Source of the DNA: Embleya scabrispora
Lineage (GTDB): Bacteria > Actinomycetota > Actinomycetes > Streptomycetales > Streptomycetaceae
Assembly: GCF_002024165.1 (NCBI RefSeq)
Contig: NZ_MWQN01000005.1
Location: forward strand, 248,001-312,000
Length of the DNA stretch: 64,000 bases
Reading direction: 5' to 3'
A model generated the notes under the pieces. It was not told where the DNA came from, did not search any database, and saw only the letters and a program-made list of their open reading frames with translations. The position numbers and the translations under genes were made by a program. Of this stretch, positions 1 to 64,000 are shown piece after piece (positions within the stretch are counted from its first letter, which is position 1; the number at the start of each line of letters is the position of its first letter).

Positions 1-153
1 GCGGACGTGATCACCGTCCTGGCTTCCCTGGTGGTCACGCTCACCCGCCGCCTTGCGGAGCCTGATGGTGACCCCGATGCGCTGTTGACAGCCTTGATCC
101 GCTCACAAGTCGACCACGCACGCCGGCACCGCGTACACACCCGGAAGACGTGA
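1..153 (+). CDS. C-terminal end of an unidentified protein (5' end outside window)
   Basis: Frame 1 is open from the first base and ends at TGA 151-153. It gives 50 residues with a hydrophobic helix (VITVLASLVVTLT) followed by a basic tail rich in Arg and His. The start lies outside the window, so the family cannot be named. It is convergent with the ABC exporter gene, about 145 bp away. Confidence 0.45.
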   Translation, partial: ADVITVLASLVVTLTRRLAEPDGDPDALLTALIRSQVDHARRHRVHTRKT

Positions 154-297
154 CGGCGTCGGCCAGCACGGGCCTTGCTTCCCAACGTCGCGTCTCCGTT
201 GGTCCGGTTCCGGTCCCCGTCGCGGCCGACCGTCCTGTCCGAGGCCTGGGGCGTGCCGGCGGTCGTCGACGAAGAACGTCCACTCCGGGTGGGGCGT

Positions 298-2271
298 TCA
301 CGCGTTGGGGGACGTTCGCTCATCGGCCGGCGTCCTTGTCGTGGGGATCGTGCCCGAGCCGGAGGCTTTGGTCGGGTGCGCGCCGTACTGGTCGGACTGA
401 AGCGTGAACATGTCGGCGTAGATCGCGCCTGCTGCCATGAGTTCGTGGTGGGTGCCGTGTTCGGCGATGCGGCCTTTGTCGAGGACGTATATGTGGTCGG
501 CGTGTTGGACCGAGGCGAGGCGGTGGGTGATCAGGACGACGATGGTGCCGTCGGCGACGAGCTCGCGGATGCGGGCGAACGTCTCGATCTCCTTGCGGGC
601 GTCCAGCGCCGAGGTGGGCTCGTCCGCGATGACCACGGGGGCGCGCCGGTACCGTTCGCGGGCCAGGGCGATGGCCTGCCACTGTCCGCCGGACAACTCG
701 ACGCCGCCCTCGTAGTTGCGGTCGAGCAACGTGTCCAGGCCGCGGGGGAGGTCGGCGACCACGGGCCCGGCGCCCGCGTACGCGCACGCCGCACGCAGGG
801 CGTCCTCGTCGGGCCCGGTGTCGATGTCGGGCCGGCCGAGGACGATGTTCGCCCGGGCGGTCAGGTCCCACCGTACGAAGTCCTGGGGGACCAGGGCGAC
901 CTGGTCGAAGAGGCTGGTGCGGTCGGCGTCGGTGACGTCCACGCCGTCCCATTCGATGCTGCCGCTCTCGGGCCGGTACAGGCCCGCGATCAGCTTGGCC
1001 AACGTCGTCTTGCCCGAGCCGTTCTCCCCGGCGAACGCGACGATCGTGCCTCGGGTCAAGGTGACGTCGACCCCGTCGAGGGCCTTGTGGTCCCGGCCGG
1101 GGTAGGTGAACGACACGTCCTTGACCCGCACCCTGTGCGGCGCGGTGATCGTGCTTCCGCTGGTGGGGATGGCGTGCAGGTCGGCTTGGGCGCACGCTTC
1201 CTGGAGGTCGTTGGCGAACAGGGCCTGCTCGTACAGGTGTTGGATCCCGGTGACGAGGCCGGCGAGGCTGGTGGTGCCGGTGCGGATCGCCAGCACGGCG
1301 GTGCCGGAGGTGGCCAGGTCCGCGCGTCCGCTCAACAGCAGCCACGCGAGGGTGAGGTAGGTCAACCCGGACGCGACGCCCGACAGCGCGGACGCCACGA
1401 GGTCGGTGCCCGCCTCCGCCTTGGCCAGACGCTCCTTCTCCGCCTCCGCCGCCGCGGCCATGCGCTCGTAGTGGTGCAAAAGATACGGCCCCGCGCCGTG
1501 CACCCGGACCTCCTGGGCGGTGTCCTGCGCGGTCAACGCCCAGACGATCTCGCCCTGTTGCCTGCCGTGGTCCGTCCACGCGAGGACGCTTTCGTAGCGG
1601 CGCCGGGCGGAGCGCACGGTGCCCCACCCCGGCGGCAGGATGATCAGCAGCATCATCGGCAACAACAGCGGATGCAACACCGCCAACACCGTGCCCACCG
1701 CGGCGAGCGAGACGAGCGCGTTGACGACCTGCACGCTGTACGTGATCATCAACCGGCTCGCGTTGGTGCCCCACTTGGCGGTCTGCAGCAGGCGTTTGAA
1801 GTCGGCGTCCTCCAACGTCGCCATCTCCACCCGCATCACCCGCCGCAGCAACTCGACCTCGGCGAACCGCTCCACCTTCGGCTCCAACCGCCCGGTCGCC
1901 GCCGTCGAAGCGGCCCGCAGCAGCGCCCCCGTCACCCCCATCGTGGCCACGAACACCAACGCGGGCGCGGCGGAACGCACCCGGTCGGGGGTCGGGCCGG
2001 CGTTGAACAATTCGATCAGGATGCGGTTGGTGCCCACCAGCCCCAGGGCGGAGGTGACGCCCTGCCCGATCTGGGCGAACGCCACCACCAGCAGCGCGAT
2101 TCGATCCGCGGCCCATCCGAGGCGCACCGATCGGGCGATCAGACGCGGCAGCCGCCGCAACGTCCCCAGGAACGACAGTTCCGTGTGGGCACCGCGATGG
2201 AGGTGCCGACCCCAGGTGGGTTTGAGTTTGCCGCCGAACAGCTCCCGGCCGCTCGCGTCACCGACCGCCAT
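298..2271 (-). CDS. ABC transporter half-exporter: permease fused to ATPase
   Basis: About 657 aa. The N-terminal ~330 residues carry several hydrophobic helices typical of a type-I exporter membrane domain. The C-terminal ATPase has Walker A (GENGSGKTT), Q-loop (LVPQDF), signature LSGGQ, Walker B (PVVIADEP) and H-loop (LITHRLASV). One polypeptide has both domains, so it should work as a homodimer or with an unseen partner and export a substrate that cannot be inferred. ATG 2271 begins MAVGDASG, with GGAGG very close upstream; ATG 2316 is an alternative start giving a more basic N-terminus. The open frame runs much further upstream, but that part is low-complexity Arg/Pro sequence and not convincing. 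The C-terminal ~25 residues after the ATPase are polar and not conserved-looking. Confidence 0.9.
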   Translation of the reverse strand: MAVGDASGRELFGGKLKPTWGRHLHRGAHTELSFLGTLRRLPRLIARSVRLGWAADRIALLVVAFAQIGQGVTSALGLVGTNRILIELFNAGPTPDRVRSAAPALVFVATMGVTGALLRAASTAATGRLEPKVERFAEVELLRRVMRVEMATLEDADFKRLLQTAKWGTNASRLMITYSVQVVNALVSLAAVGTVLAVLHPLLLPMMLLIILPPGWGTVRSARRRYESVLAWTDHGRQQGEIVWALTAQDTAQEVRVHGAGPYLLHHYERMAAAAEAEKERLAKAEAGTDLVASALSGVASGLTYLTLAWLLLSGRADLATSGTAVLAIRTGTTSLAGLVTGIQHLYEQALFANDLQEACAQADLHAIPTSGSTITAPHRVRVKDVSFTYPGRDHKALDGVDVTLTRGTIVAFAGENGSGKTTLAKLIAGLYRPESGSIEWDGVDVTDADRTSLFDQVALVPQDFVRWDLTARANIVLGRPDIDTGPDEDALRAACAYAGAGPVVADLPRGLDTLLDRNYEGGVELSGGQWQAIALARERYRRAPVVIADEPTSALDARKEIETFARIRELVADGTIVVLITHRLASVQHADHIYVLDKGRIAEHGTHHELMAAGAIYADMFTLQSDQYGAHPTKASGSGTIPTTRTPADERTSPNA

Positions 2272-2753
2272 CGCCTCCGCCGCACGATTGCGCCGCGCCC
2301 GGCGCGGCCGGATCATCCCGACACCGCGCCCGCGTGCCGAAGCGCGGCGGTGGAGCGCGGTGGCGTGAGGGGTCGCGGCCCACGGGGCCGGGCGAGAAGT
2401 CGATCCATGGGAGGGTCCTCCGGTTCCGGTCGGTCCTGCTCGGATCCGTGCTGTCTCGGTGTCGGCCCGAGGCCGGCGGCACGTGCGGCGCGGCGGGGAC
2501 ACAACCGGTCCCGGACGACGGCGTCGTGTGGAACACGGTGGTCGGCCCACGTGCGGCGGCATGTTCGCGCTACGCGTGGTCCCGGGCCGCTCGTCGATTG
2601 TTGCCGTGCTCGGGAGCCGGAGGGTCGTTGTACTCGGGGCTTCTTGGTGCAGTGCCGGTGGTGGGGGCAGGCGCGGGAGCGCGAACCGATGGACGAACGC
2701 GCCGGGGCCGCGGGTGCGTTGGCGGGTGTTTCGGGTCGGGGCCCGGGTCGGGG
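2272..2753. other. Intergenic, no gene seen
   Basis: About 480 bp between two minus-strand genes. All frames are Arg/Pro/Gly-rich shadows. I see no hairpin or ribosome-binding site pointing to a hidden gene. Confidence 0.5.
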
Positions 2754-3089
2754 TCAGGGGCGGGGGGTGTTCGGCGGCAGAGCGCGTTGGACGAGGTGGT
2801 CGAGGTGTCTGCGGAACTCCGCCTGGGGGTCGGGGCAGAGCGTTGCGAGTGCGACGGCGGCCGTTGCGATGACGTCGCACAGTTCCAGCCGGACGTCGTC
2901 CAACGTGTGGGTGACTCCCTTGCGTGGGTTCGCTCCGAGGACACCGTGGTAGGCCGCGGCGACCTCGCCGGCCTCCTCCATGATCTTGAGGATGCGCAGC
3001 GGGACCGGATCGTCGCCGGCTGCGTGGTGGTGTGCGTCGAGCCAGCGGCGCAGTTGCTCGATCGCGGCCCAGGTGTCGGCGTCCATCAT
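2754..3089 (-). CDS. MazG-like nucleotide pyrophosphohydrolase-family protein
   Basis: 111 aa. The pattern is an N-terminal helix (WAAIEQLRRWLDAH), then KIMEEAGEVAAAYHGV with the EExGE-type acidic helix that binds Mg in all-alpha NTP pyrophosphatases. It continues with NPRKGVTHTLDDVRLELCDVI, where E-L-C-D supplies the second acidic pair. This fits the short MazG-like proteins found beside regulators in Streptomyces. Two ATGs lie back to back (3089, 3086) after CCGGAG; 3086 has slightly better spacing. A house-cleaning or nucleotide-pool role is known for the family, but the substrate here is not inferable. Confidence 0.8.
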   Translation of the reverse strand: MMDADTWAAIEQLRRWLDAHHHAAGDDPVPLRILKIMEEAGEVAAAYHGVLGANPRKGVTHTLDDVRLELCDVIATAAVALATLCPDPQAEFRRHLDHLVQRALPPNTPRP

Positions 3090-3209
3090 GACTCCGGAGG
3101 GGTGAGGTGATCGCGGTGGTTGTCGCGGGGGCGTGCGGGCGATGGGCGGTTCGCGTTGCATGTGCCGGCCCGATGTGGTGCGTTCGGCCCGTGCTGTCGT
3201 TCGGCGCGA

Positions 3210-4379
3210 TCAGTGGTCCGTGACCGGGTCGCACGCGGCCAGGTCCGCCAGGACCGCGTCGATGTGTTTGGTGTCGCCCGCGCGCCGCAGGCCGGTCAGG
3301 GCTTCGACCAGGTGGGGGCGGGCTTCCTCGGGTGCGTCGGCCGCGAGGAGCGCTCGCCCGCAACAGTGGTCGGCCAGGGCCGTATTGAAGACGTCGCGGG
3401 CCTGGGCGAGGAGGTGCCGTGCGGTGGTCCCATACGCCGCCGCGTGCACATTTCGACCGGCGGCGTATGCCGCCAGGGCGCGTTCCAGGTATGCCAGGCC
3501 CGCCGTGCGGTGATCACCCGCGGTGTGGCACAGACGGATCGCGTGCAGGAAGGTCGTGTCGGCGTCCGCGTCCTGTCCCAACTTTGCGTGGGTGCGGGCC
3601 CGGTAGTGCACCGCGCACGCCGCCTCGCGCGGGCGACCGTGCGTGCGGTGATGCTCCTCGGCCTGCAGCAGCAGGCGCAGCGACAACTCGGGGTCGTGCG
3701 GAGACTCCAGCAAACCCGAGGAGGTGAGCATGCGCCCCAAGACGTCCGCACCGTCGGCGTCCGGACCCGCGTACAGCCGCGCCGCGTCCAGCGCGAGTCG
3801 ATGGGCCTCGCGCACCTCGGCGTCGATGTCGACCCGCAGCGCGCACGACCACAGGCAGTCCGCCAACACCGCCGCACTTCGCCAGCCCTCTCGCGTGCCC
3901 GCGCAGTGGCGGATGTCGGCCATGACGGCGGGCAATTCCGCGAGGGACCACAGCAGTGCCTCGCCGGTGTCGGCGAATTGCACGGCCGGCACGCCGGGAC
4001 CGCGACCGGTCGCCTCCAACTGTCGGCGTTCCGGGTGCAGGGTCCGGGCGGCGTCGGCGGATGCGGCGAGGTGGTAGTCGAGCAACCGTGTCCTCGCGGC
4101 GTCGCGTTCTTCCGTGGGCAGTTCGGCGGCCTTGCTCTCGCTCACGGGTCGGGCCGCCGTCGTGACGACGTGGAAGCCGGGGGTGTCGCGTGCGTCGGTA
4201 ACGAGATCGCGTTCGTGCAGTTCGGCGACGGCTTGCGCGGCGCGGGAGGCGTCGCCGTCGAGCGCGGCTACGGCCCGAGTGGTGAGTGGGACGCCGGGCA
4301 GCAGGCCCAGCCGCGCGAAGAGCGCGCGGCCGGGATCCGAGCACTGATTCAGGGCGTGCGTGATCGCACTGGGTGTCAT
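3210..4379 (-). CDS. TPR-rich protein of the AfsR/STAND-effector type, lacking DNA-binding and NTPase domains
   Basis: 389 aa. The N-terminal ~110 residues resemble the winged-helix segment that follows the NB-ARC domain in AfsR/SARP proteins (FARLGLLPGVPLTTRAVAALDG, AVAELHERDLV). The rest is a string of TPR-like helices (AVHYRARTHAKLGQDADADT, AGLAYLERALAAYAAGR). No P-loop or SARP domain precedes it. It may be a stand-alone protein-interaction module or the surviving C-terminal part of a larger regulator. Start ATG 4379 has GAGAGGGA upstream. The inverted-repeat element at 4536-4713 lies about 160 bp upstream. Confidence 0.7.
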   Translation of the reverse strand: MTPSAITHALNQCSDPGRALFARLGLLPGVPLTTRAVAALDGDASRAAQAVAELHERDLVTDARDTPGFHVVTTAARPVSESKAAELPTEERDAARTRLLDYHLAASADAARTLHPERRQLEATGRGPGVPAVQFADTGEALLWSLAELPAVMADIRHCAGTREGWRSAAVLADCLWSCALRVDIDAEVREAHRLALDAARLYAGPDADGADVLGRMLTSSGLLESPHDPELSLRLLLQAEEHHRTHGRPREAACAVHYRARTHAKLGQDADADTTFLHAIRLCHTAGDHRTAGLAYLERALAAYAAGRNVHAAAYGTTARHLLAQARDVFNTALADHCCGRALLAADAPEEARPHLVEALTGLRRAGDTKHIDAVLADLAACDPVTDH

Positions 4380-4535
4380 ATGTGATCCCTCTCGTGCGGT
4401 TGCGGAGGGCGGATACCGATTCGCCGGCCACGTCGATGGTCGGCGAGGACAGGTCACGGCCGGGGAGGATTACCGGCGCGGAAGCGGTGCCCCGGGAAAA
4501 TCATCGCGCTCGGGCGGTGCCGATTCCACCCGGCG

Positions 4536-4713
4536 CGACCGCCGTCTTGCCGTCATCCTCGGAGCATCCAACCGCAAGGATTGTGCCTTGGTGTAGTGAT
4601 CTCACGTCTGTGAATACGACGGAGTGATGTAAAACAGCCGTCGGTCTCACGTTGTGTGATACCGCGATATGCCGACGCGGGAATGGGATGACGGCAAGAT
4701 GGCGGTGCCGCGA
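4536..4713. repeat. Inverted-repeat element, copy A (MITE-like or large regulatory palindrome)
   Basis: GATGACGGCAAGATGGCGGT lies on the + strand near 4687-4706, and its near-exact reverse complement (one mismatch) lies at about 4539-4558. The ~130 bp between the arms is AT-richer than the surroundings and holds GTTGTGTGA at 4651. A second copy with the same arms and the same internal GTTGTGTGA lies at 15240-15404. There is no coding potential inside. Confidence 0.6.
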
Positions 4714-4726
4714 ACGACCTTCGCCA

Positions 4727-4752
4727 CCTGCCGCCCGCCTTCGGGCGGCAGG
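4727..4752. terminator. Hairpin, probable terminator of the phosphotransferase module
   Basis: Perfect 11-bp stem CCTGCCGCCCG / CGGGCGGCAGG with a CCTT loop, about 210 bp past the stop of the minus-strand phosphotransferase gene. No U-tract, which is common in actinomycete terminators. Confidence 0.55.
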
Positions 4753-4959
4753 GGACATGAGGCGTCGTCCTGTTCCGACGTTGCCCGTGCCTGAGTTTGC
4801 CGGCCGCCGCAGGCCGCCTGTGGTGTGCTTACCGCACACGAGCCGCGGCGTGCGGAAGCCCCGGCCTGGAGCGGTCGGCGGGCGGTGCTCCGGGCGGTGT
4901 ATGCGGGGGGTCGGGGTGCCTGGGCGGGTAGATCGGGCTTTGCTTGCCTGTCGCGGTGC

Positions 4960-5841
4960 CTAGGCCGGGGCCCATCGGGCTTGTTCGTCCCCCGTGCGCA
5001 GGGTGGTGATGCGGTGTGCGAGTTCACGGTGGGCGTTTCGGTCGCGGGCGTCGGCACGTCGGATGAAGGATCCGAGAGTGTGCAGGTCGCGCATCTCGCG
5101 CAGGACCGAGAAGCCGTCCCAGCGGCGAGGGTCGAAGCCGTAGGCATCGGCGAAGCGTTCGAGTTCGGGTTCGCCGCGGCCGAAGCGTGTGCCCTGGTAG
5201 GTGTTGACGAGGTCGAGCTCGCGCGGGCCGTGGGCGGCTTCGTCCCAGTCGCCCAGGCGCGTCAGGTGCCTGTCGGCGAGCAGGTTGCCCGGGTAGGCGT
5301 CGCCATGGATAAGTCCGGCCGGGCCCAGGGGGAACGTCAGGTGCTCGTAGCGCTCCAGCAGGGTGTCGATGCGTGCCGCCAGCCAGGCCTTGTCGGTTTG
5401 GTCGAGGGTCGTGCTCGCGGCGACCCGGTCGGCGAGGTCCGCGAGCGGGCGATACGTCGGGGGCGGTTCGGGCGGCTGGGGCAGGGCGTGCAACCGGCGC
5501 AGGATGGAGCCGAGTTCCGCCGCGTCGGGGCGCCATCCGGGCGGCTGGGGGTAGTACTCCCACCAGGTGAGGACGTGGCCGTCGTGCACGACGGGCTCCA
5601 GCGACCGGGCGGGCCGTGTGACGGGGAGATCGTAACCATCCAGCCGGCGTGTCAGGGCCACTGCGCGGATTGCCGATTCCAGGGTTTGTGGTCCGCGGAC
5701 GCGCACGACCAGGCGCTCGCGGGGCAGCAGGTGGACGGCGGTGGCGTGGTCGCCCAACAGCCGCAGGCCGTCGGTGTCCAGCCCGGCGGCGTTGCTCGCG
5801 TCGCGGGCGACGGCCTCGGTGGGGGTGGCTTTCGTCATCAT
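4960..5841 (-). CDS. Phosphotransferase, APH/choline-kinase fold (module 1)
   Basis: 293 aa. Brenner-type catalytic loop LIHGDAYPGN has H179, D181 and N186. Metal-binding Asp follows in LGDWDEA (D198). Both are intact, so the protein should be an active small-molecule or peptide kinase of the aminoglycoside-phosphotransferase family (PF01636); the substrate is unknown. ATG 5841 overlaps the TGA of the upstream regulator (ATGA), and a second ATG at 5838 is in frame, so translation is probably coupled. The same two-gene arrangement recurs at 7959-10258. Confidence 0.85.
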   Translation of the reverse strand: MMTKATPTEAVARDASNAAGLDTDGLRLLGDHATAVHLLPRERLVVRVRGPQTLESAIRAVALTRRLDGYDLPVTRPARSLEPVVHDGHVLTWWEYYPQPPGWRPDAAELGSILRRLHALPQPPEPPPTYRPLADLADRVAASTTLDQTDKAWLAARIDTLLERYEHLTFPLGPAGLIHGDAYPGNLLADRHLTRLGDWDEAAHGPRELDLVNTYQGTRFGRGEPELERFADAYGFDPRRWDGFSVLREMRDLHTLGSFIRRADARDRNAHRELAHRITTLRTGDEQARWAPA

Positions 5842-7229
5842 GGCGACGGTAGCGGGTGTTCGGAGGCGATCTTCGGCGGGGCCCACTCGTTGCGGACGTC
5901 CTCGACGAGGGCTCGGGCCTGCGGGGTTCGTGCGAGCGGGAGCAGGCGATCGAGGGCGCCGTCGAACTGCCCGATGTGTTTCTCCGACGGAACGCTCAGG
6001 ATGTGTTCGAAGCCGAGCCGTGCGGTTGCCAGGTCGCCTTCGATCAGTCGGGCCGCGATCACGTCGAACCGGGCGAGGGTCTCGTCGCCGTAGGAGCGCT
6101 GATCCGCCGGCCCGGCCTCGTACATCGCGATCGCGGACCGGGCGTGGTGTTCGGCTTCGACGTGGCGCCCCAGGAGCAGGTACGTTCCGCCCAGGTAGTA
6201 CTCGCACTTGGCCTCGGGAAAGGACAGCAGACCGCCGAAGTCGGCCATGGCGTCCCGGGACGGTTGCCGGTTCCGTTCGCGGTCCAGGAGTTCCAGCACC
6301 GCCGACGCGGTGGCCGTGTCGCCGATCCTGGCCGCGGCGCGGGCGCGAACGGCGAGGTTGCGGACCCGGGACGGCCCCTTCGGGGACAGTTCGACGCCGT
6401 GGGCGGCGAGGTCCGGTGCGGCCTGCAGATGCCGGGGCGACCACTCGGCGATCAGCGCGGCGGTGCCGTGCGCCCAGGCGAGCAGGTGCGGTTGATCGCC
6501 TTCGTCCGCGCACGCCCGGGCGGCCCGGATCTGGCGCATGGCGGAGTGCGGGTCGCCGAGGTTTTGACTGGCGTGCGCCAAGAGGAGGCAACTCGTGCCC
6601 GCCAGGAGCAGCAGTGTGCGTCGTTGCCCCGGCGTCTGCCGGCCACGCAGCAACGCGAACAAGTGGTCCCGCACGACCACGAGTTCGCGGAACAGCGGCC
6701 GCAGCGGGGCGTGTACGTACGCGTTCGCCAGACCCGCGATCTCCCGCTGCCAGAAGTCGAGTTCGTACGCGTCGACGTTGCTCCCGTCCATCGAACGCAC
6801 GAAGGCCCACGACACGTCCGCGGCCTCCCGCACACCCGTGAGGAGCCGATCGCCCACGCTCTCCTCTCCGGGACCGTACGGATCCGTGGACTCCGTGTCC
6901 TGGAGGCGCAGCTCCCGCCGGTCAGCAACCCTCGCCCCTCGATCGGAGACAGGGTGCGTAGGCGCGGGCGTCGGGGGAGCAAAGAGCCGTTCGGCCTCGA
7001 CGCCGAACAGGTGCTCCAGGACTCGGCAGGTGTTGGGGTACGGGAGCCCTTTGACGTCACCCGCCATCCAACGGTCGAAGGTGCGCTCGGAAACGCTGAC
7101 CCGCCGCAGCCGGGGATCGCGCTCGCGGTCGGCCAACGCATCGCGCGCCAGCGCGAACTTCGCAGCGAACGTGGCGAACAGGTTCCACCGGCGGGCGAGA
7201 ACCGACTCCCGAAAGAGCGTGCTACGCAA
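5838..7229 (-). CDS. Transcriptional regulator: divergent N-terminal HTH plus TPR region (module 1)
   Basis: 463 aa from TTG 7229. N-terminal ~85 residues match three other proteins in this window (RSTLFRESVLARRW, RDALADRERDP, FDRWMAGDVKGLP, CRVLEHLFG), probably a DNA-binding domain. The rest is helical with TPR-like repeats. TTG is chosen because AAGGAG sits 9 nt before it and because the paralogs at 11729 and 12169 start exactly at this point of the alignment; ATG 7286 is the alternative. The stop codon overlaps the phosphotransferase start. A regulator sensing a ligand through its TPRs and controlling its own operon is a reasonable inference but unproven. Confidence 0.75.
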   Translation of the reverse strand: MRSTLFRESVLARRWNLFATFAAKFALARDALADRERDPRLRRVSVSERTFDRWMAGDVKGLPYPNTCRVLEHLFGVEAERLFAPPTPAPTHPVSDRGARVADRRELRLQDTESTDPYGPGEESVGDRLLTGVREAADVSWAFVRSMDGSNVDAYELDFWQREIAGLANAYVHAPLRPLFRELVVVRDHLFALLRGRQTPGQRRTLLLLAGTSCLLLAHASQNLGDPHSAMRQIRAARACADEGDQPHLLAWAHGTAALIAEWSPRHLQAAPDLAAHGVELSPKGPSRVRNLAVRARAAARIGDTATASAVLELLDRERNRQPSRDAMADFGGLLSFPEAKCEYYLGGTYLLLGRHVEAEHHARSAIAMYEAGPADQRSYGDETLARFDVIAARLIEGDLATARLGFEHILSVPSEKHIGQFDGALDRLLPLARTPQARALVEDVRNEWAPPKIASEHPLPSP

Positions 7230-7499
7230 CGCCGACCTCTCCTTCTGCCACTCCCAGGCGCAAGTCTGTCGCCGACGACGCGGCATCGTGTAAGTCGATC
7301 GGGTGGCGGGATCAAGCATGTTGCTTTCGGCCATCGCGAGCAACCGAATGCGGCGGAAGACGATGGCACGTGGTCGACCCACGGACGTGATCGTTCCCGA
7401 TATACACGGTGTCTCGGGGGCGGATGCCGTATTGCACGCCGCCGAGGAAGGCCCGAACGAGGCGAAACACCGTTCGTGTTCAACGGACGACGCCCCCGA

Positions 7500-7660
7500 C
7501 ACGGACCCCACGCGGAAACGCGGACGCCGCGCAGGCGATCATCGACTCGCCGTCGGCCGTGCGATCGTTGTTGTAGGCGGCGACCGCCCAGAAGGCGAGT
7601 ACGTTCGAGCCCAGCTCGGTGTCCCCGGCCGCCGCGTGGACGGCGCGCGGTCAGCGACCC
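7500..7660 (-). pseudogene. Remnant of a TPR regulator gene
   Basis: A short stretch reads GDTELGSNVLAFWAVAAYNN then DRTADGESMIACA, which resembles a TPR helix pair of the regulator family nearby. It has no start codon, ends quickly in a stop, and is in a different frame from the reductase remnant beside it. I read this as a decayed gene piece. Confidence 0.35.
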
Positions 7661-7667
7661 CGCAGCC

Positions 7668-7837
7668 GGCAGTTCGGGTTCGGTCGCGGCGAGTCCGACC
7701 GCAGTGAACCATCGTTCGCGTGCCTGACCGTTCCGGGCCGCGAAGAGCGGTGGGCACTTCGGCGCGTACTTGCCGGTCAGTACCTCTTGGACCAGCGTGT
7801 AGTGAAGGAGTAGCCCCATACCGTGCCGGGTGGTGAA
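7668..7837 (-). pseudogene. Remnant of an aldo/keto-reductase-like gene
   Basis: Residues FTTRHGMGLLLHYTLVQ, VLTGKYAPKCPP and WFTAVGLAATEPEL align without gaps of note to FTARHGVGLLLHEPLGQ, VLTGKYDPACPP and WFTKTGLTAIEPGL of the intact gene at 13995-15128. Only about 56 codons remain, with no N-terminal barrel and no C-terminus. It is on the same strand as the intact copy, which suggests an ancient duplication followed by decay. Confidence 0.7.
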
Positions 7838-7958
7838 CGTGACACCTCACTGTCGGGGGAGTGTAGGGGCACAGGCCCTACCGAGGCGACTCGTTGAACG
7901 AGGCTTTGCGAAGCAAGCCGTACCCTGTGGGCCGTGATCCGCGTCCTCGTGCTGGGGA

Positions 7959-8843
7959 CTACACGATGCCGGTCCAGTGCCATGGCCGGGGCCCGTGTCG
8001 CCCACGAAGGCAGTCCACTCTGAATTGTGCCTGCTCGCGCCAGGCAGGGTGGCCGGCGGCGTGTAGCGCGGCGTACGTGGTCATGCGCAACTCGCGGGTG
8101 GCTGCCAGGGTTTCGTACCCGGCCCAGGTGGTGACGTCATGGCCGTAGACGGCGCAGAATTCTTCGTATTCGCCCGGTGAGGTCGCGCCCGTGGTCTTGG
8201 TGCGTACGGCGGTCGAGACGAGATCCCATTCGGGTGGCCCCACGGAGAAGCGCTCCAGGTCCATCAGGAGTCGCCCATTGCCGACCCGGACGATGTTGCC
8301 CGGCCACGCGTCGCCGTGGATTGCCCTTAGGGGCAGGCCGTCGGGGAGGCCCGCAGCCCAACGCTCCGAGAGATCGCGCTGCAGGTCGAGGAGCCATCGG
8401 CGGTCGTCGTCGGCGAGTGTGCCCGCGGCGGCAAGTCTTTCCGGGATCCGGACGAACGGATCGAGATGGCCGATGTCGAACCCGGGCAGGGGCAGAGCGT
8501 GGAGTTCCTTGAGGGTGAGTGCGACGTCGCTGATCGTGCCGGGGGAGTGCGGTGGGGCCTGTTCCCAGAAGGTCACTGTTCGGCCGCGGTGTTCCAGGGG
8601 TTGTTGGACGTCGAGCGGGACTACGGCGGGGATGCCGTGGTCGGTGAGCCAGCGGGCGATGCGGATCTCTCGCTCGGCGCTCGTACGTCGGCCGGGCGGG
8701 GTCATCCTCACGACGACACCCGCTGTCAACCGCCAGATTTGGTTCTCGGCGATGCGTATCGGCTGTGCCCCGCGAGGGTCGAGACCGATGGCGACGCAGG
8801 CTTCTTCAAGGGCTTCGCGGTCGGGTTCCGCCGTGTTCGTCAT
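7959..8843 (-). CDS. Phosphotransferase, APH fold (module 2)
   Basis: 294 aa. Catalytic loop RAIHGDAWPGN (H176, D178, N183) and metal-binding Asp in LLMDLERF (D195) are present, so it should be active. ATG 8843 overlaps the TGA of the upstream regulator by the ATGA arrangement seen in module 1. It is paralogous to the 4960-5841 protein in length and motif spacing, but the two differ strongly outside the motifs, so the duplication is old or the modules arrived separately. Substrate unknown. Confidence 0.85.
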   Translation of the reverse strand: MTNTAEPDREALEEACVAIGLDPRGAQPIRIAENQIWRLTAGVVVRMTPPGRRTSAEREIRIARWLTDHGIPAVVPLDVQQPLEHRGRTVTFWEQAPPHSPGTISDVALTLKELHALPLPGFDIGHLDPFVRIPERLAAAGTLADDDRRWLLDLQRDLSERWAAGLPDGLPLRAIHGDAWPGNIVRVGNGRLLMDLERFSVGPPEWDLVSTAVRTKTTGATSPGEYEEFCAVYGHDVTTWAGYETLAATRELRMTTYAALHAAGHPAWREQAQFRVDCLRGRHGPRPWHWTGIV

Positions 8844-10258
8844 GCCTGCAAGGTAGAGGTGATCGCTTCCCGGAGGGTGACGGTCTCGGGGACTTGCGCG
8901 TGCCGACTGGCGAATCCGGCGAGTTCGCGAAGGTCTTCGGCCGTTCTGCGGGAGGTCAGTCCGCCGCCCGTTTCGAGTGCCTTGTGTCCGATCGATGCCG
9001 CTTCCCGCGGGTCGCCCGTGCGCATGACGAGTGAGGCGAGTTTGGTGCCGGAGATGGTCTTGGACCGGACGAACTGCGGTTTGTGCGTGCGCACGGCGGT
9101 GCGGAAGCGCTCCTGCGCGTCCGCTGGGTCGCGGCCCCGGAGAATGACGAGGTCGAACAGCGCGTGTGCGGTGTCGCCGTTGTGCTGGGCCTCGTCGTAG
9201 TACGCCATTAACGGATGGGTGTCGTCGGTGAGCCGTCCGGGGACGAAGGCGTCGTCGGCGGCGCCCACGGCGGCGAGGGCTTCTCGGACGTGGCCCATCC
9301 GTCCGTGGGCCCGGGCTCGGGCGGTGTGCAGCATCGCGCGTGCGTTGGCGGGCAGGCGATCGGCGTGGGTGAGGCCTCGCTCGGCGTGTGCGAGGCCGGT
9401 TTCGGCGTCGCCGATCCAAACGGCCTGACGTGCGAGGTAGGAGTAGGCCTTCGCCCTCAGGAGCCAGTGATCGCCGACCTCGGCACACTCCACTGCGAGC
9501 CCGAACGCGCTGCGCGCCTGCTCGTGGCGGCACATGTCGAATTGGGTGGCTCCCGCGACCAGACCCAGTCGGGCAACGGCGGCCAGGAATGCGGAGCGAA
9601 GGTGCACCGGACAGTCGGCCGCGAGGAGGCCGACGGCCCACCGGATGCAGTGGCTTGCGAGGAGTTCGAGGACTCCTCCACCGCCGTGGGTGTTGTCCCA
9701 GCGGTGGAGCACGTCGGCGAGTTCCGTCAGTTGACCGATCTCCTGTGGGGTGATTCGCGAGGGAGTCGATGGTGGAACGGCGGGTGAGAGGAGAGGATTG
9801 AGTTTCGGCGGGGCGAGGCCGCCTATGGCGCCCCAGGTATCGGTGGCGAGGAATACACGACGTTCCACTTCGGAGCTCCCGGTCGGCGATGGTTCGCGTC
9901 CTTCCAGGATGCCCCTCGGTGTACCGGGGTGAGTCGTGGGCCTGGCCGAAGCGAGTCGGTCCTCGCCGCGGTCGAACGCGGGCGCTGCGAGGACGCCGGA
10001 TGGGGAGCCGAACAGCTCGACGGCCCGCACGCCGAACATGTACTCGAGGATTCTTCGTGTGTCGTTGTGGGGCAGGGACTTGATGTCGCCGGCCATCCAG
10101 CGTTCGAAGGTGCGGCGCGCAACTGTCACGCGGTGAAGGCGTGGTTCGCGTTCGCGGCCTGCGAGCGCGTCCCGGGCGTTGCGGAACTTCGCGTCGAAGG
10201 TCTCGTAGGCGTTCCAGCCGTTCGCCAATACCAGCGTGCGCAGGCGGGTGGTTCGCAT
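8840..10258 (-). CDS. Transcriptional regulator: divergent HTH plus TPR region (module 2)
   Basis: 472 aa. N-terminal domain shared with three neighbours (LRTLVLANGWNAYETFDAKF, FERWMAGDIKSLP, RRILEYMFG). A low-complexity Pro/Arg linker around residues 90-150 is followed by TPR-like helices (SYLARQAVWIGDAETGLAHA). Start ATG 10258 has a clear AAGGAGAGG. The stop overlaps the phosphotransferase start. Close in architecture to SARP-like TPR regulators but with a different N-terminal domain. Regulation of the coupled kinase gene is inferred from the layout only. Confidence 0.75.
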   Translation of the reverse strand: MRTTRLRTLVLANGWNAYETFDAKFRNARDALAGREREPRLHRVTVARRTFERWMAGDIKSLPHNDTRRILEYMFGVRAVELFGSPSGVLAAPAFDRGEDRLASARPTTHPGTPRGILEGREPSPTGSSEVERRVFLATDTWGAIGGLAPPKLNPLLSPAVPPSTPSRITPQEIGQLTELADVLHRWDNTHGGGGVLELLASHCIRWAVGLLAADCPVHLRSAFLAAVARLGLVAGATQFDMCRHEQARSAFGLAVECAEVGDHWLLRAKAYSYLARQAVWIGDAETGLAHAERGLTHADRLPANARAMLHTARARAHGRMGHVREALAAVGAADDAFVPGRLTDDTHPLMAYYDEAQHNGDTAHALFDLVILRGRDPADAQERFRTAVRTHKPQFVRSKTISGTKLASLVMRTGDPREAASIGHKALETGGGLTSRRTAEDLRELAGFASRHAQVPETVTLREAITSTLQA

Positions 10259-10445
10259 GAATCCTCTCCTTCCCCGGGGACCCGTGGCAGCCCCCTTGCC
10301 CGGAGGACGTGGACGGCTCGCGATGGGCGAGGTTGCGACACCGGTGCCGAGGCGGGGCGAGGCCGGTGGTCCGGGCCGGACCGAAGAACGGGGGTCGGGA
10401 AGCCGGGCGCCTGGATTCGGCCCCCGGCGGCTGCGTTGCCTGCGG

Positions 10446-10670
10446 TCAGGTGGTCAGGTGGTCGAACTCGCCTTCCTTGATGCTTTGGAACAGGCAGGCG
10501 ATCTCTTCCACGGTCCACACGGTCGGCGGTGTGCTCGGGTCCGCGTCGTCGCGCAGGAGGACCCAGGGCCCGGACCGGGCCAGCTCCGGGCAGTTTCCCT
10601 GGGTGCTGAGGGCGGACTTGCGCCAGGTCAGGGCGTCGAGGTCGAACGCGGAGGGCGAGGGCTTGATCAT
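10446..10670 (-). CDS. DUF397 protein
   Basis: 74 aa. Typical DUF397 pattern: LTWRKSALSTQGNCPELA, VLLRDDADPSTPP, then a tryptophan-containing segment and FQSIKEGEFDH. Such proteins pair with XRE/DUF5753 regulators in actinomycetes and some pairs behave like toxin-antitoxin systems. Start ATG 10670 would overlap the ancestral stop of the XRE gene (ATGA), but the XRE frame is now shifted and no longer stops there. Confidence 0.85.
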   Translation of the reverse strand: MIKPSPSAFDLDALTWRKSALSTQGNCPELARSGPWVLLRDDADPSTPPTVWTVEEIACLFQSIKEGEFDHLTT

Positions 10671-11556
10671 TTCGGGAACTCCCGGAGTATGTCGGCGAGA
10701 AGGTCGCGGGTCTCCTCGGGGTGAGGGCCCGGTTGTTCCACATGTCGTCGAACGCCTCGACGTACACGTCCACGTCGGCGGGCGACTCGAAGAAGACGGA
10801 TCTGCGTTCGAGTTCCGCCCACACCGCCCGACGCTGGGTGTTCGGGAACTCCATGAGCATGAACGGGCCGGTCATGCCCGGATGGAAGCCGGTGGCGATC
10901 GGTAGGACGCGGATGGTGTTGAGGGGGTCGTGCGACGAGGTGAGCAACGCGTCGATCTGTTCGCGCATCACGTCGGGTTCGACGCCGGGGAAGCGGAGGG
11001 TCGATTCCTCGACGAGCGCTTCGAAGCGTCGGATCTCACCGTCGCGTACGTCGCGTTGACGTCTCATGCGCACGTCGACGAGTGCTTTGACCTCGTCGGG
11101 TTTGATGCCCAGTCGGCTGCCCGTCACGACCCTTTCGGCATATGCCCGCGTCTGCAGCCGTCCCTGGATCACGCGGGGCTCGTAGTTGCGGAGCACGTTG
11201 GCCATGCGTTCGAGTTTGAGGAATCCGTCGAATCCCATCGGGACGAGCAGGTCCGCGGCGCCCTTCCACCACTTCGGTCTGCGTTGCTGTGCGACGGCGG
11301 CGGCGTCCGCCTCCATAAGGGCCAGCACATGGGCGCGGTCGCGGTCGTTTGCCTGATAGAGGCCGAAGAGACGCTCGGCCAGGGCGGGGCGCAGTTGCCC
11401 CTCTGCGTTCTCCAACCGGCTGAGCCGGGGGGCGTCGATCCCGAGTTCGTGTGCGGCCTCGGTCAGTGTCAGCCCGGCCAGGGTCCGCAACTGCTTGATC
11501 AGTTCGCCGAGTTCGATCCGAGCGATGGACGCGGGCGACGCCTTGGTGTGAGGCAT
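10667..11556 (-). CDS. XRE-family regulator with DUF5753 domain, frameshifted near its C-terminus
   Basis: N-terminal HTH (LIKQLRTLAGLTLTEAAHEL, RLSRLENAEGQLRP) and a DUF5753 region (VIQGRLQTRAYAERVVTG, MTGPFMLMEFPN, FDDMWNNRALTP). After ALTP the frame continues as RRPATFSP, whereas adding one base in the C-run at 10718-10721 restores ALTPEETRDLLADIL and a TGA overlapping the DUF397 ATG. The end given here is that ancestral stop; as read, the frame continues to 10126 through DUF397 in another frame. The change affects only about the last 20 residues, so function may survive. It could also be a sequencing error. Start ATG 11556 has only a weak ribosome-binding site. Confidence 0.75.
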
Positions 11557-11728
11557 GTCCGTCAGTGTGGCGGCTGCGAGGGTTCCGCGACAACACGAGC
11601 CGGTCGCAATTTGTCGGTACGTGTTGCTGTGACTGCCATGGAGGAGCATTCTGGCCGGATCACGTTCCGCGTGGGGAGCCTGACAACCGGTGACACGAGG
11701 CCGTGCGTGCTCAGGAGGATGGACCGCC
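11557..11728. promoter_or_regulatory. Divergent intergenic region between XRE gene and truncated regulator
   Basis: 172 bp separating a minus-strand and a plus-strand regulator gene, so it must hold both promoters. No confident -35/-10 pair or operator repeat was found by eye. Confidence 0.3.
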
Positions 11729-12127
11729 GTGAGATCGACCCTTTTCCGCAGCATCGTTCTCGAGCGACGGTGGAGCCACTTCACCACGTTCGATGCCAAA
11801 TTCGCCCGGGCGCGGGACACGCTCGCCCGGGCCGAACGTGATTCGCGACTGCGCCGAGTCGTTGTCTCCCGGGGGGTGTTCGAGGGGTGGCTGACGGGTG
11901 ATTTCGAGGCACGTCCGCCGGTCGGTACATGCAGGGTTCTTGAACATCTTCTCGGTGTGCCGGCCGGTGAACTGTTCGGTTCTCGCTCCGGCGGGCCGAG
12001 CCTCGGTCGTTTCGGCGGGGCCACCGTGTCGCACCAGCCGGCCGGGGACGATCGGTCCGATCGTCGGTCCGGTCCTGCGTGTCGGGAGCCTGTCGTCGAC
12101 GGTTTGCTGCCCGGAGGACCGTCGTAG
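11729..12127 (+). CDS. Truncated regulator with only the conserved N-terminal domain
   Basis: 132 aa. Residues 1-85 match the N-terminal domain of the three longer regulators here (RSTLFRSIVLERRW, FDAKFARARDTLARAERD, FEGWLTGDFEARPP, CRVLEHLLG). The remainder is a short Gly/Ser/Arg tail and then TAG, so the TPR half is missing. GTG 11729 follows AGGAGG by 10 nt. It may be a free DNA-binding domain that competes with the full regulators, or a gene in decay. The full-length regulator starts about 40 bp downstream in the same direction. Confidence 0.6.
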   Translation: MRSTLFRSIVLERRWSHFTTFDAKFARARDTLARAERDSRLRRVVVSRGVFEGWLTGDFEARPPVGTCRVLEHLLGVPAGELFGSRSGGPSLGRFGGATVSHQPAGDDRSDRRSGPACREPVVDGLLPGGPS

Positions 12128-12168
12128 ATCAGCGTGCGGGTACGTGCGAGGAATGGGGAGGAACGGTG

Positions 12169-13443
12169 GTGCGCGACACGCTCTTTCGCGAGATGGTGTT
12201 CGTTCGGGGGTGGAGTCAGTTCTCCACTTTCGATGTGAAGTTCGCGCTGGCCCGGGATGCGTTGGCCGCCCGCGAGCGTGAACCGGCTCTGCATCGGGTG
12301 TCGCTGTCCCGGCGGACCTTCGAACGATGGATGGCGGGGGAGGTCCGCCCCCAGGCGCAGTCGCGTCGTGTCCTCGAACACATGCTGGGCCGGCCCGGCT
12401 CGGCCCTGTTCGCAACGCGCACCCCTCGCCCGGACGAGGCGACTCTTTATCAAGTCGGAAACGCGGACGGTTCACCGGGCCGTGCCGGGGTCGATTCCGC
12501 CGACCTGTCTTTCGCCGAGGCCATGGACGCCTTTCGGCGAGCGGATCGACGGCTGGGCGCCGCCCAGGTGTATCCGCATGTGCTGCGGTATCTGCGATCC
12601 GACGTCGCGCCCGTGCTGTTCGACGCCTGCGAAGCCGACGCGCAGTCGGCGTTTCGAGCCGCGGTGGTGCTGACCGACATGGCGGGTTGGATGGCCCACG
12701 ATCTCGGTCGTGACGATCTTGCGGGGGCACATTTTGCGAAGGCCTTGGCGTTCGCCCGATCGGTACCCGACGCCACGTTGTCGGCGAACGTGCTGGCCGC
12801 GATGAGCCATCTCGCGCTGGAGGGTGACCGGCCGGGGGAGGCCGCCGACCTGGCCGCGTCGGCACTCACGATGCTGGACACCAAAGAACGCCCACCGGCA
12901 TTGTCCGCGCGCTTGCTCGCGATGCGGGCGCGCGCTCTCGCCCGCGGCCGTGACCGCGCGGGCGCCTACGGCGCGATGGCCGAGGCTCGACGCGAACTCG
13001 GCCGGACGCAGGCCGGCCCGCCACCGTGGTGGGTCGCCCCGTTCGACGAGGGCGCGCTCGCGGGGGAGACGGCTTTGATGCTGCGCGACCTGCGTCTGTT
13101 CGGCGCCGCCGACCTCGAGGCGCAGCGCGCGGTGCGACTGCGGGATCGACAGCCCGGTCGCGGGCATGCTTTCGGCACCATCCGCCTCGCACGCATTCTC
13201 GTCGACCGGCGGGAGCCGGAACGGGCCTCCGCGGTGGGGAGCGACATCTTGGACAGCTGCCTGACGATCGGCTCCGTCAGGATCACTCGTGACCTGACCG
13301 GTCTCGCCCGATCCCTCGATTCCTACCGTGACCTGCGCGTCGTCGCCGAATTCCGCGACGGTGTCGCGAGGGTGAACCGTCAACGCGGGCGCCTTCTGCG
13401 GCCTCTGCTGCCGGCCGTCGCACCGGCGGGCCCGCGCCCGTGA
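12169..13443 (+). CDS. Transcriptional regulator: divergent HTH plus TPR region, coupled to a NUDIX gene
   Basis: 424 aa. N-terminal domain as in its neighbours (RDTLFREMVFVRGW, FERWMAGEVRP, RRVLEHMLG), then helical repeats with TPR character (ALAFARSVPDATLSANVLAA, AADLAASALTMLD). GTG 12166 and GTG 12169 are adjacent; 12169 has 7-nt spacing from GGAGG and matches the start of the paralog. The TGA overlaps the GTG of the NUDIX gene. The three full-length copies are each coupled to a small-molecule enzyme, here a NUDIX hydrolase instead of a kinase. Confidence 0.8.
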   Translation: MRDTLFREMVFVRGWSQFSTFDVKFALARDALAAREREPALHRVSLSRRTFERWMAGEVRPQAQSRRVLEHMLGRPGSALFATRTPRPDEATLYQVGNADGSPGRAGVDSADLSFAEAMDAFRRADRRLGAAQVYPHVLRYLRSDVAPVLFDACEADAQSAFRAAVVLTDMAGWMAHDLGRDDLAGAHFAKALAFARSVPDATLSANVLAAMSHLALEGDRPGEAADLAASALTMLDTKERPPALSARLLAMRARALARGRDRAGAYGAMAEARRELGRTQAGPPPWWVAPFDEGALAGETALMLRDLRLFGAADLEAQRAVRLRDRQPGRGHAFGTIRLARILVDRREPERASAVGSDILDSCLTIGSVRITRDLTGLARSLDSYRDLRVVAEFRDGVARVNRQRGRLLRPLLPAVAPAGPRP

Positions 13444-13955
13444 AGCCCCCACCCGAACGGCACGGGCCCCGATGGGACGCGTATCTCGCACACGGCAACG
13501 CGACACAGGCGCGAAAGCGTGTGGTGGCCGACGCGCTGCTTCGCGATCACGACGGGCGCGTCCTGCTGGTGGACCCGACGTACAAAAGCGGATGGGACCT
13601 GCCGGGGGGCATGGCCGAGACGAACGAGCCCCCGGTGGACGCCGTGAGGCGCGAACTCGCGGAGGAGCTGGGCCTGATGATCACGGTCGGTTCCCTGCTG
13701 TGTGTGGACTGGGTGTCCCCGCACGGCCCGTGGGACGACCTCGTGGCATTCGTCTTCGACGCGGGAACCCTCCCGCCGAGCGTGTGCGCGACGCTTCGTC
13801 CGCGCGACGCGGAACTGGCGCGATGCGGGTTCTTTCCTCGCGACCGGGCGCTGGATCTGCTCACCGAACGACAGCGCAGGCGCACCGCTCAGGCGTTGGC
13901 CGCGCTGGACGAGGGCCGGCCGCGCTACCTCCAGGACGGCCTGCCGTCCTGGTGA
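13440..13955 (+). CDS. NUDIX hydrolase
   Basis: 171 aa. A complete NUDIX box begins at GGMAETNEPPVDAVRRELAE and continues ELGL, matching GX5EX7REUXEEXGU. The strand-helix context (RVLLVDPTYKSGWDLPGG) is typical of NTP or NDP-sugar hydrolases. GTG 13440 overlaps the TGA of the regulator gene. The substrate is unknown; the MazG-like protein 10 kb upstream is a second nucleotide-cleaning enzyme in the region. Confidence 0.9.
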   Translation: MKPPPERHGPRWDAYLAHGNATQARKRVVADALLRDHDGRVLLVDPTYKSGWDLPGGMAETNEPPVDAVRRELAEELGLMITVGSLLCVDWVSPHGPWDDLVAFVFDAGTLPPSVCATLRPRDAELARCGFFPRDRALDLLTERQRRRTAQALAALDEGRPRYLQDGLPSW

Positions 13956-13994
13956 GGTCGCCCTCGCGCCGGTCGATGACGGAAGAGGGCGACG

Positions 13995-15128
13995 TCATCG
14001 GGGAGCCGGCCCGATGCCCGCCAGGGACAACGCGGTTCGCATTCCCCGATACGTCTCGTCCACGAAGTCCAGGTCCGCGTCGTCGAGTTCGTACGTGCTC
14101 TGGTGGTTGTGGAGGATCTGCTCGACGCAGGTGAACCCGACCAGGACCGCGGCGTGGTCGGCTTGGCGCAGGCAGTGTTGGAGGGCGACGCGGGCCAGGT
14201 CGGCGGGTGCGTGACCGAAGCGCTCCCGCAGCAGGCGCAGTCCCGGCTCGATCGCGGTGAGCCCGGTCTTGGTGAACCAGGCCTCGTGCCCGCGACCGTC
14301 TCCTCGGCCGAACGAGGGTGGGCAGGCGGGATCGTACTTCCCGGTGAGCACGCCCTGGCCCAGTGGCTCGTGAAGGAGGAGCCCGACACCGTGCCGGGCG
14401 GTGAACGCGAACATGTCCTCGCCGTCGACGGAGGTCGTGGGGCACAGGCCGTTGAAGCGCAGCGAGACGACGTCGGGGCGGATGACGCGGAACAGGCGCG
14501 CGAAGCGCATGCCGGCGGCGTGAGGGTCCTCGGCGAACGGATCGGGTCCGCGCATGGCGATCGCGCGCACGTGTTCGTCCTCGCGAAGGGCCCGCATTTG
14601 CGCGAGGCTCTCGCCGAGATGGTCGTCGTCGGGTCCGAAGTCGTGGTGATCGAGGCAGTAGACGTCGAGGTAGTCCGTACGCAGGTTCTCCAACGTCTGC
14701 TCGAACTGCCGTCGCACCGTGGTGCCGGCGAACGGGTGCTCCGACGAACCGCGCACCCGGCCCACTCGCCCGACGATTCTCAGATCCTCCCGTCGATAGT
14801 CGCGAAGGACGCGACCGAGCAGACGTTCCGCGTGGCCGTGGCCGAACACGTCCGCGACGTCGAAGAGATTCGATCCGCGTTCGATCGCCGCGTGCAGACC
14901 CTCAGCCGAGCGTGCGGAATCCACCCGTGCCCAGCCCAGGGCCCGGTCGTCGACCGTGGCGGGCCCGCCGATGGCGCGACAGCCCACCGCCAACGCACCG
15001 GCGGAGACTGCGGACGACAGCTGCCGGGCCACGTTGCCCGGGGGCCGCGGGCGCCAGGCCCGCTCCGCGGGCCGGGCCCGCGCCGGAGCCGTCCACGCTT
15101 CCGGGGGGTTCTCGGACATCGTCGACAA
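13995..15128 (-). CDS. Aldo/keto-reductase-like protein with altered catalytic tetrad
   Basis: 377 aa with a ~60-residue N-terminal extension, then the AKR barrel. The usual tetrad is Asp-Tyr-Lys-His. Here FDVADVFGHGHAERLLG keeps Asp90 but has Phe95 where Tyr is expected. IVGRVG has Arg121 where Lys is expected. The His region (YCLDHHDFG) is present. Loss of Tyr and Lys argues against normal carbonyl reduction, so it may be a pseudoenzyme or binding subunit. TTG 15128 has AAGGAG at 7 nt, while ATG 15119 is 16 nt away, so TTG is preferred. Convergent with the NUDIX gene. A decayed paralog lies at 7668-7837. Confidence 0.8.
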   Translation of the reverse strand: MSTMSENPPEAWTAPARARPAERAWRPRPPGNVARQLSSAVSAGALAVGCRAIGGPATVDDRALGWARVDSARSAEGLHAAIERGSNLFDVADVFGHGHAERLLGRVLRDYRREDLRIVGRVGRVRGSSEHPFAGTTVRRQFEQTLENLRTDYLDVYCLDHHDFGPDDDHLGESLAQMRALREDEHVRAIAMRGPDPFAEDPHAAGMRFARLFRVIRPDVVSLRFNGLCPTTSVDGEDMFAFTARHGVGLLLHEPLGQGVLTGKYDPACPPSFGRGDGRGHEAWFTKTGLTAIEPGLRLLRERFGHAPADLARVALQHCLRQADHAAVLVGFTCVEQILHNHQSTYELDDADLDFVDETYRGMRTALSLAGIGPAPR

Positions 15129-15239
15129 CGTCGTTCTCCTTCACGTCGTGCGTTTCCGGCGACGCCGCGCGGGAAGCTGCGCGGACATCGGGACACACGC
15201 CTACCTTGGCGACGGCACGGCTCCTTCTCCACGCGAGGA

Positions 15240-15404
15240 GACCGCCATCTTGCCGTCATCCTCGACTGAGGACACCGGTCGCGATGACCACAGACAGTGA
15301 CCCCTAGGTGCATCGTGGACCGTTATAGGCATTTTGATCAATGCGTTGTGTGACGATTCGATGGTCGCGGTACCGCAAGATGACGGTGAGATGGCGGAGC
15401 CGCA
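15240..15404. repeat. Inverted-repeat element, copy B
   Basis: Left arm GACCGCCATCTTGCCGTCAT near 15240, right arm GATGACGGTGAGATGGCGG near 15379, again enclosing GTTGTGTGA (15345) 34 bp before the right arm. Copy A has the same order with 36 bp. The element sits about 110 bp upstream of the reductase start and 215 bp upstream of the + strand HATPase gene. There is no coding potential inside. The 490-bp gap around it holds nothing else I can name. Confidence 0.6.
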
Positions 15405-15619
15405 ACGTGGAGACTCCGGCGCCGAAGCGCAATTGTGGGGGCGTGCGGATCACCGACGCCTCGCTTTCGACGGCGTCGGCCCCGCACATCGAATCCCCTC
15501 CACCCACGCCGTCGACGGACCCGCCGTGCCTGCCACCGCCGTTCGACTCCCGATTCCACCCCACCCACATCGCCCGCGACCGCAGCGGATGATCACGGCC
15601 CCGAGGAGGTCGAATTGCC

Positions 15620-16540
15620 GTGTCCGATAGCCGTTTCGACAGCACGAACTGGACCTGCGACCGGGCCACCCTCGAAGACGTTCCGCGTCTGCGTCACGAG
15701 CTGACCTCCTGGCTGGCCGGATTGGGAGTCGACGCCGACACCCGGTACGCGGTCACCCTCGCGGCCGGTGAAATCCTGGCCAACGCACTCACGCACGGCG
15801 GCGTCGAAGGCGATCGCCTGCGGCTGAGCGCGTACCGCGCCGGCTCCCAGGTGCGTTTCCAGGTCTGGGACAAATCTCCGACCGAACCCCGCGTGCTCGA
15901 TGCCGGCGACGGATGGGAATCCGGCCGCGGCATGATCATGGTGGACGCACTCCGAGGCGCCTGGGGAACGCAAGCGGACGGCATCGGCGGCAAGGCCGTT
16001 TTCTGGCAAACCGCAGGCTACGCCCGTGCCGAACACCTGGTGTTGCGCGGCGACGTTCGCACCTCGGAGACGGAGACGGGGACGCGTGCCGCTGCCCAGA
16101 ATTCACCGCTCCGCAGCCCGGTCCCGTGCGCACCCTACGAGGTACGGCTCGCGCCTTCTCGTAACGAGCCGCGCTCCGCGCTCGGCGATTGCGAGGGCCA
16201 GACAACCGTTGCCGGTCACAAAGGATCCGCCCGTGACGACGATCGCTCCTGTCACAGCCCAAGTCCCCATAGCGGTCTCACCTTTCGCATGGGTGCCGCG
16301 CCGCAGCCGTCCGGAAAAGGCAGGGGCCGGGCGATGAAGGTGGGCGATCGGGTGCGGGCGAAGACCGCGCTGCCTGGAAGGTTCCGCTGCCCGGCGGTCC
16401 CCGCGAGATCCCCCGGCCGGATCGTGAAACCCGTATGGGGCGGGCGGTGGTCCGTCACGTTCACGATTCCCGGCCTGCTGGGCGGCCAACGACAGGTCAC
16501 GGGCACGGTGACCTCCGCCGAGATCGTCCCCGACCCCTGA
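15620..16540 (+). CDS. HATPase (anti-sigma/RsbW-like) protein with a C-terminal basic barrel-like tail
   Basis: 306 aa. Residues ~15-135 have the GHKL pattern: LAAGEILANALTHGG (N-box), FQVWDKSP (G1-like) and GWESGRGMIMVDAL (G2). This suits a serine kinase or anti-sigma regulator. A ~90-residue disordered Ser/Arg linker leads to KVGDRVRAKTALPGRF and GRIVKPVWGGRW, an SH3-like basic segment. An internal ATG at 16334 could also start that segment as a separate ~68-aa protein, but no strong ribosome-binding site precedes it. GTG 15620 has GAGGAGG. Target sigma factor or anti-anti-sigma partner not visible. Confidence 0.7.
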   Translation: MSDSRFDSTNWTCDRATLEDVPRLRHELTSWLAGLGVDADTRYAVTLAAGEILANALTHGGVEGDRLRLSAYRAGSQVRFQVWDKSPTEPRVLDAGDGWESGRGMIMVDALRGAWGTQADGIGGKAVFWQTAGYARAEHLVLRGDVRTSETETGTRAAAQNSPLRSPVPCAPYEVRLAPSRNEPRSALGDCEGQTTVAGHKGSARDDDRSCHSPSPHSGLTFRMGAAPQPSGKGRGRAMKVGDRVRAKTALPGRFRCPAVPARSPGRIVKPVWGGRWSVTFTIPGLLGGQRQVTGTVTSAEIVPDP

Positions 16541-16664
16541 CCCGACCCCCACAGTTCAACCCCCGCGAACCACCGACTCCCACCATCGCCGCGCCGTAGT
16601 ACCGGTCCACCCCACCATCGCCCGCTCCGGACCCCTGCCCGTGTTGACCACGAAGGACCTTCCC

Positions 16665-18233
16665 ATGCGTTCCACCCCTCGAGTGCCCAAGCCCGTGCGT
16701 GAGTCGTCGTTGCCGTTGTGGCCCTTCGGTGCGGGACTCGTCACCGGTTGCGCCGCGGCGACGGCGGCCGACGTCCTGCAGGTGAGCCCGTGGGCTGGGG
16801 TGGTGCTGGGCTGCGCGGTGTCCACGACCGTTGCCGGGGTCCCGCTCGCCCTGGCGGCGAGGCGCGTGCGCGGATACTGGCACGGCCGCTGGGATCGGAC
16901 GCGGCAGCGGAACGAGGAACTCGTCGCGTCGGTGTGCCTGTCGGAGCGGGCGCTGTCGCGTCTGACGGATGCCACGCGGCATCTCGCCGAGGTGCGGATG
17001 CCGGTGTTGCTGGAGGATCCGCACGCCCGACGCGCCGACGTGCCGCCCGCACCGATCGATCCGTGTCCGGCGGAGCCGTGGGCGGGTGCGGTGTACACGG
17101 CCCACGAGGCCCTGGTGGATGCGGTGTTCGCCGTGTTGGAGCAGGAGCGGGGTCGGCGGGAGAACACGCACTACGCGTTTTTGGAGTTGGCGGAGCGGGT
17201 GCGGGCCCAGGCGCAGGTCGCGATCGCCGATGCCCGCGCTTTGAGGGAGCGGGTCACGGACTCGTCGTTGCTGGGCGCGTTGATGCGTGACGAGCACGCC
17301 TGGGCGCAGGTGGGTAGGGCGGCGCAGTGTCTGGAGGTGTTGTCGGGGGGCCGGCCGGGGCGTTCGTGGGATCGGCCGTTGTTGTTGTCGGAGGTGGTCG
17401 GGGCGGCGCAGTCGCGGATCCGTGACTATCTGCGGGTGTCGGTGGTGGGCGGCGAGAACGCGGCCGTGGACGGTGTGCACGCGGAGGCGTTGATCCACGT
17501 GTTGGCGGAGTTGTTGGCGAACGCGACGTGGTTCAGTCCGCCGGGGAGCACCGTTCGGGTGTTGGTGGAGCGTGGGCACGACGGGGCGAGTGTGATCGTC
17601 GAGGACGCCGGCCGCGGTATGGACCCGCAGACGATGCAACGCGCCCAGTCCGCGGTCGATCGCGCCGACGCGGACGTGGCCACGCTGGGGGGCAACCCCC
17701 GTTTCGGGTTGGCGGTGGTCGGTGTCCTGGCCGGGCGCACCGGGGCGCGGGTGCGGTTTTCGGCGCCCGGCGACTACGGCGGCATCCGCGCCGTCGTCTG
17801 GATCCCCGAACGCCTCCTCACCCCACCTGCCCCCCGCCGGCTCGTGGCTGCGGGCACCCGGGCGATCCCGACCGGCGTCAGCGCCCGCGCCGGCATACCC
17901 GCGGCCCCGATCACCCGCGAATCCGAAGCCCCCGAACCCGTTTCGACGATCCTGCCGCAGCGCCCCCGACGCCACGCGAAGGCGCCTGGGGAGGTTGCGG
18001 ACGCCGGACACGACGCGCCGGCCTCCCGCAGGCCCTTCGAGGCCGGGACGCCCCCCGAGGCCGGATCGCCCTCCGAAGGTGGATCCGACACCTCCGGCCC
18101 CCGCTACGACCCGTTCGTGTCAGCGTTCGTGACCGGGATGCCGAGTCCCCCCGCCGCCGACACCACCGCCGAGACCGCCCCCGACGCCACCCGCGCGGAT
18201 TTCCGTTCCGATGACGAAGGACCGACTCCATGA
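16665..18233 (+). CDS. cvnA: Conservon sensor-kinase-like protein CvnA
   Basis: 522 aa. Two N-terminal membrane helices (about residues 17-37 and 43-65), then a coiled helical region and a histidine-kinase-type ATPase domain (ELLANATWFSPPGS N-box, VEDAGRGMD, NPRFGLAVVGVLAGR). There is no conserved phospho-acceptor His motif, as usual for CvnA. The large extracellular sensor domain found in many CvnA proteins is absent. The C-terminal ~130 residues are Pro/Ala-rich. ATG 16665 has AAGGAC; GTG 16641 is less likely. The stop overlaps cvnB (ATGA). In conservons CvnA forms a membrane complex with CvnB, C and D that resembles a G-protein-coupled system. Confidence 0.9.
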   Translation: MRSTPRVPKPVRESSLPLWPFGAGLVTGCAAATAADVLQVSPWAGVVLGCAVSTTVAGVPLALAARRVRGYWHGRWDRTRQRNEELVASVCLSERALSRLTDATRHLAEVRMPVLLEDPHARRADVPPAPIDPCPAEPWAGAVYTAHEALVDAVFAVLEQERGRRENTHYAFLELAERVRAQAQVAIADARALRERVTDSSLLGALMRDEHAWAQVGRAAQCLEVLSGGRPGRSWDRPLLLSEVVGAAQSRIRDYLRVSVVGGENAAVDGVHAEALIHVLAELLANATWFSPPGSTVRVLVERGHDGASVIVEDAGRGMDPQTMQRAQSAVDRADADVATLGGNPRFGLAVVGVLAGRTGARVRFSAPGDYGGIRAVVWIPERLLTPPAPRRLVAAGTRAIPTGVSARAGIPAAPITRESEAPEPVSTILPQRPRRHAKAPGEVADAGHDAPASRRPFEAGTPPEAGSPSEGGSDTSGPRYDPFVSAFVTGMPSPPAADTTAETAPDATRADFRSDDEGPTP

Positions 18234-18742
18234 CCGAGCAGCCCACGTTGAACTGGCTCGTCGAGAAGTGCGCCGCAGAGACCCACGGTGTGCGCGGGAT
18301 CGTGGCCTTCAGCGACGACGGCATCACCACGGCCTGGCACGCCGCCACGCGGGCTCTGGCCGAGCGTCTGGCCGCGGCCGGCACCGCCCTGCGATCCCTG
18401 GGTACGGGGATCGGCGACGCCGCGGAACTGGGGGCGGTGAAAAAGCAGTTCATCGAATTCGACGACGGCTTCGTGTTCCTGATCAGCGCGGGCCGGCACG
18501 TCCACGCCGCAGTCCTGGCCGACCGCGACGTCGACTCGGGCATGGTCACCGGGCACCTGCACAAACTCCTGACCGAGATCCGCGCGAACCTGGACGAACG
18601 CCCGCCCACCCCGCCCGCCCCCATCGCCACCCGGCCCGCCGCGCACGACGCCACACCCCTGGCCGCGCGCCGTACCCGCCCCGACGACACCGGTCGCCGG
18701 AGCGACCGTGACCCCGGGGACGGCGGGGGTGGGGTGCGGTGA
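18230..18742 (+). CDS. cvnB: Roadblock/LC7 protein CvnB
   Basis: 170 aa. The first ~125 residues are a roadblock/LC7 domain (LVEKCAAETHGVRGIVAFSD, LGAVKKQFIEFDDGFVFLIS, HVHAAVLADRDVD), the usual GTPase-partner fold of conservons. The C-terminal 45 residues are Pro/Arg-rich. Overlaps cvnA by ATGA and cvnC by GTGA, so all three are translationally coupled. Confidence 0.92.
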   Translation: MTEQPTLNWLVEKCAAETHGVRGIVAFSDDGITTAWHAATRALAERLAAAGTALRSLGTGIGDAAELGAVKKQFIEFDDGFVFLISAGRHVHAAVLADRDVDSGMVTGHLHKLLTEIRANLDERPPTPPAPIATRPAAHDATPLAARRTRPDDTGRRSDRDPGDGGGGVR

Positions 18743-19104
18743 GCTCGGGGCAGGACCATCCGGTCGCCGACTACGTCGTCACCCGCGGCCGCGCACACCC
18801 CACCCACCGCGGCCTGACGTTGACCACGCTCCTGCACGCGCCCGTCGCCGAACCCACCGACACCGGCGCCACGCGCGGCGAGCCGCTGCGGACGGAGCAC
18901 CGCCGGATCCTGCGGCTGTGCACCGGACTGCTCTCCCTGGCCGAGGTCTCCGCCCACCTGACCCGCGCACCCGCCGTCGTCAAGGTCCTGGTCGCCGACC
19001 TGATCGACCGCGACCTGATCGTCACCCGCGCGCCTCCACCTCCCACCCCCGGCCCCGATCCCACCGTGATGAAGGCGGTCCTCGATGGACTCAGGCGCCT
19101 CTAA
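18739..19104 (+). CDS. cvnC: DUF742 protein CvnC
   Basis: 121 aa. The DUF742 pattern is clear: a variable N-terminus, an acidic/basic central part, HRRILRLCTGLLSLAEVSAH, and VVKVLVADLIDRDLI, a winged-helix-like C-terminal half. Between cvnB and cvnD in the canonical order. Its last 20 nt overlap cvnD. Confidence 0.92.
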   Translation: MSSGQDHPVADYVVTRGRAHPTHRGLTLTTLLHAPVAEPTDTGATRGEPLRTEHRRILRLCTGLLSLAEVSAHLTRAPAVVKVLVADLIDRDLIVTRAPPPPTPGPDPTVMKAVLDGLRRL

Positions 19105-19702
19105 CCCCCGGCACCTGCCGGACACCGTCACCACCGTGGTCAAATTCCTCATCGCCGGCTCCTTCGGCGTCGGCAAGACCACCCTGGTCGGCGCCGTCAG
19201 CGAAATCCCGCCGCTGCGCACCGAGGAGACGCTGACCACCGCCACCGCCGGGGTGGACGACCTCACCGGACTGCCCGACAAGAGGACCACCACGGTCGGG
19301 GTGGACTTCGGGCGCCTGACCCTCGCCGACTGGCTCACGCTCTACCTGTTCGGCACCCCCGGACAGCAACGCTTCTGGCACCTGTGGGACGACCTCGTCG
19401 TCGGTACCCACGGCATCGTCCTGCTCGTCGACACCCGCCGCCTGGACCACAGCTTCGCCGCCCTCGAACGTGTCGAGGACACGGGCGTGCCGTTCGTCGT
19501 CGCCGTCAACACCTTCCCCGACACCCCCCACCATCCCGAATCGGCACTGCGCCAGGCCCTCGACCTGCCCGACCACATCCCCCTCACCCGTTGCGACGCC
19601 CGCGACCACACCTCGGCCCGCAATGTCCTGATCACCCTCGCCGAACACATCACCACCACCGCCGCAACGCCCACGACCACGCTTCGGACCGCAACGTCCT
19701 GA
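19085..19702 (+). CDS. cvnD: Conservon small GTPase CvnD
   Basis: 205 aa. P-loop GSFGVGKTT at residues 25-33; G3 as LFGTPGQQRFW (residues 89-98), with the Thr-Pro form typical of CvnD rather than Asp-x-x-Gly. The NKxD base-recognition motif is replaced by VNTF (141-144), also common in this family. Expected to switch the CvnA/B/C complex. ATG 19085 lies inside cvnC. Confidence 0.92.
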   Translation: MDSGASNPRHLPDTVTTVVKFLIAGSFGVGKTTLVGAVSEIPPLRTEETLTTATAGVDDLTGLPDKRTTTVGVDFGRLTLADWLTLYLFGTPGQQRFWHLWDDLVVGTHGIVLLVDTRRLDHSFAALERVEDTGVPFVVAVNTFPDTPHHPESALRQALDLPDHIPLTRCDARDHTSARNVLITLAEHITTTAATPTTTLRTATS

Positions 19703-19747
19703 CCATCGCGGAACACGTCACCACCCCGACCACCGCACGGAGCCCAC

Positions 19748-21079
19748 GTGACCCCCCACCCCGACCCCGACAACCCCGAACGCCTCGACCCCACCGACCC
19801 CGAGCCGGTCGGCGTCGCGCCCCCGCCGGGCTGCCCCGCCCACCGCCCCACCGCGTCCCGCGTCGAATTCGCGCGCGCCACAGCCCTGTTCGGACCCGCC
19901 GTCGACGACATGGACACCCTCTACACCACCCTGCGCACGATCCACGGACCCGTTGCCCCGGTCCTGCTCGCCCCCGGCATCGGTGCCTGGCTCGTCCTGG
20001 GCTACCACGCCCTGACCGAGATGCTCCGCGACGCCCACCGCTTCCCCCGCAGCCCCCTGAACTGGAAAGACCTCACCACCGGCGTCGTCCCCGAAGACTG
20101 CGGTCTGCGGCCGATGATGGCCAACAGACCCCACAACGTCGCCTTCGTCGACGGCCCCGACCACCAACGCCTGCGCCGCATCGTCGAAGACAGCCTGAAC
20201 GCCGCCGCCACCCCACGCCTGCGCCGCGACCTGCGCACCACGTGCGACCACGTCATCGACACCTTCGCCGACCGCGGCGAGACGGACCTGATCGCGGACT
20301 ACGCCACCGTCGTGCCGCTGCGCTGCTTCGCCCGCCTGTTTGGCCTCCCGCCCGACCAGGACGACGAACTCGCCCGCGCGATGCACAAGCTGTTCGACTC
20401 CCAGGCCGACTCCCAGGCCGGGGACCGCGCGTTCGAACAGATCCTCGCCGAACTCCTGCACCACCGCCGCACCCACCCCGGCGACGACCTCACCACCTGG
20501 CTGCTGAGATCCGAACTCCGCGACGAGGAACTCCTGCCGCAACTCGTCGTCATGCTCTCCGCCGGCTGCGAGACCCTGGCCAACCTCATCGGCTCCACCC
20601 TGCGCCTGAAACTCGTCGACCCCCGCTTCGCCCACTCCCTCACCGGGGGACGCCGCACCGTCAACCAGGCCATCGACGAAGCACTGACTTGCTTCCCACC
20701 GCTGCGGAACTTCCCCGGCCGCTACCTCGCCCACGACACCACCCTCGCCGGGCGCACCCTTCGCGCCGGCGACGCCCTCCTGCTCGGCATCGGCGGCGCC
20801 CACACCGACCCCGCCGTCACCCCCACCGACCCCGCGGACGCCCTCGGCCACGGCAACGGCGCCCACCTCGCCTTCGGCGCCGGCACCCACGCCTGCCCCG
20901 CCGTCCCCCAGGCCCGCCTCATCGCCGGCATCGCCGTCTCCGCCGTCCTCGACCGCCTCCCCGACCTCACCTGCACCGTCCCACCGGAAGCGCTGCGCCT
21001 GCGACCGTCGCCGTGGAGCACCGCCCTGGAGGCGCTGCCCGCACGGTTCACCGCCGCCGCGCCCGCGGGTAACCCCTAG
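19748..21079 (+). CDS. Cytochrome P450, CYP157-like, lacking the EXXR arginine
   Basis: 443 aa. Haem loop FGAGTHACPA with Cys383 is intact. The K-helix reads IDEALTCFPP, so the EXXR motif is E311-A-L-T314 with Thr for Arg. CYP157-family P450s, which accompany conservons, are known for a degenerate EXXR, so the assignment fits. A ~45-residue N-terminal extension is Pro/Asp-rich. GTG 19748 follows CGGAG. The next P450 is immediately downstream, matching the known CYP157-CYP154 pair. Confidence 0.9.
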   Translation: MTPHPDPDNPERLDPTDPEPVGVAPPPGCPAHRPTASRVEFARATALFGPAVDDMDTLYTTLRTIHGPVAPVLLAPGIGAWLVLGYHALTEMLRDAHRFPRSPLNWKDLTTGVVPEDCGLRPMMANRPHNVAFVDGPDHQRLRRIVEDSLNAAATPRLRRDLRTTCDHVIDTFADRGETDLIADYATVVPLRCFARLFGLPPDQDDELARAMHKLFDSQADSQAGDRAFEQILAELLHHRRTHPGDDLTTWLLRSELRDEELLPQLVVMLSAGCETLANLIGSTLRLKLVDPRFAHSLTGGRRTVNQAIDEALTCFPPLRNFPGRYLAHDTTLAGRTLRAGDALLLGIGGAHTDPAVTPTDPADALGHGNGAHLAFGAGTHACPAVPQARLIAGIAVSAVLDRLPDLTCTVPPEALRLRPSPWSTALEALPARFTAAAPAGNP

Positions 21080-21127
21080 CCCACCGCACCGTGTCCGCTC
21101 GTCCACCCCTCACCCGGGAGACACGCC

Positions 21128-22381
21128 ATCGACACCCCCGAACCCACCGCCCACCCCACCGTCGCGCACCCGACGACCGCGATACGCCTGGACCCGGCCG
21201 CACCCGACCACCACGGCGAGATCCGCCGCCTGCGCGCACACGGACCCATCGCACCCGTGTTGTTGCCCGGCGACGTCCCCGCCTGGATTGTCCTGGGCGA
21301 CGACACCCTGCGCCTGGCCCTCACCCACCCGCACGTCGTCAAGGACTACCGCGCCTGGAACCGGTGGGGCACCATCCCCGCCGACTGGCCGCTGATCGGC
21401 ATGGTCAAGGTCGACAACGCCGTCACCGCCGACGGACCCGAACACGCCCGCCTGCGCGCCCCGTTGCGCACAGCCCTCAACCCCCGACGCGTCCTCGCCC
21501 TCGAAGCCCACGTCCACACCCTCACCGACCGGTTCCTGGACCGGGCGGCCGCCCTGCCGGGACCGGTGGACCTGCGCGCCCACCTCGCAGCGCCCCTGCC
21601 GCTGGCCGTCCTCGGACATCTCCTGGGCATCCCGGACGGCGAACTCGAGGACCTGAGCCGCCTGGTCCGGAGCATCTTCACGTCCACCGCCGCACCCGAC
21701 GAGGTGGTGGCCACCCAACAGGCCATCACCCGGCGCCTGGAGGACCTGGTCGCGGTGCGCCGGGCCCACCCCGGGGACGACCTGACGACCGACCTGATCG
21801 CGCATCACGACCGGGGCGACCTCACCGGCGAGGAACTCGTCGGCACGCTGTGGCTGGCGATCGCGGCCGGCTACGAGACGACCACCGGCCTGCTCGTCAA
21901 CGCCGTCCACACCCTGCTCACCCACACCGACCAACGCGCCCTCGCCACCCGCACACCCGACGACGGCGACACCGACCCATGGGCGGACGTCGTCAACGAA
22001 ACCCTGCGCTGGAACAGCCCCGTCGGCCACTTCCTCATGCGCTACACCACCCGCGAGGTGACCCTGGCCGGCACCACCATCCCAGCCGGCGACGCCGTCA
22101 TCGCCTCCTACACCGCCGCCGGCCGCGACCGGTCCGTCCACGGCGAGGACGCCGACCGCTTCGACATCACCCGCCGACCCGCCGCAGGCCTGCTCTCCTT
22201 CGGCCACGGCCCGCACTTTTGCCCCGGCGCGCCGCTGGCCCGCCTCCAGGCCCGGATCTGCCTGCGAACCCTGTTCACCCGCTTCCCTCACCTCGCCCTC
22301 GACACCACCGCGCGCCCGCCGCGCCCGGTTCCGTCCCTGGTCGCCAACACCCTGGACAGCCTCCCCGTCCGCCTGCACTGA
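21128..22381 (+). CDS. Cytochrome P450, CYP154-like, apparently starting at ATC
   Basis: 417 aa if started at ATC 21128. EXXR is present (ETLR, E291-R294) and the haem loop FGHGPHFCPG has Cys365. P450-like sequence (AIRLDPAAPDHHGEIRRLRA, then HGPIAPVLL) extends in frame well upstream of the first GTG at 21257, yet between the preceding stop (21077-21079) and 21257 there is no ATG, GTG, TTG or CTG in frame. GGGAGA lies 7 nt before ATC, exactly where an ATG would be expected. Starting at GTG 21257 would remove about 43 N-terminal residues. Partner of the CYP157-like protein and probably part of the conservon operon. Confidence 0.85.
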   Translation: MDTPEPTAHPTVAHPTTAIRLDPAAPDHHGEIRRLRAHGPIAPVLLPGDVPAWIVLGDDTLRLALTHPHVVKDYRAWNRWGTIPADWPLIGMVKVDNAVTADGPEHARLRAPLRTALNPRRVLALEAHVHTLTDRFLDRAAALPGPVDLRAHLAAPLPLAVLGHLLGIPDGELEDLSRLVRSIFTSTAAPDEVVATQQAITRRLEDLVAVRRAHPGDDLTTDLIAHHDRGDLTGEELVGTLWLAIAAGYETTTGLLVNAVHTLLTHTDQRALATRTPDDGDTDPWADVVNETLRWNSPVGHFLMRYTTREVTLAGTTIPAGDAVIASYTAAGRDRSVHGEDADRFDITRRPAAGLLSFGHGPHFCPGAPLARLQARICLRTLFTRFPHLALDTTARPPRPVPSLVANTLDSLPVRLH

Positions 22382-22487
22382 CCCGCGGACCACCCCTCGC
22401 ATCCAACCCCCGCACCGGCGCCCCGGTCGCGGGCCGCGAGTGCTCGCACCAGCGTCCCTTCCACCTCGAATCGAGAGAGCGCCGACG

Positions 22488-23372
22488 ATGCCCCGTCGCC
22501 ACCCCTGGACCGAACTTCCCTCGTCCGTCCGGGAGAAGATCGAACTGCACACCGGACCCCTGCGCTGGACCCGTGCTCCCGAGTTCGGGAAGTCCTCGGA
22601 GTTCTCCGCGACGCTCCACGCCGCCGGTGGTCCGGTGTTCTGCAAGGGCGTCCGCGTGGATCGCCCGTATGCGTGGACGCACCGCAACGAAGCCGCCGTG
22701 GCCCCGTTCCTGCCCGCGATGCTCGCCCCGCAACTGCTGTGGGAGGTTACGCAGGACGGGTGGCTGATGCTCGGATTCGAGTACGTCCCCGGCGGGCATC
22801 CGTCGCTGGTGCCGACCTCCTGTGACCTGGACGAGATCGGCGATCTGGTGGTCACCATGTCCGAGGCGCTGACACCGTGCCCGACGGCCGCGCGGCATTC
22901 GATCGCCGACCGGTGGGGTGGTGCGCCGGGATGGTCCGCCGTCCATGCCCTGTCGCCCGCCGATCTCGACCCGTGGGCACGCGAACACTTGGCGGTGCTG
23001 GCGACGCTCGAACGCGGCGCCTGGCTCGACGGCGACACCCTCGTACATGCCGATCTGCACCCGGCGCACATGCTCGCCGAGGACGGGCGGGTGCGGGTGA
23101 TCGACTGGGCCCGGTCGGGCCGCGGCGCCGCGTGGATCGACACCGCCCACGTCGTCGTCCGCCTCATCCACGACGGCCACACCCCTGAGGCCGCGGAGGC
23201 GTGGGCGATGCACGTGCCGGCGTTCGCCAAGGCGCAGGAGCCGGTGATCACCGCGTTCGCGGCGAAGCTCGCCGGGATGGGGGAGTACATCGCCCGCTCG
23301 CCCCGAGCCCGCCCCCACACGCGCGCGCTCGCCGACACCGCCCGCCGGTGGGCCCGCCACCGACTGGGCTGA
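22488..23372 (+). CDS. Phosphotransferase (APH-like kinase)
   Basis: 294 aa from ATG 22488 (GAGAGAGC upstream). FCKGVR supplies the ATP-binding Lys; LVHADLHPAH gives H187 and D189; RVIDWARSG gives metal-binding D206. All key residues are present. Closely related in the C-terminal half to the protein encoded next door (23428-24189), whose catalytic residues are lost, and to the one at 50818-51618. Substrate unknown. Located just downstream of the conservon. Confidence 0.85.
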   Translation: MPRRHPWTELPSSVREKIELHTGPLRWTRAPEFGKSSEFSATLHAAGGPVFCKGVRVDRPYAWTHRNEAAVAPFLPAMLAPQLLWEVTQDGWLMLGFEYVPGGHPSLVPTSCDLDEIGDLVVTMSEALTPCPTAARHSIADRWGGAPGWSAVHALSPADLDPWAREHLAVLATLERGAWLDGDTLVHADLHPAHMLAEDGRVRVIDWARSGRGAAWIDTAHVVVRLIHDGHTPEAAEAWAMHVPAFAKAQEPVITAFAAKLAGMGEYIARSPRARPHTRALADTARRWARHRLG

Positions 23373-23427
23373 CACAAGACTCGCAGCCCTTCGCCAGCCG
23401 CAGATCCGATCGTCTCCGAAGGTCTCC

Positions 23428-24189
23428 ATGAACCACCTCTGGTCGCACGTGCCGTTCGTCCTGCGCGACGCCGTCGAGTCCGACATAGGCACCGTCCACA
23501 CCGCCCGCCCGCTGCCCCGGACACGCAGCGTGCCGCTCGCGGCGGTACTGCGCTCACGCACCCACGCGCCCGTGGTCGTCAAGGCATCGCCCCACGACCA
23601 CGCCGCCGCCGAGTACGTACGCCGGGAAGCAGCCGTCACACCCTGGATCGAAGGTCTGGCACCGCGCCTGATCGGCGCGTACGACGTCGGCGGATGGGTC
23701 GCCACACTCACCGCGCACCACATCGGACGACCCGCGAACCTGGAGCCCGGATCCCCGGATCTGCCACGGGTCGCCCGCGCGCTCACCGCCCCGAGGAGAC
23801 GCCAGGAGGGACCCCGACTGCCGTATCTGTTCGAGCGCTGGGCGATCACACCCAACCAGCGCGATCGCCGCGAACTCCGCGGACCCTACCTGCTGCACAC
23901 CAACCTGCACCCGACCAACCTCCGGGTCCACTCCGAACCCGTCAACCCGCGCGTGTGCGTGATCGGCTGGGGGCGCGCCGCGGTGGGCCCCGCCTGGGTG
24001 GAACCGGTGCTGTTCTACCGGGAGTTGCGACGCGCCGGCCACACACCGTCCCAGGCGTTGCCTTGGCTGGCCCGGCTGCCCGCATGGCGCAACGCGCTCC
24101 CCGAGCGCATCGACGCGCTCGCCCGCGGCATGCGCAGCGCCACGACGTCGATGCGCGAACAAGCCCTGTGGACCGAGCTCATCCGGTGA
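23428..24189 (+). CDS. Pseudokinase related to the adjacent phosphotransferase
   Basis: 253 aa. It aligns with its neighbour (LLHTNLHPTNLRV against LVHADLHPAHMLA; RAGHTPSQALPWLARLPAW against DGHTPEAAEAWAMHVPAF). The catalytic Asp is Asn159 and the metal-binding Asp is Gly180 (CVIGWGRA), while the ATP-site Lys52 (VVVKAS) remains. Catalysis by the normal mechanism is unlikely. It could bind the active partner or act as a scaffold. ATG 23428 has GAAGG upstream. The length is about 40 residues shorter than the neighbour, mostly in the N-lobe to hinge region. Confidence 0.75.
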   Translation: MNHLWSHVPFVLRDAVESDIGTVHTARPLPRTRSVPLAAVLRSRTHAPVVVKASPHDHAAAEYVRREAAVTPWIEGLAPRLIGAYDVGGWVATLTAHHIGRPANLEPGSPDLPRVARALTAPRRRQEGPRLPYLFERWAITPNQRDRRELRGPYLLHTNLHPTNLRVHSEPVNPRVCVIGWGRAAVGPAWVEPVLFYRELRRAGHTPSQALPWLARLPAWRNALPERIDALARGMRSATTSMREQALWTELIR

Positions 24190-24402
24190 TCCGCCCTCCG
24201 CCCACCCCATGGCGCCCGCGCGGACGGCGTCCAGGCCCGAACGCGCCGACCCGACCCGGGCCGCGTTCACCCGGGTTGCCGGGCCAGCCGCGCCCGTCGT
24301 GCGTTCACGCGACGCGCGATCGACAGGTAGTTGCCCACCCGCACCCCGCCCGGGACGTCCCGGGCGGGTCGGATACCGGCCCACCCATTCCGAGAGGCCA
24401 CG

Positions 24403-25215
24403 ATGACCGACCACGACAACACGGACAACACCGCGACGGCACCGGAAGGCGCCGCGCGGCCCCGGCCGTCCCACCTGTACAACGGCTACCTGGGGGGCAG
24501 GGACAACTACGGGGCCGAGCGCGAGGCCGCGGACCGCCTGATGAAGATGATTCCCGGCATCGACAAAGCCGCCGAGGAGAACCGGCAGTTCGTCCTGCGC
24601 GCGGTGCACCGTCTCGTGGGGGAGGGGATCGACCAGATCCTCGACCTGGGCGCGGGCATGCCCGCGGACCCCAACGTGCACGAGGTCGCCCGGGCGCAGA
24701 ACCCCGAGGCGCGGGTGGTCTACGTCGACAACGAGGACGTCGTGCTGGCCCACGGGCGGGCGTTCCTCGAGGACCACCGCACCACGGTGATCGCCGGGGA
24801 CGTGCGCCGGCCGCACCGGATCCTGGAGGATCCCGCCCTGCGCGCGACGCTCGACCTCGAACGCCCGGTCGTCCTCGTGCTGGGGGCCGTTCTGCACTTC
24901 GTGGACGACGACGAGGACCCGTACGGCATCGTCGCCGCGTTCCGCGACGCCGCGGCGCCCGGGAGCCGCCTGGTGGTCTCGCACGTCACCGACGAGGGGC
25001 CGCCCCCCGAACAGGTGAAAATCCTGATCGACGCCTACGCGCAGGCCACCGCCCAGCTCACGGTCCGCTCCCCCGCCGCGATCGCCGCGTTCTTCGACGG
25101 GTTCTCCCTGGACGAGCACGGTTTGACCCGGCCCGGCCTGTGGAGCCCGGACGAGGTGTCAGGACCGTGCACGCACTGGCAGCTCGCGGGCGTGGGCCGC
25201 CTCGCCACGCGCTGA
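24403..25215 (+). CDS. SAM-dependent methyltransferase, DUF574 (PF04672) family
   Basis: 270 aa. Signature SHLYNGYLGGRDNYGAEREA, then ENRQFVLRAVHRLV, SAM motif ILDLGAGMPADPNVHEVAR and VVYVDNEDVVLAHG. This family is very abundant in Streptomyces and mostly of unknown substrate. ATG 24403 has GAGAGG upstream; an in-frame upstream ATG at 24331 precedes only Pro/Arg-rich sequence. Not overlapped with neighbours. Confidence 0.92.
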   Translation: MTDHDNTDNTATAPEGAARPRPSHLYNGYLGGRDNYGAEREAADRLMKMIPGIDKAAEENRQFVLRAVHRLVGEGIDQILDLGAGMPADPNVHEVARAQNPEARVVYVDNEDVVLAHGRAFLEDHRTTVIAGDVRRPHRILEDPALRATLDLERPVVLVLGAVLHFVDDDEDPYGIVAAFRDAAAPGSRLVVSHVTDEGPPPEQVKILIDAYAQATAQLTVRSPAAIAAFFDGFSLDEHGLTRPGLWSPDEVSGPCTHWQLAGVGRLATR

Positions 25216-25341
25216 ACGACGCCCGCCCGAGCGACACCCGGGGCGCGCGACATCTCCGGGCCCGACCCGGCAGCGGCGGCCGCGACCGCGCGGCGTGGCT
25301 GCGGCACAGACGATCCGACGATCCATCGAGAGGCGACACAC

Positions 25342-26682
25342 GTGTACGGCGTCACCACCGGGCCGGCCCGAGGCGGAAATCCCGCAGCCCCGGAGGGCTT
25401 TCGACACGGCTCCACCCTGACCGACCGCTGCCCGTGCCGTGCGGACGGCCCGGCCGTGCCCGACCTGCGGCGATGGACCCCCGATCCGATCCTCGCCCAC
25501 GAAGCCACCACGAACGGCACCGGTCCGCAACCGGCGTCGCACGACGGCGAGGACGAGGACGTGGTGACGGTAGCGACGTACAACCTGCGCAACGGATGCC
25601 ACGACCCCGAGACCGAGACCTGGGACCTGGAGCCGCTGAGGCGGCTGGCCCCGTTCTTCCGCGACGTCGACGTGCTCTTCCTCCAGGAGGGTTGGGGCTA
25701 CGGCGCCCAGGGTCAACGCGTCCTGTTCGAGGTCGAGCGGATCCTGGGGATGCGGGCGCTGCGCACGCCCGGGCGCGGTGGCCCGTTGGACCTGGTGGTG
25801 TTCGTGCGCTGGCCGCGCGTGGGTGTGGAGCGGCACTACGACCGGCACGATCCGGCGACGTTCGAGGATCAGTACGGGGACGTCCACCTCATGTTGCCGG
25901 GGTTCCCGGTGCCGGTGGTGGTGCGGTCGGTGCAGTGGCCGTACGCGTCCGGCGACGCGCGCCTGCGCGAGGCCCAGCAACTGGCGGCCCGGGCGGCGCC
26001 CGACGCGTGGTCGTTGATCGCCGGCGACCTCAACGCGTTGTGGCCCGACCGCGACGGCATGCGGGAGTTCCGACCCCGGTGGTGGCTGCTCGCCGCCCAC
26101 GCCAGGTCGCACAAGACGCTGCCGCCGGGACGCCGGGCGGTGTGGTGCGAACGGGTTCGGAGTCGTTCACGGCCGTGGCGGGGTTTCGGGAGGGTGTGGG
26201 ACGCGTGGCGGCTGCGTCGTCGGTGGGTCACCGACACGCGGGCCACGCGCGTTCTCGCCGACGCCGGGTTCGTCAACGCCGCCTCCCTCGCCGGGGATCC
26301 GACGGTTACCGTCACCGCGCAGACCGACAACGGTCAGGGCGGGCGGATCGACCACATCCTGTTCAGCCGGCTGCTGGCGGCCGCGTTCGTCCCGGGAAGC
26401 TACCGGGTCCTGGATCATCCCCTGGTGGACGCCGCGGGGGACCACCGTCCGGTGTTCGTGCAACTCGACGCCCGCCGCCTGGCCCCCGGATCCGTCGCGC
26501 GACCCGGTGGCGGGAGCGTGGGATCGCCCGAGGGAGTCGAGGAGCGGCCCACCGGTGCCGGTGCCGCCGCGTCGTGTTCCGCGTGTGCGGGCACCGGGAG
26601 GCGAGTGGTCGGAGGGCTGGGCGTCGGCCGGGTTCCGGGCCGGTTCCGACGCAGGCGCCGAGTCCCGGTGGGCGCGTCGTGA
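25342..26682 (+). CDS. Endonuclease/exonuclease/phosphatase-family protein
   Basis: 446 aa. EEP motifs in order: TYNLRNG (Asn), FLQEGWG (metal-binding Glu), SLIAGDLNALWPD (Asp/Asn pair), GRIDHILFSR and AGDHRPVFVQL (catalytic His). All expected active-site residues are visible. The N-terminal ~70 residues are poorly conserved and the C-terminal ~65 are low-complexity Gly/Arg. Could act on DNA, phosphoesters or inositides; nothing in the sequence decides. GTG 25342 follows GAGAGG. Confidence 0.85.
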   Translation: MYGVTTGPARGGNPAAPEGFRHGSTLTDRCPCRADGPAVPDLRRWTPDPILAHEATTNGTGPQPASHDGEDEDVVTVATYNLRNGCHDPETETWDLEPLRRLAPFFRDVDVLFLQEGWGYGAQGQRVLFEVERILGMRALRTPGRGGPLDLVVFVRWPRVGVERHYDRHDPATFEDQYGDVHLMLPGFPVPVVVRSVQWPYASGDARLREAQQLAARAAPDAWSLIAGDLNALWPDRDGMREFRPRWWLLAAHARSHKTLPPGRRAVWCERVRSRSRPWRGFGRVWDAWRLRRRWVTDTRATRVLADAGFVNAASLAGDPTVTVTAQTDNGQGGRIDHILFSRLLAAAFVPGSYRVLDHPLVDAAGDHRPVFVQLDARRLAPGSVARPGGGSVGSPEGVEERPTGAGAAASCSACAGTGRRVVGGLGVGRVPGRFRRRRRVPVGAS

Positions 26683-26900
26683 AGGGCCGACGGCTGGCCG
26701 GCGCTCCCCGCGTGCCCGGTGGCCGCCGCCTTGCCGCCGGCGCCCCGTTCCCGCCGACCGTCCGCGTGCGCGGAGATACGCGCGCGGCGGCGGGAGGCGT
26801 CCGGGCCCGCGCGCGGCGGGGCGCCGACGCGGCGTCCGCGCCGGTGGTGTTGCCGTGCCGTCCGGGCGCCCCGGTGCGCTGTGACCGCCCCGACCAGGAC

Positions 26901-27101
26901 TCAGGCTCGCGGCGTCAGGCCGGCGACGAACGCCCGCCAGCCGTCGTCGCCGACGGCGAGGACGGGTGCATGAGGGCCGGCCACCTTGGAGTCGCGGACG
27001 TCGACGCCGCGTGCGCCCCTGCGCCACTGGACGCAGTCCTGCTGGTTGCTGTGGGTACTCGTGGTCCATCGTTCCGGGCCGGACGCGGGCGGGGTGGCCA
27101 T
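26901..27101 (-). CDS. DUF397 protein
   Basis: 66 aa: WTTSTHSNQQDCVQWRR, GVDVRDSKVAGPHAPVLAVG, WRAFVAGL, which is the standard DUF397 pattern. ATG 27101 has AGGAAGG. It lies 30 nt after the XRE gene on the same strand, forming the usual pair. Probably the cognate partner (antitoxin-like or regulatory subunit) of that regulator. Confidence 0.9.
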   Translation of the reverse strand: MATPPASGPERWTTSTHSNQQDCVQWRRGARGVDVRDSKVAGPHAPVLAVGDDGWRAFVAGLTPRA

Positions 27102-27131
27102 CGGTCGTGCCTTCCTGTGGTGGGTCGTCGG

Positions 27132-27986
27132 TCAGAGGGAACGGGCCCGCGCGTGCATCAGCTCGCGCGACTCCCGCTCGTTCAGGGCGCGTTCACACAG
27201 CTGGTCGAACGCGGTCGCGTAGCCGCGCAACTCGTCGGGCTTCTCCAGGTACACGACGTTGAGCAGCGATTCCACCATCACCAGTCGGCTGCCGTCGCGA
27301 AGCTCGAACAGCGAGAACGGGCCGTCCGGCCCCAGGTTGAACCCGGAGTCGAACGGGACGATCCGCACGCTGACGTTCGGCCGCTGCGACGCCTCGACGA
27401 CGTGGTCGAGTTGCCCGCGCATGAGCGCGGCATCCGCACTGGTGCGCAGCGCGCTCTCGCCCACGACCGCGGTCAGGGCGAAGTCGTCCCGGTCCAGGAC
27501 GCGGCTGCGCCCCAGGCGCAACTGCACGTGCGCGTCCAGGCGTTCGGTGTCGCCGTGGTGGAGGTCGCGACCGGCGGCGAGGATGCCGCGGATGTAGGGC
27601 TCGGTCTGCAGCACGGCGGGGAACAGGCTCGGTTCCCATTTGGACAGCCGGGCGGTGTCGGCCTCCAGGCCGAGGAGGTCCTCGTGGGTGGAGCCCAGGT
27701 GGGAGCGGTAGGTGTGCCACCAGTTCCTCTCGCCGCCGGTGTCGACCATGTCCGCCAGTGCCAGGCCCTGCGGCGAGTCCCGATCGACCCCGTAGACGTC
27801 CAGGAGGGCCCAGAGCAGGGCGAGTTCGACCTTGCCCTCGCCGGACTCGATGCGGCTGATCCGCGCGTTCCGGTAGCCGAGGATCGCCCCGACCTGCTCC
27901 TGTTTCAGGCCCGCGCCCTCGCGGAGCCCCTTCAGCCTGGCGCCCAGGCGTCGCCTGCGCAGCGACGGCTGCCTGGCCTCGGTCAT
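27132..27986 (-). CDS. XRE-family regulator with DUF5753 domain
   Basis: 284 aa. HTH: LKGLREGAGLKQEQVGAILG and ARISRIESGEGKV. DUF5753: SLFPAVLQTEPYIRGIL, VVGESALRTS, VSVRIVPFDSGFNLGPDGPF. Intact, unlike the copy at 10667-11556. Its upstream region (28053-28093) carries two copies of GAATATATGCG that may be its operator. Paired with the DUF397 gene downstream. Confidence 0.92.
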   Translation of the reverse strand: MTEARQPSLRRRRLGARLKGLREGAGLKQEQVGAILGYRNARISRIESGEGKVELALLWALLDVYGVDRDSPQGLALADMVDTGGERNWWHTYRSHLGSTHEDLLGLEADTARLSKWEPSLFPAVLQTEPYIRGILAAGRDLHHGDTERLDAHVQLRLGRSRVLDRDDFALTAVVGESALRTSADAALMRGQLDHVVEASQRPNVSVRIVPFDSGFNLGPDGPFSLFELRDGSRLVMVESLLNVVYLEKPDELRGYATAFDQLCERALNERESRELMHARARSL

Positions 27987-28052
27987 CGTCTCAACCCCGG
28001 TGGTCGGGGGCACGGGCGTGCCCGAGTGCATGATACGCGCAACCCCAGAACT

Positions 28053-28093
28053 GAATATATGCGTTCGGGGAGTTGACGAAACGAATATATGCG
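28053..28093. promoter_or_regulatory. Direct repeat GAATATATGCG x2, putative operator/promoter region
   Basis: GAATATATGCG occurs at 28053-28063 and again at 28083-28093, 30 bp start to start (about three helical turns). It lies in one of the most AT-rich patches of the window, between the divergent XRE gene (minus) and the start of the + strand cluster. Same-face spacing fits cooperative binding by an XRE dimer. The region probably also contains promoters for both directions. Confidence 0.55.
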
Positions 28094-28257
28094 GTCCACA
28101 GTGTTGAGCGGGACGACAACCCCCGACACCCCACAGCGGGGCGGCAGGAAGCGTCGCCCGCACACCGGAGACCGAGACGACCGGGCCATCCCCACACGCC
28201 CGACCGACCGGCGCCGACACCCCACCAACACCCGCCCCACACCGAGGACACGCACCC

Positions 28258-28557
28258 ATGGCACACCAACAGCCGTTCAAGGCCGGAGACCTCGTCCAGG
28301 CCACCGCGGCGGGCACCCCACCGCGCACCGTCCACCTGCGCCCGGACCGCGTGCCCTGGCCCAGCAGCCAGGCGGGAACGCTCGTCGTCTGCGACGCACG
28401 ATCGGCGATCGTGGTCCACGCGAACTCGCTGCGCTGCGTCGAAGGCGACGCCGCCCCTCGCGGCGCGGCCCGTCCGCCCGACGTGACTCGACGGGCCGTC
28501 ACCGGGGAGCTGCACCACGGCGGTACGTCCGTCGACGATCGCGACGGCGAACCGTGA
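28258..28557 (+). CDS. Small protein of unknown function
   Basis: 99 aa. The first ~65 residues could form a small beta barrel (FKAGDLVQATAAG, AGTLVVCDARSAIVVHANSL); the rest is polar. ATG 28258 has GAGGA 10 nt upstream. It overlaps the downstream HATPase gene by GTGA. First gene of the + strand cluster. It is too acidic and barrel-like to call a RiPP precursor. Confidence 0.6.
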   Translation: MAHQQPFKAGDLVQATAAGTPPRTVHLRPDRVPWPSSQAGTLVVCDARSAIVVHANSLRCVEGDAAPRGAARPPDVTRRAVTGELHHGGTSVDDRDGEP

Positions 28558-29117
28558 TCACCACACCGCGGGACTCAGGGACCGTCGTGCCGGGCCGATC
28601 CAAGCGGTTTCCCGGCCGAGGACGTTCGATCCTGTGCCTCACCGCCGGCAACACGCCCTCCGACGTCGGCGGCTCCCGCAACGTCGTGGCCGAGACGCTG
28701 AAAACCTGGAGCGCGCCCGAGGATGTGCGCGAGTGGGCCACGCTCGTCGTCAGTGAACTGCTCACCAACGCGATCGACCACGCTCGATGCGCGAGCGCGA
28801 TGGTGGTGCTGTTCGCCGGAGCGGACGAGTTCGTGATCGTCGTGGTCAACGACGGACTCCCTCCGACCCGTTCGCTGACCGAGGTCGATCCCGCCCGCGA
28901 CGACGCCGAGGGCGGACGCGGCCTGTTCCTGGTGGCCGCCACGAGCACACGCTTCGGCGCAACCCGTCGACTCGGCCGCACCATCGTGTGGGCCGGCCGC
29001 ACCGACCAACCGCCGCACACGCCCGCATGCCCCACGCCGCGCGACCGCCCCCGGCGATGCCGTGGTCCCCGCATCGGCCGTCGAACCCGCGGCCGAACGG
29101 GCGGCAACCGGCGGTAA
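28554..29117 (+). CDS. HATPase (anti-sigma/RsbW-like) protein
   Basis: 187 aa. VVSELLTNAIDHARC is the N-box, VVVNDGLPPTRS the G1-like loop and AEGGRGLFLVAATSTRFG the G2 region, as in Streptomyces regulatory GHKL kinases. The C-terminal 40 residues are Arg/Pro-rich. GTG 28554 overlaps the preceding stop. Probably a regulatory component; partner unseen. Confidence 0.8.
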   Translation: MITTPRDSGTVVPGRSKRFPGRGRSILCLTAGNTPSDVGGSRNVVAETLKTWSAPEDVREWATLVVSELLTNAIDHARCASAMVVLFAGADEFVIVVVNDGLPPTRSLTEVDPARDDAEGGRGLFLVAATSTRFGATRRLGRTIVWAGRTDQPPHTPACPTPRDRPRRCRGPRIGRRTRGRTGGNRR

Positions 29118-29183
29118 CCGCATGACCTGCACCCGACCGAACCCCTCGGCCGACCGTCCTCGACGATCTCCGGAGCTCTACCC

Positions 29184-29939
29184 GTGCCCATCCACCACAT
29201 CGGCGACGACCGCGCCACGGTTACCCTCGGCGTGGACATCCTGCCGTGCGACGTCGCAACGAACATGGCGAACGTCTTCGCCTCCATGGCCCGCCTGCAC
29301 CCCGACGTGGGCCTCGCGCACCGCGACACCCCGACCGAGGCGGACGCGAGCGGCTTCGACCGGGTGCGATGGATGGTTCCCGGCGTCGAGTGCGCGGCCG
29401 ACGACCGCGACGCGTGGTGGAGGCGCGTCCCGGCCACACTCGGCGCCCTGGACGCCGACGCACACATCCACGCGGTCGGCGCATACGAGAGCGACGGAGT
29501 CGTCGCCCGCGGCCGACTGCCGATCCGCCTCGCATCGCTCGAGAACCCGCAGCTCGCGCGACTGCACGCCAAATGGCGCCCGCCGCTGACCCTGGGTCTG
29601 ATCACCGACGCCCGCGGACTGGTCGTCACCGACCACGGCCTCTGGTTCCACCGGCTCCCACCGCTTGCGGTCGTCCCCGTCGGCTACAACGCGGGCGCCT
29701 ACCTGGCGGCACTGCCCGCACTCGTCGGCGAGGGCGAGTACGACGCGTTCGAAAGGGCCGTGGTCTCGCACTACACGGCGGCCCTCCTCGACGCCCTCGA
29801 GCGCCGTTTCCCCACGTCCTTGTGCGTCTGCGGACGCACACCGGACGAACACGCGCCCGCAGCGCATCAGGTGGGCCAGTACGCCGACATCGCCGCCGAG
29901 GCACCCGTGTCCGATCCGGACGCGGCGGCCCCGACGTGA
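29184..29939 (+). CDS. Unknown protein, CxCGR family member 1 of 3
   Basis: 251 aa from GTG 29184 (CCGGAG upstream). Shared with the next two genes: HPDVGLAHR near the N-terminus, LGALDADAHIHAVG in the middle, PPLTLGLITDARGLVVTDHG followed by LWFHRLPP and VPVGYNAGAYLA, and a Cys/His-containing C-terminus CVCGRTPDEHAP. The Cys-x-Cys-Gly-Arg...Glu-His tail could bind a metal. I do not recognise the family. No signal peptide or membrane helix. Confidence 0.7.
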   Translation: MPIHHIGDDRATVTLGVDILPCDVATNMANVFASMARLHPDVGLAHRDTPTEADASGFDRVRWMVPGVECAADDRDAWWRRVPATLGALDADAHIHAVGAYESDGVVARGRLPIRLASLENPQLARLHAKWRPPLTLGLITDARGLVVTDHGLWFHRLPPLAVVPVGYNAGAYLAALPALVGEGEYDAFERAVVSHYTAALLDALERRFPTSLCVCGRTPDEHAPAAHQVGQYADIAAEAPVSDPDAAAPT

Positions 29940-30094
29940 TCGTCACACCCCGGCGGCCCTCGACGCCCGACCCTCGACCGCGTCGCGAACGGCCCGGGCG
30001 GCGACCGGCAGTACAGCCGTGACCTCCCCCGCCCGACCGTAGGCAACCGCAGTCCCGCCCCTTCCGACCACACACGAAACCCGGAGTTCGGTCC

Positions 30095-30856
30095 ATGACC
30101 AGGTATCACCGCGGCGACGAGTTCGACTCCGTCACCCGGGGCGTGCTCACCCTGCCCCTGAGACGCGTCGACGACAAGGACACCGTCCTGGCCTACACGG
30201 TCCACGCCGAGCAGATCGACTACGCCGACACCATCCAGGCCCTGCACCCGACGGTCGCCCTCGCCCACCGGGAGGTACTCCCGTGCAGGGCGCCGTCCAC
30301 CGCCCGCGTGGAGTACACCGCTCCGGGGACGATGCACGGCTTCGAGGACACCCTCGCCTGGTCGACGTTCGTCCCCGAGGAGTTGGGCCGTCTGGACGCC
30401 GACGCCCACATGTTCACCCTCGGCGACCGGGAACGGATCGCGATCCGCGGCGACCTGATACGACGCCTGGACCTCCCGCCGATCGCGGACCTGAACGATG
30501 CCTGCGCCGCATGGAGCCCTCCGCTGACCCTGGCGCTGGTCCACGACCCCGGGGGCATCGTCCCCACCGACCGGGGCCTGTTCTTCACCCTGCTCCCGCC
30601 CCCGACGATCGTCCCCCTGGGTTACAACCTCGCCGCCCTCCTGGCGATGCGCGCCGCCGACCCGGGCAACCCACGAGACGAGGCGCTGCGGGAACGCGCG
30701 GCGGACCACTACCGCACGAGTCTCCACCAGGCCCTCACCGACGCATACCCGACACACTGCGCCTGCGGACGCATCCCCGCCGAGCACGAGCCCACCGACG
30801 AACAACTGCGCCGCTACCTCGACATCGCCCGAGGCCCCCACGCGATTCCCGCATGA
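30095..30856 (+). CDS. Unknown protein, CxCGR family member 2 of 3
   Basis: 253 aa from ATG 30095 (CCGGAG upstream). It repeats the family blocks: HPTVALAHR, LGRLDADAHMFTLGD, PPLTLALVHDPGGIVPTDRG, VPLGYNLAALLA and CACGRIPAEHEP. Gaps of about 150 bp separate the three paralogs and each has its own ribosome-binding site. The most divergent block is residues 45-75. Function unknown. Confidence 0.7.
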   Translation: MTRYHRGDEFDSVTRGVLTLPLRRVDDKDTVLAYTVHAEQIDYADTIQALHPTVALAHREVLPCRAPSTARVEYTAPGTMHGFEDTLAWSTFVPEELGRLDADAHMFTLGDRERIAIRGDLIRRLDLPPIADLNDACAAWSPPLTLALVHDPGGIVPTDRGLFFTLLPPPTIVPLGYNLAALLAMRAADPGNPRDEALRERAADHYRTSLHQALTDAYPTHCACGRIPAEHEPTDEQLRRYLDIARGPHAIPA

Positions 30857-30990
30857 TCGACGCCGCCCGACCCTCGACAGCGCGACACCGGCGGCGATCG
30901 ACACCACACACGCGACCGAGCCCCGTTCGAGTCTTCCCGCTCCCGGGCCGTTCCCGAGCCCTTCCCATCGTCGAGATACCGGAGTCTGCC

Positions 30991-31719
30991 GTGACCGTGT
31001 ACAAACCCGCCGCCGCCCCCATGACGGTCGTCACCGGGGGCGTGCACACCGCATCCCTCGACGAAGCAGCCGACCAGGACGAGGTTTTCCACGCGTTCTC
31101 CATATTTCACCCCGACGTCCGGCTCGCACATCGCGCCCGGCTTCCGGATACGCCACCGTGCCGACGATCGGCGCGAGTGCGATGGACGGTGCCAGGCGCC
31201 GCACGCGACGACCACGAGGTGCGCGTCGCGCGCATCCCCGCCGCGCTCGGCGCCCTGGACGCCGCTGCCCACATCGGCATGCGCGAAGACCTCGGCGACG
31301 GCTTCGTCGTCGTCCGCGGCTTCGTCCTCACCCGGTCCGTGGCGAGCCCCGCACACGACGCCGCCGGGCATCCGCCGTCCACCGTGGCACTGGTGACCGT
31401 TGACACCGACGCGATGCGGTACACCGACGACGGGCTCTGGTTCACCCGACTCCCGGCACCACCGGCGTACGTCGAGGTGGGCGACAACCTCGCCGCCCAC
31501 CTGGCCCTGGCCTTCCCCACCACGCACGGCGATCCCCCGCCCGGTGACATCCTCCTGCAGGCGCTGTCCTTCTACTGGTCCGCGATGCGCGACACGCTCG
31601 ACCGACGCTGCGGCCCCGCAGGATGCCCGTGTGGCCGCGCTTGCCGCGAACACCGGCCCTCGGCCGACCGCATCAGGCACCACCCGGCGTTCACGGCCGC
31701 GACCGAACACCGACGCTGA
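30991..31719 (+). CDS. Unknown protein, CxCGR family member 3 of 3
   Basis: 242 aa from GTG 30991 (CCGGAG upstream). Family blocks: HPDVRLAHR, LGALDAAAHIGMRE, DDGLWFTRLPAPP, EVGDNLAAHLALA and CPCGRACREHRP. The central segment PPSTVALVTVDTDAMRYTD is less alike than in members 1 and 2. Same strand and spacing as its siblings. Confidence 0.7.
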   Translation: MTVYKPAAAPMTVVTGGVHTASLDEAADQDEVFHAFSIFHPDVRLAHRARLPDTPPCRRSARVRWTVPGAARDDHEVRVARIPAALGALDAAAHIGMREDLGDGFVVVRGFVLTRSVASPAHDAAGHPPSTVALVTVDTDAMRYTDDGLWFTRLPAPPAYVEVGDNLAAHLALAFPTTHGDPPPGDILLQALSFYWSAMRDTLDRRCGPAGCPCGRACREHRPSADRIRHHPAFTAATEHRR

Positions 31720-31923
31720 CCGACACCGCGCAGCCGCCCGCCCCTCGGACCACCCACCGCACGCCGACGGCCCGACCAACCGCGGCGGGAAACGTACCGG
31801 CACGCCGGTGGGCGAGGGCGGGTGTCCCCAACGTCGCGGACACCCGCCCGTGGGCGGCGCGGACCCCCGAGGAACACCGCGCCGCCCCCCGATCCGATTC
31901 CTCGCGACTTCTGGAGCACACCG

Positions 31924-32604
31924 GTGACCACCTCCACCACCATCGACCTCGTTCGGCCCGCGTTCCGGCAGCACGGCCCGCGCGAACTCCCCGGCACCCG
32001 ACGGGTGTTACCCCGCCCCGGCACAGCCCCCGGGGGCTGGTGCCTGCACCTGTTCGCGGCGACCGGCCGCGCGGAGGACGCCGCCGTGTGCCTCACCGGA
32101 CTCCTCCACGCCGAACTGGGCGACGAGGGAGCCCTGTCCACGGCCGCCGTCATCGCCGACGCCGACCCGACCGCGAATCCGGGCCGCGCGAACCGGAGCC
32201 TGCCGCCCGAACTCGTGTGCGCCGTCACCGATCGGGCCCACGCCGACGACGAACACCGCGTCGCACTCGTCCTGAGCCGCCACACCACCGACGACCCACA
32301 CGACGACAGCGTCCATGTCCGGGTGCTGCCGCCCGGCGAACTCCCGCGCTACGAAGCCATTCCGGGCTTCGTCGACCGACTCGTGCGATCCCCGCACGCC
32401 GCTCCCACACCGTACGTGCTCCGCGTGCACACGCTCACCGGCGCCGCACACGGCGGGCCCACGCAACCGGGCGGCCGCCCCGGGGCCTGGACACACCGCA
32501 TGGGACGCCCCCACACACCCCGCATCCCCCATCAGCGACCCGCGCCCCGCAGACCCGAGCAGGCGCCGCACCTTCCCGAGCCGGGTCGGATACCGGCTCC
32601 CTAG
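31924..32604 (+). CDS. Unknown protein
   Basis: 226 aa from GTG 31924 (CTGGAG upstream, same style of start as its three neighbours). A globular part of about 165 residues (GGWCLHLFAATGRAEDAAVC, HRVALVLSRHTTDDP) is followed by a Pro/Arg/His-rich tail. It lacks the CxCGR motif. It is not recognisably related to the tandem paralogs but lies in the same run. Confidence 0.5.
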   Translation: MTTSTTIDLVRPAFRQHGPRELPGTRRVLPRPGTAPGGWCLHLFAATGRAEDAAVCLTGLLHAELGDEGALSTAAVIADADPTANPGRANRSLPPELVCAVTDRAHADDEHRVALVLSRHTTDDPHDDSVHVRVLPPGELPRYEAIPGFVDRLVRSPHAAPTPYVLRVHTLTGAAHGGPTQPGGRPGAWTHRMGRPHTPRIPHQRPAPRRPEQAPHLPEPGRIPAP

Positions 32605-32851
32605 ACCGAGGGTGGGTCCGTACTCGCTCGCCCGAGGGCCCACCACTCGGAGCCCGCCCGCCGCGCCCCCGCGGTCGACCGTCCCCCTCCCGACGGCGTC
32701 CGCGGGGCGTGGCGCGGCGAGCGGGCGCGTGCCGCGCTGCCGCACCGCGAGGCACACCCGGCCGGCACCGACCGCGCGACGTCGGTGCCGGCCCCCCACT
32801 CGATCCCTTGGCCGAACACGGCAACGACCCGACATGGAACGGAAATCGACG

Positions 32852-33928
32852 GTGCACACCCCACACCCGCCCGCCATCACCCCTGCGCCACGCCGACGCC
32901 CCGAGCGGACCGTCCATGTGACCTCCGCGCCCCGCGGCGGGTCACGGATCGTGCGGACCCCGGACGACCACACACTTCCCACCGAGGCCATCACCTTCGA
33001 CCCGCAGGAAACCCACACTCTTTTCGGCGCGCTCGTCGCGGACCTCGCCCGCAAAGGCGTCCTCGCCCTGCACCTCGCGTCCGTGGCCGACGGCCTCGAC
33101 GCCCCGATGCGCGACGCCTTCCACCGCGACCTCGCCCGCGTCCTCGCGACAGGGCCCGCGCGAGACCTCCCGGTGGAACACCGCCCCCCGGCCCCGACCC
33201 CCGACGGACCCGGCACGGTCGGGACGGCCCTGCCGGGCGCAGGCCCGTCCCCGACACCCGCAGCCAGGACGGCCGCCGGCCTCGCCCCGCCGTGGGACTT
33301 CGGCCGGATGTCGATCGACGGCCCGAACGCAGCCGGCAAGACCACCCTCATGCTCGGCCTCGCCCACGCCCTCGGGATGCCGGGCCTGGACACCGGACCC
33401 ACCTACCGCGCCGTCGCCGCCCACGCGATACCCCAGGGCATACCGCCCACCGACCTCGCGCACCACCTGACGATCGTCATAAGACCGGGCCTCGCACAAC
33501 GCCTGCTGTGGCGGGGCATCGACATCCGCGACGACGACCTGTTCGGTCCCCGCGCGGGCGCGAACATCGGCCACGTGGCCGGGGACCCGTACTGGCGCGA
33601 GGCCATCCGCGACCTCCACGCGCATATCTGCGCACAGCACCGCGACATCGTGGTCGTCGGCCGCGACGTCGCCCCCACCCTCCTGTCCGACGCGACCCTG
33701 AACGTGTTCCTCACCGCCGACCTCCCGGTGCGCCACACCCGACGCGAACTCCAATGGGCCCACCATCCCGAACGGCCCGTCCACGTCGACGCCCTCACCG
33801 AACGCGACCTGGCCACCCGCGCCTGGATCGCCGAACACCGCCCGCAGGCACACCGCCTGGACCTGGACACCACCACCCTGCGCATCGACCAAGTCCTGGA
33901 CACCGTCGTGCACTCGATCCCCGGATGA
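32852..33928 (+). CDS. Cytidylate-kinase-like P-loop protein with an extra N-terminal domain
   Basis: 358 aa from GTG 32852 (ACGGAAA upstream); ATG 32834 is an alternative with no ribosome-binding site. Residues ~150-355 match the CMK fold: MSIDGPNAAGKTTLMLGLA (P-loop), DTGPTYRAVAAHA, DDLFGPRAGANIGHVAG, VVVGRDVAPTLLSDATLNVF and TADLPVRHTRREL. The preceding ~145 residues are not part of any kinase I know and include a Pro-rich linker. Canonical Ser-Gly-x-Gly-Lys-Ser of housekeeping CMK is changed to Asn-Ala-Ala-Gly-Lys-Thr, and the enzyme is in a RiPP-like neighbourhood, so a specialised role is more likely than pyrimidine salvage. Confidence 0.75.
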   Translation: MHTPHPPAITPAPRRRPERTVHVTSAPRGGSRIVRTPDDHTLPTEAITFDPQETHTLFGALVADLARKGVLALHLASVADGLDAPMRDAFHRDLARVLATGPARDLPVEHRPPAPTPDGPGTVGTALPGAGPSPTPAARTAAGLAPPWDFGRMSIDGPNAAGKTTLMLGLAHALGMPGLDTGPTYRAVAAHAIPQGIPPTDLAHHLTIVIRPGLAQRLLWRGIDIRDDDLFGPRAGANIGHVAGDPYWREAIRDLHAHICAQHRDIVVVGRDVAPTLLSDATLNVFLTADLPVRHTRRELQWAHHPERPVHVDALTERDLATRAWIAEHRPQAHRLDLDTTTLRIDQVLDTVVHSIPG

Positions 33929-34010
33929 CCCACGACAGGCCCCGGCCCGCAGCCGGTCCCACCGCCCGGCGACCACGCCCTCACCCCGCGTCCACCAGGA
34001 GCGCCACGCC

Positions 34011-37000
34011 ATGATCGGCAACAGCCCCGGCCCGGAAACCTCTCTCGGCGCCGACATCGCCCCATCCGGCGGCGCCCACGACGACGGGCCGCACCGGGAC
34101 CCACATACGCCGGCGGACGGCGTAGCCGCCCTGGACCGGCGTGTTCGCGAAGTGCCCCACACAGCGGACGCGTTCCGGCGGTTCTTCGGCGGCGACGAGG
34201 AACCCGCGCGCACCGGCTCGACGTTCGCGTCCGCTCCGCCGCCGTTCGTGTGCGCGGGCCCGTTCCTGTTGCGGACCCCTCTCGTCGGCCCGATGGAGTT
34301 GCCACCGTGGCCGGACCCCGCCGACAACATGCCCGACGGTGTGTGGCGTTGCCTGGTGTGGATGCGCGCGGCCTGGCGCCTGCCTGCGCTGGCGGATGCC
34401 GTCCGGCACGCGAGCCCGGCGCTGGCGGACGCCCTGGACGCCCTGGACTCCGAGCCCCGGCCCACTGCGGACGCGGTCCGACGGTGCCTGCCGTCCCTGG
34501 CCAAGTACGTGCTGCGGGCACAGGGCAGGGCGACGCCGTTCGGGCTGTTCGCGGGCGTCGCCGAAGGCCGGTTCGCCGAAACGGCCACTCTGCACGCGGG
34601 GCAGGACCATCGGGCGTTCGCCCGCGCCGAGGGCGCCTGGACCTGCGCCCTGATCGCGGACCTGGAGAACACGCCCGACGTCCGCGACCTGCTGCGCGTG
34701 CAGTGCAACTCCGCCGCGGTAGTGCGCGGCGACCGGTGGATCCTGCCGTGGCAACCCCGCCCGGTGAACACCAGGGCCACCACCGTGCACGAGGTGTCGG
34801 TGGCCCACACCGCGCACGTGCGCACCCTGCGGGTCCTGGCCGCCTGCGCCCCGATTCGTCACGCCGAACTCGTCGCGGAACTCGCCTACCACCACCCCGA
34901 CCTCGGCCCCGATGGTGCCCGCGCCGTGGTCGACACCCTCCTCGCCGACCGACTCCTCGTCACCGATCTGCACCCGCCCGCCACCGAGACCGACGCGCTC
35001 GGCCACATCCTGCGCACCCTCCACCACGCCGCCCCCGACACGCCCTCGCACATGAAGGCCCGGATCGCGCAACTGCGGGCCATCCACCACGCGATGGACG
35101 AACACAACCGCACCCCCGCCGCCACGGGCGCCCGCGCCCGCGCCGCGCTGACCCGCCGGATGAACAGGGCTGTGCCCGACGTGATCGCGCAACCCCTGAG
35201 CGTGGACACCCGCGCGGACGTGAACGCGAGCCTGCCCCGGGCCGTCGCCACCGAGATCGAACACCTCGCCGGCATCCTCGCCCGCATCGGCCCCCACCCG
35301 CACGGCTCACCCGCCTGGCGCGCCTACACCGACCACTTCACCCGCGTCCACGGCACCCGAACCGCCGTCCCACTGTCGGATCTGATCGATCCCGCGACCG
35401 GCATCGGCCTGCCCGACACCTTCCACGGCACACCCCCCACCCCGGCCGAGCCCCCGACCGACCGGGACCGCATCCTGCTCAGGCTCGCCACCGAAGCCGT
35501 CGCCCGCGGCGAGGACCTCGTCCTGGACGACGCCACCATCGACCTCCTCGCCCCCCACGACCCCCGCACCCTGCGCGTCCCACCCCATCTCGAACTCCTC
35601 CTCGACGTGCACGCCCCCACCCTCGAGGCGCTCGACGCCGGCGAGTTCACGCTCGCCCTGCGCGGCGTCTCCCGCGAGACGGGCGCCTACGCGGGCGGAC
35701 GATTCACCGCGCTGCTGGACGCCGGCGGCGACCTGTTCGCGACCTTGTCCCACGTCCCCACCCTGGTGGACGGCGCGCACAGCGCGCACGTGTCCTTCCC
35801 CCCTCTGAGTCCGGCCGCCACGCACCTGGGGCGCGTGACGCGCATGGCGGAGACGGTGATCAGCATCGCGGAACACCGCGCCCCGGACCCGGACACGCTC
35901 ACCCCGGCGGATCTGGCGGTCGTCAGCGACGGCACCCGCCTGCACCTGATCCGCCTCGACGACCGCCGGATCATCGAGGCCCGCACCCCGCACACCGTGC
36001 AACTCGAATGCCACACACCCGCCGTGGCACGGTTCATCGGCGAGCTGGCGCGCGGCCAATGCGCCGACCCGACCGGTGACGCCCGCCGCATCACGGCCTT
36101 CGACTGGGGCGCGGCCGCGCACCTGCCGGTCCTGCCGGCGATCCGCCACCGGCGCACCATGATCGCCCCACCACGATGGCTACCACCGGTGGCCGAACTC
36201 CCCGGCCCCGACACGGACATGGTGGTGTGGGCGAAGGCGTTCACCACGTGGCGCACTGCCACCGGTGTCCCGAACCGGGTGCGCCTGGCCCGGTACGACC
36301 TCGACCTGACCCTGGACCTGACCGAACCCGCACACCTGGCCCTGGCCCGCGCGGAACTCGCGCGGCCGATGATCGGCCGCGTCGTACTCCTGGGCGCACC
36401 GCCCCCCGACGCCCACGGCTGGTCCCAGCAGCGACCGATCGAGGTCGTCGTGCCGCTGCACAGCACCCAACCACCACTGTCCCCACCGCCGTTGTCCCAA
36501 ATTCGCGTGGCCCGCCGCGACGACGCACGGTCGCCCGGCTCCTGGACCCATCTGCGCGCCCGCCTGACCGGCGCCCACCGAACCCTCGACACCACCCGCG
36601 CCCTGACCACGCTCGCCGCTTCACTCGACACACCGTGGTGGATCACACCCGAGGGCGACGGCGCCCTGGACGTCAACGTCCGCCTGCCCGGCCCCGACGC
36701 GTTCGCGCCCACCGCGGCCCGCATCGCGGCCTGGGCGCACCACCGGCGCGAGGAAGGCACCCTCCACGGCCTCGCGTTCGAGCCCTACACACCCGACGCC
36801 GACCCGTGGGGCGACGGCGCCCTACGCCAGGCCGCCGAGGACGTCCACGCCGCCGACACCGCCGTCCACCTCCACCAGAGCACCACACTCCACGGCGTCG
36901 ACGCACGGGTCGTGGCCGCCGCGAACATCGTCGACATCGTCATCGGCGTCTACGGCGACACGCACACCGCCCTGGCCCGCCTGGCGGCCCGACCACGCAC

Positions 37001-37337
37001 GGCACACCCCCGACCCGTACCACGCGACCTCGCCCGACAGGCCGCCCACCTGATCGACCCCGCCTCCGACTGGGCCCACCTGCGGCACCTGCCCGGTGGA
37101 TCGGCCCTGATCGACGACGCCTTCGCGGCCCGCCGCGTGGCCCTGCACACCTACCACGCCCTCCTGGACGCCGAACCCCACGCCGGCCCCCACCCCGACA
37201 GCGCCCTCGACGCCTTCCTCCATGCGCACCTGGCTCGCGACGCCCGCGTCCCCGACACCCCGAAACAGCACGCCGACGTCATGCGCCTGGCCCGCGCAAC
37301 CGCACTCGACCCCCGCCGCAACCCGCAACGCCCATGA
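34011..37337 (+). CDS. LanB-type dehydratase, full length, with divergent elimination domain
   Basis: 1108 aa. The glutamylation domain keeps class I hallmarks: FLLRTPLVG (85-93), GRATPFGLFAGVAEG (172-186), VPLSDLIDPATGIGLPDTF. The C-terminal SpaB_C-like domain is recognisable (SWTHLRARLTGAHRTLD; LAFEPYTPDADPWGDGALRQ; AEDVHAADTAVHL). But the usual FIRYxDPxxHLRLRF is WWITPEGDGALDVNVRLPG (~876-894) and the usual YxxExxRYGG is FEPYTPDADPWGDG (~922-936), so the conserved Arg/His residues are missing. The family adds Glu to Ser/Thr using Glu-tRNA and then eliminates it. Here the first step looks plausible and the second doubtful. ATG 34011 has AGGAG. Stop overlaps the next gene. Confidence 0.9.
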   Translation: MIGNSPGPETSLGADIAPSGGAHDDGPHRDPHTPADGVAALDRRVREVPHTADAFRRFFGGDEEPARTGSTFASAPPPFVCAGPFLLRTPLVGPMELPPWPDPADNMPDGVWRCLVWMRAAWRLPALADAVRHASPALADALDALDSEPRPTADAVRRCLPSLAKYVLRAQGRATPFGLFAGVAEGRFAETATLHAGQDHRAFARAEGAWTCALIADLENTPDVRDLLRVQCNSAAVVRGDRWILPWQPRPVNTRATTVHEVSVAHTAHVRTLRVLAACAPIRHAELVAELAYHHPDLGPDGARAVVDTLLADRLLVTDLHPPATETDALGHILRTLHHAAPDTPSHMKARIAQLRAIHHAMDEHNRTPAATGARARAALTRRMNRAVPDVIAQPLSVDTRADVNASLPRAVATEIEHLAGILARIGPHPHGSPAWRAYTDHFTRVHGTRTAVPLSDLIDPATGIGLPDTFHGTPPTPAEPPTDRDRILLRLATEAVARGEDLVLDDATIDLLAPHDPRTLRVPPHLELLLDVHAPTLEALDAGEFTLALRGVSRETGAYAGGRFTALLDAGGDLFATLSHVPTLVDGAHSAHVSFPPLSPAATHLGRVTRMAETVISIAEHRAPDPDTLTPADLAVVSDGTRLHLIRLDDRRIIEARTPHTVQLECHTPAVARFIGELARGQCADPTGDARRITAFDWGAAAHLPVLPAIRHRRTMIAPPRWLPPVAELPGPDTDMVVWAKAFTTWRTATGVPNRVRLARYDLDLTLDLTEPAHLALARAELARPMIGRVVLLGAPPPDAHGWSQQRPIEVVVPLHSTQPPLSPPPLSQIRVARRDDARSPGSWTHLRARLTGAHRTLDTTRALTTLAASLDTPWWITPEGDGALDVNVRLPGPDAFAPTAARIAAWAHHRREEGTLHGLAFEPYTPDADPWGDGALRQAAEDVHAADTAVHLHQSTTLHGVDARVVAAANIVDIVIGVYGDTHTALARLAARPRTAHPRPVPRDLARQAAHLIDPASDWAHLRHLPGGSALIDDAFAARRVALHTYHALLDAEPHAGPHPDSALDAFLHAHLARDARVPDTPKQHADVMRLARATALDPRRNPQRP

Positions 37338-37855
37338 CCGAAACGCCCCACGAGCAGGCGACCGCGGACGACGGCCCGCGGCGCCTTCCTCCCGCCGCCA
37401 GCCCGGAGGAGAAGCGACTCCACCTGAGCATCCTCGACCTGCACGCCCGCGGCCTGGACGCCGCGCACATGAGGAACGCACTGCAACTGAGCGGCGCACT
37501 CCTCGCACACGCCAAACGCAACCTCCGCAGCGTCTACACCGCCACCACCCTCGACCACGCCATGGTCATCGCCGCCCGCGACGGCGACCTCCCCGCACTG
37601 CGAAACGACCCGCCGAGCACCCACCCGCCCGCTCTCCCACACCTTCACCGCGCCGTACTCGAGGGCTGGGCCCGTGGCCACCGCAGGCACCACACACGGC
37701 GCGAACACGGCCTCACCGAACGGGCCTACGACCAGATCCGCGCCGAACTCCTCGCCCACCTCCACGCCACCCGCCGCACCCAGGCCCTCCTCCATGCCCT
37801 CCGGTGGAACCTCCTCGACCCGACAGCCCCACAGCGCACCGGCCGAAACCCATGA
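37334..37855 (+). CDS. Small regulator-like protein with two LuxR-type helical repeats
   Basis: 173 aa. Two similar segments, LHLSILDLHARGLDAAHMRN with ALQLSGALLAHAKRNL, and LHRAVLEGWARGHRRHHTRR with LTERAYDQIRAELLAH, each look like a LuxR/GerE helix-turn-helix. ATG 37334 overlaps the lanB stop (ATGA), so the two are translationally coupled. DNA binding or, by coupling, a LanB partner role are both possible. Confidence 0.6.
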   Translation: MTETPHEQATADDGPRRLPPAASPEEKRLHLSILDLHARGLDAAHMRNALQLSGALLAHAKRNLRSVYTATTLDHAMVIAARDGDLPALRNDPPSTHPPALPHLHRAVLEGWARGHRRHHTRREHGLTERAYDQIRAELLAHLHATRRTQALLHALRWNLLDPTAPQRTGRNP

Positions 37856-37918
37856 ACGCACGCGCCACGACCGCCTGATGACCCGAGCCACGCACCACAC
37901 CCACGAACCGGGATCGCC

Positions 37919-38485
37919 ATGAACATCGTCACCCACACCGAGACCGTCCCGAACGGACTGCGCCTGACCGTCGTCGAAGAGCACAAGCACGGACAATCTC
38001 CCGGCCGGGAATGGGGAGCGTTCAGTGCGACATCCTGCGACACCGTCACCGCTGCCGTCGTCGTCGGCGATCCGCACCGCACGGACGGAGCGTCCGGCAC
38101 CCTCGCCGACGCCGCCGTCCACGGCGGCGCCCTGGACGAACACCTTCACAATCTGCGAGGCCCCCGAGTCGGCGCCGTCCTCCTGCGGCTCACACCCCCG
38201 ACCGGCCTCCGGGTCGCCATCGTCGGACAGGGTGCCGCCTACGCCCGGCACACCGACGGCACCACCACATGCCACCGACCCACCGAAGGCACCCTCACCC
38301 TGCCCTCCACCACCCAACGGATCATTATCGGCGCACCCGGACTGCGTCGAGACGCCGAACTCGTCCTCGCCACCGCGATCCTGACCGACCCGGACCCGCA
38401 GCACGCACTCCGGCAGATGATCCGAGCCACCGAGCACGGCCCCGTCCCCGGCACCCACCTCCTGCTCGAACTCCCCACGGCCTGA
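37919..38485 (+). CDS. PP2C-like protein, degenerate
   Basis: 188 aa. The strand pattern (TAAVVVGDPHRTDG, GAVLLRLTPPTGLRVAIVG, GAAYARHTDGTT, RIIIGAPGLRRDAELVLAT) resembles a small SpoIIE/PP2C phosphatase domain, but the metal-binding Asp residues are largely missing. The 63-bp gap before it has only a tiny His/Thr-rich open frame. Assignment is weak. It could be a catalytically dead regulator. Confidence 0.45.
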   Translation: MNIVTHTETVPNGLRLTVVEEHKHGQSPGREWGAFSATSCDTVTAAVVVGDPHRTDGASGTLADAAVHGGALDEHLHNLRGPRVGAVLLRLTPPTGLRVAIVGQGAAYARHTDGTTTCHRPTEGTLTLPSTTQRIIIGAPGLRRDAELVLATAILTDPDPQHALRQMIRATEHGPVPGTHLLLELPTA

Positions 38486-38506
38486 ACCGATCACCCACCC
38501 GAACCC

Positions 38507-39754
38507 ATGACCAGCACCAACATGCTCACTTCGACCCCGGCCAGCACCGCGATCCGCGACATGCGCGCCGCATGGGCACTGAACGCCGCTGCGTCCCGCC
38601 TGACCTGGATTACCACCGTCGCCTACCTCCTGAACACCCACACCCCACCCACGGCAACCACCCTGCTCCTCGCCGCCGGCACCCTCCCCGCCGCCGTCAC
38701 CGCCACCCCCCTCGCCACCGCCCTCCTGCGACGCCACAGCCAACCCCGCGACCTCACCCGCGCCGAACTCGCCTGCGCCGTCCTCGCCGCCGTGCTCACT
38801 CTGGCCATGGCCATCCACGCACCGGCAACCGCCGTCGTCGGCACGCTGATGGCGCTCGCCTGCGTCACCGCCGTCCGCGACCCTGCGGCCAACGCCCACC
38901 TGCCCACCCTTACCCCACCCGACGAACACGCCCACACGATCGGCACCTTCGACGCCGCCACCCGGATCGGCACCCTCACCGGCTACACCCTCGCCACCGC
39001 CTGCGCCCTCACGGCACCCGCCGTCGCCTGCGCGCTCGCCACCTGCTGCCACATCGGCGCGGCACTCCTGCGCACCCCCCACCACGCCCGAAGCAGCGAC
39101 CCGAGCACAACCGCGAAACCGGACCGCCACTCCGCCCCCGCGACCGCCGGACGCTGGTTGCGCGCCAATCCCCGCACACGCCGAATGCTGATCGCGCGTG
39201 CCGCGGCCGAGGCACCGAACACCACGATCATGATCGCCCTGCCTCTGATCCTCACCGGCCCCGACAGCGCCGCCGTGTACGCGGCCGTCCTGACCGCACT
39301 CTCCCTCGGCGCCGTCACCGGAGCCCTCACCCACCCCCGGCTCACCACCCGCCTACCCGCGTACCCGCTCGCCTGCGCAGCCCTGGCGACCACCGGCCTC
39401 GTACACACCGCCCGCGCCGAAGCCACCCAACCTGTCTGCGCGATAGCGCTCGCGTTCCTGGCCGGACTGTGCAGCCCGCATCTGGACATCACCTCCCGCA
39501 CCGCCCACGCCGACGCACCCGCCCCCGTGCGCCTGCACCTGGCCGCCCTCGAACAGGCCGCAGCCGCAGGTACCCGACTGGCGGCTCTGCCCCTCGCGGC
39601 ACTCCTCGTACCCCTCGCACCCCGCGCAGCGTTCACCGCCGCCGGACTCACCCTCACCGCAACCGCATTCACCGCCCTGATCACGCGCGGGACCCGGCGC
39701 CGAAACTTCCGGGCCCGGAGCAGGAGTCCCGACGTGACGGGCACCGGCGCCTGA
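38507..39754 (+). CDS. MFS transporter
   Basis: 415 aa with about 11-12 hydrophobic helices and the mid-protein loop (HHARSSDPSTTAKPDRH) of MFS proteins. Cytoplasmic ends are Arg-rich. ATG 38507 lies 22 bp after the PP2C-like gene. Placement after lanB suggests product export or self-protection, inferred from context only. The stop overlaps an ATG in front of the DUF397 gene. Confidence 0.8.
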   Translation: MTSTNMLTSTPASTAIRDMRAAWALNAAASRLTWITTVAYLLNTHTPPTATTLLLAAGTLPAAVTATPLATALLRRHSQPRDLTRAELACAVLAAVLTLAMAIHAPATAVVGTLMALACVTAVRDPAANAHLPTLTPPDEHAHTIGTFDAATRIGTLTGYTLATACALTAPAVACALATCCHIGAALLRTPHHARSSDPSTTAKPDRHSAPATAGRWLRANPRTRRMLIARAAAEAPNTTIMIALPLILTGPDSAAVYAAVLTALSLGAVTGALTHPRLTTRLPAYPLACAALATTGLVHTARAEATQPVCAIALAFLAGLCSPHLDITSRTAHADAPAPVRLHLAALEQAAAAGTRLAALPLAALLVPLAPRAAFTAAGLTLTATAFTALITRGTRRRNFRARSRSPDVTGTGA

Positions 39755-39891
39755 TGCCGTTCAACGCCGCAACCATCGCGACGGCACCCCCGTTGGTGGA
39801 CGCAGCCCACCAATCACTCGCCGGCGAACACCGCAGCCGACGCCGAGCAGCCGGCGATCGAGCATCCAAGACCCCACAACCGGAGGAACCC

Positions 39892-40071
39892 CTGAGCAAC
39901 CACCCACGCCGCAAAAGCAGTTACAGCGCCGACGTGAACTGCGTCGAGGCAGGACTGGGCACCGGCAACGACGTCGAGGTCGCAGACACCAAACTCCCGC
40001 CCAGCATCACCCTCACGTTCCCCAACGACAGTTGGACGACCTTCCTGAACGACACCTCGCGTCGAGACTGA
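39892..40071 (+). CDS. Orphan DUF397 protein, probable CTG start
   Basis: 59 aa: RRKSSYSADVNCVEAGLGTG, DVEVADTKLPPSITLTFPN and SWTTFLND, a clear DUF397. The family usually starts M-S-x-x-P-R-x-R-K-S-S-Y. Here LSNHPRRKSSYS is preceded by CGGAGG at 5 nt, so CTG 39892 is the best start. ATG 39754 is in frame but adds 46 non-homologous residues and overlaps the MFS stop. No XRE partner is adjacent. Confidence 0.75.
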   Translation: MSNHPRRKSSYSADVNCVEAGLGTGNDVEVADTKLPPSITLTFPNDSWTTFLNDTSRRD

Positions 40072-40299
40072 CCATCAATATCGGCGGTGTCGGCCGCATC
40101 AAGGCAACCCAAGCGGTCCACACCGCATCCCCACACCGTGACAAGGCGCAAAACCACCATGTGTCGACGCCGTCCTCACGACGGCCCGACATCACGACAT
40201 GCGGTGCCCACCGCAGTCGACCCCACCACCGCCCGCGCCCACCGGCCCCTCCACAACCACCGGAACCAACCCGACCACCGTCCCGACAAGGAAGTTGCC

Positions 40300-42183
40300 G
40301 TGACCAGCCGCATCGAGGACTACGCCCTCATCGGGGACATGCAGACCGCCGCTCTCGTGGGCCGCGACGGTTCCATGGATTGGCTATGCCTGCCCCGCTT
40401 CGATTCGCCCGCCGTGTTCGCCGGCCTGCTCGGCAGCGAGGAACACGGCTCATGGCGCGTCGCGCCGCTCTCCGGCGGCCCCGCGACACGCCGCCGGTAT
40501 CGCGGCGACTCGCTGATCCTCGAATCGGAATGGGAGACCCCCAGGGGCACCGTTCGGGTGATCGATTTCATGCCGCCGGCCGACGCCCTGGTCGGCGCGC
40601 CGGTGGTGGTGCGGATCGTGGAGGGCGTGTCCGGCCAGGTGCCGGTGCGCTCGGAGCTGCGCATGCGCTTCCACTACGGCAAGGTCGTGCCCTGGGTACG
40701 CCGCGAGGCGGACGGCCGCACCGTCGCCGTCGCCGGGCCCGACGCGGTGTGGTTCGACAGCGACACCGAGACCTACGGGCGCGGGCTGACCACCTATTCG
40801 GACGTCACCCTCGGGGAGGGCGACCGGGTCACGTTCACCCTCACGTGGCATCCCTCGCACGTCGACGGCCCCCTGCGCACCGACGCGCTCGCGGCGCTGG
40901 CGGACACCGAGGCGTTCTGGGCCGACTGGATGACCCGCTGCACCTACCAGGGCCCGTGGCGCGAGCCGGTGGTGCGCTCGCTGATCACGCTCAAGGCGCT
41001 GACGTACGCCCCCACCGGCGGCATCGTCGCCGCGCCGACCACGTCGCTGCCCGAGGACGTGGGCGGCGTGCGCAACTGGGACTACCGCTACACGTGGCTG
41101 CGGGACGCGGCGATGACGCTGGGCGCGCTACTCAAGACCGGCTTCGTGGACGAGGCCAAGGCGTGGCGCGAGTGGCTGCTGCGGGCGGTGGCGGGCGACC
41201 CGGAGAACCTGCAGATCATGTACGGCGTGGGCGGCGAGCGCCGGCTCACCGAGTACGAGGCGACCTGGCTGCCCGGCTACGAGGGCTCGCACCCGGTACG
41301 GATCGGCAACGCCGCCGCCGAGCAGTTCCAGCTCGACGTCTACGGCGAGGTCATCGACGCGCTGCACCTGGGCCGGCAGGCCGGCATGGAGGGCAACGAC
41401 CACGCGCACGCGCTCCAGCTCAAGCTGATGGACTACATGGAGCAGCACTGGCGCGACCCGGACGAGGGCATCTGGGAGGTGCGCGGGCCGCGCCGGCACT
41501 TCGTGCACTCCAAGGTGATGGCGTGGGTCGCGGTGGACCGCACCATCAAGATGCTGGTCGAGCAGCCCCAGGCATCCGACACCGACAAGATGCTGGAGCA
41601 CCTGAAGGGTGTGCGCGAGGAGATCCACCGCGAGGTGTGCGCGTACGGCTACGACGCCGAGCGCAACACCTTCACCCAGTACTACGGCTCCACCGAGCTG
41701 GACGCCTCGCTGCTGCTTATCCCGCAGGTGGGCTTCCTGCCGCCGGAGGACAAGCGGGTGATCGGCACGATCGAGGCCATCCAGCGCGAGCTGACCGAGG
41801 ACGGCTTCGTCCGCCGCTACCCCACCAACGGCTCCAGTGTCGGCCTGGACGGCCTGCCCGGCGACGAAGGCGCGTTCCTGGCCTGCTCGTTCTGGCTCGC
41901 CGACGACCTGGCCATGATCGGCCGGGTCGAGGAGGCGCGCGAGCTGTTCGAACGCCTGCTGGCGCTGCGCAACGACCTGGGCCTGCTCGCCGAGGAGTGG
42001 GACCCGCGCCTCCAGCGCCAGGTGGGCAACTTCCCGCAGGCGTTCAGTCACGTGCCACTGATCGACACCGCACTGCGACTGACCGCGATCATGCGCATCG
42101 AGCCGGAAACGGCTGTGGAATCCCGTTCGCCGTGTCCCAATCCGCGAACCGATGTCCAATCTATGGACGAGGGGACGCCGTAA
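40300..42183 (+). CDS. Glycoside hydrolase family 15 (glucoamylase/trehalase type)
   Basis: 627 aa. GH15 landmarks: IEDYALIGDMQTAALVGRDG, MDWLCLPRFDSPAVF, RNWDYRYTWLRDAAMTLGA, YNP-type segments and LAEEWDPRLQRQVGNFPQAF with the catalytic Glu region. The length fits actinobacterial members that act on trehalose or alpha-glucans. GTG 40300 has AAGGAAG. Amino acid composition is balanced, unlike the His/Thr/Pro-rich proteins just upstream, and marks the end of the RiPP-like run. Role is carbohydrate metabolism. Confidence 0.92.
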   Translation: MTSRIEDYALIGDMQTAALVGRDGSMDWLCLPRFDSPAVFAGLLGSEEHGSWRVAPLSGGPATRRRYRGDSLILESEWETPRGTVRVIDFMPPADALVGAPVVVRIVEGVSGQVPVRSELRMRFHYGKVVPWVRREADGRTVAVAGPDAVWFDSDTETYGRGLTTYSDVTLGEGDRVTFTLTWHPSHVDGPLRTDALAALADTEAFWADWMTRCTYQGPWREPVVRSLITLKALTYAPTGGIVAAPTTSLPEDVGGVRNWDYRYTWLRDAAMTLGALLKTGFVDEAKAWREWLLRAVAGDPENLQIMYGVGGERRLTEYEATWLPGYEGSHPVRIGNAAAEQFQLDVYGEVIDALHLGRQAGMEGNDHAHALQLKLMDYMEQHWRDPDEGIWEVRGPRRHFVHSKVMAWVAVDRTIKMLVEQPQASDTDKMLEHLKGVREEIHREVCAYGYDAERNTFTQYYGSTELDASLLLIPQVGFLPPEDKRVIGTIEAIQRELTEDGFVRRYPTNGSSVGLDGLPGDEGAFLACSFWLADDLAMIGRVEEARELFERLLALRNDLGLLAEEWDPRLQRQVGNFPQAFSHVPLIDTALRLTAIMRIEPETAVESRSPCPNPRTDVQSMDEGTP

Positions 42184-42634
42184 GCGGAAACCCTGGTCAA
42201 ACGCTCGTATCCGAACCCGAAGGCGGCTACGGGCCGAGGAAATGGACAGCGAAACGGGACGAAGACCAGTGGACAAGTGGCGGGACTCGCACGAAAGCCG
42301 CCGGTCAGGGAGATGCCGTTGGACAGCCCGCCGCGAAACCTGCAACGGCTGTGACGTCCAAAGTTGATGGCCTTGTTCGCGAAGCCTTCGGTGTGTGTCC
42401 GCGCGGAGCACGTCACCCCGCCCGACACCCGGGGACGGAACATGCGCCGCAGGGGTCCACCGTTCACGACACCGAACGCCGGTCCTCGATGCCGGTGCCC
42501 GCATGCCTGTTCCAGATCGTCATGGCGGGCTCCCGTCGGCTGCATCTCACAGGCACGGCAGACGCCCCCCGGGGCGCCTTCGCGTCATATCCGCAATCGT
42601 CACCCGTCCGTGTCCCGTACACGAGGAAACATTC
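42184..42634. other. Intergenic, no gene seen
   Basis: About 450 bp between the GH15 gene and the helicase. It is less GC-rich than the flanking genes. Frames are short and unconvincing. Presumably holds the helicase promoter; no box was identified with confidence. Confidence 0.5.
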
Positions 42635-44878
42635 GTGCCATCGCCTCTGAGGCCCCATCAACTCCGCGCCGTCGAAGACCTCTTGCGCACGCTGACCACA
42701 CATCCCCGCGGGCTGTTGGCCATGCCCTGCGGCACCGGAAAGTCCCGCACCGCCGTAGCCGCGGCCGACCGCATCGCGTCCGTCCTCGACCCGCAAGACG
42801 CCCGCATCCTGATCGTCGTCCCCTACCTCACACTGGTCAGGCAACTCCTGGGCGAAGCGGCCGAAGCCGTCGGAGCCGACGAACTGGGCCGCGTCATTGC
42901 CGTCTGTTCCGACCCGCACATCCTCAGCCCTCTCGCTCGTGACGGCGGCATCCGCGGCCGCGTCACCTCCCGACCGGATGAACTCGTGGCCCTTCTCGCA
43001 CCCCCGGGCCGGGCCACCGTCGCCTCCACCTACGACAGCCTTCCCACGCTGGCGGCCGCCCACCGACTGGGACTACGCCCCTGGACGGTCACCATCGCCG
43101 ACGAGTCCCACCGCAGCGCCGGCCGCGAGAACAAGCCCTGGGCAATCATCCACGACGACGACACCATCGCCTCCCGACGCCGCATCTACGCCACCGCGAC
43201 CCCCTGGATCGCCTCCGGCACCGGCATCGTCGGCATGGACGACGAGGAAGTCTTCGGCCCTCGCGCCCACACGCTGACCTCCGGCAAGGCCGTTGCCGAG
43301 AACCTCCTCGCCCCCTGCCGCACCCTGGTTCCCGTCATCACCGACGCAGCCCTCCGCGACGCCGCCAGCCGGGCCTCCGACGACGGGGCAACCTACTACC
43401 GCCTCGGCCCCGGCGCCGCGCTCGCCCCCGACATGCTCGCCAGCCAACTCGCCATCCTGCGTGCAGCCCACCAATACGGCATCCGCCGCCTGATCACCTA
43501 CCACCCCTCCATCGCTCAGGCCCGCGCGTTCGCCACCACCCTCGAACAGGCGATACGCCTGCTCCCGCACGACGAACGGCCCACCGCACTGTGGGCCGGG
43601 CACATCGACAGCACCCAACCCCGCGCCGAACAACGCGCGACGCTGGACCGCCTGCGCACACCCACCGCGGACGACAGCACCCTGGTCGTCGTCGCCAATG
43701 TGCAGATGCTGCGCGAAGGCATCGATCTGCCGGCCGTCGACGCCGTCGCCCTCTTCGGCGCCTGGTCCTCCCACATCGCCGTCACGCAAGCCATCGGCCG
43801 CGCCCAGCGCCGAGGCGACCCCCGCGTTTCCAAGGTCGGGTACATCATCGTCCCCGCCGTTCTCGGACCCGACCAGGACCCGGCCGCCGCGCTCGAATCC
43901 ACGCAGTGGTCGACGGTCGTACAGGTGTGTTCCGCACTGGCGGCCGCGGACGAGGACCTGGCGGCCGAGTTCATCGAGGCACGTCGCGCCCAGGGCAGCG
44001 CCCCCCACCCTAGCGCCCAGCCGCGTCTGTCCACCGGCGAGCCGCCGTCCTGGCTGCGTATCACCGGCGTGCCCGCCCCCGAGGACTTCGCCCGCGCGGT
44101 GACCGTGCGCGCCATCCACGCCTTCACCAGTTCCTGGGACGAACGCTACGGCGCCGCGCGCGCGTTCTTCCTCGAACACGGCCACCTGGCCCCGCCCGAC
44201 GACCACGTCGCCCCCTCGGGCGTGCGACTGGGGGAATGGCTCAAACAACTCCGCCGGCCCCGCACGACCGTCACCGCGCATCGGCGCCGACTGCTGGACG
44301 CGATCGGCATGTGCTGGACGCCCCACGACCGTGACCGCGCCCGCCTCCTCGCGGACCTGTCCACCTTCCACGCCGAACACGGTCACGTGAACGTACCCCA
44401 CGCATACGTGTGCCCCGGACCCGACGGACAGCGACTCGACAGCCGCGTCAACAAGCTGCGGACCCGAGGGCGCGCATCGGTTCCCGCCCCGTATGCCCGG
44501 CAACTGGAGTCACTGGGCTTCGAGTGGACACCCGCACAATCCCATCGCGCGCAATTCCTGGCCGACCTGCGCGCCTACAAGGACGAGCACGGCGACCTTC
44601 TCGTGCCCGTGGCCTACACCACCGGCGACCCGCCCCGGGCCCTGGGACAGCAGGTCAACAACGTGCGAACCCGGCACGCCCGCGGCGATCGGGTGGACCC
44701 CGAACTGGACGCCATGGGGTTCGTCTGGAACGACGCCGAAGCACGATGGCAGACGAAGCTCGCCGTTCTGAAAACCGACGGCACCGACCCGCAAGACATG
44801 TCCGCTCGGTACGCGACCGGCGACGGCATGGAAATCGGAAGGTGGTTGTGGGCGCAGCGCAAGGCGTACCGGGTCTGA
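42635..44878 (+). CDS. DEAD/DEAH-box helicase with C-terminal helicase-associated repeats
   Basis: 747 aa. LLAMPCGTGKSRTAVAAADR (Walker A, residues 30-38), VTIADESHRSAG (DESH Walker B, ~155), IYATATPW (motif III), EGIDLPAVDAVALFG (motif V) and QAIGRAQRRG (motif VI). From about residue 500 there are three repeats of a helicase-associated domain (ARAFFLEHGHLAPP, FHAEHGHVNVPHAY, AYKDEHGDLLVPVAY, with WLKQLR / VNKLRTR / VNNVRTR). GTG 42635 has GAGGAA. Such proteins are common and poorly characterised in Streptomyces. A nucleic-acid remodelling or defence role is possible. Confidence 0.9.
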   Translation: MPSPLRPHQLRAVEDLLRTLTTHPRGLLAMPCGTGKSRTAVAAADRIASVLDPQDARILIVVPYLTLVRQLLGEAAEAVGADELGRVIAVCSDPHILSPLARDGGIRGRVTSRPDELVALLAPPGRATVASTYDSLPTLAAAHRLGLRPWTVTIADESHRSAGRENKPWAIIHDDDTIASRRRIYATATPWIASGTGIVGMDDEEVFGPRAHTLTSGKAVAENLLAPCRTLVPVITDAALRDAASRASDDGATYYRLGPGAALAPDMLASQLAILRAAHQYGIRRLITYHPSIAQARAFATTLEQAIRLLPHDERPTALWAGHIDSTQPRAEQRATLDRLRTPTADDSTLVVVANVQMLREGIDLPAVDAVALFGAWSSHIAVTQAIGRAQRRGDPRVSKVGYIIVPAVLGPDQDPAAALESTQWSTVVQVCSALAAADEDLAAEFIEARRAQGSAPHPSAQPRLSTGEPPSWLRITGVPAPEDFARAVTVRAIHAFTSSWDERYGAARAFFLEHGHLAPPDDHVAPSGVRLGEWLKQLRRPRTTVTAHRRRLLDAIGMCWTPHDRDRARLLADLSTFHAEHGHVNVPHAYVCPGPDGQRLDSRVNKLRTRGRASVPAPYARQLESLGFEWTPAQSHRAQFLADLRAYKDEHGDLLVPVAYTTGDPPRALGQQVNNVRTRHARGDRVDPELDAMGFVWNDAEARWQTKLAVLKTDGTDPQDMSARYATGDGMEIGRWLWAQRKAYRV

Positions 44879-45944
44879 GCGTGGTCGGTGTATTCGTGGA
44901 TTGTCGGTGCGTCGTCGAGGACGACGCGAGGTTCTGCAGAGAAATGCGGCGAGGTCCGGTGACACGAATACGAACGCGTTCCGTGTGCCACCCGAGGCCG
45001 GCGCACACCGATCGACTCGCGCTCGTCGGCCCGGGGGAGGAAACACGGCACCACGGCGAGGCGTTGCGCGTACCGTTCGAGGATTCCGCGTCGCAGCAGG
45101 GGCGGATCGGCGACGCACGCGCCGGCGTGCCACGAGTTCGGTGATGGCTGCGATACGCGACGGCCGAAGAAGGAGCCTCCATCCTCGAAAGGGAACCGGC
45201 CGCCTTGCGGAACGGATCCGCAGAAATGGCCGACCTCGGGAAACCGCTGGGGAGGCGGACGTCACAACGTCGGCGAAATAACCAATACCGACATACTCCG
45301 CTGCGAACGCGACTGCGCCGCCCCTCGTCTTCGCCGCGGCACGGAACCCGGGAGGCCGTGTCGTCTCCCCATACCGGGAAGCGTTCTTCGGGGCGCCACG
45401 CGTACACAGGAAGGACAGGACAAGCACAGCACGGGTTGAGGCCCCCGATCGTTCACTCGATACCTTTCGGCACGATCGCCCCCACGGCCATGGGAACCGC
45501 TTCCCGAACGGCTGAGGGCGGCAACAGAAGCCCGCGCGCACCGAATCGACGCCCCGGTGGACACGGCTCGGCCTGTCCCAACATGAAGGTGCAACAGCCG
45601 GCGTCGACAACGATGTTCGGGCAGCGCCACGTCCGCCCGTGATCGCGACGCCGCCTCAAGCGACGCGTCCCCTCCATGGGCGTAATGGCCGGTGGCATGA
45701 GTACGAGCGGTGGGGCGGACGGTTCTTTCGATTCACCGAGAACGGGCGTTCGATCCACGCCCTACGGCTCGACACCGCCCGCGCAAGAAACCCGCTGCGA
45801 AGGGGTTGCGATCCGCCTTGCGCCAAGTGACGTTGCGCAATCCTCATGACAAGCGCCTGCGGATCCGATAGGAACATCCATGGAAAGGGCCTGTGGGTCA
45901 GGTCCGTTGTAGGATCTTCGAACTGCGAGACAAAGGGGACGGGT
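44879..45944. other. Non-coding or decayed region, about 1.07 kb
   Basis: No frame shows consistent codon bias or a recognisable domain; composition is visibly lower in GC than neighbouring genes. Several short frames (for example 45639-45830, 45453-45758) have no ribosome-binding site and no family signal. The last ~100 bp must carry the lsr2 promoter. Possibly an eroded insertion. Confidence 0.45.
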
Positions 45945-46280
45945 ATGGCTCGCCGCGTGATTACAGAATTCGTCGACGACATCGACGGCAAGACGGGCGC
46001 AGGAGTCCAAACACACACGTTCGCGCTGGACGGTGTCCACTACGAGATCGACCTCGGGGAAGACACCTTTCAAACGCTGCTGGATCGGCTCGGTCCGTAT
46101 TTCGGAGCCGCTCGGAAGATCGGATCGCGTTCGCACGCATCCGGCAAGAGGCCCCGTGCGGCGGCCTTGGGACCCAACCCGGCCGACGTGCGGGAATGGG
46201 CCAAGAAACACGGAATCGACGTCAACGCCCGGGGCCGCGTGCCCAACGACGTCATTCAGCAGTACCAGACCGAGAACTGA
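45945..46280 (+). CDS. lsr2: Lsr2-family nucleoid-associated protein
   Basis: 111 aa. N-terminal dimerisation domain (VITEFVDDIDGKTGAG, HTFALDGVHYEIDLGEDTF, TLLDRLGPYFGAARK), basic linker (GKRPRAAALG) and C-terminal DNA-binding domain with the RGR clamp (REWAKKHGIDVNARGRVPND). Lsr2 binds AT-rich DNA and silences acquired genes. ATG 45945 follows AAAGGGGA. Probably a paralog of the main chromosomal lsr2, located beside AT-richer accessory DNA. Confidence 0.93.
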   Translation: MARRVITEFVDDIDGKTGAGVQTHTFALDGVHYEIDLGEDTFQTLLDRLGPYFGAARKIGSRSHASGKRPRAAALGPNPADVREWAKKHGIDVNARGRVPNDVIQQYQTEN

Positions 46281-46458
46281 CCGGATCGCACGGGAATCTC
46301 GATCTCGGGATCGGACCCGGGGCGTACAGCACCGCTTCACGCCTTGGGCCTCCCGGGAACACCTTCCGGAACCCAGCGGGTTGGCAACGAAGGGAACTCG
46401 CACGCTCCGGTCCCGCTTCGAGGGTTTCGGAGTTTGAGGCATCTGGTGGGTACCGACG

Positions 46459-46480
46459 ACCTGACCGTGAGCGGTCAGGT
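46459..46480. terminator. Hairpin downstream of lsr2
   Basis: Perfect 9-bp stem ACCTGACCG / CGGTCAGGT with a TGAG loop, about 180 bp after the lsr2 stop, followed by a stronger hairpin at 46521-46560. It may be a terminator or a regulatory palindrome. Confidence 0.4.
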
Positions 46481-46520
46481 ATCCGAAAGCGACGTGGACT
46501 TTGCGGACCGTGGGCGAGGT

Positions 46521-46560
46521 GAGCGGGCGGCGCCGAGCGTTGTCGTCGCGCCGCCCGCTC
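46521..46560. terminator. Bidirectional terminator between convergent lsr2 and HEAT-repeat genes
   Basis: Perfect 13-bp stem GAGCGGGCGGCGC / GCGCCGCCCGCTC around a 14-nt loop. It lies between two converging genes, about 65 bp from the end of the HEAT-repeat gene. Confidence 0.65.
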
Positions 46561-46625
46561 GGCGGTCGTCAGAAGCGGACGCGATGAGGCGCCCGTTGAC
46601 GGGCGGAAACCGCCGTTCCTGACGT

Positions 46626-48443
46626 TCACGTGAGCATCCGTTTTGCCGCAGACCGGAGTTGGGTGTCCATCGGTGTTTCGGTGGGCGGTGCGAAGATGTC
46701 GTCGGTCAGCACGCGACGGTCGGTGGTCGCCCACTGCAGGAGGCGCGGTCGCAGGCGGGACGGGTAGGGCCGCCCGATCGCCAGGAGGATTTCGAGCGTG
46801 GCCAGGGGAAGGGTTTCGGCGAGAGCGGTCAGCACCGGAACCGCTGCGGAGCGGTCGCCGGTGATGCGCCAGTGGGCTTCGGCGGCGCGCAGTCGCGTCC
46901 ATTCGTGGCCGTTGTGGAGGAAGCCCTCGATCAGGGGGAGCAGCGGCGCGGCCGTCGGCCCCAGACGCCCCGCTTCCTCCAGGCACCGTGCGTCGTCCTC
47001 GAGGCGATGTGCCAACAGGTCGAGCGCCGGGGCCGGGTCGGCGCCGAGGCGGGCGGCGGCCACCGTTGCGGCGGAGGCGAGTTCGCCGGGGTTTCCGCGG
47101 GAGTTGAGGGCGAGCAGGCGGATCAGTTCGGCGTCGCGGATGCCCCAGTCGCCGAATCGTCGTACCAGCGCCACGGTGGGGCGTCGACGCAGCACGTTCT
47201 TGAGGTCCCCCAGGAGGGCGCGGGCGGCGTGGGGGGTCAAGGTGGCGAGGAGTTCGTCGGGACATGCGTTGCGGTGGCGCAGCGCGAGGCGTTGGTGGTC
47301 GAGGTCTTGGGTGCGGGTGGCGAGCGCGACCAGTGGCCTGGGCTCGGGGTCGGGGACGGTGGTGACCAGGCGTTCGTCGCCGAGGAGGCCGAGGGCGAGT
47401 TGGGCGAGTTCGGCCGTGGTGGTGTCGGCGAGCGCGTGCGGCATGAGGTTGTCGCCGAGCGAAGGGTCTGGGTCGATGGTCCCGGGAACCCAGGAGATGA
47501 CGGCACAGAGGAGCTCGGACAGGTCCCAGGGCGTGGTCGGGTGGGGGAGGGCGGCGGCGAGGAGGGCGAGGGTGTCGTGCTCGCGGTCGCGCCAGTGGGT
47601 GGAGAGTTCGTGGGCTCGGCGTGCACCGCGGCCTTCGGCGTTGCCCTGCGCGATCCAGGCGCGGGCCACCGTCGCGGTGGCGTCCGGGTCGTGGGCCAGG
47701 ACGGCGGCGACGCGGGAGTCGGTGTCGCCGATCCCGGGAAAGAACTCGAGCCGGTTGACCGCCAGTTCGCTGTCGCCCCCGGCTTCCGCCAGGACCGCGA
47801 CCAGATCCGCCGGATACGGGGCCTGTTCCTGTTCCAGGAGCGCCAGGGCGGCGACTGCGCGGACGGCCGCGACCGGGTCGATGAGCGCTTCATGGAGGCG
47901 CCGCGTGCGGGCCGGCGGGTCGGGATCGATGCGGGTGAGGACGATCAGGGCCTCCGCGCGGACGGCGGGGGGTGCGTCCGTCGCGTAGGTCGCCGCAAGT
48001 TCGCGCGTCGCCGCCGGCAGGCTCTGCGCGCTCGCGCGGCGGGCCACGCGCACCGCGCTGCGGCGCACCCGCGGGTCGTCGTCGCCGAGCAGGTGCAACA
48101 GGCCGGCGACTTCCACCCCGACCGCCGCGTGCCCCTCTTCCTCGTCGCCGGCCCACGGCGTGGGGCCTTGGCCCCCCGCGCCCGCGAGCAACGCGAGCAC
48201 ACTCGCTCGTCCGTGAGGGGCCTGCACGGCGGCGTGGGCGAGGAAGGGCACGGCCGCCACGGTCGCCGGATACACCGTTCCCTGGTGCAACACATGGTTG
48301 AACAGCTCGCTCAGGGCCGTGTCGGCGCGATCCGCGTCGTCGCCGTACAGGGCCCGTATCCGGTCCGGGACGTCGGTGCCGTCCCCGTAGGCGTGGTACA
48401 GCGACTGCCAGTCGATCGTGTCGAGTTCCTCGGGTGATCTCAC
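46626..48443 (-). CDS. HEAT-repeat protein
   Basis: 605 aa from GTG 48443. The opening ELDTIDWQSLYHAYGDGTD, then RALYGDDADRADTALSELFN and VLHQGTVYPATVAAVPFLAH is characteristic of a Streptomyces HEAT-repeat family. Then ~20 helical repeats follow (DDDPRVRRSAVRVARRASA, AEALIVLTRIDPDPPA). No enzymatic motif. The ribosome-binding site is weak. The long open frame upstream of GTG is not conserved-looking. Likely a protein-interaction scaffold. Confidence 0.8.
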   Translation of the reverse strand: MRSPEELDTIDWQSLYHAYGDGTDVPDRIRALYGDDADRADTALSELFNHVLHQGTVYPATVAAVPFLAHAAVQAPHGRASVLALLAGAGGQGPTPWAGDEEEGHAAVGVEVAGLLHLLGDDDPRVRRSAVRVARRASAQSLPAATRELAATYATDAPPAVRAEALIVLTRIDPDPPARTRRLHEALIDPVAAVRAVAALALLEQEQAPYPADLVAVLAEAGGDSELAVNRLEFFPGIGDTDSRVAAVLAHDPDATATVARAWIAQGNAEGRGARRAHELSTHWRDREHDTLALLAAALPHPTTPWDLSELLCAVISWVPGTIDPDPSLGDNLMPHALADTTTAELAQLALGLLGDERLVTTVPDPEPRPLVALATRTQDLDHQRLALRHRNACPDELLATLTPHAARALLGDLKNVLRRRPTVALVRRFGDWGIRDAELIRLLALNSRGNPGELASAATVAAARLGADPAPALDLLAHRLEDDARCLEEAGRLGPTAAPLLPLIEGFLHNGHEWTRLRAAEAHWRITGDRSAAVPVLTALAETLPLATLEILLAIGRPYPSRLRPRLLQWATTDRRVLTDDIFAPPTETPMDTQLRSAAKRMLT

Positions 48444-48693
48444 GCCGGCGAACAGTAGCGCCCCGGACCGCCATCCCAGGGCGCACGGATGACCGCAACG
48501 AAGAGGCGCGGTGCGGGCGTTGCCTCCAGGCCTGCGGAGCCTGATAACGGGACGCCTGGTGGCGCCGTTGTGGTCCGCAGGCGCCACGGCGAACCACAAC
48601 GTGGGCCTGTTTGCCCGACAGCCTGGCCCGGACGACCCCATATCCGTACAGTGATTCTTGGCATACTCGGTGTGCCCGAATTGGGGAGGGCGT

Positions 48694-48834
48694 ATGCGTT
48701 TCCAGGTTGTCATCGCGAACGAGAGCCAGGATCCGGACAAGACCGACCATCCCGGTCAGCCGTGGACACCCCCGCAGAATCCGCCGTCGCCCGACGGCAC
48801 CACTCCGGACGGCTCCGGCAAGCACAAGAAGTGA
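48694..48834 (+). CDS. 46-aa peptide, candidate RiPP precursor for the adjacent methyltransferase
   Basis: Starts ATG 48694 right after a near-perfect GGGGAGGG and ends in a TGA that overlaps the methyltransferase GTG (GTGA). N-terminal MRFQVVIANESQDPD could be a leader. The C-terminal part is Pro/Asp/Gly-rich (TPPQNPPSPDGTTPDGSG) with two Asp-Gly pairs and a Lys-His-Lys-Lys end. No Cys. Asp-Gly is the classic site of aspartimide/isoaspartate formation, the chemistry of PIMT-type enzymes. It is too short for routine gene calling. Confidence 0.75.
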   Translation: MRFQVVIANESQDPDKTDHPGQPWTPPQNPPSPDGTTPDGSGKHKK

Positions 48835-50015
48835 CCCTCGCCGCAAACCACTTGCGCCCCGGCCGAGCACGACTGCACCGCGCGCTCCTGGAGTCCGCGG
48901 CCATGCCCTCGGCCTGGTCGTCCGCATTCGAAGCGATCGACCGCGCTTGGTTTTTGCCCCGGGTGATGTGGCCCTTCGACATGACCGGCTCCGCCAGCAC
49001 CGTCCGCGACCGTGACACGGACCCCGATGCCTGGTACGAGGCCGCCGACGCGAACGTCCCCATCACCACCCAGTGGGACGACGGCCGACACACCGGCCCC
49101 GCCCCCGGCCGCGTACCGACCTCCTCGGCGTCCATGCCCAGCGTCGTCGCGTCCATGCTCGGCGATCTCGACGCGCAGCCTGGCCACAACGTGTTGGAGA
49201 TCGGCACCGGCACCGGCTGGAATGCCGCCCTGCTCACCCACCGCCTCGGCGCCGGCCACGTCACCACCGTCGAAATCGACCCGGCCGTCGCCGCCGACGC
49301 TGAAAAGGCCCTGCACACCCACGGCCTGCACCCCACCGTGATTACCGACGACGGCCTCCTCGGCCATCCGCCGTCGGCGCCCTACGATCGCATCATCGCC
49401 ACCGCGGGCCTGCGCCGGGTTCCCCACGCGTGGGTGGAACAGACACGCCCGGGCGGAGTGATCGTCGCCCCGTGGGGGACCCCGATGACCAACGCCGACC
49501 ACATCGTGCGCCTGATCGTCGCCGACGACGGTCGCAGCGCGTCGGGTCGGTTCACCACACCGGTCGAGTTCATGAAAATCCGCTCCCAGCGCCCGCGACA
49601 CTTGGACCAGGCCGCGTACCTGCCCGACGGATTCCCCGGCGACGCCACCACGAGCACCACGACGCTGACCGCACGAAAAGCGGGTTTCGAGGATCCGCTT
49701 CGACATCCGGTCATGACGGCCGCCTCCCTGCTCGTTACCGACTGCGCGCTCCTGAGCGACCGTCGGGAGACGGCGGTCAGTGTCTGGCTGTACGGACTCA
49801 CCGACCGCTCCTGGGCAGCCGCGATCCTGCACGACACGCATCCGAACGGCGTGGTGTACCAAAGCGGCCCTCGACGCCTGTGGGACGAGATCGAAGCCGC
49901 CCACCGCCGATGGACCACGATGGGCCGCCCGGCCTCCGACCGCTTCGGCCTCACCGTCGACGCCGACGGCGAACACCCGTGGCTCGACACCCCCACCAAC
50001 CGACTTCACGGATAG
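48831..50015 (+). CDS. PIMT-like protein O-methyltransferase with C-terminal extension
   Basis: 394 aa. Core: TSSASMPSVVASML (the substrate-binding Ser-containing motif of protein-L-isoaspartate methyltransferases), HNVLEIGTGTGWNAALLTHR (SAM motif I, ~119-138), VTTVEIDPAVA (motif Post-I), YDRIIATAGLRRVPHAW and GGVIVAPWG. The ~150-residue C-terminal extension is typical of the RiPP-tailoring versions and absent from repair PIMTs. GTG 48831 overlaps the 46-aa gene. By family precedent it would methylate an Asp side chain of that peptide and lead to aspartimide or isoaspartate. Confidence 0.85.
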   Translation: MTLAANHLRPGRARLHRALLESAAMPSAWSSAFEAIDRAWFLPRVMWPFDMTGSASTVRDRDTDPDAWYEAADANVPITTQWDDGRHTGPAPGRVPTSSASMPSVVASMLGDLDAQPGHNVLEIGTGTGWNAALLTHRLGAGHVTTVEIDPAVAADAEKALHTHGLHPTVITDDGLLGHPPSAPYDRIIATAGLRRVPHAWVEQTRPGGVIVAPWGTPMTNADHIVRLIVADDGRSASGRFTTPVEFMKIRSQRPRHLDQAAYLPDGFPGDATTSTTTLTARKAGFEDPLRHPVMTAASLLVTDCALLSDRRETAVSVWLYGLTDRSWAAAILHDTHPNGVVYQSGPRRLWDEIEAAHRRWTTMGRPASDRFGLTVDADGEHPWLDTPTNRLHG

Positions 50016-50817
50016 CCATCGGCCGCAACGCGAACCGCCGCCGACCTCATCCCGTCGACGAACGAGGTCTACCGTCGGAGAACATCCCGCGGTTCCGTCG
50101 GAAGTCGAGGTCGCCGCACTGTCGGATCCTCTCCTTCGCGAGGTCCCGGCCAGCTTCCACTCGATCGAAGGTGGTCTGCTCCCGCCCGGAGCGCGCAAGA
50201 ATCGGGTCACCCCGGCCCGCGAGATCTGGCTCCACGTCCTGGTCCGCGCACACGCGGAAAACGAATCCGACCACTGGCCGCCGTGCGGACACGCACCACT
50301 TGCGGAACCGTCTATATCGGCATCCTCAACGCACCACCCCGAGACAGGACCTACGGCAACTACCGCAGCCCGACCGCCTCCCTCTCACGATCAACGCCCG
50401 AAGCAACACCGCTTGATGAAGGTCCTCCGTCCGGTCAACTCCTGGTGCCGTTGCGGGAGACGTCGTCGAAAACGTGGAGGTCTCGGGCATGGCAGCGCTC
50501 GGGACAGCGGCCGAGTGGCGTCACCGAGTTCCACCCGTGCCGACAGCACGCTTCGTAAGACCGCAGAACCAAAACACAATCCGAATCGGACAGCATCCGT
50601 CCCGTTCCGAAACAACCCTCCGAATACGTACAACCGGCGCGTTGACGGCAAGCGTTCCGACCGATCGTCGTGTCGCGCGACACCGGACCACGGCGTACGG
50701 AATTCTGTGTGACATCGAGGACACACGCGAGCGCGACTCCCCTGCGACCGTGCGGGTCGGTCGCAGCGTCCGACGGCATGGTCGTGCCGGTTCGCCGGCG
50801 AAGGGAAACGGATCGGC
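50016..50817. other. Non-coding or decayed region after the methyltransferase
   Basis: About 800 bp. Two adjacent frames contain protein-like pieces (for example VPASFHSIEGGLLPPGARKN, IWLHVLVRAHAENESDHWPP in one frame, then GTVYIGILNAPPRDRTYGNY in another near 50305), as in a frameshifted gene remnant. No start with ribosome-binding site. Family not recognised. Confidence 0.4.
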
Positions 50818-51618
50818 GTGGAACGGATCGCCTGGGATGCCCTGTCGGTACGCACGCGCACGGCCGTGCACGCGCTGACCGGACGGATCCACTCGGCCCG
50901 GCCCGTGGAAGGAGGACACCACAGCGCGCTCGCGGTGCACCTGGACACCACAGACGGGCCGGTGTTTGTCAAAGGGATACGCGCAGACCACCCGCTGGCT
51001 TCGGCGCAACGACGCGAGGCACGAATCGGTGAGAGCCTGGCAGGTGTCGGGCCCCGGGTGCTATGGCAGTTGCTCGTCGACGGCTGGGATCTGGTGGGAT
51101 TCGAGTTCGTGCACGGACGTCACGCCCAGTATCACGAGCACTCCCGTGACCTGAACCTGCTGGCCGACACGCTCACCGTCCTGGCGAACCTTCCCTTGCC
51201 GGCCGCCGAGGTGCCATCCGCAGCGACGCGGTGGGCGGTCCGCCCCGAAGACACGGACCTTCGTGCGGCATTACAGGGGCACACGCTGTGCCACGCCGAC
51301 TTCAATCCGGAGAACATCCTCGTGACTCCGGACAGGCTCGTGCTGGTGGACTGGGGATGGGCGGTACGCGGACCGGCGTGGCTGGACCCGGCACTGGTTG
51401 TCATCCGTCTCATTGCCACCGGCGGCCAAACACCGCCAACCGCACAATCGTGGGCGATGCGGATGCCGGCGTGGCGTGGAGTGCCCGATCGAGTGATCAC
51501 CGACTTTGCCAAGGCCGAGGCCCGGCTGTGGGACGACATCGCCGAGCGCCGCCCGGAGCCCTGGTCGCGCGCGCTGGCCGACGCCGCGCACGCCTGGGTT
51601 GCCCACCGTATGTCCTGA
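50818..51618 (+). CDS. Phosphotransferase (APH-like kinase)
   Basis: 266 aa. GPVFVKGIRADHP gives the ATP-site Lys. LCHADFNPENILV gives H159, D161, N166. LVLVDWGWAVRG gives D178. All key residues are present. Related to the kinase/pseudokinase pair at 22-24 kb (GPVFCKGVRVDRP; WAMRMPAWRG against WAMHVPAFAK). GTG 50818 has AAGGGA. Monocistronic as far as seen. Confidence 0.85.
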   Translation: MERIAWDALSVRTRTAVHALTGRIHSARPVEGGHHSALAVHLDTTDGPVFVKGIRADHPLASAQRREARIGESLAGVGPRVLWQLLVDGWDLVGFEFVHGRHAQYHEHSRDLNLLADTLTVLANLPLPAAEVPSAATRWAVRPEDTDLRAALQGHTLCHADFNPENILVTPDRLVLVDWGWAVRGPAWLDPALVVIRLIATGGQTPPTAQSWAMRMPAWRGVPDRVITDFAKAEARLWDDIAERRPEPWSRALADAAHAWVAHRMS

Positions 51619-51837
51619 ACAAGGCGAACAGGCAGCTCGGCCAACCGGCCGTTCGAGCCCGGCGGTTCAGGCGCCCTTCCCGCGCCGCAACCGCGGCGCC
51701 CGCCCCTGCCGAAACCTTCAGGCGGGCCCGACCCTTCGGGAGGGCATACGTCGGCCGCCGATTGAGGGAGAGGCTTCCTGCGGGAACCTGACCCGCGGAA
51801 ACCACGGCGCGACCAGGCAGGTTGTTTGTGCAAAGCG

Positions 51838-52953
51838 TCACAACCGCGCGTTCGCATCGACGCGGCACCTTCCCACACACCGATCGCGTCGGCTCACCGT
51901 GCGTCGGCACTCGGCCGTCGCGGTTGTGTTGTCACTCCTCAGCGAGGGAACCCGCTGGCACACTCCCTCAGGACCACCCGGAGGGGAAGGTCTCGACCCG
52001 AACCCACGCCCACGGTCCGCCGAATCACTCCAAGAAGCGTTCGCGAAAGCCCGGATCACGGCGTCGGCCAGATGGATCTCCAAGAACGCCGTGACGCGGC
52101 TCTCGAATTCGTCCAGGGTCGCATCGGGATACGACTCCCACGTACGCGCGACAAGGTCGACGTGCTCGGACCAGGCCACGTCCAATTCGGAACGAGAAGC
52201 CTCGGCGCATGCGATGCGCCCCCGTCCCTGCGTCCGCGTAACCGCTCCGTGTAGCGGCGGGCGTGCGAGTCCACCGTCACGGAGTGCCGCAGGACGCGGT
52301 ACGAGCAGTCCAGGCCGCGCGTCGCCACGTCGAGCAGAGCGACGATGTCCGACGGCGATCCCCGCTCGGGCGAGACCGTCGCCCGCAGCGCCCGGCAGCG
52401 CTCCTCCGACTCGGCCAGTACCTCCCATCGACGCAGTTGTACCGCCATGTGGCGCGCAGCCGACCCCATCACCTCCCGGTACCGTGCATCGACGACCCGG
52501 GACTCGGCGGGACGCAGGTCCACGACCCCCAGTCCGAAAACCTGACGACGAACGGCCCCGTAGGAAACCGACGAGCGGAGCCCCCCGTATGGCCGTGTAC
52601 TTGCGGACATACGCGCGGACGTTGCCCACATTGACGATCCTCTGGCGCTCCTCGAGACGAAGACCCACCCGGGCGGCCAGCGCCTGGTGCAGCCCGGACT
52701 CGAAGCGCGAGGCCGCCACAAGCGCCGGATGCGGACCAAGCCCCGTAAGAGCGACCATCCTTGGCTGCGGCGAATCGATCGCCGCGACGAACGAGGCAGC
52801 AGCGTGGTGGCGTTGACCGGGCAGACACCGATCGTCGATCCACGTCGATTGCGCGAGCCGAACTCGGTGCGGCTCGTGCGCGGATGTCGAAACGCGGCGC
52901 CGTCCCGAACGTGGTGGGTGTGCGTCGGACGCGCAGGAGGCGGGATGGCCCAA
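51838..52953 (-). pseudogene. Frameshifted gene of unknown family
   Basis: Protein-like sequence moves from one frame (ASRFESGLHQALAARVGL, VNVGNVRAYVRKYTAIRG) to a second (VVDARYREVMGSAARHMAVQ, SPSDIVALLDVATRGLDCSY) near 52560 and back (SEHVDLVARTWESYPDATLD, FLEIHLADAVIRAFAN) near 52220. Each piece alone is too short to be a full gene. No family recognised. The boundaries are approximate. Confidence 0.4.
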
Positions 52954-53066
52954 TGCCTTCCGTCGTGCCGGACGACGCCCTCACTTCGCCGATCGTCCGC
53001 GTTTGTATACGCGGGCGGCACTGAAGACGAGGGAGCCGGCTGCCGCAGGAGCCATTGCCTGGGGGA

Positions 53067-53717
53067 TTACGCCGATGCGTCGCTGGGAGTCCAGATGGTC
53101 GCTCGTTCGATCATGGTGATGGCGCCCGGTACGTTACGCGTGGGATGGAGATTGAACACGCCCGTCGCGCACGTGGCAAGGGTCGCCGGCTCCACGCGCC
53201 AGTCAGTGCTCCAATCCGGCAGCGGTAGGGCCGCCGGAGCCCCGTCGGGTCCGATGAGCCGGGCGAGTTCCTCCAGCAGTCGGCGGCGCCACTGGCGTTT
53301 CATGGGGCCGACGTCGTTGTACCGGGCGTACTCCTGCCCGTGGGCGCTGTCGCGGACCCACCGACCGAAGAGCCGCATGACGATGGTGGCCGTGTGCTCG
53401 GCCGCGGCCAGAACGGCGGGCAGTTCGACGGCGGCGCGGGCCACGCGTCCTGCCGGGCCGGACAGGTCCCAGCCGTGGCGGCAGATCAGGAAGTCCTCGG
53501 AGAACGCGGACGTGTCCACCCCGTAATTTTGGGCGATGGTCGCGACCATTGACTGACGCAGGTTCCCGTGGCCGCCGTTGTCGTACACCCGGAACCGGAT
53601 GTATCCGCATTCACGAACCATACGCAGCCGACCCTCGGCGTACGCCAACGTCATGCGCGGTCCGGACCAGTTCCGCACCGACTCTCGTGCCCAATCCTCC
53701 AGCATGGACAACGTCAT
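53067..53717 (-). CDS. Unknown protein
   Basis: 216 aa from ATG 53717 (GGAGAG upstream). Mixed alpha/beta composition with several Trp and Cys (LEDWARESVRNWSGPRMTLA, RFRVYDNGGHGNLRQSMVAT, FLICRHGWDLSG). No membrane helix, signal peptide or catalytic motif recognised. Lies downstream of the terminator of the 54-60 kb operon, so probably transcribed independently. Confidence 0.6.
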   Translation of the reverse strand: MTLSMLEDWARESVRNWSGPRMTLAYAEGRLRMVRECGYIRFRVYDNGGHGNLRQSMVATIAQNYGVDTSAFSEDFLICRHGWDLSGPAGRVARAAVELPAVLAAAEHTATIVMRLFGRWVRDSAHGQEYARYNDVGPMKRQWRRRLLEELARLIGPDGAPAALPLPDWSTDWRVEPATLATCATGVFNLHPTRNVPGAITMIERATIWTPSDASA

Positions 53718-54142
53718 TGGGAAACTCTCCGTCTCATGCGCGCCGTCCGGCGCAGGATCGACTGCAGTGGTGATGGTGTCGGCGGTGGAGCGCACCGGAG
53801 GAGCACAGGGAACGCGGCTGCCGCGTGTACCCCGCGTCGGCGGGCGGCCCGTAGGGACCGGTCTTCGACACGCGTCCGCTCCTCGGGCGAAAGGATCGTG
53901 CTGTTCGCTCAACCCAGAGCGGCGGAAGCCGCAGCGTTGTGCGGCCACGTGACGTGCGGCGGCCGGGGCGGGCCCGTTGCGGTGAAACCGCGACGCCGAT
54001 GTACCCAGACACAGGTGTCGGGACCCGGTTGCCTGTCGGACCCTGCGGTTGTGCCCCTTCAGCAATGTTGCCGGGCAACGTGACATGGGGACACTGGTCT
54101 GCCCCCCTCCCGGCGCCCGGCGTCACGGGGAGGGGTGGGGTG
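53718..54142. other. Intergenic, no gene seen
   Basis: About 425 bp between the 216-aa gene start and the operon terminator; should contain the promoter of the 216-aa gene. No promoter box identified. Confidence 0.5.
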
Positions 54143-54186
54143 GGCTTCGTCGGGCGCCCGCTTGCACACGGGCGCCCGACGAAGCC
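54143..54186. terminator. Strong intrinsic terminator of the AAA/VWA/helicase operon
   Basis: Perfect 18-bp stem GGCTTCGTCGGGCGCCCG / CGGGCGCCCGACGAAGCC with an 8-nt loop. It begins one base after the helicase stop codon. Confidence 0.85.
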
Positions 54187-54187
54187 G

Positions 54188-55522
54188 TCACACCTGGGGG
54201 AGCAACGACAACCTCTCCAGCAACCGCAGGTGCTCCACGGCGCCGGGCGTTCCGGCGGGCGCGGCGAACAGAACGTCCTCGATCGCGGGATCGGTGACGA
54301 TGGTCAGGTGCGCGCTGTGCCGGGTGAGCAGCACGCAAGCCCGACCGAGATCGGTGGCGAACGGACCGATGCCCCGATGCCCGATCAAGGGATGCAGCAC
54401 CACAGTCGCGGGTCGTTCGGAACCCTGGAGTTGGTTCGCCGTGCCCACCACGACGCCGGGGTGGGCTTCCAAGAGTGCGCGGACGGCGGACGACTGGATC
54501 ACATGCGGGCACACCACCGCGATGTCGGAAGCCTCCAGGGGGCGCGTGGGGTGCCCTTCGCGTTCCAGAACGTGTCCGTCGAGCAGTTCGTCAACTCGCC
54601 GCGCAACGGCTGCCGTCGCGCGGGGATCCGCACGCCCCGCCGAGGCAGAAACGGTGCGACGCACGACTTCGGGCAGAGCCTCACCGTCCGGTCGGCGAAC
54701 GGCGGTGGGGGGACGGCGGGACGTGAAGGGTTGCTGCGGATAGAACACGGGTTGGATCAACGCCGTGGTGTCCGACCCCAGACGCCATGTATGAGGCAGA
54801 TCCACTACGGTCGTGACTTCGGGAAACTTGCGCATCAGGACCTCGGGAGACGGCAGATGCGGCGCGTGCGGATCACGCTCCCAGCGGGCGGGAATCTGGG
54901 CGGTGACCATCGGCGGGATCTGCCCGGGATCCCCCACACACACGATCTGTTGGGCAAACGCTCCGAGGGGTTCGAGTTTGGCTGCGGACATCTGCCACGC
55001 TTCGTCGATCATCATCACGTCGCAGGCCATGGCGTCGGCGTTGCGGTACATCCAGCTTTCCGCCGTGGCCACGATGACGCCCCCGTTGCGGAACCGGGAC
55101 GTGACGTGTCGGGCGGTGACCACCCGCAGCCCGGGTATACGGGGTGTTTCGGGATCGTCCTGTTTCCAGACGAGAACGACACGGTCGGTCAAGGCGGCCA
55201 CTCGGGTGGCGAGTTCGATCGCCTGCATGCGGGTCTGTGCCGCGAGTCCGACCCGCAGGCCGGCACGGGTTCCCAGTGCGGCGGCGGCCAGTGAGACGAA
55301 TCGGGTCTTCCCGGCTCCGGGGGGCGAACGGACGACCGTGGCCGGATCGCCGCTCCAGATCGCCTGCAAGGCCCGTGCCGTGTGCGGAACGTCCAGGAGT
55401 TCGTAACCGGCCCACGGCCGAAGAAGCGTTGCCGGCTCCGATTGCGGGATGACGGGCGTGGACGGCGGGGGTTCGCCCACGGCACCGGCGGGCTCACCGG
55501 AAGGTGAAACGTTGATCAACAT
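54188..55522 (-). CDS. SF1-type (UPF1/DNA2-like) helicase
   Basis: 444 aa. Walker A SPPGAGKTRF (66-75), Walker B MMIDEAWQMS (171-180), motif III CVGDPGQIPP (195-204), motif V region VVVGTANQLQGSERPATVV and motif VI-like LGRACVLLTRHSAH. All core SF1 motifs can be placed. It is shorter than most SF1B helicases. ATG 55522 has AGGAAC. Last gene of the operon. Confidence 0.8.
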   Translation of the reverse strand: MLINVSPSGEPAGAVGEPPPSTPVIPQSEPATLLRPWAGYELLDVPHTARALQAIWSGDPATVVRSPPGAGKTRFVSLAAAALGTRAGLRVGLAAQTRMQAIELATRVAALTDRVVLVWKQDDPETPRIPGLRVVTARHVTSRFRNGGVIVATAESWMYRNADAMACDVMMIDEAWQMSAAKLEPLGAFAQQIVCVGDPGQIPPMVTAQIPARWERDPHAPHLPSPEVLMRKFPEVTTVVDLPHTWRLGSDTTALIQPVFYPQQPFTSRRPPTAVRRPDGEALPEVVRRTVSASAGRADPRATAAVARRVDELLDGHVLEREGHPTRPLEASDIAVVCPHVIQSSAVRALLEAHPGVVVGTANQLQGSERPATVVLHPLIGHRGIGPFATDLGRACVLLTRHSAHLTIVTDPAIEDVLFAAPAGTPGAVEHLRLLERLSLLPQV

Positions 55523-55571
55523 GGGTGTTCCTGTAGGTCGGGGCGGGCTCCGCGAACACGGAGCCCGCCGA

Positions 55572-56723
55572 TCACACGTCGGTGTCTGCTGCTGCCCAGA
55601 CCACTTCCATGGGCACGTTCCGCCCGGCGCGCGAGGGAGGTTTCCGGGTCGTGAGCCAGGAACCGCGTCGCCGCAGACTCTCCGCGACGCGCCGGCCGTG
55701 TGCCTGCATGGCTGCGACCACGGGCGTGGGCATGACCGTGACCCGCGCGCCCGCGTGTTGCGCGGTGACGCGACTCGTCCGCAGGTTGAGGACAAGGCGA
55801 CCCCTGCGGTTGCCGATGGACTCGATCGTGGCGGTGAACGCCGCTCGCGACGTGTCGCCGTCCGGAAGACCGATCCACCCCACGACACCCTGCCCCGGTC
55901 GCAGACGCGACTCCAGCCGATCGGACTCCAGGACGTGCCGCTCCACCTTGTTCTTCGTCTGCGCCGCAACGGGGGCGAGCGTGCCGTGCACCACGTCCCC
56001 GGAGTGGACGTACCGGGCACGGATCAGGGGATCGGCCATGAGACCGGATTCGAGAAGATCCGTCGCATCGCAGCGCAGACGCAGTTCGAGCGCGGCGGCC
56101 GATCGCGGGGCAACGGTCGGCAACCCGTCACCGAAGCGGGCGACGGCATCGTCCCAGGCAAACTGCTCGCCTTCCGCCATCACGCGCAGAACCGGCAAGG
56201 GAGTTCCCACGGTGACCTTGTCGTACAGATCGAACAACGCCTGCGCACCGGTGCCGTGCACCCGCAACCAGTCGAGCCACACACCCGGATCGTGATCGTG
56301 CTCGGGAGAGGTCCCGCACACCCAGCGCCGACCGCACGCACGCACCACGTCGACCACGGACACGCTGACCGGGAACTCCGCCTGCCGCTCCCACCAACGC
56401 ACCACCATGTTCACGTCCGCGTCCTGGATACGCTGCGCCGCCAGGGTGCGCAGTGCTGCGGAACCGGCGGTCACCAGCGTGGGCGGCGCCGCACCGGGGC
56501 CGATCCCCAGATCGGACAGCACGGCGACCGCGCCTGCCGGTCGGACGTGCGCGTCCGCGCCACGTCCGACGATGCGCAGACCGGGGCGTCCCCCTCGCGG
56601 CTGGTAGGCCACGGCGATCGGGTCCGTGCCCCGCAGTACGGGCGCGTGGACCATGCGTGGCGCGGGTCGGCCCGTGCGTTGCGCGTGCAACCGCTGTGCG
56701 AGATCGAAGAGTTCCACCGTCAT
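55572..56723 (-). CDS. Unknown operon protein, 383 aa
   Basis: From ATG 56723 with AGGAGGG. N-terminal part ELFDLAQRLHAQRTGRP, central VVDVVRACGRRWVCGTSPEH, and a basic C-terminal third (RRGRLVLNLRTSRVTAQHAG). No motif recognised. ATG overlaps the 75-aa gene stop (ATGA), so it is translated with it. Always-conserved partner or substrate adaptor of the AAA/VWA pair is a guess. Confidence 0.65.
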   Translation of the reverse strand: MTVELFDLAQRLHAQRTGRPAPRMVHAPVLRGTDPIAVAYQPRGGRPGLRIVGRGADAHVRPAGAVAVLSDLGIGPGAAPPTLVTAGSAALRTLAAQRIQDADVNMVVRWWERQAEFPVSVSVVDVVRACGRRWVCGTSPEHDHDPGVWLDWLRVHGTGAQALFDLYDKVTVGTPLPVLRVMAEGEQFAWDDAVARFGDGLPTVAPRSAAALELRLRCDATDLLESGLMADPLIRARYVHSGDVVHGTLAPVAAQTKNKVERHVLESDRLESRLRPGQGVVGWIGLPDGDTSRAAFTATIESIGNRRGRLVLNLRTSRVTAQHAGARVTVMPTPVVAAMQAHGRRVAESLRRRGSWLTTRKPPSRAGRNVPMEVVWAAADTDV

Positions 56724-56947
56724 CGTGCGCCCTCCTGCTCGGACGGCGTGGTCGTCGCGACCACGGGGATCGATGGGGGGTTCGCGGAGCGGGCCCAGCC
56801 GTCCCGCAAGGCGTCGGTGATCGCCTCCGGGGTGTCGGCCGGCCCGCCGCTCGCTGCGGTTTCCGCGCGTGCCACATCGAGTCCCGTGCCGTGCAGGACG
56901 AGCGTGGCGTGAGCCCGGAGCGCAGATCGATCGCGCAAGCGCGTCAT
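56720..56947 (-). CDS. Small operon protein, 75 aa, unknown
   Basis: Starts at ATG 56947 overlapping the VWA stop (ATGA) and ends overlapping the next start (ATGA). Sequence (RLRDRSALRAHATLVLHGTG, DTPEAITDALRDGWARS) has no known motif. Double stop-start overlaps argue that it is a real, coupled gene. Confidence 0.6.
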   Translation of the reverse strand: MTRLRDRSALRAHATLVLHGTGLDVARAETAASGGPADTPEAITDALRDGWARSANPPSIPVVATTTPSEQEGAR

Positions 56948-58179
56948 GCGGCCACCGCCTCACGGACACGCACGGTGCTCATCCATGGCGGAGGCTCCTC
57001 GTGTGATGCATGCTTGCCGATGAGCACCGCGATCACCCGCGCCGTCGTAGGGACTTCCGGCCACGGGGTGTGGCCGTCGGTGAGCACGACGATCACCTCC
57101 GGTCGTGACGGCAGTCCGGCGGCGGCTGCGATGCCCACCCTCATGTCCGTCCCGCCGCCGCCGACGAGTTTGACGCTCTCGCTTCCGGTATAGGTCTCGA
57201 CATGCGCCTGCGCGTCACAGGAGACGACTGACATGCGGGTTCGGTCCACACCCACACTCGTGAAGATGCCGGCCGTCTCCGCCATCGCGGTGTCGAGTTC
57301 GGACTGACCCATCGAGCCCGACGTGTCCACGACCACGGCCACGGACAGGCGCGGCCCCCGCAGCGACGGACGAAGGAACTCGTCGTCCTGACAACGCCGC
57401 GACGGACGCCGACGATCGAAATCCGTGGCACCCTGGGCACGCGCGACCGTGGCACGGACCGATCCGGCCAAAATTTCCTGCCACGGCACCTGCGGCGGGG
57501 CCAACTCCCGCGACGCCCACCGCCGCAGGGAATCCGGCATCGTGCCGCGCGCTGTGCCGGAGAAGTACCGTTGCGCGGCGCGCGCAACGCTCGCGCGCAC
57601 ACTGCCCCGCTCGCACGGGCCCAACCCGGGCGCCCGCCCGGCCGTGGCTTCCCATATCGGGCCGGGCATTCCCGCGCCCGAACCGCAGCCACCACCGAGG
57701 CTCCCCGAGGTGCGGCCGGGCGTGCGCTGCACGAGTCGGGCGTAGTACTGCTCCTCGATTCCTCCTTCGGGCAGCCCGAGGCCGGCCGGGGTCACCACCT
57801 GATCCGGCAGGACGACGCCCGCCGCCAGCAGCCCCTCGTTGATCGCGGCGTCCGTGGCGAGGTTCCAACAGGCGCCGTCGAAGGGGTCCAACGCCCTCGC
57901 GCGGTCGTGGTGATTGCGCAACAGATGCCAGATCTCGTGCAGAAGCACACCTCCGACCATGGCCGCAGGCCACTTGTCCGGCCCGACAAGCAAATCGGGG
58001 TCCACGTACAGCCGCCACGCGGCATCGACCGCGAACGTTCCCAGCCCCTCCGCCGCGAGCGGTTTCAGGGCGTAGGCGGCCGATGCCGCGTACGGCTGCA
58101 ATTCCAACGACACGAACCGCCCCGTCTCGTACGCCCTCGACTCGTCGGGTCCGAGCGCGCGAATCGTGCGGGGAATCAC
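56944..58179 (-). CDS. VWA-domain protein with HEXXH metallopeptidase-like domain (DUF2201 type)
   Basis: 411 aa. The N-terminal half has GGVLLHEIWHLLRNHHDRA, an HEXXH zinc motif at 81-85, followed by DAAINEGLLAAG. The C-terminal half is a von Willebrand A domain with MIDAS VAVVVDTSGSMGQS (about 280-292), later GGGGTDMRVG and VIVVLTDGHTPWP. GTG 58179 overlaps the AAA stop (GTGA). MoxR-type AAA plus VWA pairs act together, with the ATPase remodelling VWA-bound targets. This one also contains a potential protease. Confidence 0.88.
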   Translation of the reverse strand: MIPRTIRALGPDESRAYETGRFVSLELQPYAASAAYALKPLAAEGLGTFAVDAAWRLYVDPDLLVGPDKWPAAMVGGVLLHEIWHLLRNHHDRARALDPFDGACWNLATDAAINEGLLAAGVVLPDQVVTPAGLGLPEGGIEEQYYARLVQRTPGRTSGSLGGGCGSGAGMPGPIWEATAGRAPGLGPCERGSVRASVARAAQRYFSGTARGTMPDSLRRWASRELAPPQVPWQEILAGSVRATVARAQGATDFDRRRPSRRCQDDEFLRPSLRGPRLSVAVVVDTSGSMGQSELDTAMAETAGIFTSVGVDRTRMSVVSCDAQAHVETYTGSESVKLVGGGGTDMRVGIAAAAGLPSRPEVIVVLTDGHTPWPEVPTTARVIAVLIGKHASHEEPPPWMSTVRVREAVAA

Positions 58180-58868
58180 TGCTGCGCCCGAATGAGACCG
58201 GCGTCTTCGAGGACCTTCCCGAACGCACGCGCCGAACGAGGAATCGCCGTGCCCTGCGGACGGATCCGGATGAGATCCTGAACGGCCGAGGCCACAAGCG
58301 ACGGCCGCACGTCTGCGGCGATCACGAACGGTCGCCATGCCTGTAGCCAGGCGGCCTTCGTATCCTGGCCCTGAGCCCAGGCGACCACGCCCCCGAGAAT
58401 CGCGAACAACTGATCCTCGCGCAGCGCCTCCCAATCGACCGACGCGGGATCCGACAGGACCGTTTCGGTCTCCGGCAGGTCGCATTCCTTCAGCCACGTC
58501 AGGAAAGCCGAGCCCACTACCGCACCAACGAGTCCGTACACCACGGTGGTCAACGCCTCCGTGTCGTCGGGACGCAGGTGCGGAGCCACCTTCGTGAGCA
58601 TTTCCCACGTGCGGGGCGACGGCCACGCCTTGCTTGCCTCCGCCGTCTGCTTCGGAAGCTGCATCAACGCGTTTCCTTGCCTCTTGATGTAGCCGGCCAC
58701 CCATCCCGCCCACTCACGCTCGGACTCCCGAGAACCCCGCAGTGCCCGGGACGTGGGCGCCTGGAATCCGCCCAGCATTCCGCTGATCCATTCCTCGGTG
58801 TCGACGCAGTGCATCACGTGGAGGAACCGGTTCGACAAGGGTGCGCTCAGGGGCCACCCTCCGGACAT
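58176..58868 (-). CDS. MoxR-family AAA ATPase, C-terminal part (separate frame)
   Basis: 230 aa if begun at ATG 58868. The start GGWPLSAPLSNRFLHVMHC is the sensor-2-side continuation of a MoxR domain, where GWDLAPPLANRF-like sequence normally follows AANP. The remainder is helical (DDTEALTTVVYGLVGAVVGS) with no second catalytic motif. This is the 3' half of one gene whose 5' half is at 58847-59296. The reading frame changes at a run of five G on the + strand (58873-58877). Re-initiation at ATG 58868 is possible. Confidence 0.75.
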   Translation of the reverse strand: MSGGWPLSAPLSNRFLHVMHCVDTEEWISGMLGGFQAPTSRALRGSRESEREWAGWVAGYIKRQGNALMQLPKQTAEASKAWPSPRTWEMLTKVAPHLRPDDTEALTTVVYGLVGAVVGSAFLTWLKECDLPETETVLSDPASVDWEALREDQLFAILGGVVAWAQGQDTKAAWLQAWRPFVIAADVRPSLVASAVQDLIRIRPQGTAIPRSARAFGKVLEDAGLIRAQQ

Positions 58869-59296
58869 GCTCGGGGGTTGGCCGCCGCCACGATCTGTAC
58901 ACCGTCAGGGAGTTCGTGGTCCCCGACCTTGCGGTCGAGAACGACACCGAGGAGCGCGGCTTGCACGGCCGGCGGTGCCGTCGTGATCTCGTCCAGCCCG
59001 AGAAGGTCGTCGGGCTTCAGGTCTGTTGCCCACCGGGGCGGCAACATGACCATGCCTTGCTCGGTGCGCAGGGGCAGGCCTGCGAAGTCACCCGGTTCGC
59101 GGACGGAGCCGATGACGATTTCGGCCCGCGCCTGCCGGGCGTTCGCCACGGCCCGCATCAGGGACGACTTCCCGATGCCGGGGTCTCCCCACAGCAGAAC
59201 CGGCACGCCACCCATGTAGGCGGCGTCCAGAACGGTTGCAATGGTCTCAAGTCCCGGTGTGGGCAGGGTGGCTGCGTTTTCGGGCTCGTTCGTCAC
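58847..59296 (-). CDS. MoxR-family AAA ATPase, N-terminal part
   Basis: 149 aa from GTG 59296 (GGGAGAGG upstream). Walker A LLWGDPGIGKSSLM (35-48), pore-loop region IGSVREPGDFAGLP, Walker B LLGLDEITTAPPAVQAALLG (98-117), sensor-1 VQIVAAANP. After AANP the frame runs to a stop as RACPEGGP. One extra C restores AANPPSMSGGWPLSAPL and joins the downstream part. First gene of the overlapped operon. Confidence 0.8.
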   Translation of the reverse strand: MTNEPENAATLPTPGLETIATVLDAAYMGGVPVLLWGDPGIGKSSLMRAVANARQARAEIVIGSVREPGDFAGLPLRTEQGMVMLPPRWATDLKPDDLLGLDEITTAPPAVQAALLGVVLDRKVGDHELPDGVQIVAAANPRACPEGGP

Positions 59297-59397
59297 GGTG
59301 GTGCCTCTCCCTTGGGGGATGGGGCTGTTCAGGCCCCGCCGGGTGATCCCGGTGATTCGAAACTAGCCGCGACAGGCATGCTCCCGGAGCCCCGAAA

Positions 59398-59443
59398 CCC
59401 CCTTCCCGCGACGGGCCGAGGCGGGCCGGCGCGGGGAAGGGGG
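59398..59443. terminator. GC-rich hairpin upstream of the AAA gene
   Basis: CCCCCTTCCCGCG (59398-59410) pairs with CGCGGGGAAGGGGG (59430-59443), with one bulged base. It lies about 240 bp after the end of the 59683-60393 gene and 100 bp before the AAA gene, so it may separate two transcription units or act as an attenuator. Confidence 0.45.
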
Positions 59444-59682
59444 CAGGGGGCGCGAGGACGGCGGATTCGTCGGGTACACCGGCCCGGAGAAGAACCCGGG
59501 GGCGGTTTCTCGGCGGCCGGTACGAGCCGATCGTGCGTGACGCGAACGGACGATCGGGGAAGGGACACGGCACCGAGGTCGGCAGAGTCGGGCGATTGCA
59601 CCTGAGGAGCAGCCGACACGCGGGCCGACGGGCGACCTTCGACACATGAAGGCTGCGGAGAAACGAGCCCGAGCGGACCTCG

Positions 59683-60393
59683 TCAGCCCAACTCGCCACC
59701 ACAGTGGGGGCACACCGACACAGCCTGCGCGGGCTCTGCCACCCGCCACTCGCCCCGATCGACGGGGGCGGGGCGATCGACGACCTGCTCGGGCAGGTGG
59801 GCCTCGACGACCCGGGCGTCGGACGGCGCCGCGGGCGCAGGGGTGTCGACCCCCGCCTCCTTCCGGGAACGCTCCGGTACGCCGCTTCTTGCCGCACGGG
59901 TGGCCGCGTCGAGAACGCCCGGCACCACCTCGCCGATCAACATGGCCTGGTCCACATCGTCCCGTCCGGCGCGTCGCAGGATTTCGTCGACAAGGGCCGG
60001 TAGTTGTGGCTTGAGGAGTGTGGACGCCGGTCCCGCGCTCGTGGCCGCGGCGATGCCGCGGATCTCTTCGATGGTCGTTGCGCCGGCGGCCGCGGCCAGG
60101 CGCTCGACGACCAGCGCGTAGTCCATGACACGTTGGACCTGACTCGATCCCACGTCCAAGAGAGCGGCGAGGGCCTTGCGCGACGACGCATAGCCGCACA
60201 GTCCGGGCCCGCCCCGCACCACCCACACCACGATGTCCGCATGCGTACGACGAAGTGCGAACCTCAAACGCTGCAACTCCTCGACGGCCGCCGAGGAGTC
60301 GTGGAAGCGGCCCACGGCCGCAAGAGGTTCGGGGGGCATCACCCGACCGGTCACGACCTGTTCGACTGGTGCCTGGGGCGACGTGTCGGTCAC
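59683..60393 (-). CDS. Unknown protein with HTH-like region and C-terminal zinc-ribbon half
   Basis: 236 aa from GTG 60393, chosen because GGAG lies 8 nt upstream; ATG 60510 is an alternative but has a poor ribosome-binding site and an AT-rich first codon block. SRKALAALLDVGSSQVQRVM looks like a helix-turn-helix of the KorB/ParB class. The last residues CPHCGGELG are one Cys pair of a zinc ribbon. Possibly the operon regulator or a DNA-binding component. Same strand as the AAA/VWA operon. Confidence 0.6.
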   Translation of the reverse strand: MTDTSPQAPVEQVVTGRVMPPEPLAAVGRFHDSSAAVEELQRLRFALRRTHADIVVWVVRGGPGLCGYASSRKALAALLDVGSSQVQRVMDYALVVERLAAAAGATTIEEIRGIAAATSAGPASTLLKPQLPALVDEILRRAGRDDVDQAMLIGEVVPGVLDAATRAARSGVPERSRKEAGVDTPAPAAPSDARVVEAHLPEQVVDRPAPVDRGEWRVAEPAQAVSVCPHCGGELG

Positions 60394-60483
60394 GAGCTGC
60401 TCCGGATTCGGTTCGACCGGGTCCTGCCCGCCGGGCTCCGACGAGCAAGCCCCCGCAACCGTTTCGCACGACCGGCATGGACT

Positions 60484-60525
60484 ACCGATGACAATAGAAC
60501 GTATATACATTATTGACTTCGGTGG
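60484..60525. promoter_or_regulatory. AT-rich divergent promoter region
   Basis: A short stretch with TATATACATTATTGA, about 50% AT in a >70% GC surrounding, lies between the minus-strand operon and the + strand thioesterase operon. It probably holds -10 elements for both. Matches to consensus are not exact. Confidence 0.5.
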
Positions 60526-60615
60526 ATGTCACGACAGATTGTTCCCGCCACGGAATACGGACGTCCCCGTCGAATCCGCGGCCGCCACGGGCGGCCCAGG
60601 ACGGAGGAATGCGGC

Positions 60616-60957
60616 GTGAACGCCGACAGCCGATACACAGCCCTGGCCCGCGCCGGCTGGGAAGCACGCAACCCGGACATCGCCCTGGACGACGCCTACT
60701 TCGAGGAAGTGGGACGACTCATCGATGCGGAAGTCCGCGCGACTGCGGCAGCCCTCGCGGCGGTGACACCGTTCACCGGACACGGCCAAGGCTCCCCGGG
60801 ACACTTCGCCCGCCTCGCCCGACGAGCCGAAACCACGGTCCTCGACGGCCGCGACCCCACAGGCGAACTCGCACGATCCGCAACACCGCCGCGACCCCCC
60901 GACGGAGTCCCCCGCGCGCTGTACGCCACGGTCGTCGGCGGGGTGATCGAACTGTGA
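60616..60957 (+). CDS. Unknown protein, first gene of thioesterase operon
   Basis: 113 aa from GTG 60616, directly behind GGAGGA. Helical N-terminus (RAGWEARNPDIALDDAYFEE) and a Pro/Arg-rich end. The stop overlaps the thioesterase start (GTGA). No domain recognised. Confidence 0.6.
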   Translation: MNADSRYTALARAGWEARNPDIALDDAYFEEVGRLIDAEVRATAAALAAVTPFTGHGQGSPGHFARLARRAETTVLDGRDPTGELARSATPPRPPDGVPRALYATVVGGVIEL

Positions 60958-61613
60958 CGACCCCCACGGAAATACTGGGCTTCGAACCGATCACCCGCGT
61001 CAGCGCCGAACAGGCCCGCGAAACACTCAAATGGTGGGACCCGAACGTCGTCAACGCCGAACGCCACGAAGTCGCCGCAGCCCTGCGCCGACTCAACTCC
61101 GTACTCCTCGCCGCAGACCCGACTACACAGACAGACACCATCCACGCGATGAGGCTCATCACGGAGATGCTCTGCGAACGAGCCGCGCTGCTCCCACGCG
61201 CCTCCGCATCGACCACGCCAGGCCCCGGCGAACGCTGCCCGGTCGGCGGATGGTCCAACGCAATATCGAGCCCCCTGCTCTTCTCCGTCGACAACGGCTG
61301 CGTGCGAGCCGACGGAAACTTCCTCGGATCACAGGAGGGCGTCACCGGACGCGCCCACGGCGGATCCATCGCCGCAAGCTTCGACGCCGTCATATCCGCC
61401 GGCCAGATCCACCTGGGATGGTTCGGATACACCCGACGCCTGACCGTGGAATACCTCGCTCCCGTCCCCCTGGGCCGGCGAGTCAACTTCCACGTCGCCG
61501 TCCGCGACATCGCCCAGGACGACCGCTCGGCCGTTCTCCACGCACACCTGCGCTCGGACGACCGCCTCCTGGCGCAGGCCACCGCAGACATCGTGCGTTC
61601 CGGACGATGGTGA
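60954..61613 (+). CDS. Hotdog-fold thioesterase-like protein (PaaI/4HBT type)
   Basis: 219 aa. The C-terminal ~120 residues form a hotdog domain: GVTGRAHGGSIAASFDAVIS (the HGG motif of acyl-CoA thioesterases), RRLTVEYLAPVPLGRRVNFH, AHLRSDDRLLAQATADIV. The first ~90 residues are a helical extension. GTG 60954 overlaps the preceding stop and the stop overlaps the next start. Acyl-CoA or acyl-carrier substrate unknown. Confidence 0.8.
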   Translation: MTTPTEILGFEPITRVSAEQARETLKWWDPNVVNAERHEVAAALRRLNSVLLAADPTTQTDTIHAMRLITEMLCERAALLPRASASTTPGPGERCPVGGWSNAISSPLLFSVDNGCVRADGNFLGSQEGVTGRAHGGSIAASFDAVISAGQIHLGWFGYTRRLTVEYLAPVPLGRRVNFHVAVRDIAQDDRSAVLHAHLRSDDRLLAQATADIVRSGRW

Positions 61614-62326
61614 CGAGAACAGGCCCCAACGAGGACCCGACCCCACCGAGACATCGCCTGGTTCGCCACATCGCAACCACGCTGCGCACGCCCGTGAGAC
61701 GGAACTCACGATGGCGAGCCCCCCACGATCGATCCCTGACCGCGATCCCCCTGGAGCGCTGCGAGAACGAGCCGTTCTTGCGCCGAATCGACGCCCTGGC
61801 CGCCGGCGTGGCTTCGCCGGCCGCCCGGCTCGGCCTGGTCCTCACCGCGATCGCACTCGTCCCCCTGGCGACCGGCCGTACCGTCGTCAGCGGGTGGATC
61901 GCCGCAGGTTGCGCCTTCACCGTTGCCGCGGCCGCGACCGTCGTTCGCTGGCGATGCGAAGCCCACCGTGGCGTCAGATGGGTCCCTACGGACACCGTCG
62001 AGTCCCTGACAGCCCTCACAGACCTCTACGACGCAGTGCTCGACGTCGGCGATGGTTTGGACCCCGACAACGCACAGGAGACACGGACCCGAGTCCGAGC
62101 GGCCCTGTCCGCGGGGCTTTCCGCGACTCGAATGATCCGAGCCCATCGAGAACGAGGTGACACGGCGGGAGCCGACCAGGCGCGCCGAGATCTCGACATG
62201 GCCGTGAAGGACGCCGAATCCGTGTGGCTGAGGTGCGCCGAACTCATCGCGACGGCGCCACCCGCAGAGCAACCTACCCCCCACCCGCCCCATTCGGGAC
62301 GGCTCCAGGACAACGTCGATCGATAG
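61607..62326 (+). CDS. Membrane protein with two transmembrane helices
   Basis: 239 aa. ATG 61607 and GTG 61610 are adjacent, both overlapping the thioesterase stop. Two hydrophobic helices (ARLGLVLTAIALVPLATG and SGWIAAGCAFTVAAAATVV) around residues 65-105, then a long soluble helical region. No family recognised. Third gene of the operon. Confidence 0.65.
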   Translation: MVTRTGPNEDPTPPRHRLVRHIATTLRTPVRRNSRWRAPHDRSLTAIPLERCENEPFLRRIDALAAGVASPAARLGLVLTAIALVPLATGRTVVSGWIAAGCAFTVAAAATVVRWRCEAHRGVRWVPTDTVESLTALTDLYDAVLDVGDGLDPDNAQETRTRVRAALSAGLSATRMIRAHRERGDTAGADQARRDLDMAVKDAESVWLRCAELIATAPPAEQPTPHPPHSGRLQDNVDR

Positions 62327-62642
62327 GGAGAATCGTCAGCCCCCCGCAGGTGGGAGCGTCAATGCGACACCGGTGGGCGCAGATCCGTCGAGATGATGCC
62401 GATGTTCGCGCTCGCCATCGGATCAGTCGAGCGCGGTCGGCACACCACGGCTCGATACGCGGCGGCCCACGAGGCGGGGAGGCAGCGAGGTAACTGCCCG
62501 GACTTGTGCGGCATCGGATTTGGTGATGTCGTGCCCTGTCTTCCCGCCCCGGTAGCGGCTCCCCGCCCGCCGACATCGGCGTGCCCGGAGAGAAAGCGCC
62601 GTTGGGCCGCCTTCGCCCGCCGTGCTCTGGCATAGTCGGGCC
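62327..62642. other. Intergenic, no gene seen
   Basis: About 315 bp with no supported gene. It should include the promoter of the following two-gene unit. Confidence 0.5.
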
Positions 62643-63104
62643 ATGGATCCCGAACTGGTCGCCTTAGCCTCGGCGGGCGGAACAGCATTGGCCGGCGTGA
62701 TGGCCACCGACTCCTGGAACGCGGCACGGCAGATGGTGGCGCGGCTATTCTCGCGCCAGGGTCAGGACCGTGAAGCGGCGATCGAATCGCAACTCGACGG
62801 CAATCAGGCATTGGTCCTTGGTGCCGAGGACCCGGACCGGGCCCGCGCCGACCTGGCCCCGTTGTGGGAGACGGAGTTGTCCGCCCTGCTCGCGGCCCAC
62901 CCGGAGGCCGAGGCCGATCTGCGTCGTCTGGTGGACCAACTCCAGGCCGCTTCGAGGAAATCCGGCCGGGCGTGGATGCAGACCAACACAGCCCGCGATA
63001 ATTCCCGCCTATTCGCCGCGCAGGGCGGCAACGTCGTGGTACACGGAGCCGAGTCGCCGCAGCGCGAGCGATCGCCAACCGACGAGCCGGACGTCGGGCG
63101 GTGA
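62643..63104 (+). CDS. Small conserved-looking partner of the downstream P-loop protein
   Basis: 153 aa from ATG 62643. It opens PELVALASAGGTALAGVMAT with a short hydrophobic stretch, then a helical middle (LDGNQALVLGAEDPDRARAD, AHPEAEADLRRLVDQLQAA) and ends with GGNVVVHGAESP. This organisation is seen in front of NTPase/TPR proteins in Streptomyces. The stop overlaps the next gene (GTGA). Confidence 0.65.
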   Translation: MDPELVALASAGGTALAGVMATDSWNAARQMVARLFSRQGQDREAAIESQLDGNQALVLGAEDPDRARADLAPLWETELSALLAAHPEAEADLRRLVDQLQAASRKSGRAWMQTNTARDNSRLFAAQGGNVVVHGAESPQRERSPTDEPDVGR

Positions 63105-64000
63105 GCGCTCCCGGGAAGACGCCCGGGCCGCGACAGGAAGTGCACGCCGTGGACGGATTCGCCTACGGCGTCATCGGCGCGGACCTGCACGTGCTCCCGG
63201 ATCGCGGGCCGGTCTACCTGCTGTACCGGCACCGGCCGGAATCCCGGACGTCCGACCCCGCGTGGCTGATGCTTCAGCCCAGCCGGCTGCTCGACGCCCG
63301 GCACACGGTGGTCGGCTTCACCGGCCGACAACGCGAACTCGACGAACTGTCCGGGTGGCGAGACGGTTCGTCCTCCCGGATCTCCGCCTGTTGGCTGCAC
63401 GCTCCGGGCGGGCAGGGCAAGACCCGGCTGGCGGAGGAGTTCGCCCGCCTCAGCGGCGAGGCCGGCTGGCGGGTGGTCACGGCAGCGCAGGGCCTCGGCG
63501 TGGTGCATCCTCGGCCGGGCAGTCAGGATCTCCGCCCGGACGGCTCGTCCGGTGTTCTCCTGGTGGTGGACTATGCCGACCGATGGCCGGTCTCGCACCT
63601 GACCTGGTTGTTCAGCAACGCCCTGCTCCACCACGAGATACCGACCCGGGTGTTGTTGATCGCGCGCTCCGCACACGGCTGGCCTGCGGTTCGCGCTGCG
63701 CTCGCCGCAGTCGGGGCGGAACTCGGCGATCGGCACCTGGCCCCCTTGCCGGACGATTCAGCGGCCCGACACCACATGTTCCGGGCCGCCCGAGACGCCT
63801 TCGCCGAACGCTACGGCGTCGACCCCCGCCGCGTACCGTACCCGGATCGGCTGGACGGATCGGACTTCGGCCTGACCCTGGCGCTGCACATGGCGGCCCT
63901 GGTGGCGGTCGACGCGGTGGTGCGGGACGCTCGCCCGCCCGAGGATCTGGCCGGCATGTCCGCGTATCTGCTCGATCGCGAACTCGGGCACTGGCGCGCG
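63101..64000 (+). CDS. P-loop NTPase, probable STAND type (3' end outside window)
   Basis: First 300 codons only. ACWLHAPGGQGKTRLAEEFA holds the P-loop (about residues 103-110), GVLLVVDYADRWPVSHL a Walker-B-like acidic strand, and TRVLLIARSAHGWPAVRAAL a sensor strand. This is the order of a STAND/NACHT-like ATPase, usually followed by TPR or other repeats. GTG 63101 overlaps the upstream stop. The C-terminal effector or repeat region cannot be seen. Confidence 0.7.
   Translation, partial: MSAPGKTPGPRQEVHAVDGFAYGVIGADLHVLPDRGPVYLLYRHRPESRTSDPAWLMLQPSRLLDARHTVVGFTGRQRELDELSGWRDGSSSRISACWLHAPGGQGKTRLAEEFARLSGEAGWRVVTAAQGLGVVHPRPGSQDLRPDGSSGVLLVVDYADRWPVSHLTWLFSNALLHHEIPTRVLLIARSAHGWPAVRAALAAVGAELGDRHLAPLPDDSAARHHMFRAARDAFAERYGVDPRRVPYPDRLDGSDFGLTLALHMAALVAVDAVVRDARPPEDLAGMSAYLLDRELGHWRA

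Follow-up and report, generated by a model that had tools for sequence, protein, structure and literature searches.

A two-gene cassette of Embleya scabrispora as a predicted type I pamtide (imiditide) system

At positions 48694 to 50015 of a 64,000-nucleotide stretch of the Embleya scabrispora genome (contig NZ_MWQN01000005.1, positions 248,001 to 312,000; termed here the window), a gene of 46 codons runs directly into a gene for a methyltransferase of the PIMT type. The question raised by this arrangement is whether the small gene encodes a substrate of the enzyme and, if so, which residue would be modified and to what end. The initial annotation, made from the DNA itself, had proposed a candidate RiPP precursor accompanied by a PIMT homologue that, as in pamtides, stands alone. 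The co-conservation of the two genes supports that proposal, and we conclude, with a probability that we put at about 0.88, that the two genes form a type I pamtide (imiditide) cassette with a predicted modification at Asp34.

The peptide gene and its overlapping methyltransferase

The peptide gene (48694..48834, + strand), homologues of which precede PAMT genes elsewhere, was read directly from the window sequence; it starts with ATG at 48694, ends with TGA at 48832–48834 and encodes a predicted type I pamtide precursor of 46 aa, MRFQVVIANESQDPDKTDHPGQPWTPPQNPPSPDGTTPDGSGKHKK. The Shine–Dalgarno sequence GGGGAGG (48683..48689, +), 4 nt from the ATG, bears out the excellent ribosome-binding site that had been noted; in the sister species GGGGGAG precedes the peptide ATG. 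The TGA stop is overlapped, as GTGA at 48831–48834, by the GTG start of the methyltransferase gene (48831–48833), again as originally described. Further upstream lies a −10-like hexamer, TACAGT (TANNNT; 48647..48652, +), recognized from an upstream alignment of G000 and G003 and a motif scan of relatives, which may serve as part of a promoter. The stretch TCCGTACAGTGAT around this hexamer is identical in the sister species in that alignment; in the motif scan it was exact in the two sister species only, a few other loci giving loose matches with 2–3 mismatches, and our claim is therefore restricted to the −10-like box.

The division of the peptide into a proline-poor N-terminal half and a C-terminal half rich in proline, aspartate and glycine, recognized in the initial annotation, is confirmed in the sequence; overall the peptide contains 19.6% Pro, 10.9% Asp and 8.7% Gly and has a predicted pI of 6.0. 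Residues 1–18 (48694..48747, +) form a variable, leader-like part that is not conserved in relatives, and residues 19–46 (48748..48831, +), HPGQPWTPPQNPPSPDGTTPDGSGKHKK, form a conserved core with a basic C terminus, as judged from distinct homologous cores (54 aligned; 76 in the final set). An acidic stretch, ESQDPDKTD, precedes the core and GKHKK forms the C-terminal end, giving the peptide an acidic N-terminal and a basic C-terminal feature. Both Asp-Gly pairs that had been pointed out are present, D34-G35 and D39-G40, with the refinement that they are unequal, the first being near-invariant among homologues. The peptide contains no cysteine, and the two CXXCXGXG motifs of type II pamtides are therefore absent.

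The methyltransferase ORF (48831..50015, +; stop at 50015) encodes a protein of 394 aa, which sequence, Pfam, NCBIfam and structural model together identify as a PAMT-type methyltransferase. Its PIMT/PCMT core (approximately residues 1–255; 48831..49595, +) contains the Pfam domain PF01135 (PCMT; E 1.2e-25, residues 99–233) and, at residues 122–135, the SAM-binding-type stretch LEIGTGTGWNAALL. The enzyme also matched NCBIfam TIGR04188, the family of ATP-grasp peptide maturase methyltransferases, over residues 26–382 (E 2.5e-95) at 319.9 bits, below the curated cut-off of 380; the FxLD lanthipeptide methyltransferase model TIGR04364, with a cut-off of 320, scored 121 bits, and over residues 96–214 only.

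In the AlphaFold model of the enzyme (mean pLDDT 91.7, pTM 0.91; built from 17 sequences), a C-terminal domain occupies approximately residues 256–394 (49596..50012, +), and DSSP assigns to it, in order, a strand, a helix, four strands, a helix and two strands. The top Foldseek match to the model was the Thermotoga PIMT 1dl5 (E 1.9e-20). With VIA-align, 2yxe_B was superposed on model residues 7–255 (Z 28.7; 208 residues at 1.6 Å) and 1dl5_A on residues 11–390 (Z 28.0; 311 residues at 6.4 Å), the high r.m.s.d. of the latter probably reflecting a domain shift in the model. Among the VIA-align matches listed, 1dl5 alone reaches residue 390; most other PIMT rows stop at about residue 255, and most rows barely test the model outside residues 6–253. 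The enzyme is like Thermotoga maritima PIMT in combining a PIMT core with a C-terminal domain, aligned over model residues 11–390, but the two share about 20% identity. The PF01135 match and the 1dl5 fold uphold the earlier assignment to the PIMT type, and the C-terminal extension is indeed present, although it begins near residue 255 and is about 140 residues long, not about 150 as first estimated. In the accessible text of Lee et al. (PMC10787088), this C-terminal domain is described as a common feature of PIMT homologues associated with RiPPs, present also in 1dl5. Within it lies WTTMGRP (residues 361–367; 49911..49931, +), an instance of the WXXXGXP motif named, near the C terminus, in the accessible part of a 2026 review (PMC13001092); across 17 aligned homologues P367 does not vary, and W361 and G365 hardly vary. 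The acidic substrate-binding loop named for NmaM was also considered: the C-terminal hairpin reads DADGE here and is non-acidic in L010 and L011, and we make no claim for it.

Conservation of the pair and the candidate aspartate

Two of the four genomes of the source genus (the source genome included) hold the peptide gene, in both cases overlapping the enzyme gene; the pair of the sister species (L069/L082) overlaps likewise, with a peptide 64% and an enzyme 77% identical. Comparison with the sister species gave a dN of 0.08 and a dS of 0.31 for the core (few changes in all, 5 synonymous and 5 non-synonymous), 0.16 and 0.58 for the enzyme, and 0.70 and 0.80, a ratio near 1, for the N-terminal part of the peptide (again small counts). 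From these substitution rates, the core and the enzyme are under purifying selection, and the N-terminal part looks unconstrained.

Beyond the genus, enzyme matches at E<=1e-85 occur in 73 of 200 genomes of the family, and at most of 137 related loci a small Pro/Gly/Asp-rich ORF with a Shine–Dalgarno sequence, chosen by composition score, lies upstream of the enzyme gene. No recognizable precursor was found in the upstream frames read before the related enzyme genes L003, L070 and L071, which are PAMT genes in three species of the source genus; parts of their upstream frames look similar. In the reverse search, a profile of 24 cores run against 394 Streptomycetaceae genomes identified 97 places in 75 genomes, and a methyltransferase match lay directly downstream of the core in 90 of these (53 of 60 places read as loci, at E<=1e-8 for the methyltransferase, and 37 matched by hand from coordinates, whose enzyme-search loci, L091 included, contain the core). 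In genomes outside the initial enzyme search, taken from the numbering as handles G200 and up, the count was 21 of 23 places. At seven places (L239, L243, L249, L257, L260, L263 and L268) there was no methyltransferase match nearby. The best enzyme segment covered fewer than 260 of the 394 residues at 10 of the 53 loci (L212, L214, L225, L240, L242, L244, L252, L255, L259 and L267), so that some enzymes are broken or cut by the end of the stretch. Co-occurrence in other genomes had been put forward in the initial annotation as a test, with the lack of a homologous small ORF counting against the proposal; the 90 cores found directly before a methyltransferase are such ORFs, and the proposal is therefore not refuted by this test.

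The type of core also follows the enzyme. On a tree of 158 distinct enzyme loci, obtained by a quick search after rows with low query coverage or a stop had been dropped, core type changed 7 times against a shuffled mean of 52.8, and none of 500 shuffles gave so low a value; the labels came from a loose regular expression (L019 is probably wrongly labelled PGxPW and L215 wrongly omitted), and the tree is taken to show clustering only.

The source genome itself contains 19 matches to the enzyme, of which 8 are near full length. Upstream of six of these, the window's own enzyme among them, lies a pamtide-like precursor (L001, L002, L004, L005, L006 and L007); no precursor was found upstream of L003, and at L008 the enzyme follows an ORF whose C terminus appeared, by eye, to be ATP-grasp-ligase-like. 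The paralogues L002 and L004–L007 include G000:C8:18300-19382, C1:6621391-6622443, C5:114964-116019, C1:3038002-3039102 and C6:36213-37277, a large paralogous pamtide set in one organism; L006 has in addition an XRE/DUF5753 ORF upstream. In other genomes, a second PAMT-family ORF was seen at L191 (G017), 2.4 kb downstream of the start of the first, and L020 is the Thermobifida fusca PAMT locus, with an upstream ORF of 89 aa that is presumably the fuscimiditide precursor.

Which aspartate would be modified can be approached through natural variation in the core. P31, P33, G35 and P38 are invariant in the 54-core alignment, P33 and G35 flanking D34 in 54/54 cores. Position 34, encoded here at 48793..48795 (+) within PSPDG, is Asp in 52/54 aligned cores and in 73 of the 76 distinct cores of the final set, which is limited to cores with an adjacent enzyme match at E<=1e-20. 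At the second Asp-Gly (Asp39 codon at 48808..48810, +), position 39 is Asp in 7/54 cores and position 41 in 50/54; residue 41 is Ser here and Pro in the sister species. The basic end of the core is widely kept, with H44 in 48/54 cores and K or R in 52/54 at position 45 and in 52/54 at position 46. A later DG pair is present in 69/76 cores, and all seven cores that lack it keep D34, two of them (L261 and L264) ending a few residues past PSPDGG. As D34 is near-invariant and is retained in cores without the second Asp-Gly, we predict it as the site; on the pattern of conservation it is most likely the modified aspartate, and a second modification at the later Asp-Gly is possible.

The exceptions at position 34 are Gly in L102 (G024), Asn in L010 (Streptomyces lichenis) and Glu in L240. 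At L010 and L102 the enzyme match spans residues 9–390 despite the non-Asp residue; at L240 the methyltransferase match lies about 23 nt after the core stop and starts at residue 133 of 394, which indicates a truncated enzyme. In the S. lichenis precursor (L010:3813-3977), Asn-Gly (codon AAT) replaces the conserved Asp-Gly. Asn-Gly is able to give the same imide spontaneously, and it could perhaps be that at L010 the imide forms without the first step of the enzyme. The precursors of L261, L264 and L205 lack the basic HRK tail and stop shortly beyond PDGG; in the published type I pair the C-terminal residues were required. A sister subgroup, GGxPAPI (L131, L133, L116, L123 and L135), has Asn-Gly (GNGG) where others have GDG, followed by HRK, HRR or RRK.

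These data can be set against two other readings of the pair. If the methyltransferase simply repaired proteins, as ordinary PIMTs do, and the small ORF before it were incidental, the PIMT/PCMT domain would be accounted for, but not the joint occurrence of core and methyltransferase in 90 of 97 places, the clustering of core type on the enzyme tree, a C-terminal domain which among the PIMT matches listed 1dl5 alone covers up to residue 390, or the presence, in a single genome, of 8 paralogues of near full length; co-conservation and the enzyme tree contradict this reading, which we regard as hardly credible and have dropped. It is quite unlikely, though less so, that Asp39, or both aspartates, would be modified instead. 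The sister species retains D39-G40, and the frequency of a later DG pair fits such a reading, but Asp is found at position 39 itself in only 7/54 cores, the seven cores without a second DG still hold D34, and the type I pair SpaA–SpaM is reported, in the accessible text of PMC10787088, to be modified at the conserved Asp.

Class assignment and predicted chemistry

Type I precursors are given in the accessible text of PMC10787088 as about 45 aa long, with 16.8% Pro, 10.2% Asp and 17.3% Gly. The window peptide, at 46 aa, lies near the class means for Pro and Asp, with 8.7% Gly against a mean of 17.3%, and the enzyme is a PIMT homologue of more than 300 aa (394) with the conserved C-terminal domain and WXXXGXP. 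On these sequence-level features the pair is an added member of the class; as that class has already been described, with 1,414 type I members by the count in the accessible part of the review (PMC13001092), the pair is not new as a kind. Like SpaA–SpaM of Streptomyces sparsogenes and NmaA–NmaM of Nonomuraea maritima, it comprises two genes, a Pro/Asp/Gly-rich precursor of about 45 aa without a cysteine motif, with a conserved Asp near Pro and Gly and a basic C terminus, and a PIMT homologue of more than 300 aa that carries both the C-terminal domain and WXXXGXP. Unlike type I pamtides at large, it has the core of a subgroup, [HL]PGxPWxPP..PSPDGxxPxGDGxHRK, and a lower Gly content, SpaA and NmaA being compared by description only; in the source genus the second Asp is at position 39, not 41. 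The core strings were not found in a full-text literature search, which covered text without figures or supplements, and the subgroup may still be published.

The type II pamtides or cysimiditides (FcaA–FcaM) share the two-gene layout with a PAMT as the sole modifying enzyme, but differ from the window peptide in their CXXCXGXG motifs and cysteine. The group 13 graspetides (fuscimiditide, amycolimiditide and SsfA) have a homologous PAMT, and the best full-length family match of the present enzyme is TIGR04188, below its cut-off; in contrast to them, the scanned neighbours of the cassette include no ATP-grasp ligase, and a linear substrate is expected. A Pfam scan of five neighbouring window proteins returned a helicase, Lsr2, a weak HEAT match (below cut-off), APH and one protein without a match, and neither ATP-grasp nor LanB; the immediate neighbours, at 46626-48740 (weak HEAT) and 50818-51618 (APH), gave no match to the ATP-grasp ligase that would be expected beside a group 13 graspetide precursor. 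Tailoring of a graspetide or lanthipeptide was thus rejected for want of a partner enzyme among these five neighbours, and the pair appears, as had been suggested, to stand alone: the five neighbours show neither enzyme in Pfam, and no family other than the methyltransferase occurs in more than 7 of 21 neighbourhoods. Against the type I reading stand the Gly content of 8.7%, the non-Asp cores of L010 and L102 beside an enzyme, the 7 of 97 cores without an enzyme and the precursor-less L003, L070 and L071.

The characterized relatives, as described in the accessible parts of PMC10787088 and PMC13001092, form an Asp methyl ester in a SAM-dependent reaction, which converts spontaneously to an aspartimide and is hydrolysed to isoaspartate or aspartate; type I enzymes act on linear peptides, and the C-terminal residues matter. 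By analogy with these, our working model is that peptide and methyltransferase would be translated from one message and coupled through the GTGA overlap, and that the enzyme would bind the linear peptide by its Pro-rich core and basic C terminus, as in published type I pairs. It would then methylate one Asp side chain with S-adenosylmethionine, most likely Asp34 in PSPDG; the ester would close onto the next backbone amide, aided by the following Gly, to give an aspartimide, and this may slowly open to isoaspartate or aspartate. The pair, its co-conservation, the predicted fold of the enzyme and the conserved Asp are established by the present analysis; the chemistry would follow from the relatives.

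Genomic neighbourhood and possible roles

To what end the peptide would be modified is a separate question. In a set of 20 relatives of 16–20 kb and 22 kb of the window, with ORFs of at least about 90 aa, the methyltransferase family was present in 19/21 neighbourhoods (the ORF caller missed L197 and L202). No other family occurred in more than 7/21, and a conserved third gene was not found among ORFs of this size; the next families were XRE/DUF5753 in 7/21, a LysR-like family in 4 and an uncharacterized one in 4 (assigned by eye), and ten families were present in 2. ORF calling was crude (length and GC3 bias, minimum about 90 aa), so that small genes could be missed.

By profile search, 36 of 170 distinct enzyme loci have a same-strand ORF of the XRE/DUF5753 type whose end lies 420 nt or less before the enzyme match. 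The 170 are all tblastn matches at E<=1e-20, a few distant ones included; the figure of 36 is a lower bound, because 72 of the 170 have less than 1300 nt upstream. In 32 of the 36 the precursor ORF chosen lies between the two, starting 56–230 nt after the regulator. At 20 loci with long flanks the immediate upstream slot is occupied by XRE/DUF5753 in 5 (the L195 fusion counted), compared with 9 among the other ORFs, which number about 291 (Fisher p 9e-4; the control is rough and leaves window ORFs out of the denominator). At L193, L198, L204, L200, L209 and others, the regulator gene stands directly upstream of precursor and PAMT, which take the usual DUF397 slot. At L195:8519-9424 (G090), a single frame encodes HTH_31, DUF5753 (4–177 of 178) and then NAPWTPPEPSPDGQSPEGDGQHRK, and ends 24 nt before the enzyme match, which starts at residue 9; in its close relatives L193 and L198 regulator and precursor are separate. 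XRE–DUF397 pairs are known regulators in Streptomyces (accessible text of PMC10364602), genes for DUF397/DUF5753 proteins have been reported in the vicinity of the PIMT-containing group 13 graspetides (accessible text of PMC13097080), and DUF5753 regulators are reported with actinobacterial ATP-grasp loci (accessible text of PMC8939145); the words 'regulator', 'XRE' and 'DUF5753' are absent from the main texts of PMC10787088 and PMC13001092. The related loci thus resemble the XRE (DUF5753)–DUF397 pairs of Streptomyces (Scr1/Scr2 and others) in having a regulator just upstream, but differ in what comes next, a small gene for a pamtide precursor and then one for a PAMT. Taken together this suggests, without proving, that some pamtides act in regulation.

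The window cassette has no such partner: no XRE/DUF5753-like ORF was found over 20 kb on its upstream side or over 14 kb on its downstream side within the window, and the gene upstream is divergent, with weak HEAT-repeat matches, in place of a regulator on the same strand. For the window the regulatory reading is therefore an extrapolation. XRE/DUF5753-like ORFs occur in the window only at 10129-12471 and 27135-28574, both on the − strand and more than 20 kb from the cassette. A gene for the Lsr2 nucleoid-associated protein lies at 45846-46280 (+), about 2.4 kb upstream of the cassette.

Two views of the role of the product, both compatible with the type I chemistry, may then be weighed. In one, the aspartimide- or isoAsp-bearing peptide would act within the cell as ligand or partner of an XRE/DUF5753 regulator, taking over from the small DUF397 protein of known XRE–DUF397 pairs and switching the regulator, with pamtide cassettes in part regulatory and the L195 (G090) fusion a covalent version of the same partnership. 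The regulator just upstream in 36/170 loci with a precursor between in 32, the enrichment of the immediate upstream slot, the in-frame fusion of a core to the C terminus of an HTH_31 and DUF5753 protein and the DUF397/DUF5753 genes near PIMT-bearing group 13 graspetides (accessible text of PMC13097080) speak for it. Weighed against these are the window cassette itself, the 45 of 58 PGxPW-labelled loci with at least 1300 nt upstream that have no XRE/DUF5753 ORF within 420 nt (13/58 do; the label, a loose regular expression, is wrong in at least one row, L019), the general abundance of XRE/DUF5753 genes in Streptomyces and the chance that one fusion is a decaying deletion; we consider this view unlikely. 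In the other, a general protease would cut the core from its leader and an imide-bearing, antibacterial or membrane-active RiPP would be exported. A variable N-terminal part before a conserved core does resemble leader and core, and membrane interaction is proposed for charged imiditides in the accessible part of the review (PMC13001092), but the predicted pI of the peptide is 6.0, and of the three families found in more than 2/21 neighbourhoods (7, 4 and 4 loci; ORFs of at least about 90 aa) none is transporter- or protease-like. Export is a possibility of some substance, with the odds nevertheless against it. As the cassettes have no third gene family that generally accompanies them, we lean towards an intracellular or local signalling role over that of an exported antibiotic.

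If pamtide cassettes are indeed partly regulatory, that of E. scabrispora in the window would be a derivative that stands alone and acts on a regulator from another locus. The predicted type I pair adds to a RiPP class of no known function a subgroup defined by its core motif (PGxPW...PSPDG...HRK), in which the residue to be modified is predicted from natural variation. Work tying aspartimide to bioactivity is asked for in the accessible part of the 2026 review (PMC13001092), and the regulator neighbours, with one fusion of regulator and core, may offer a testable handle on the role of pamtide peptides.
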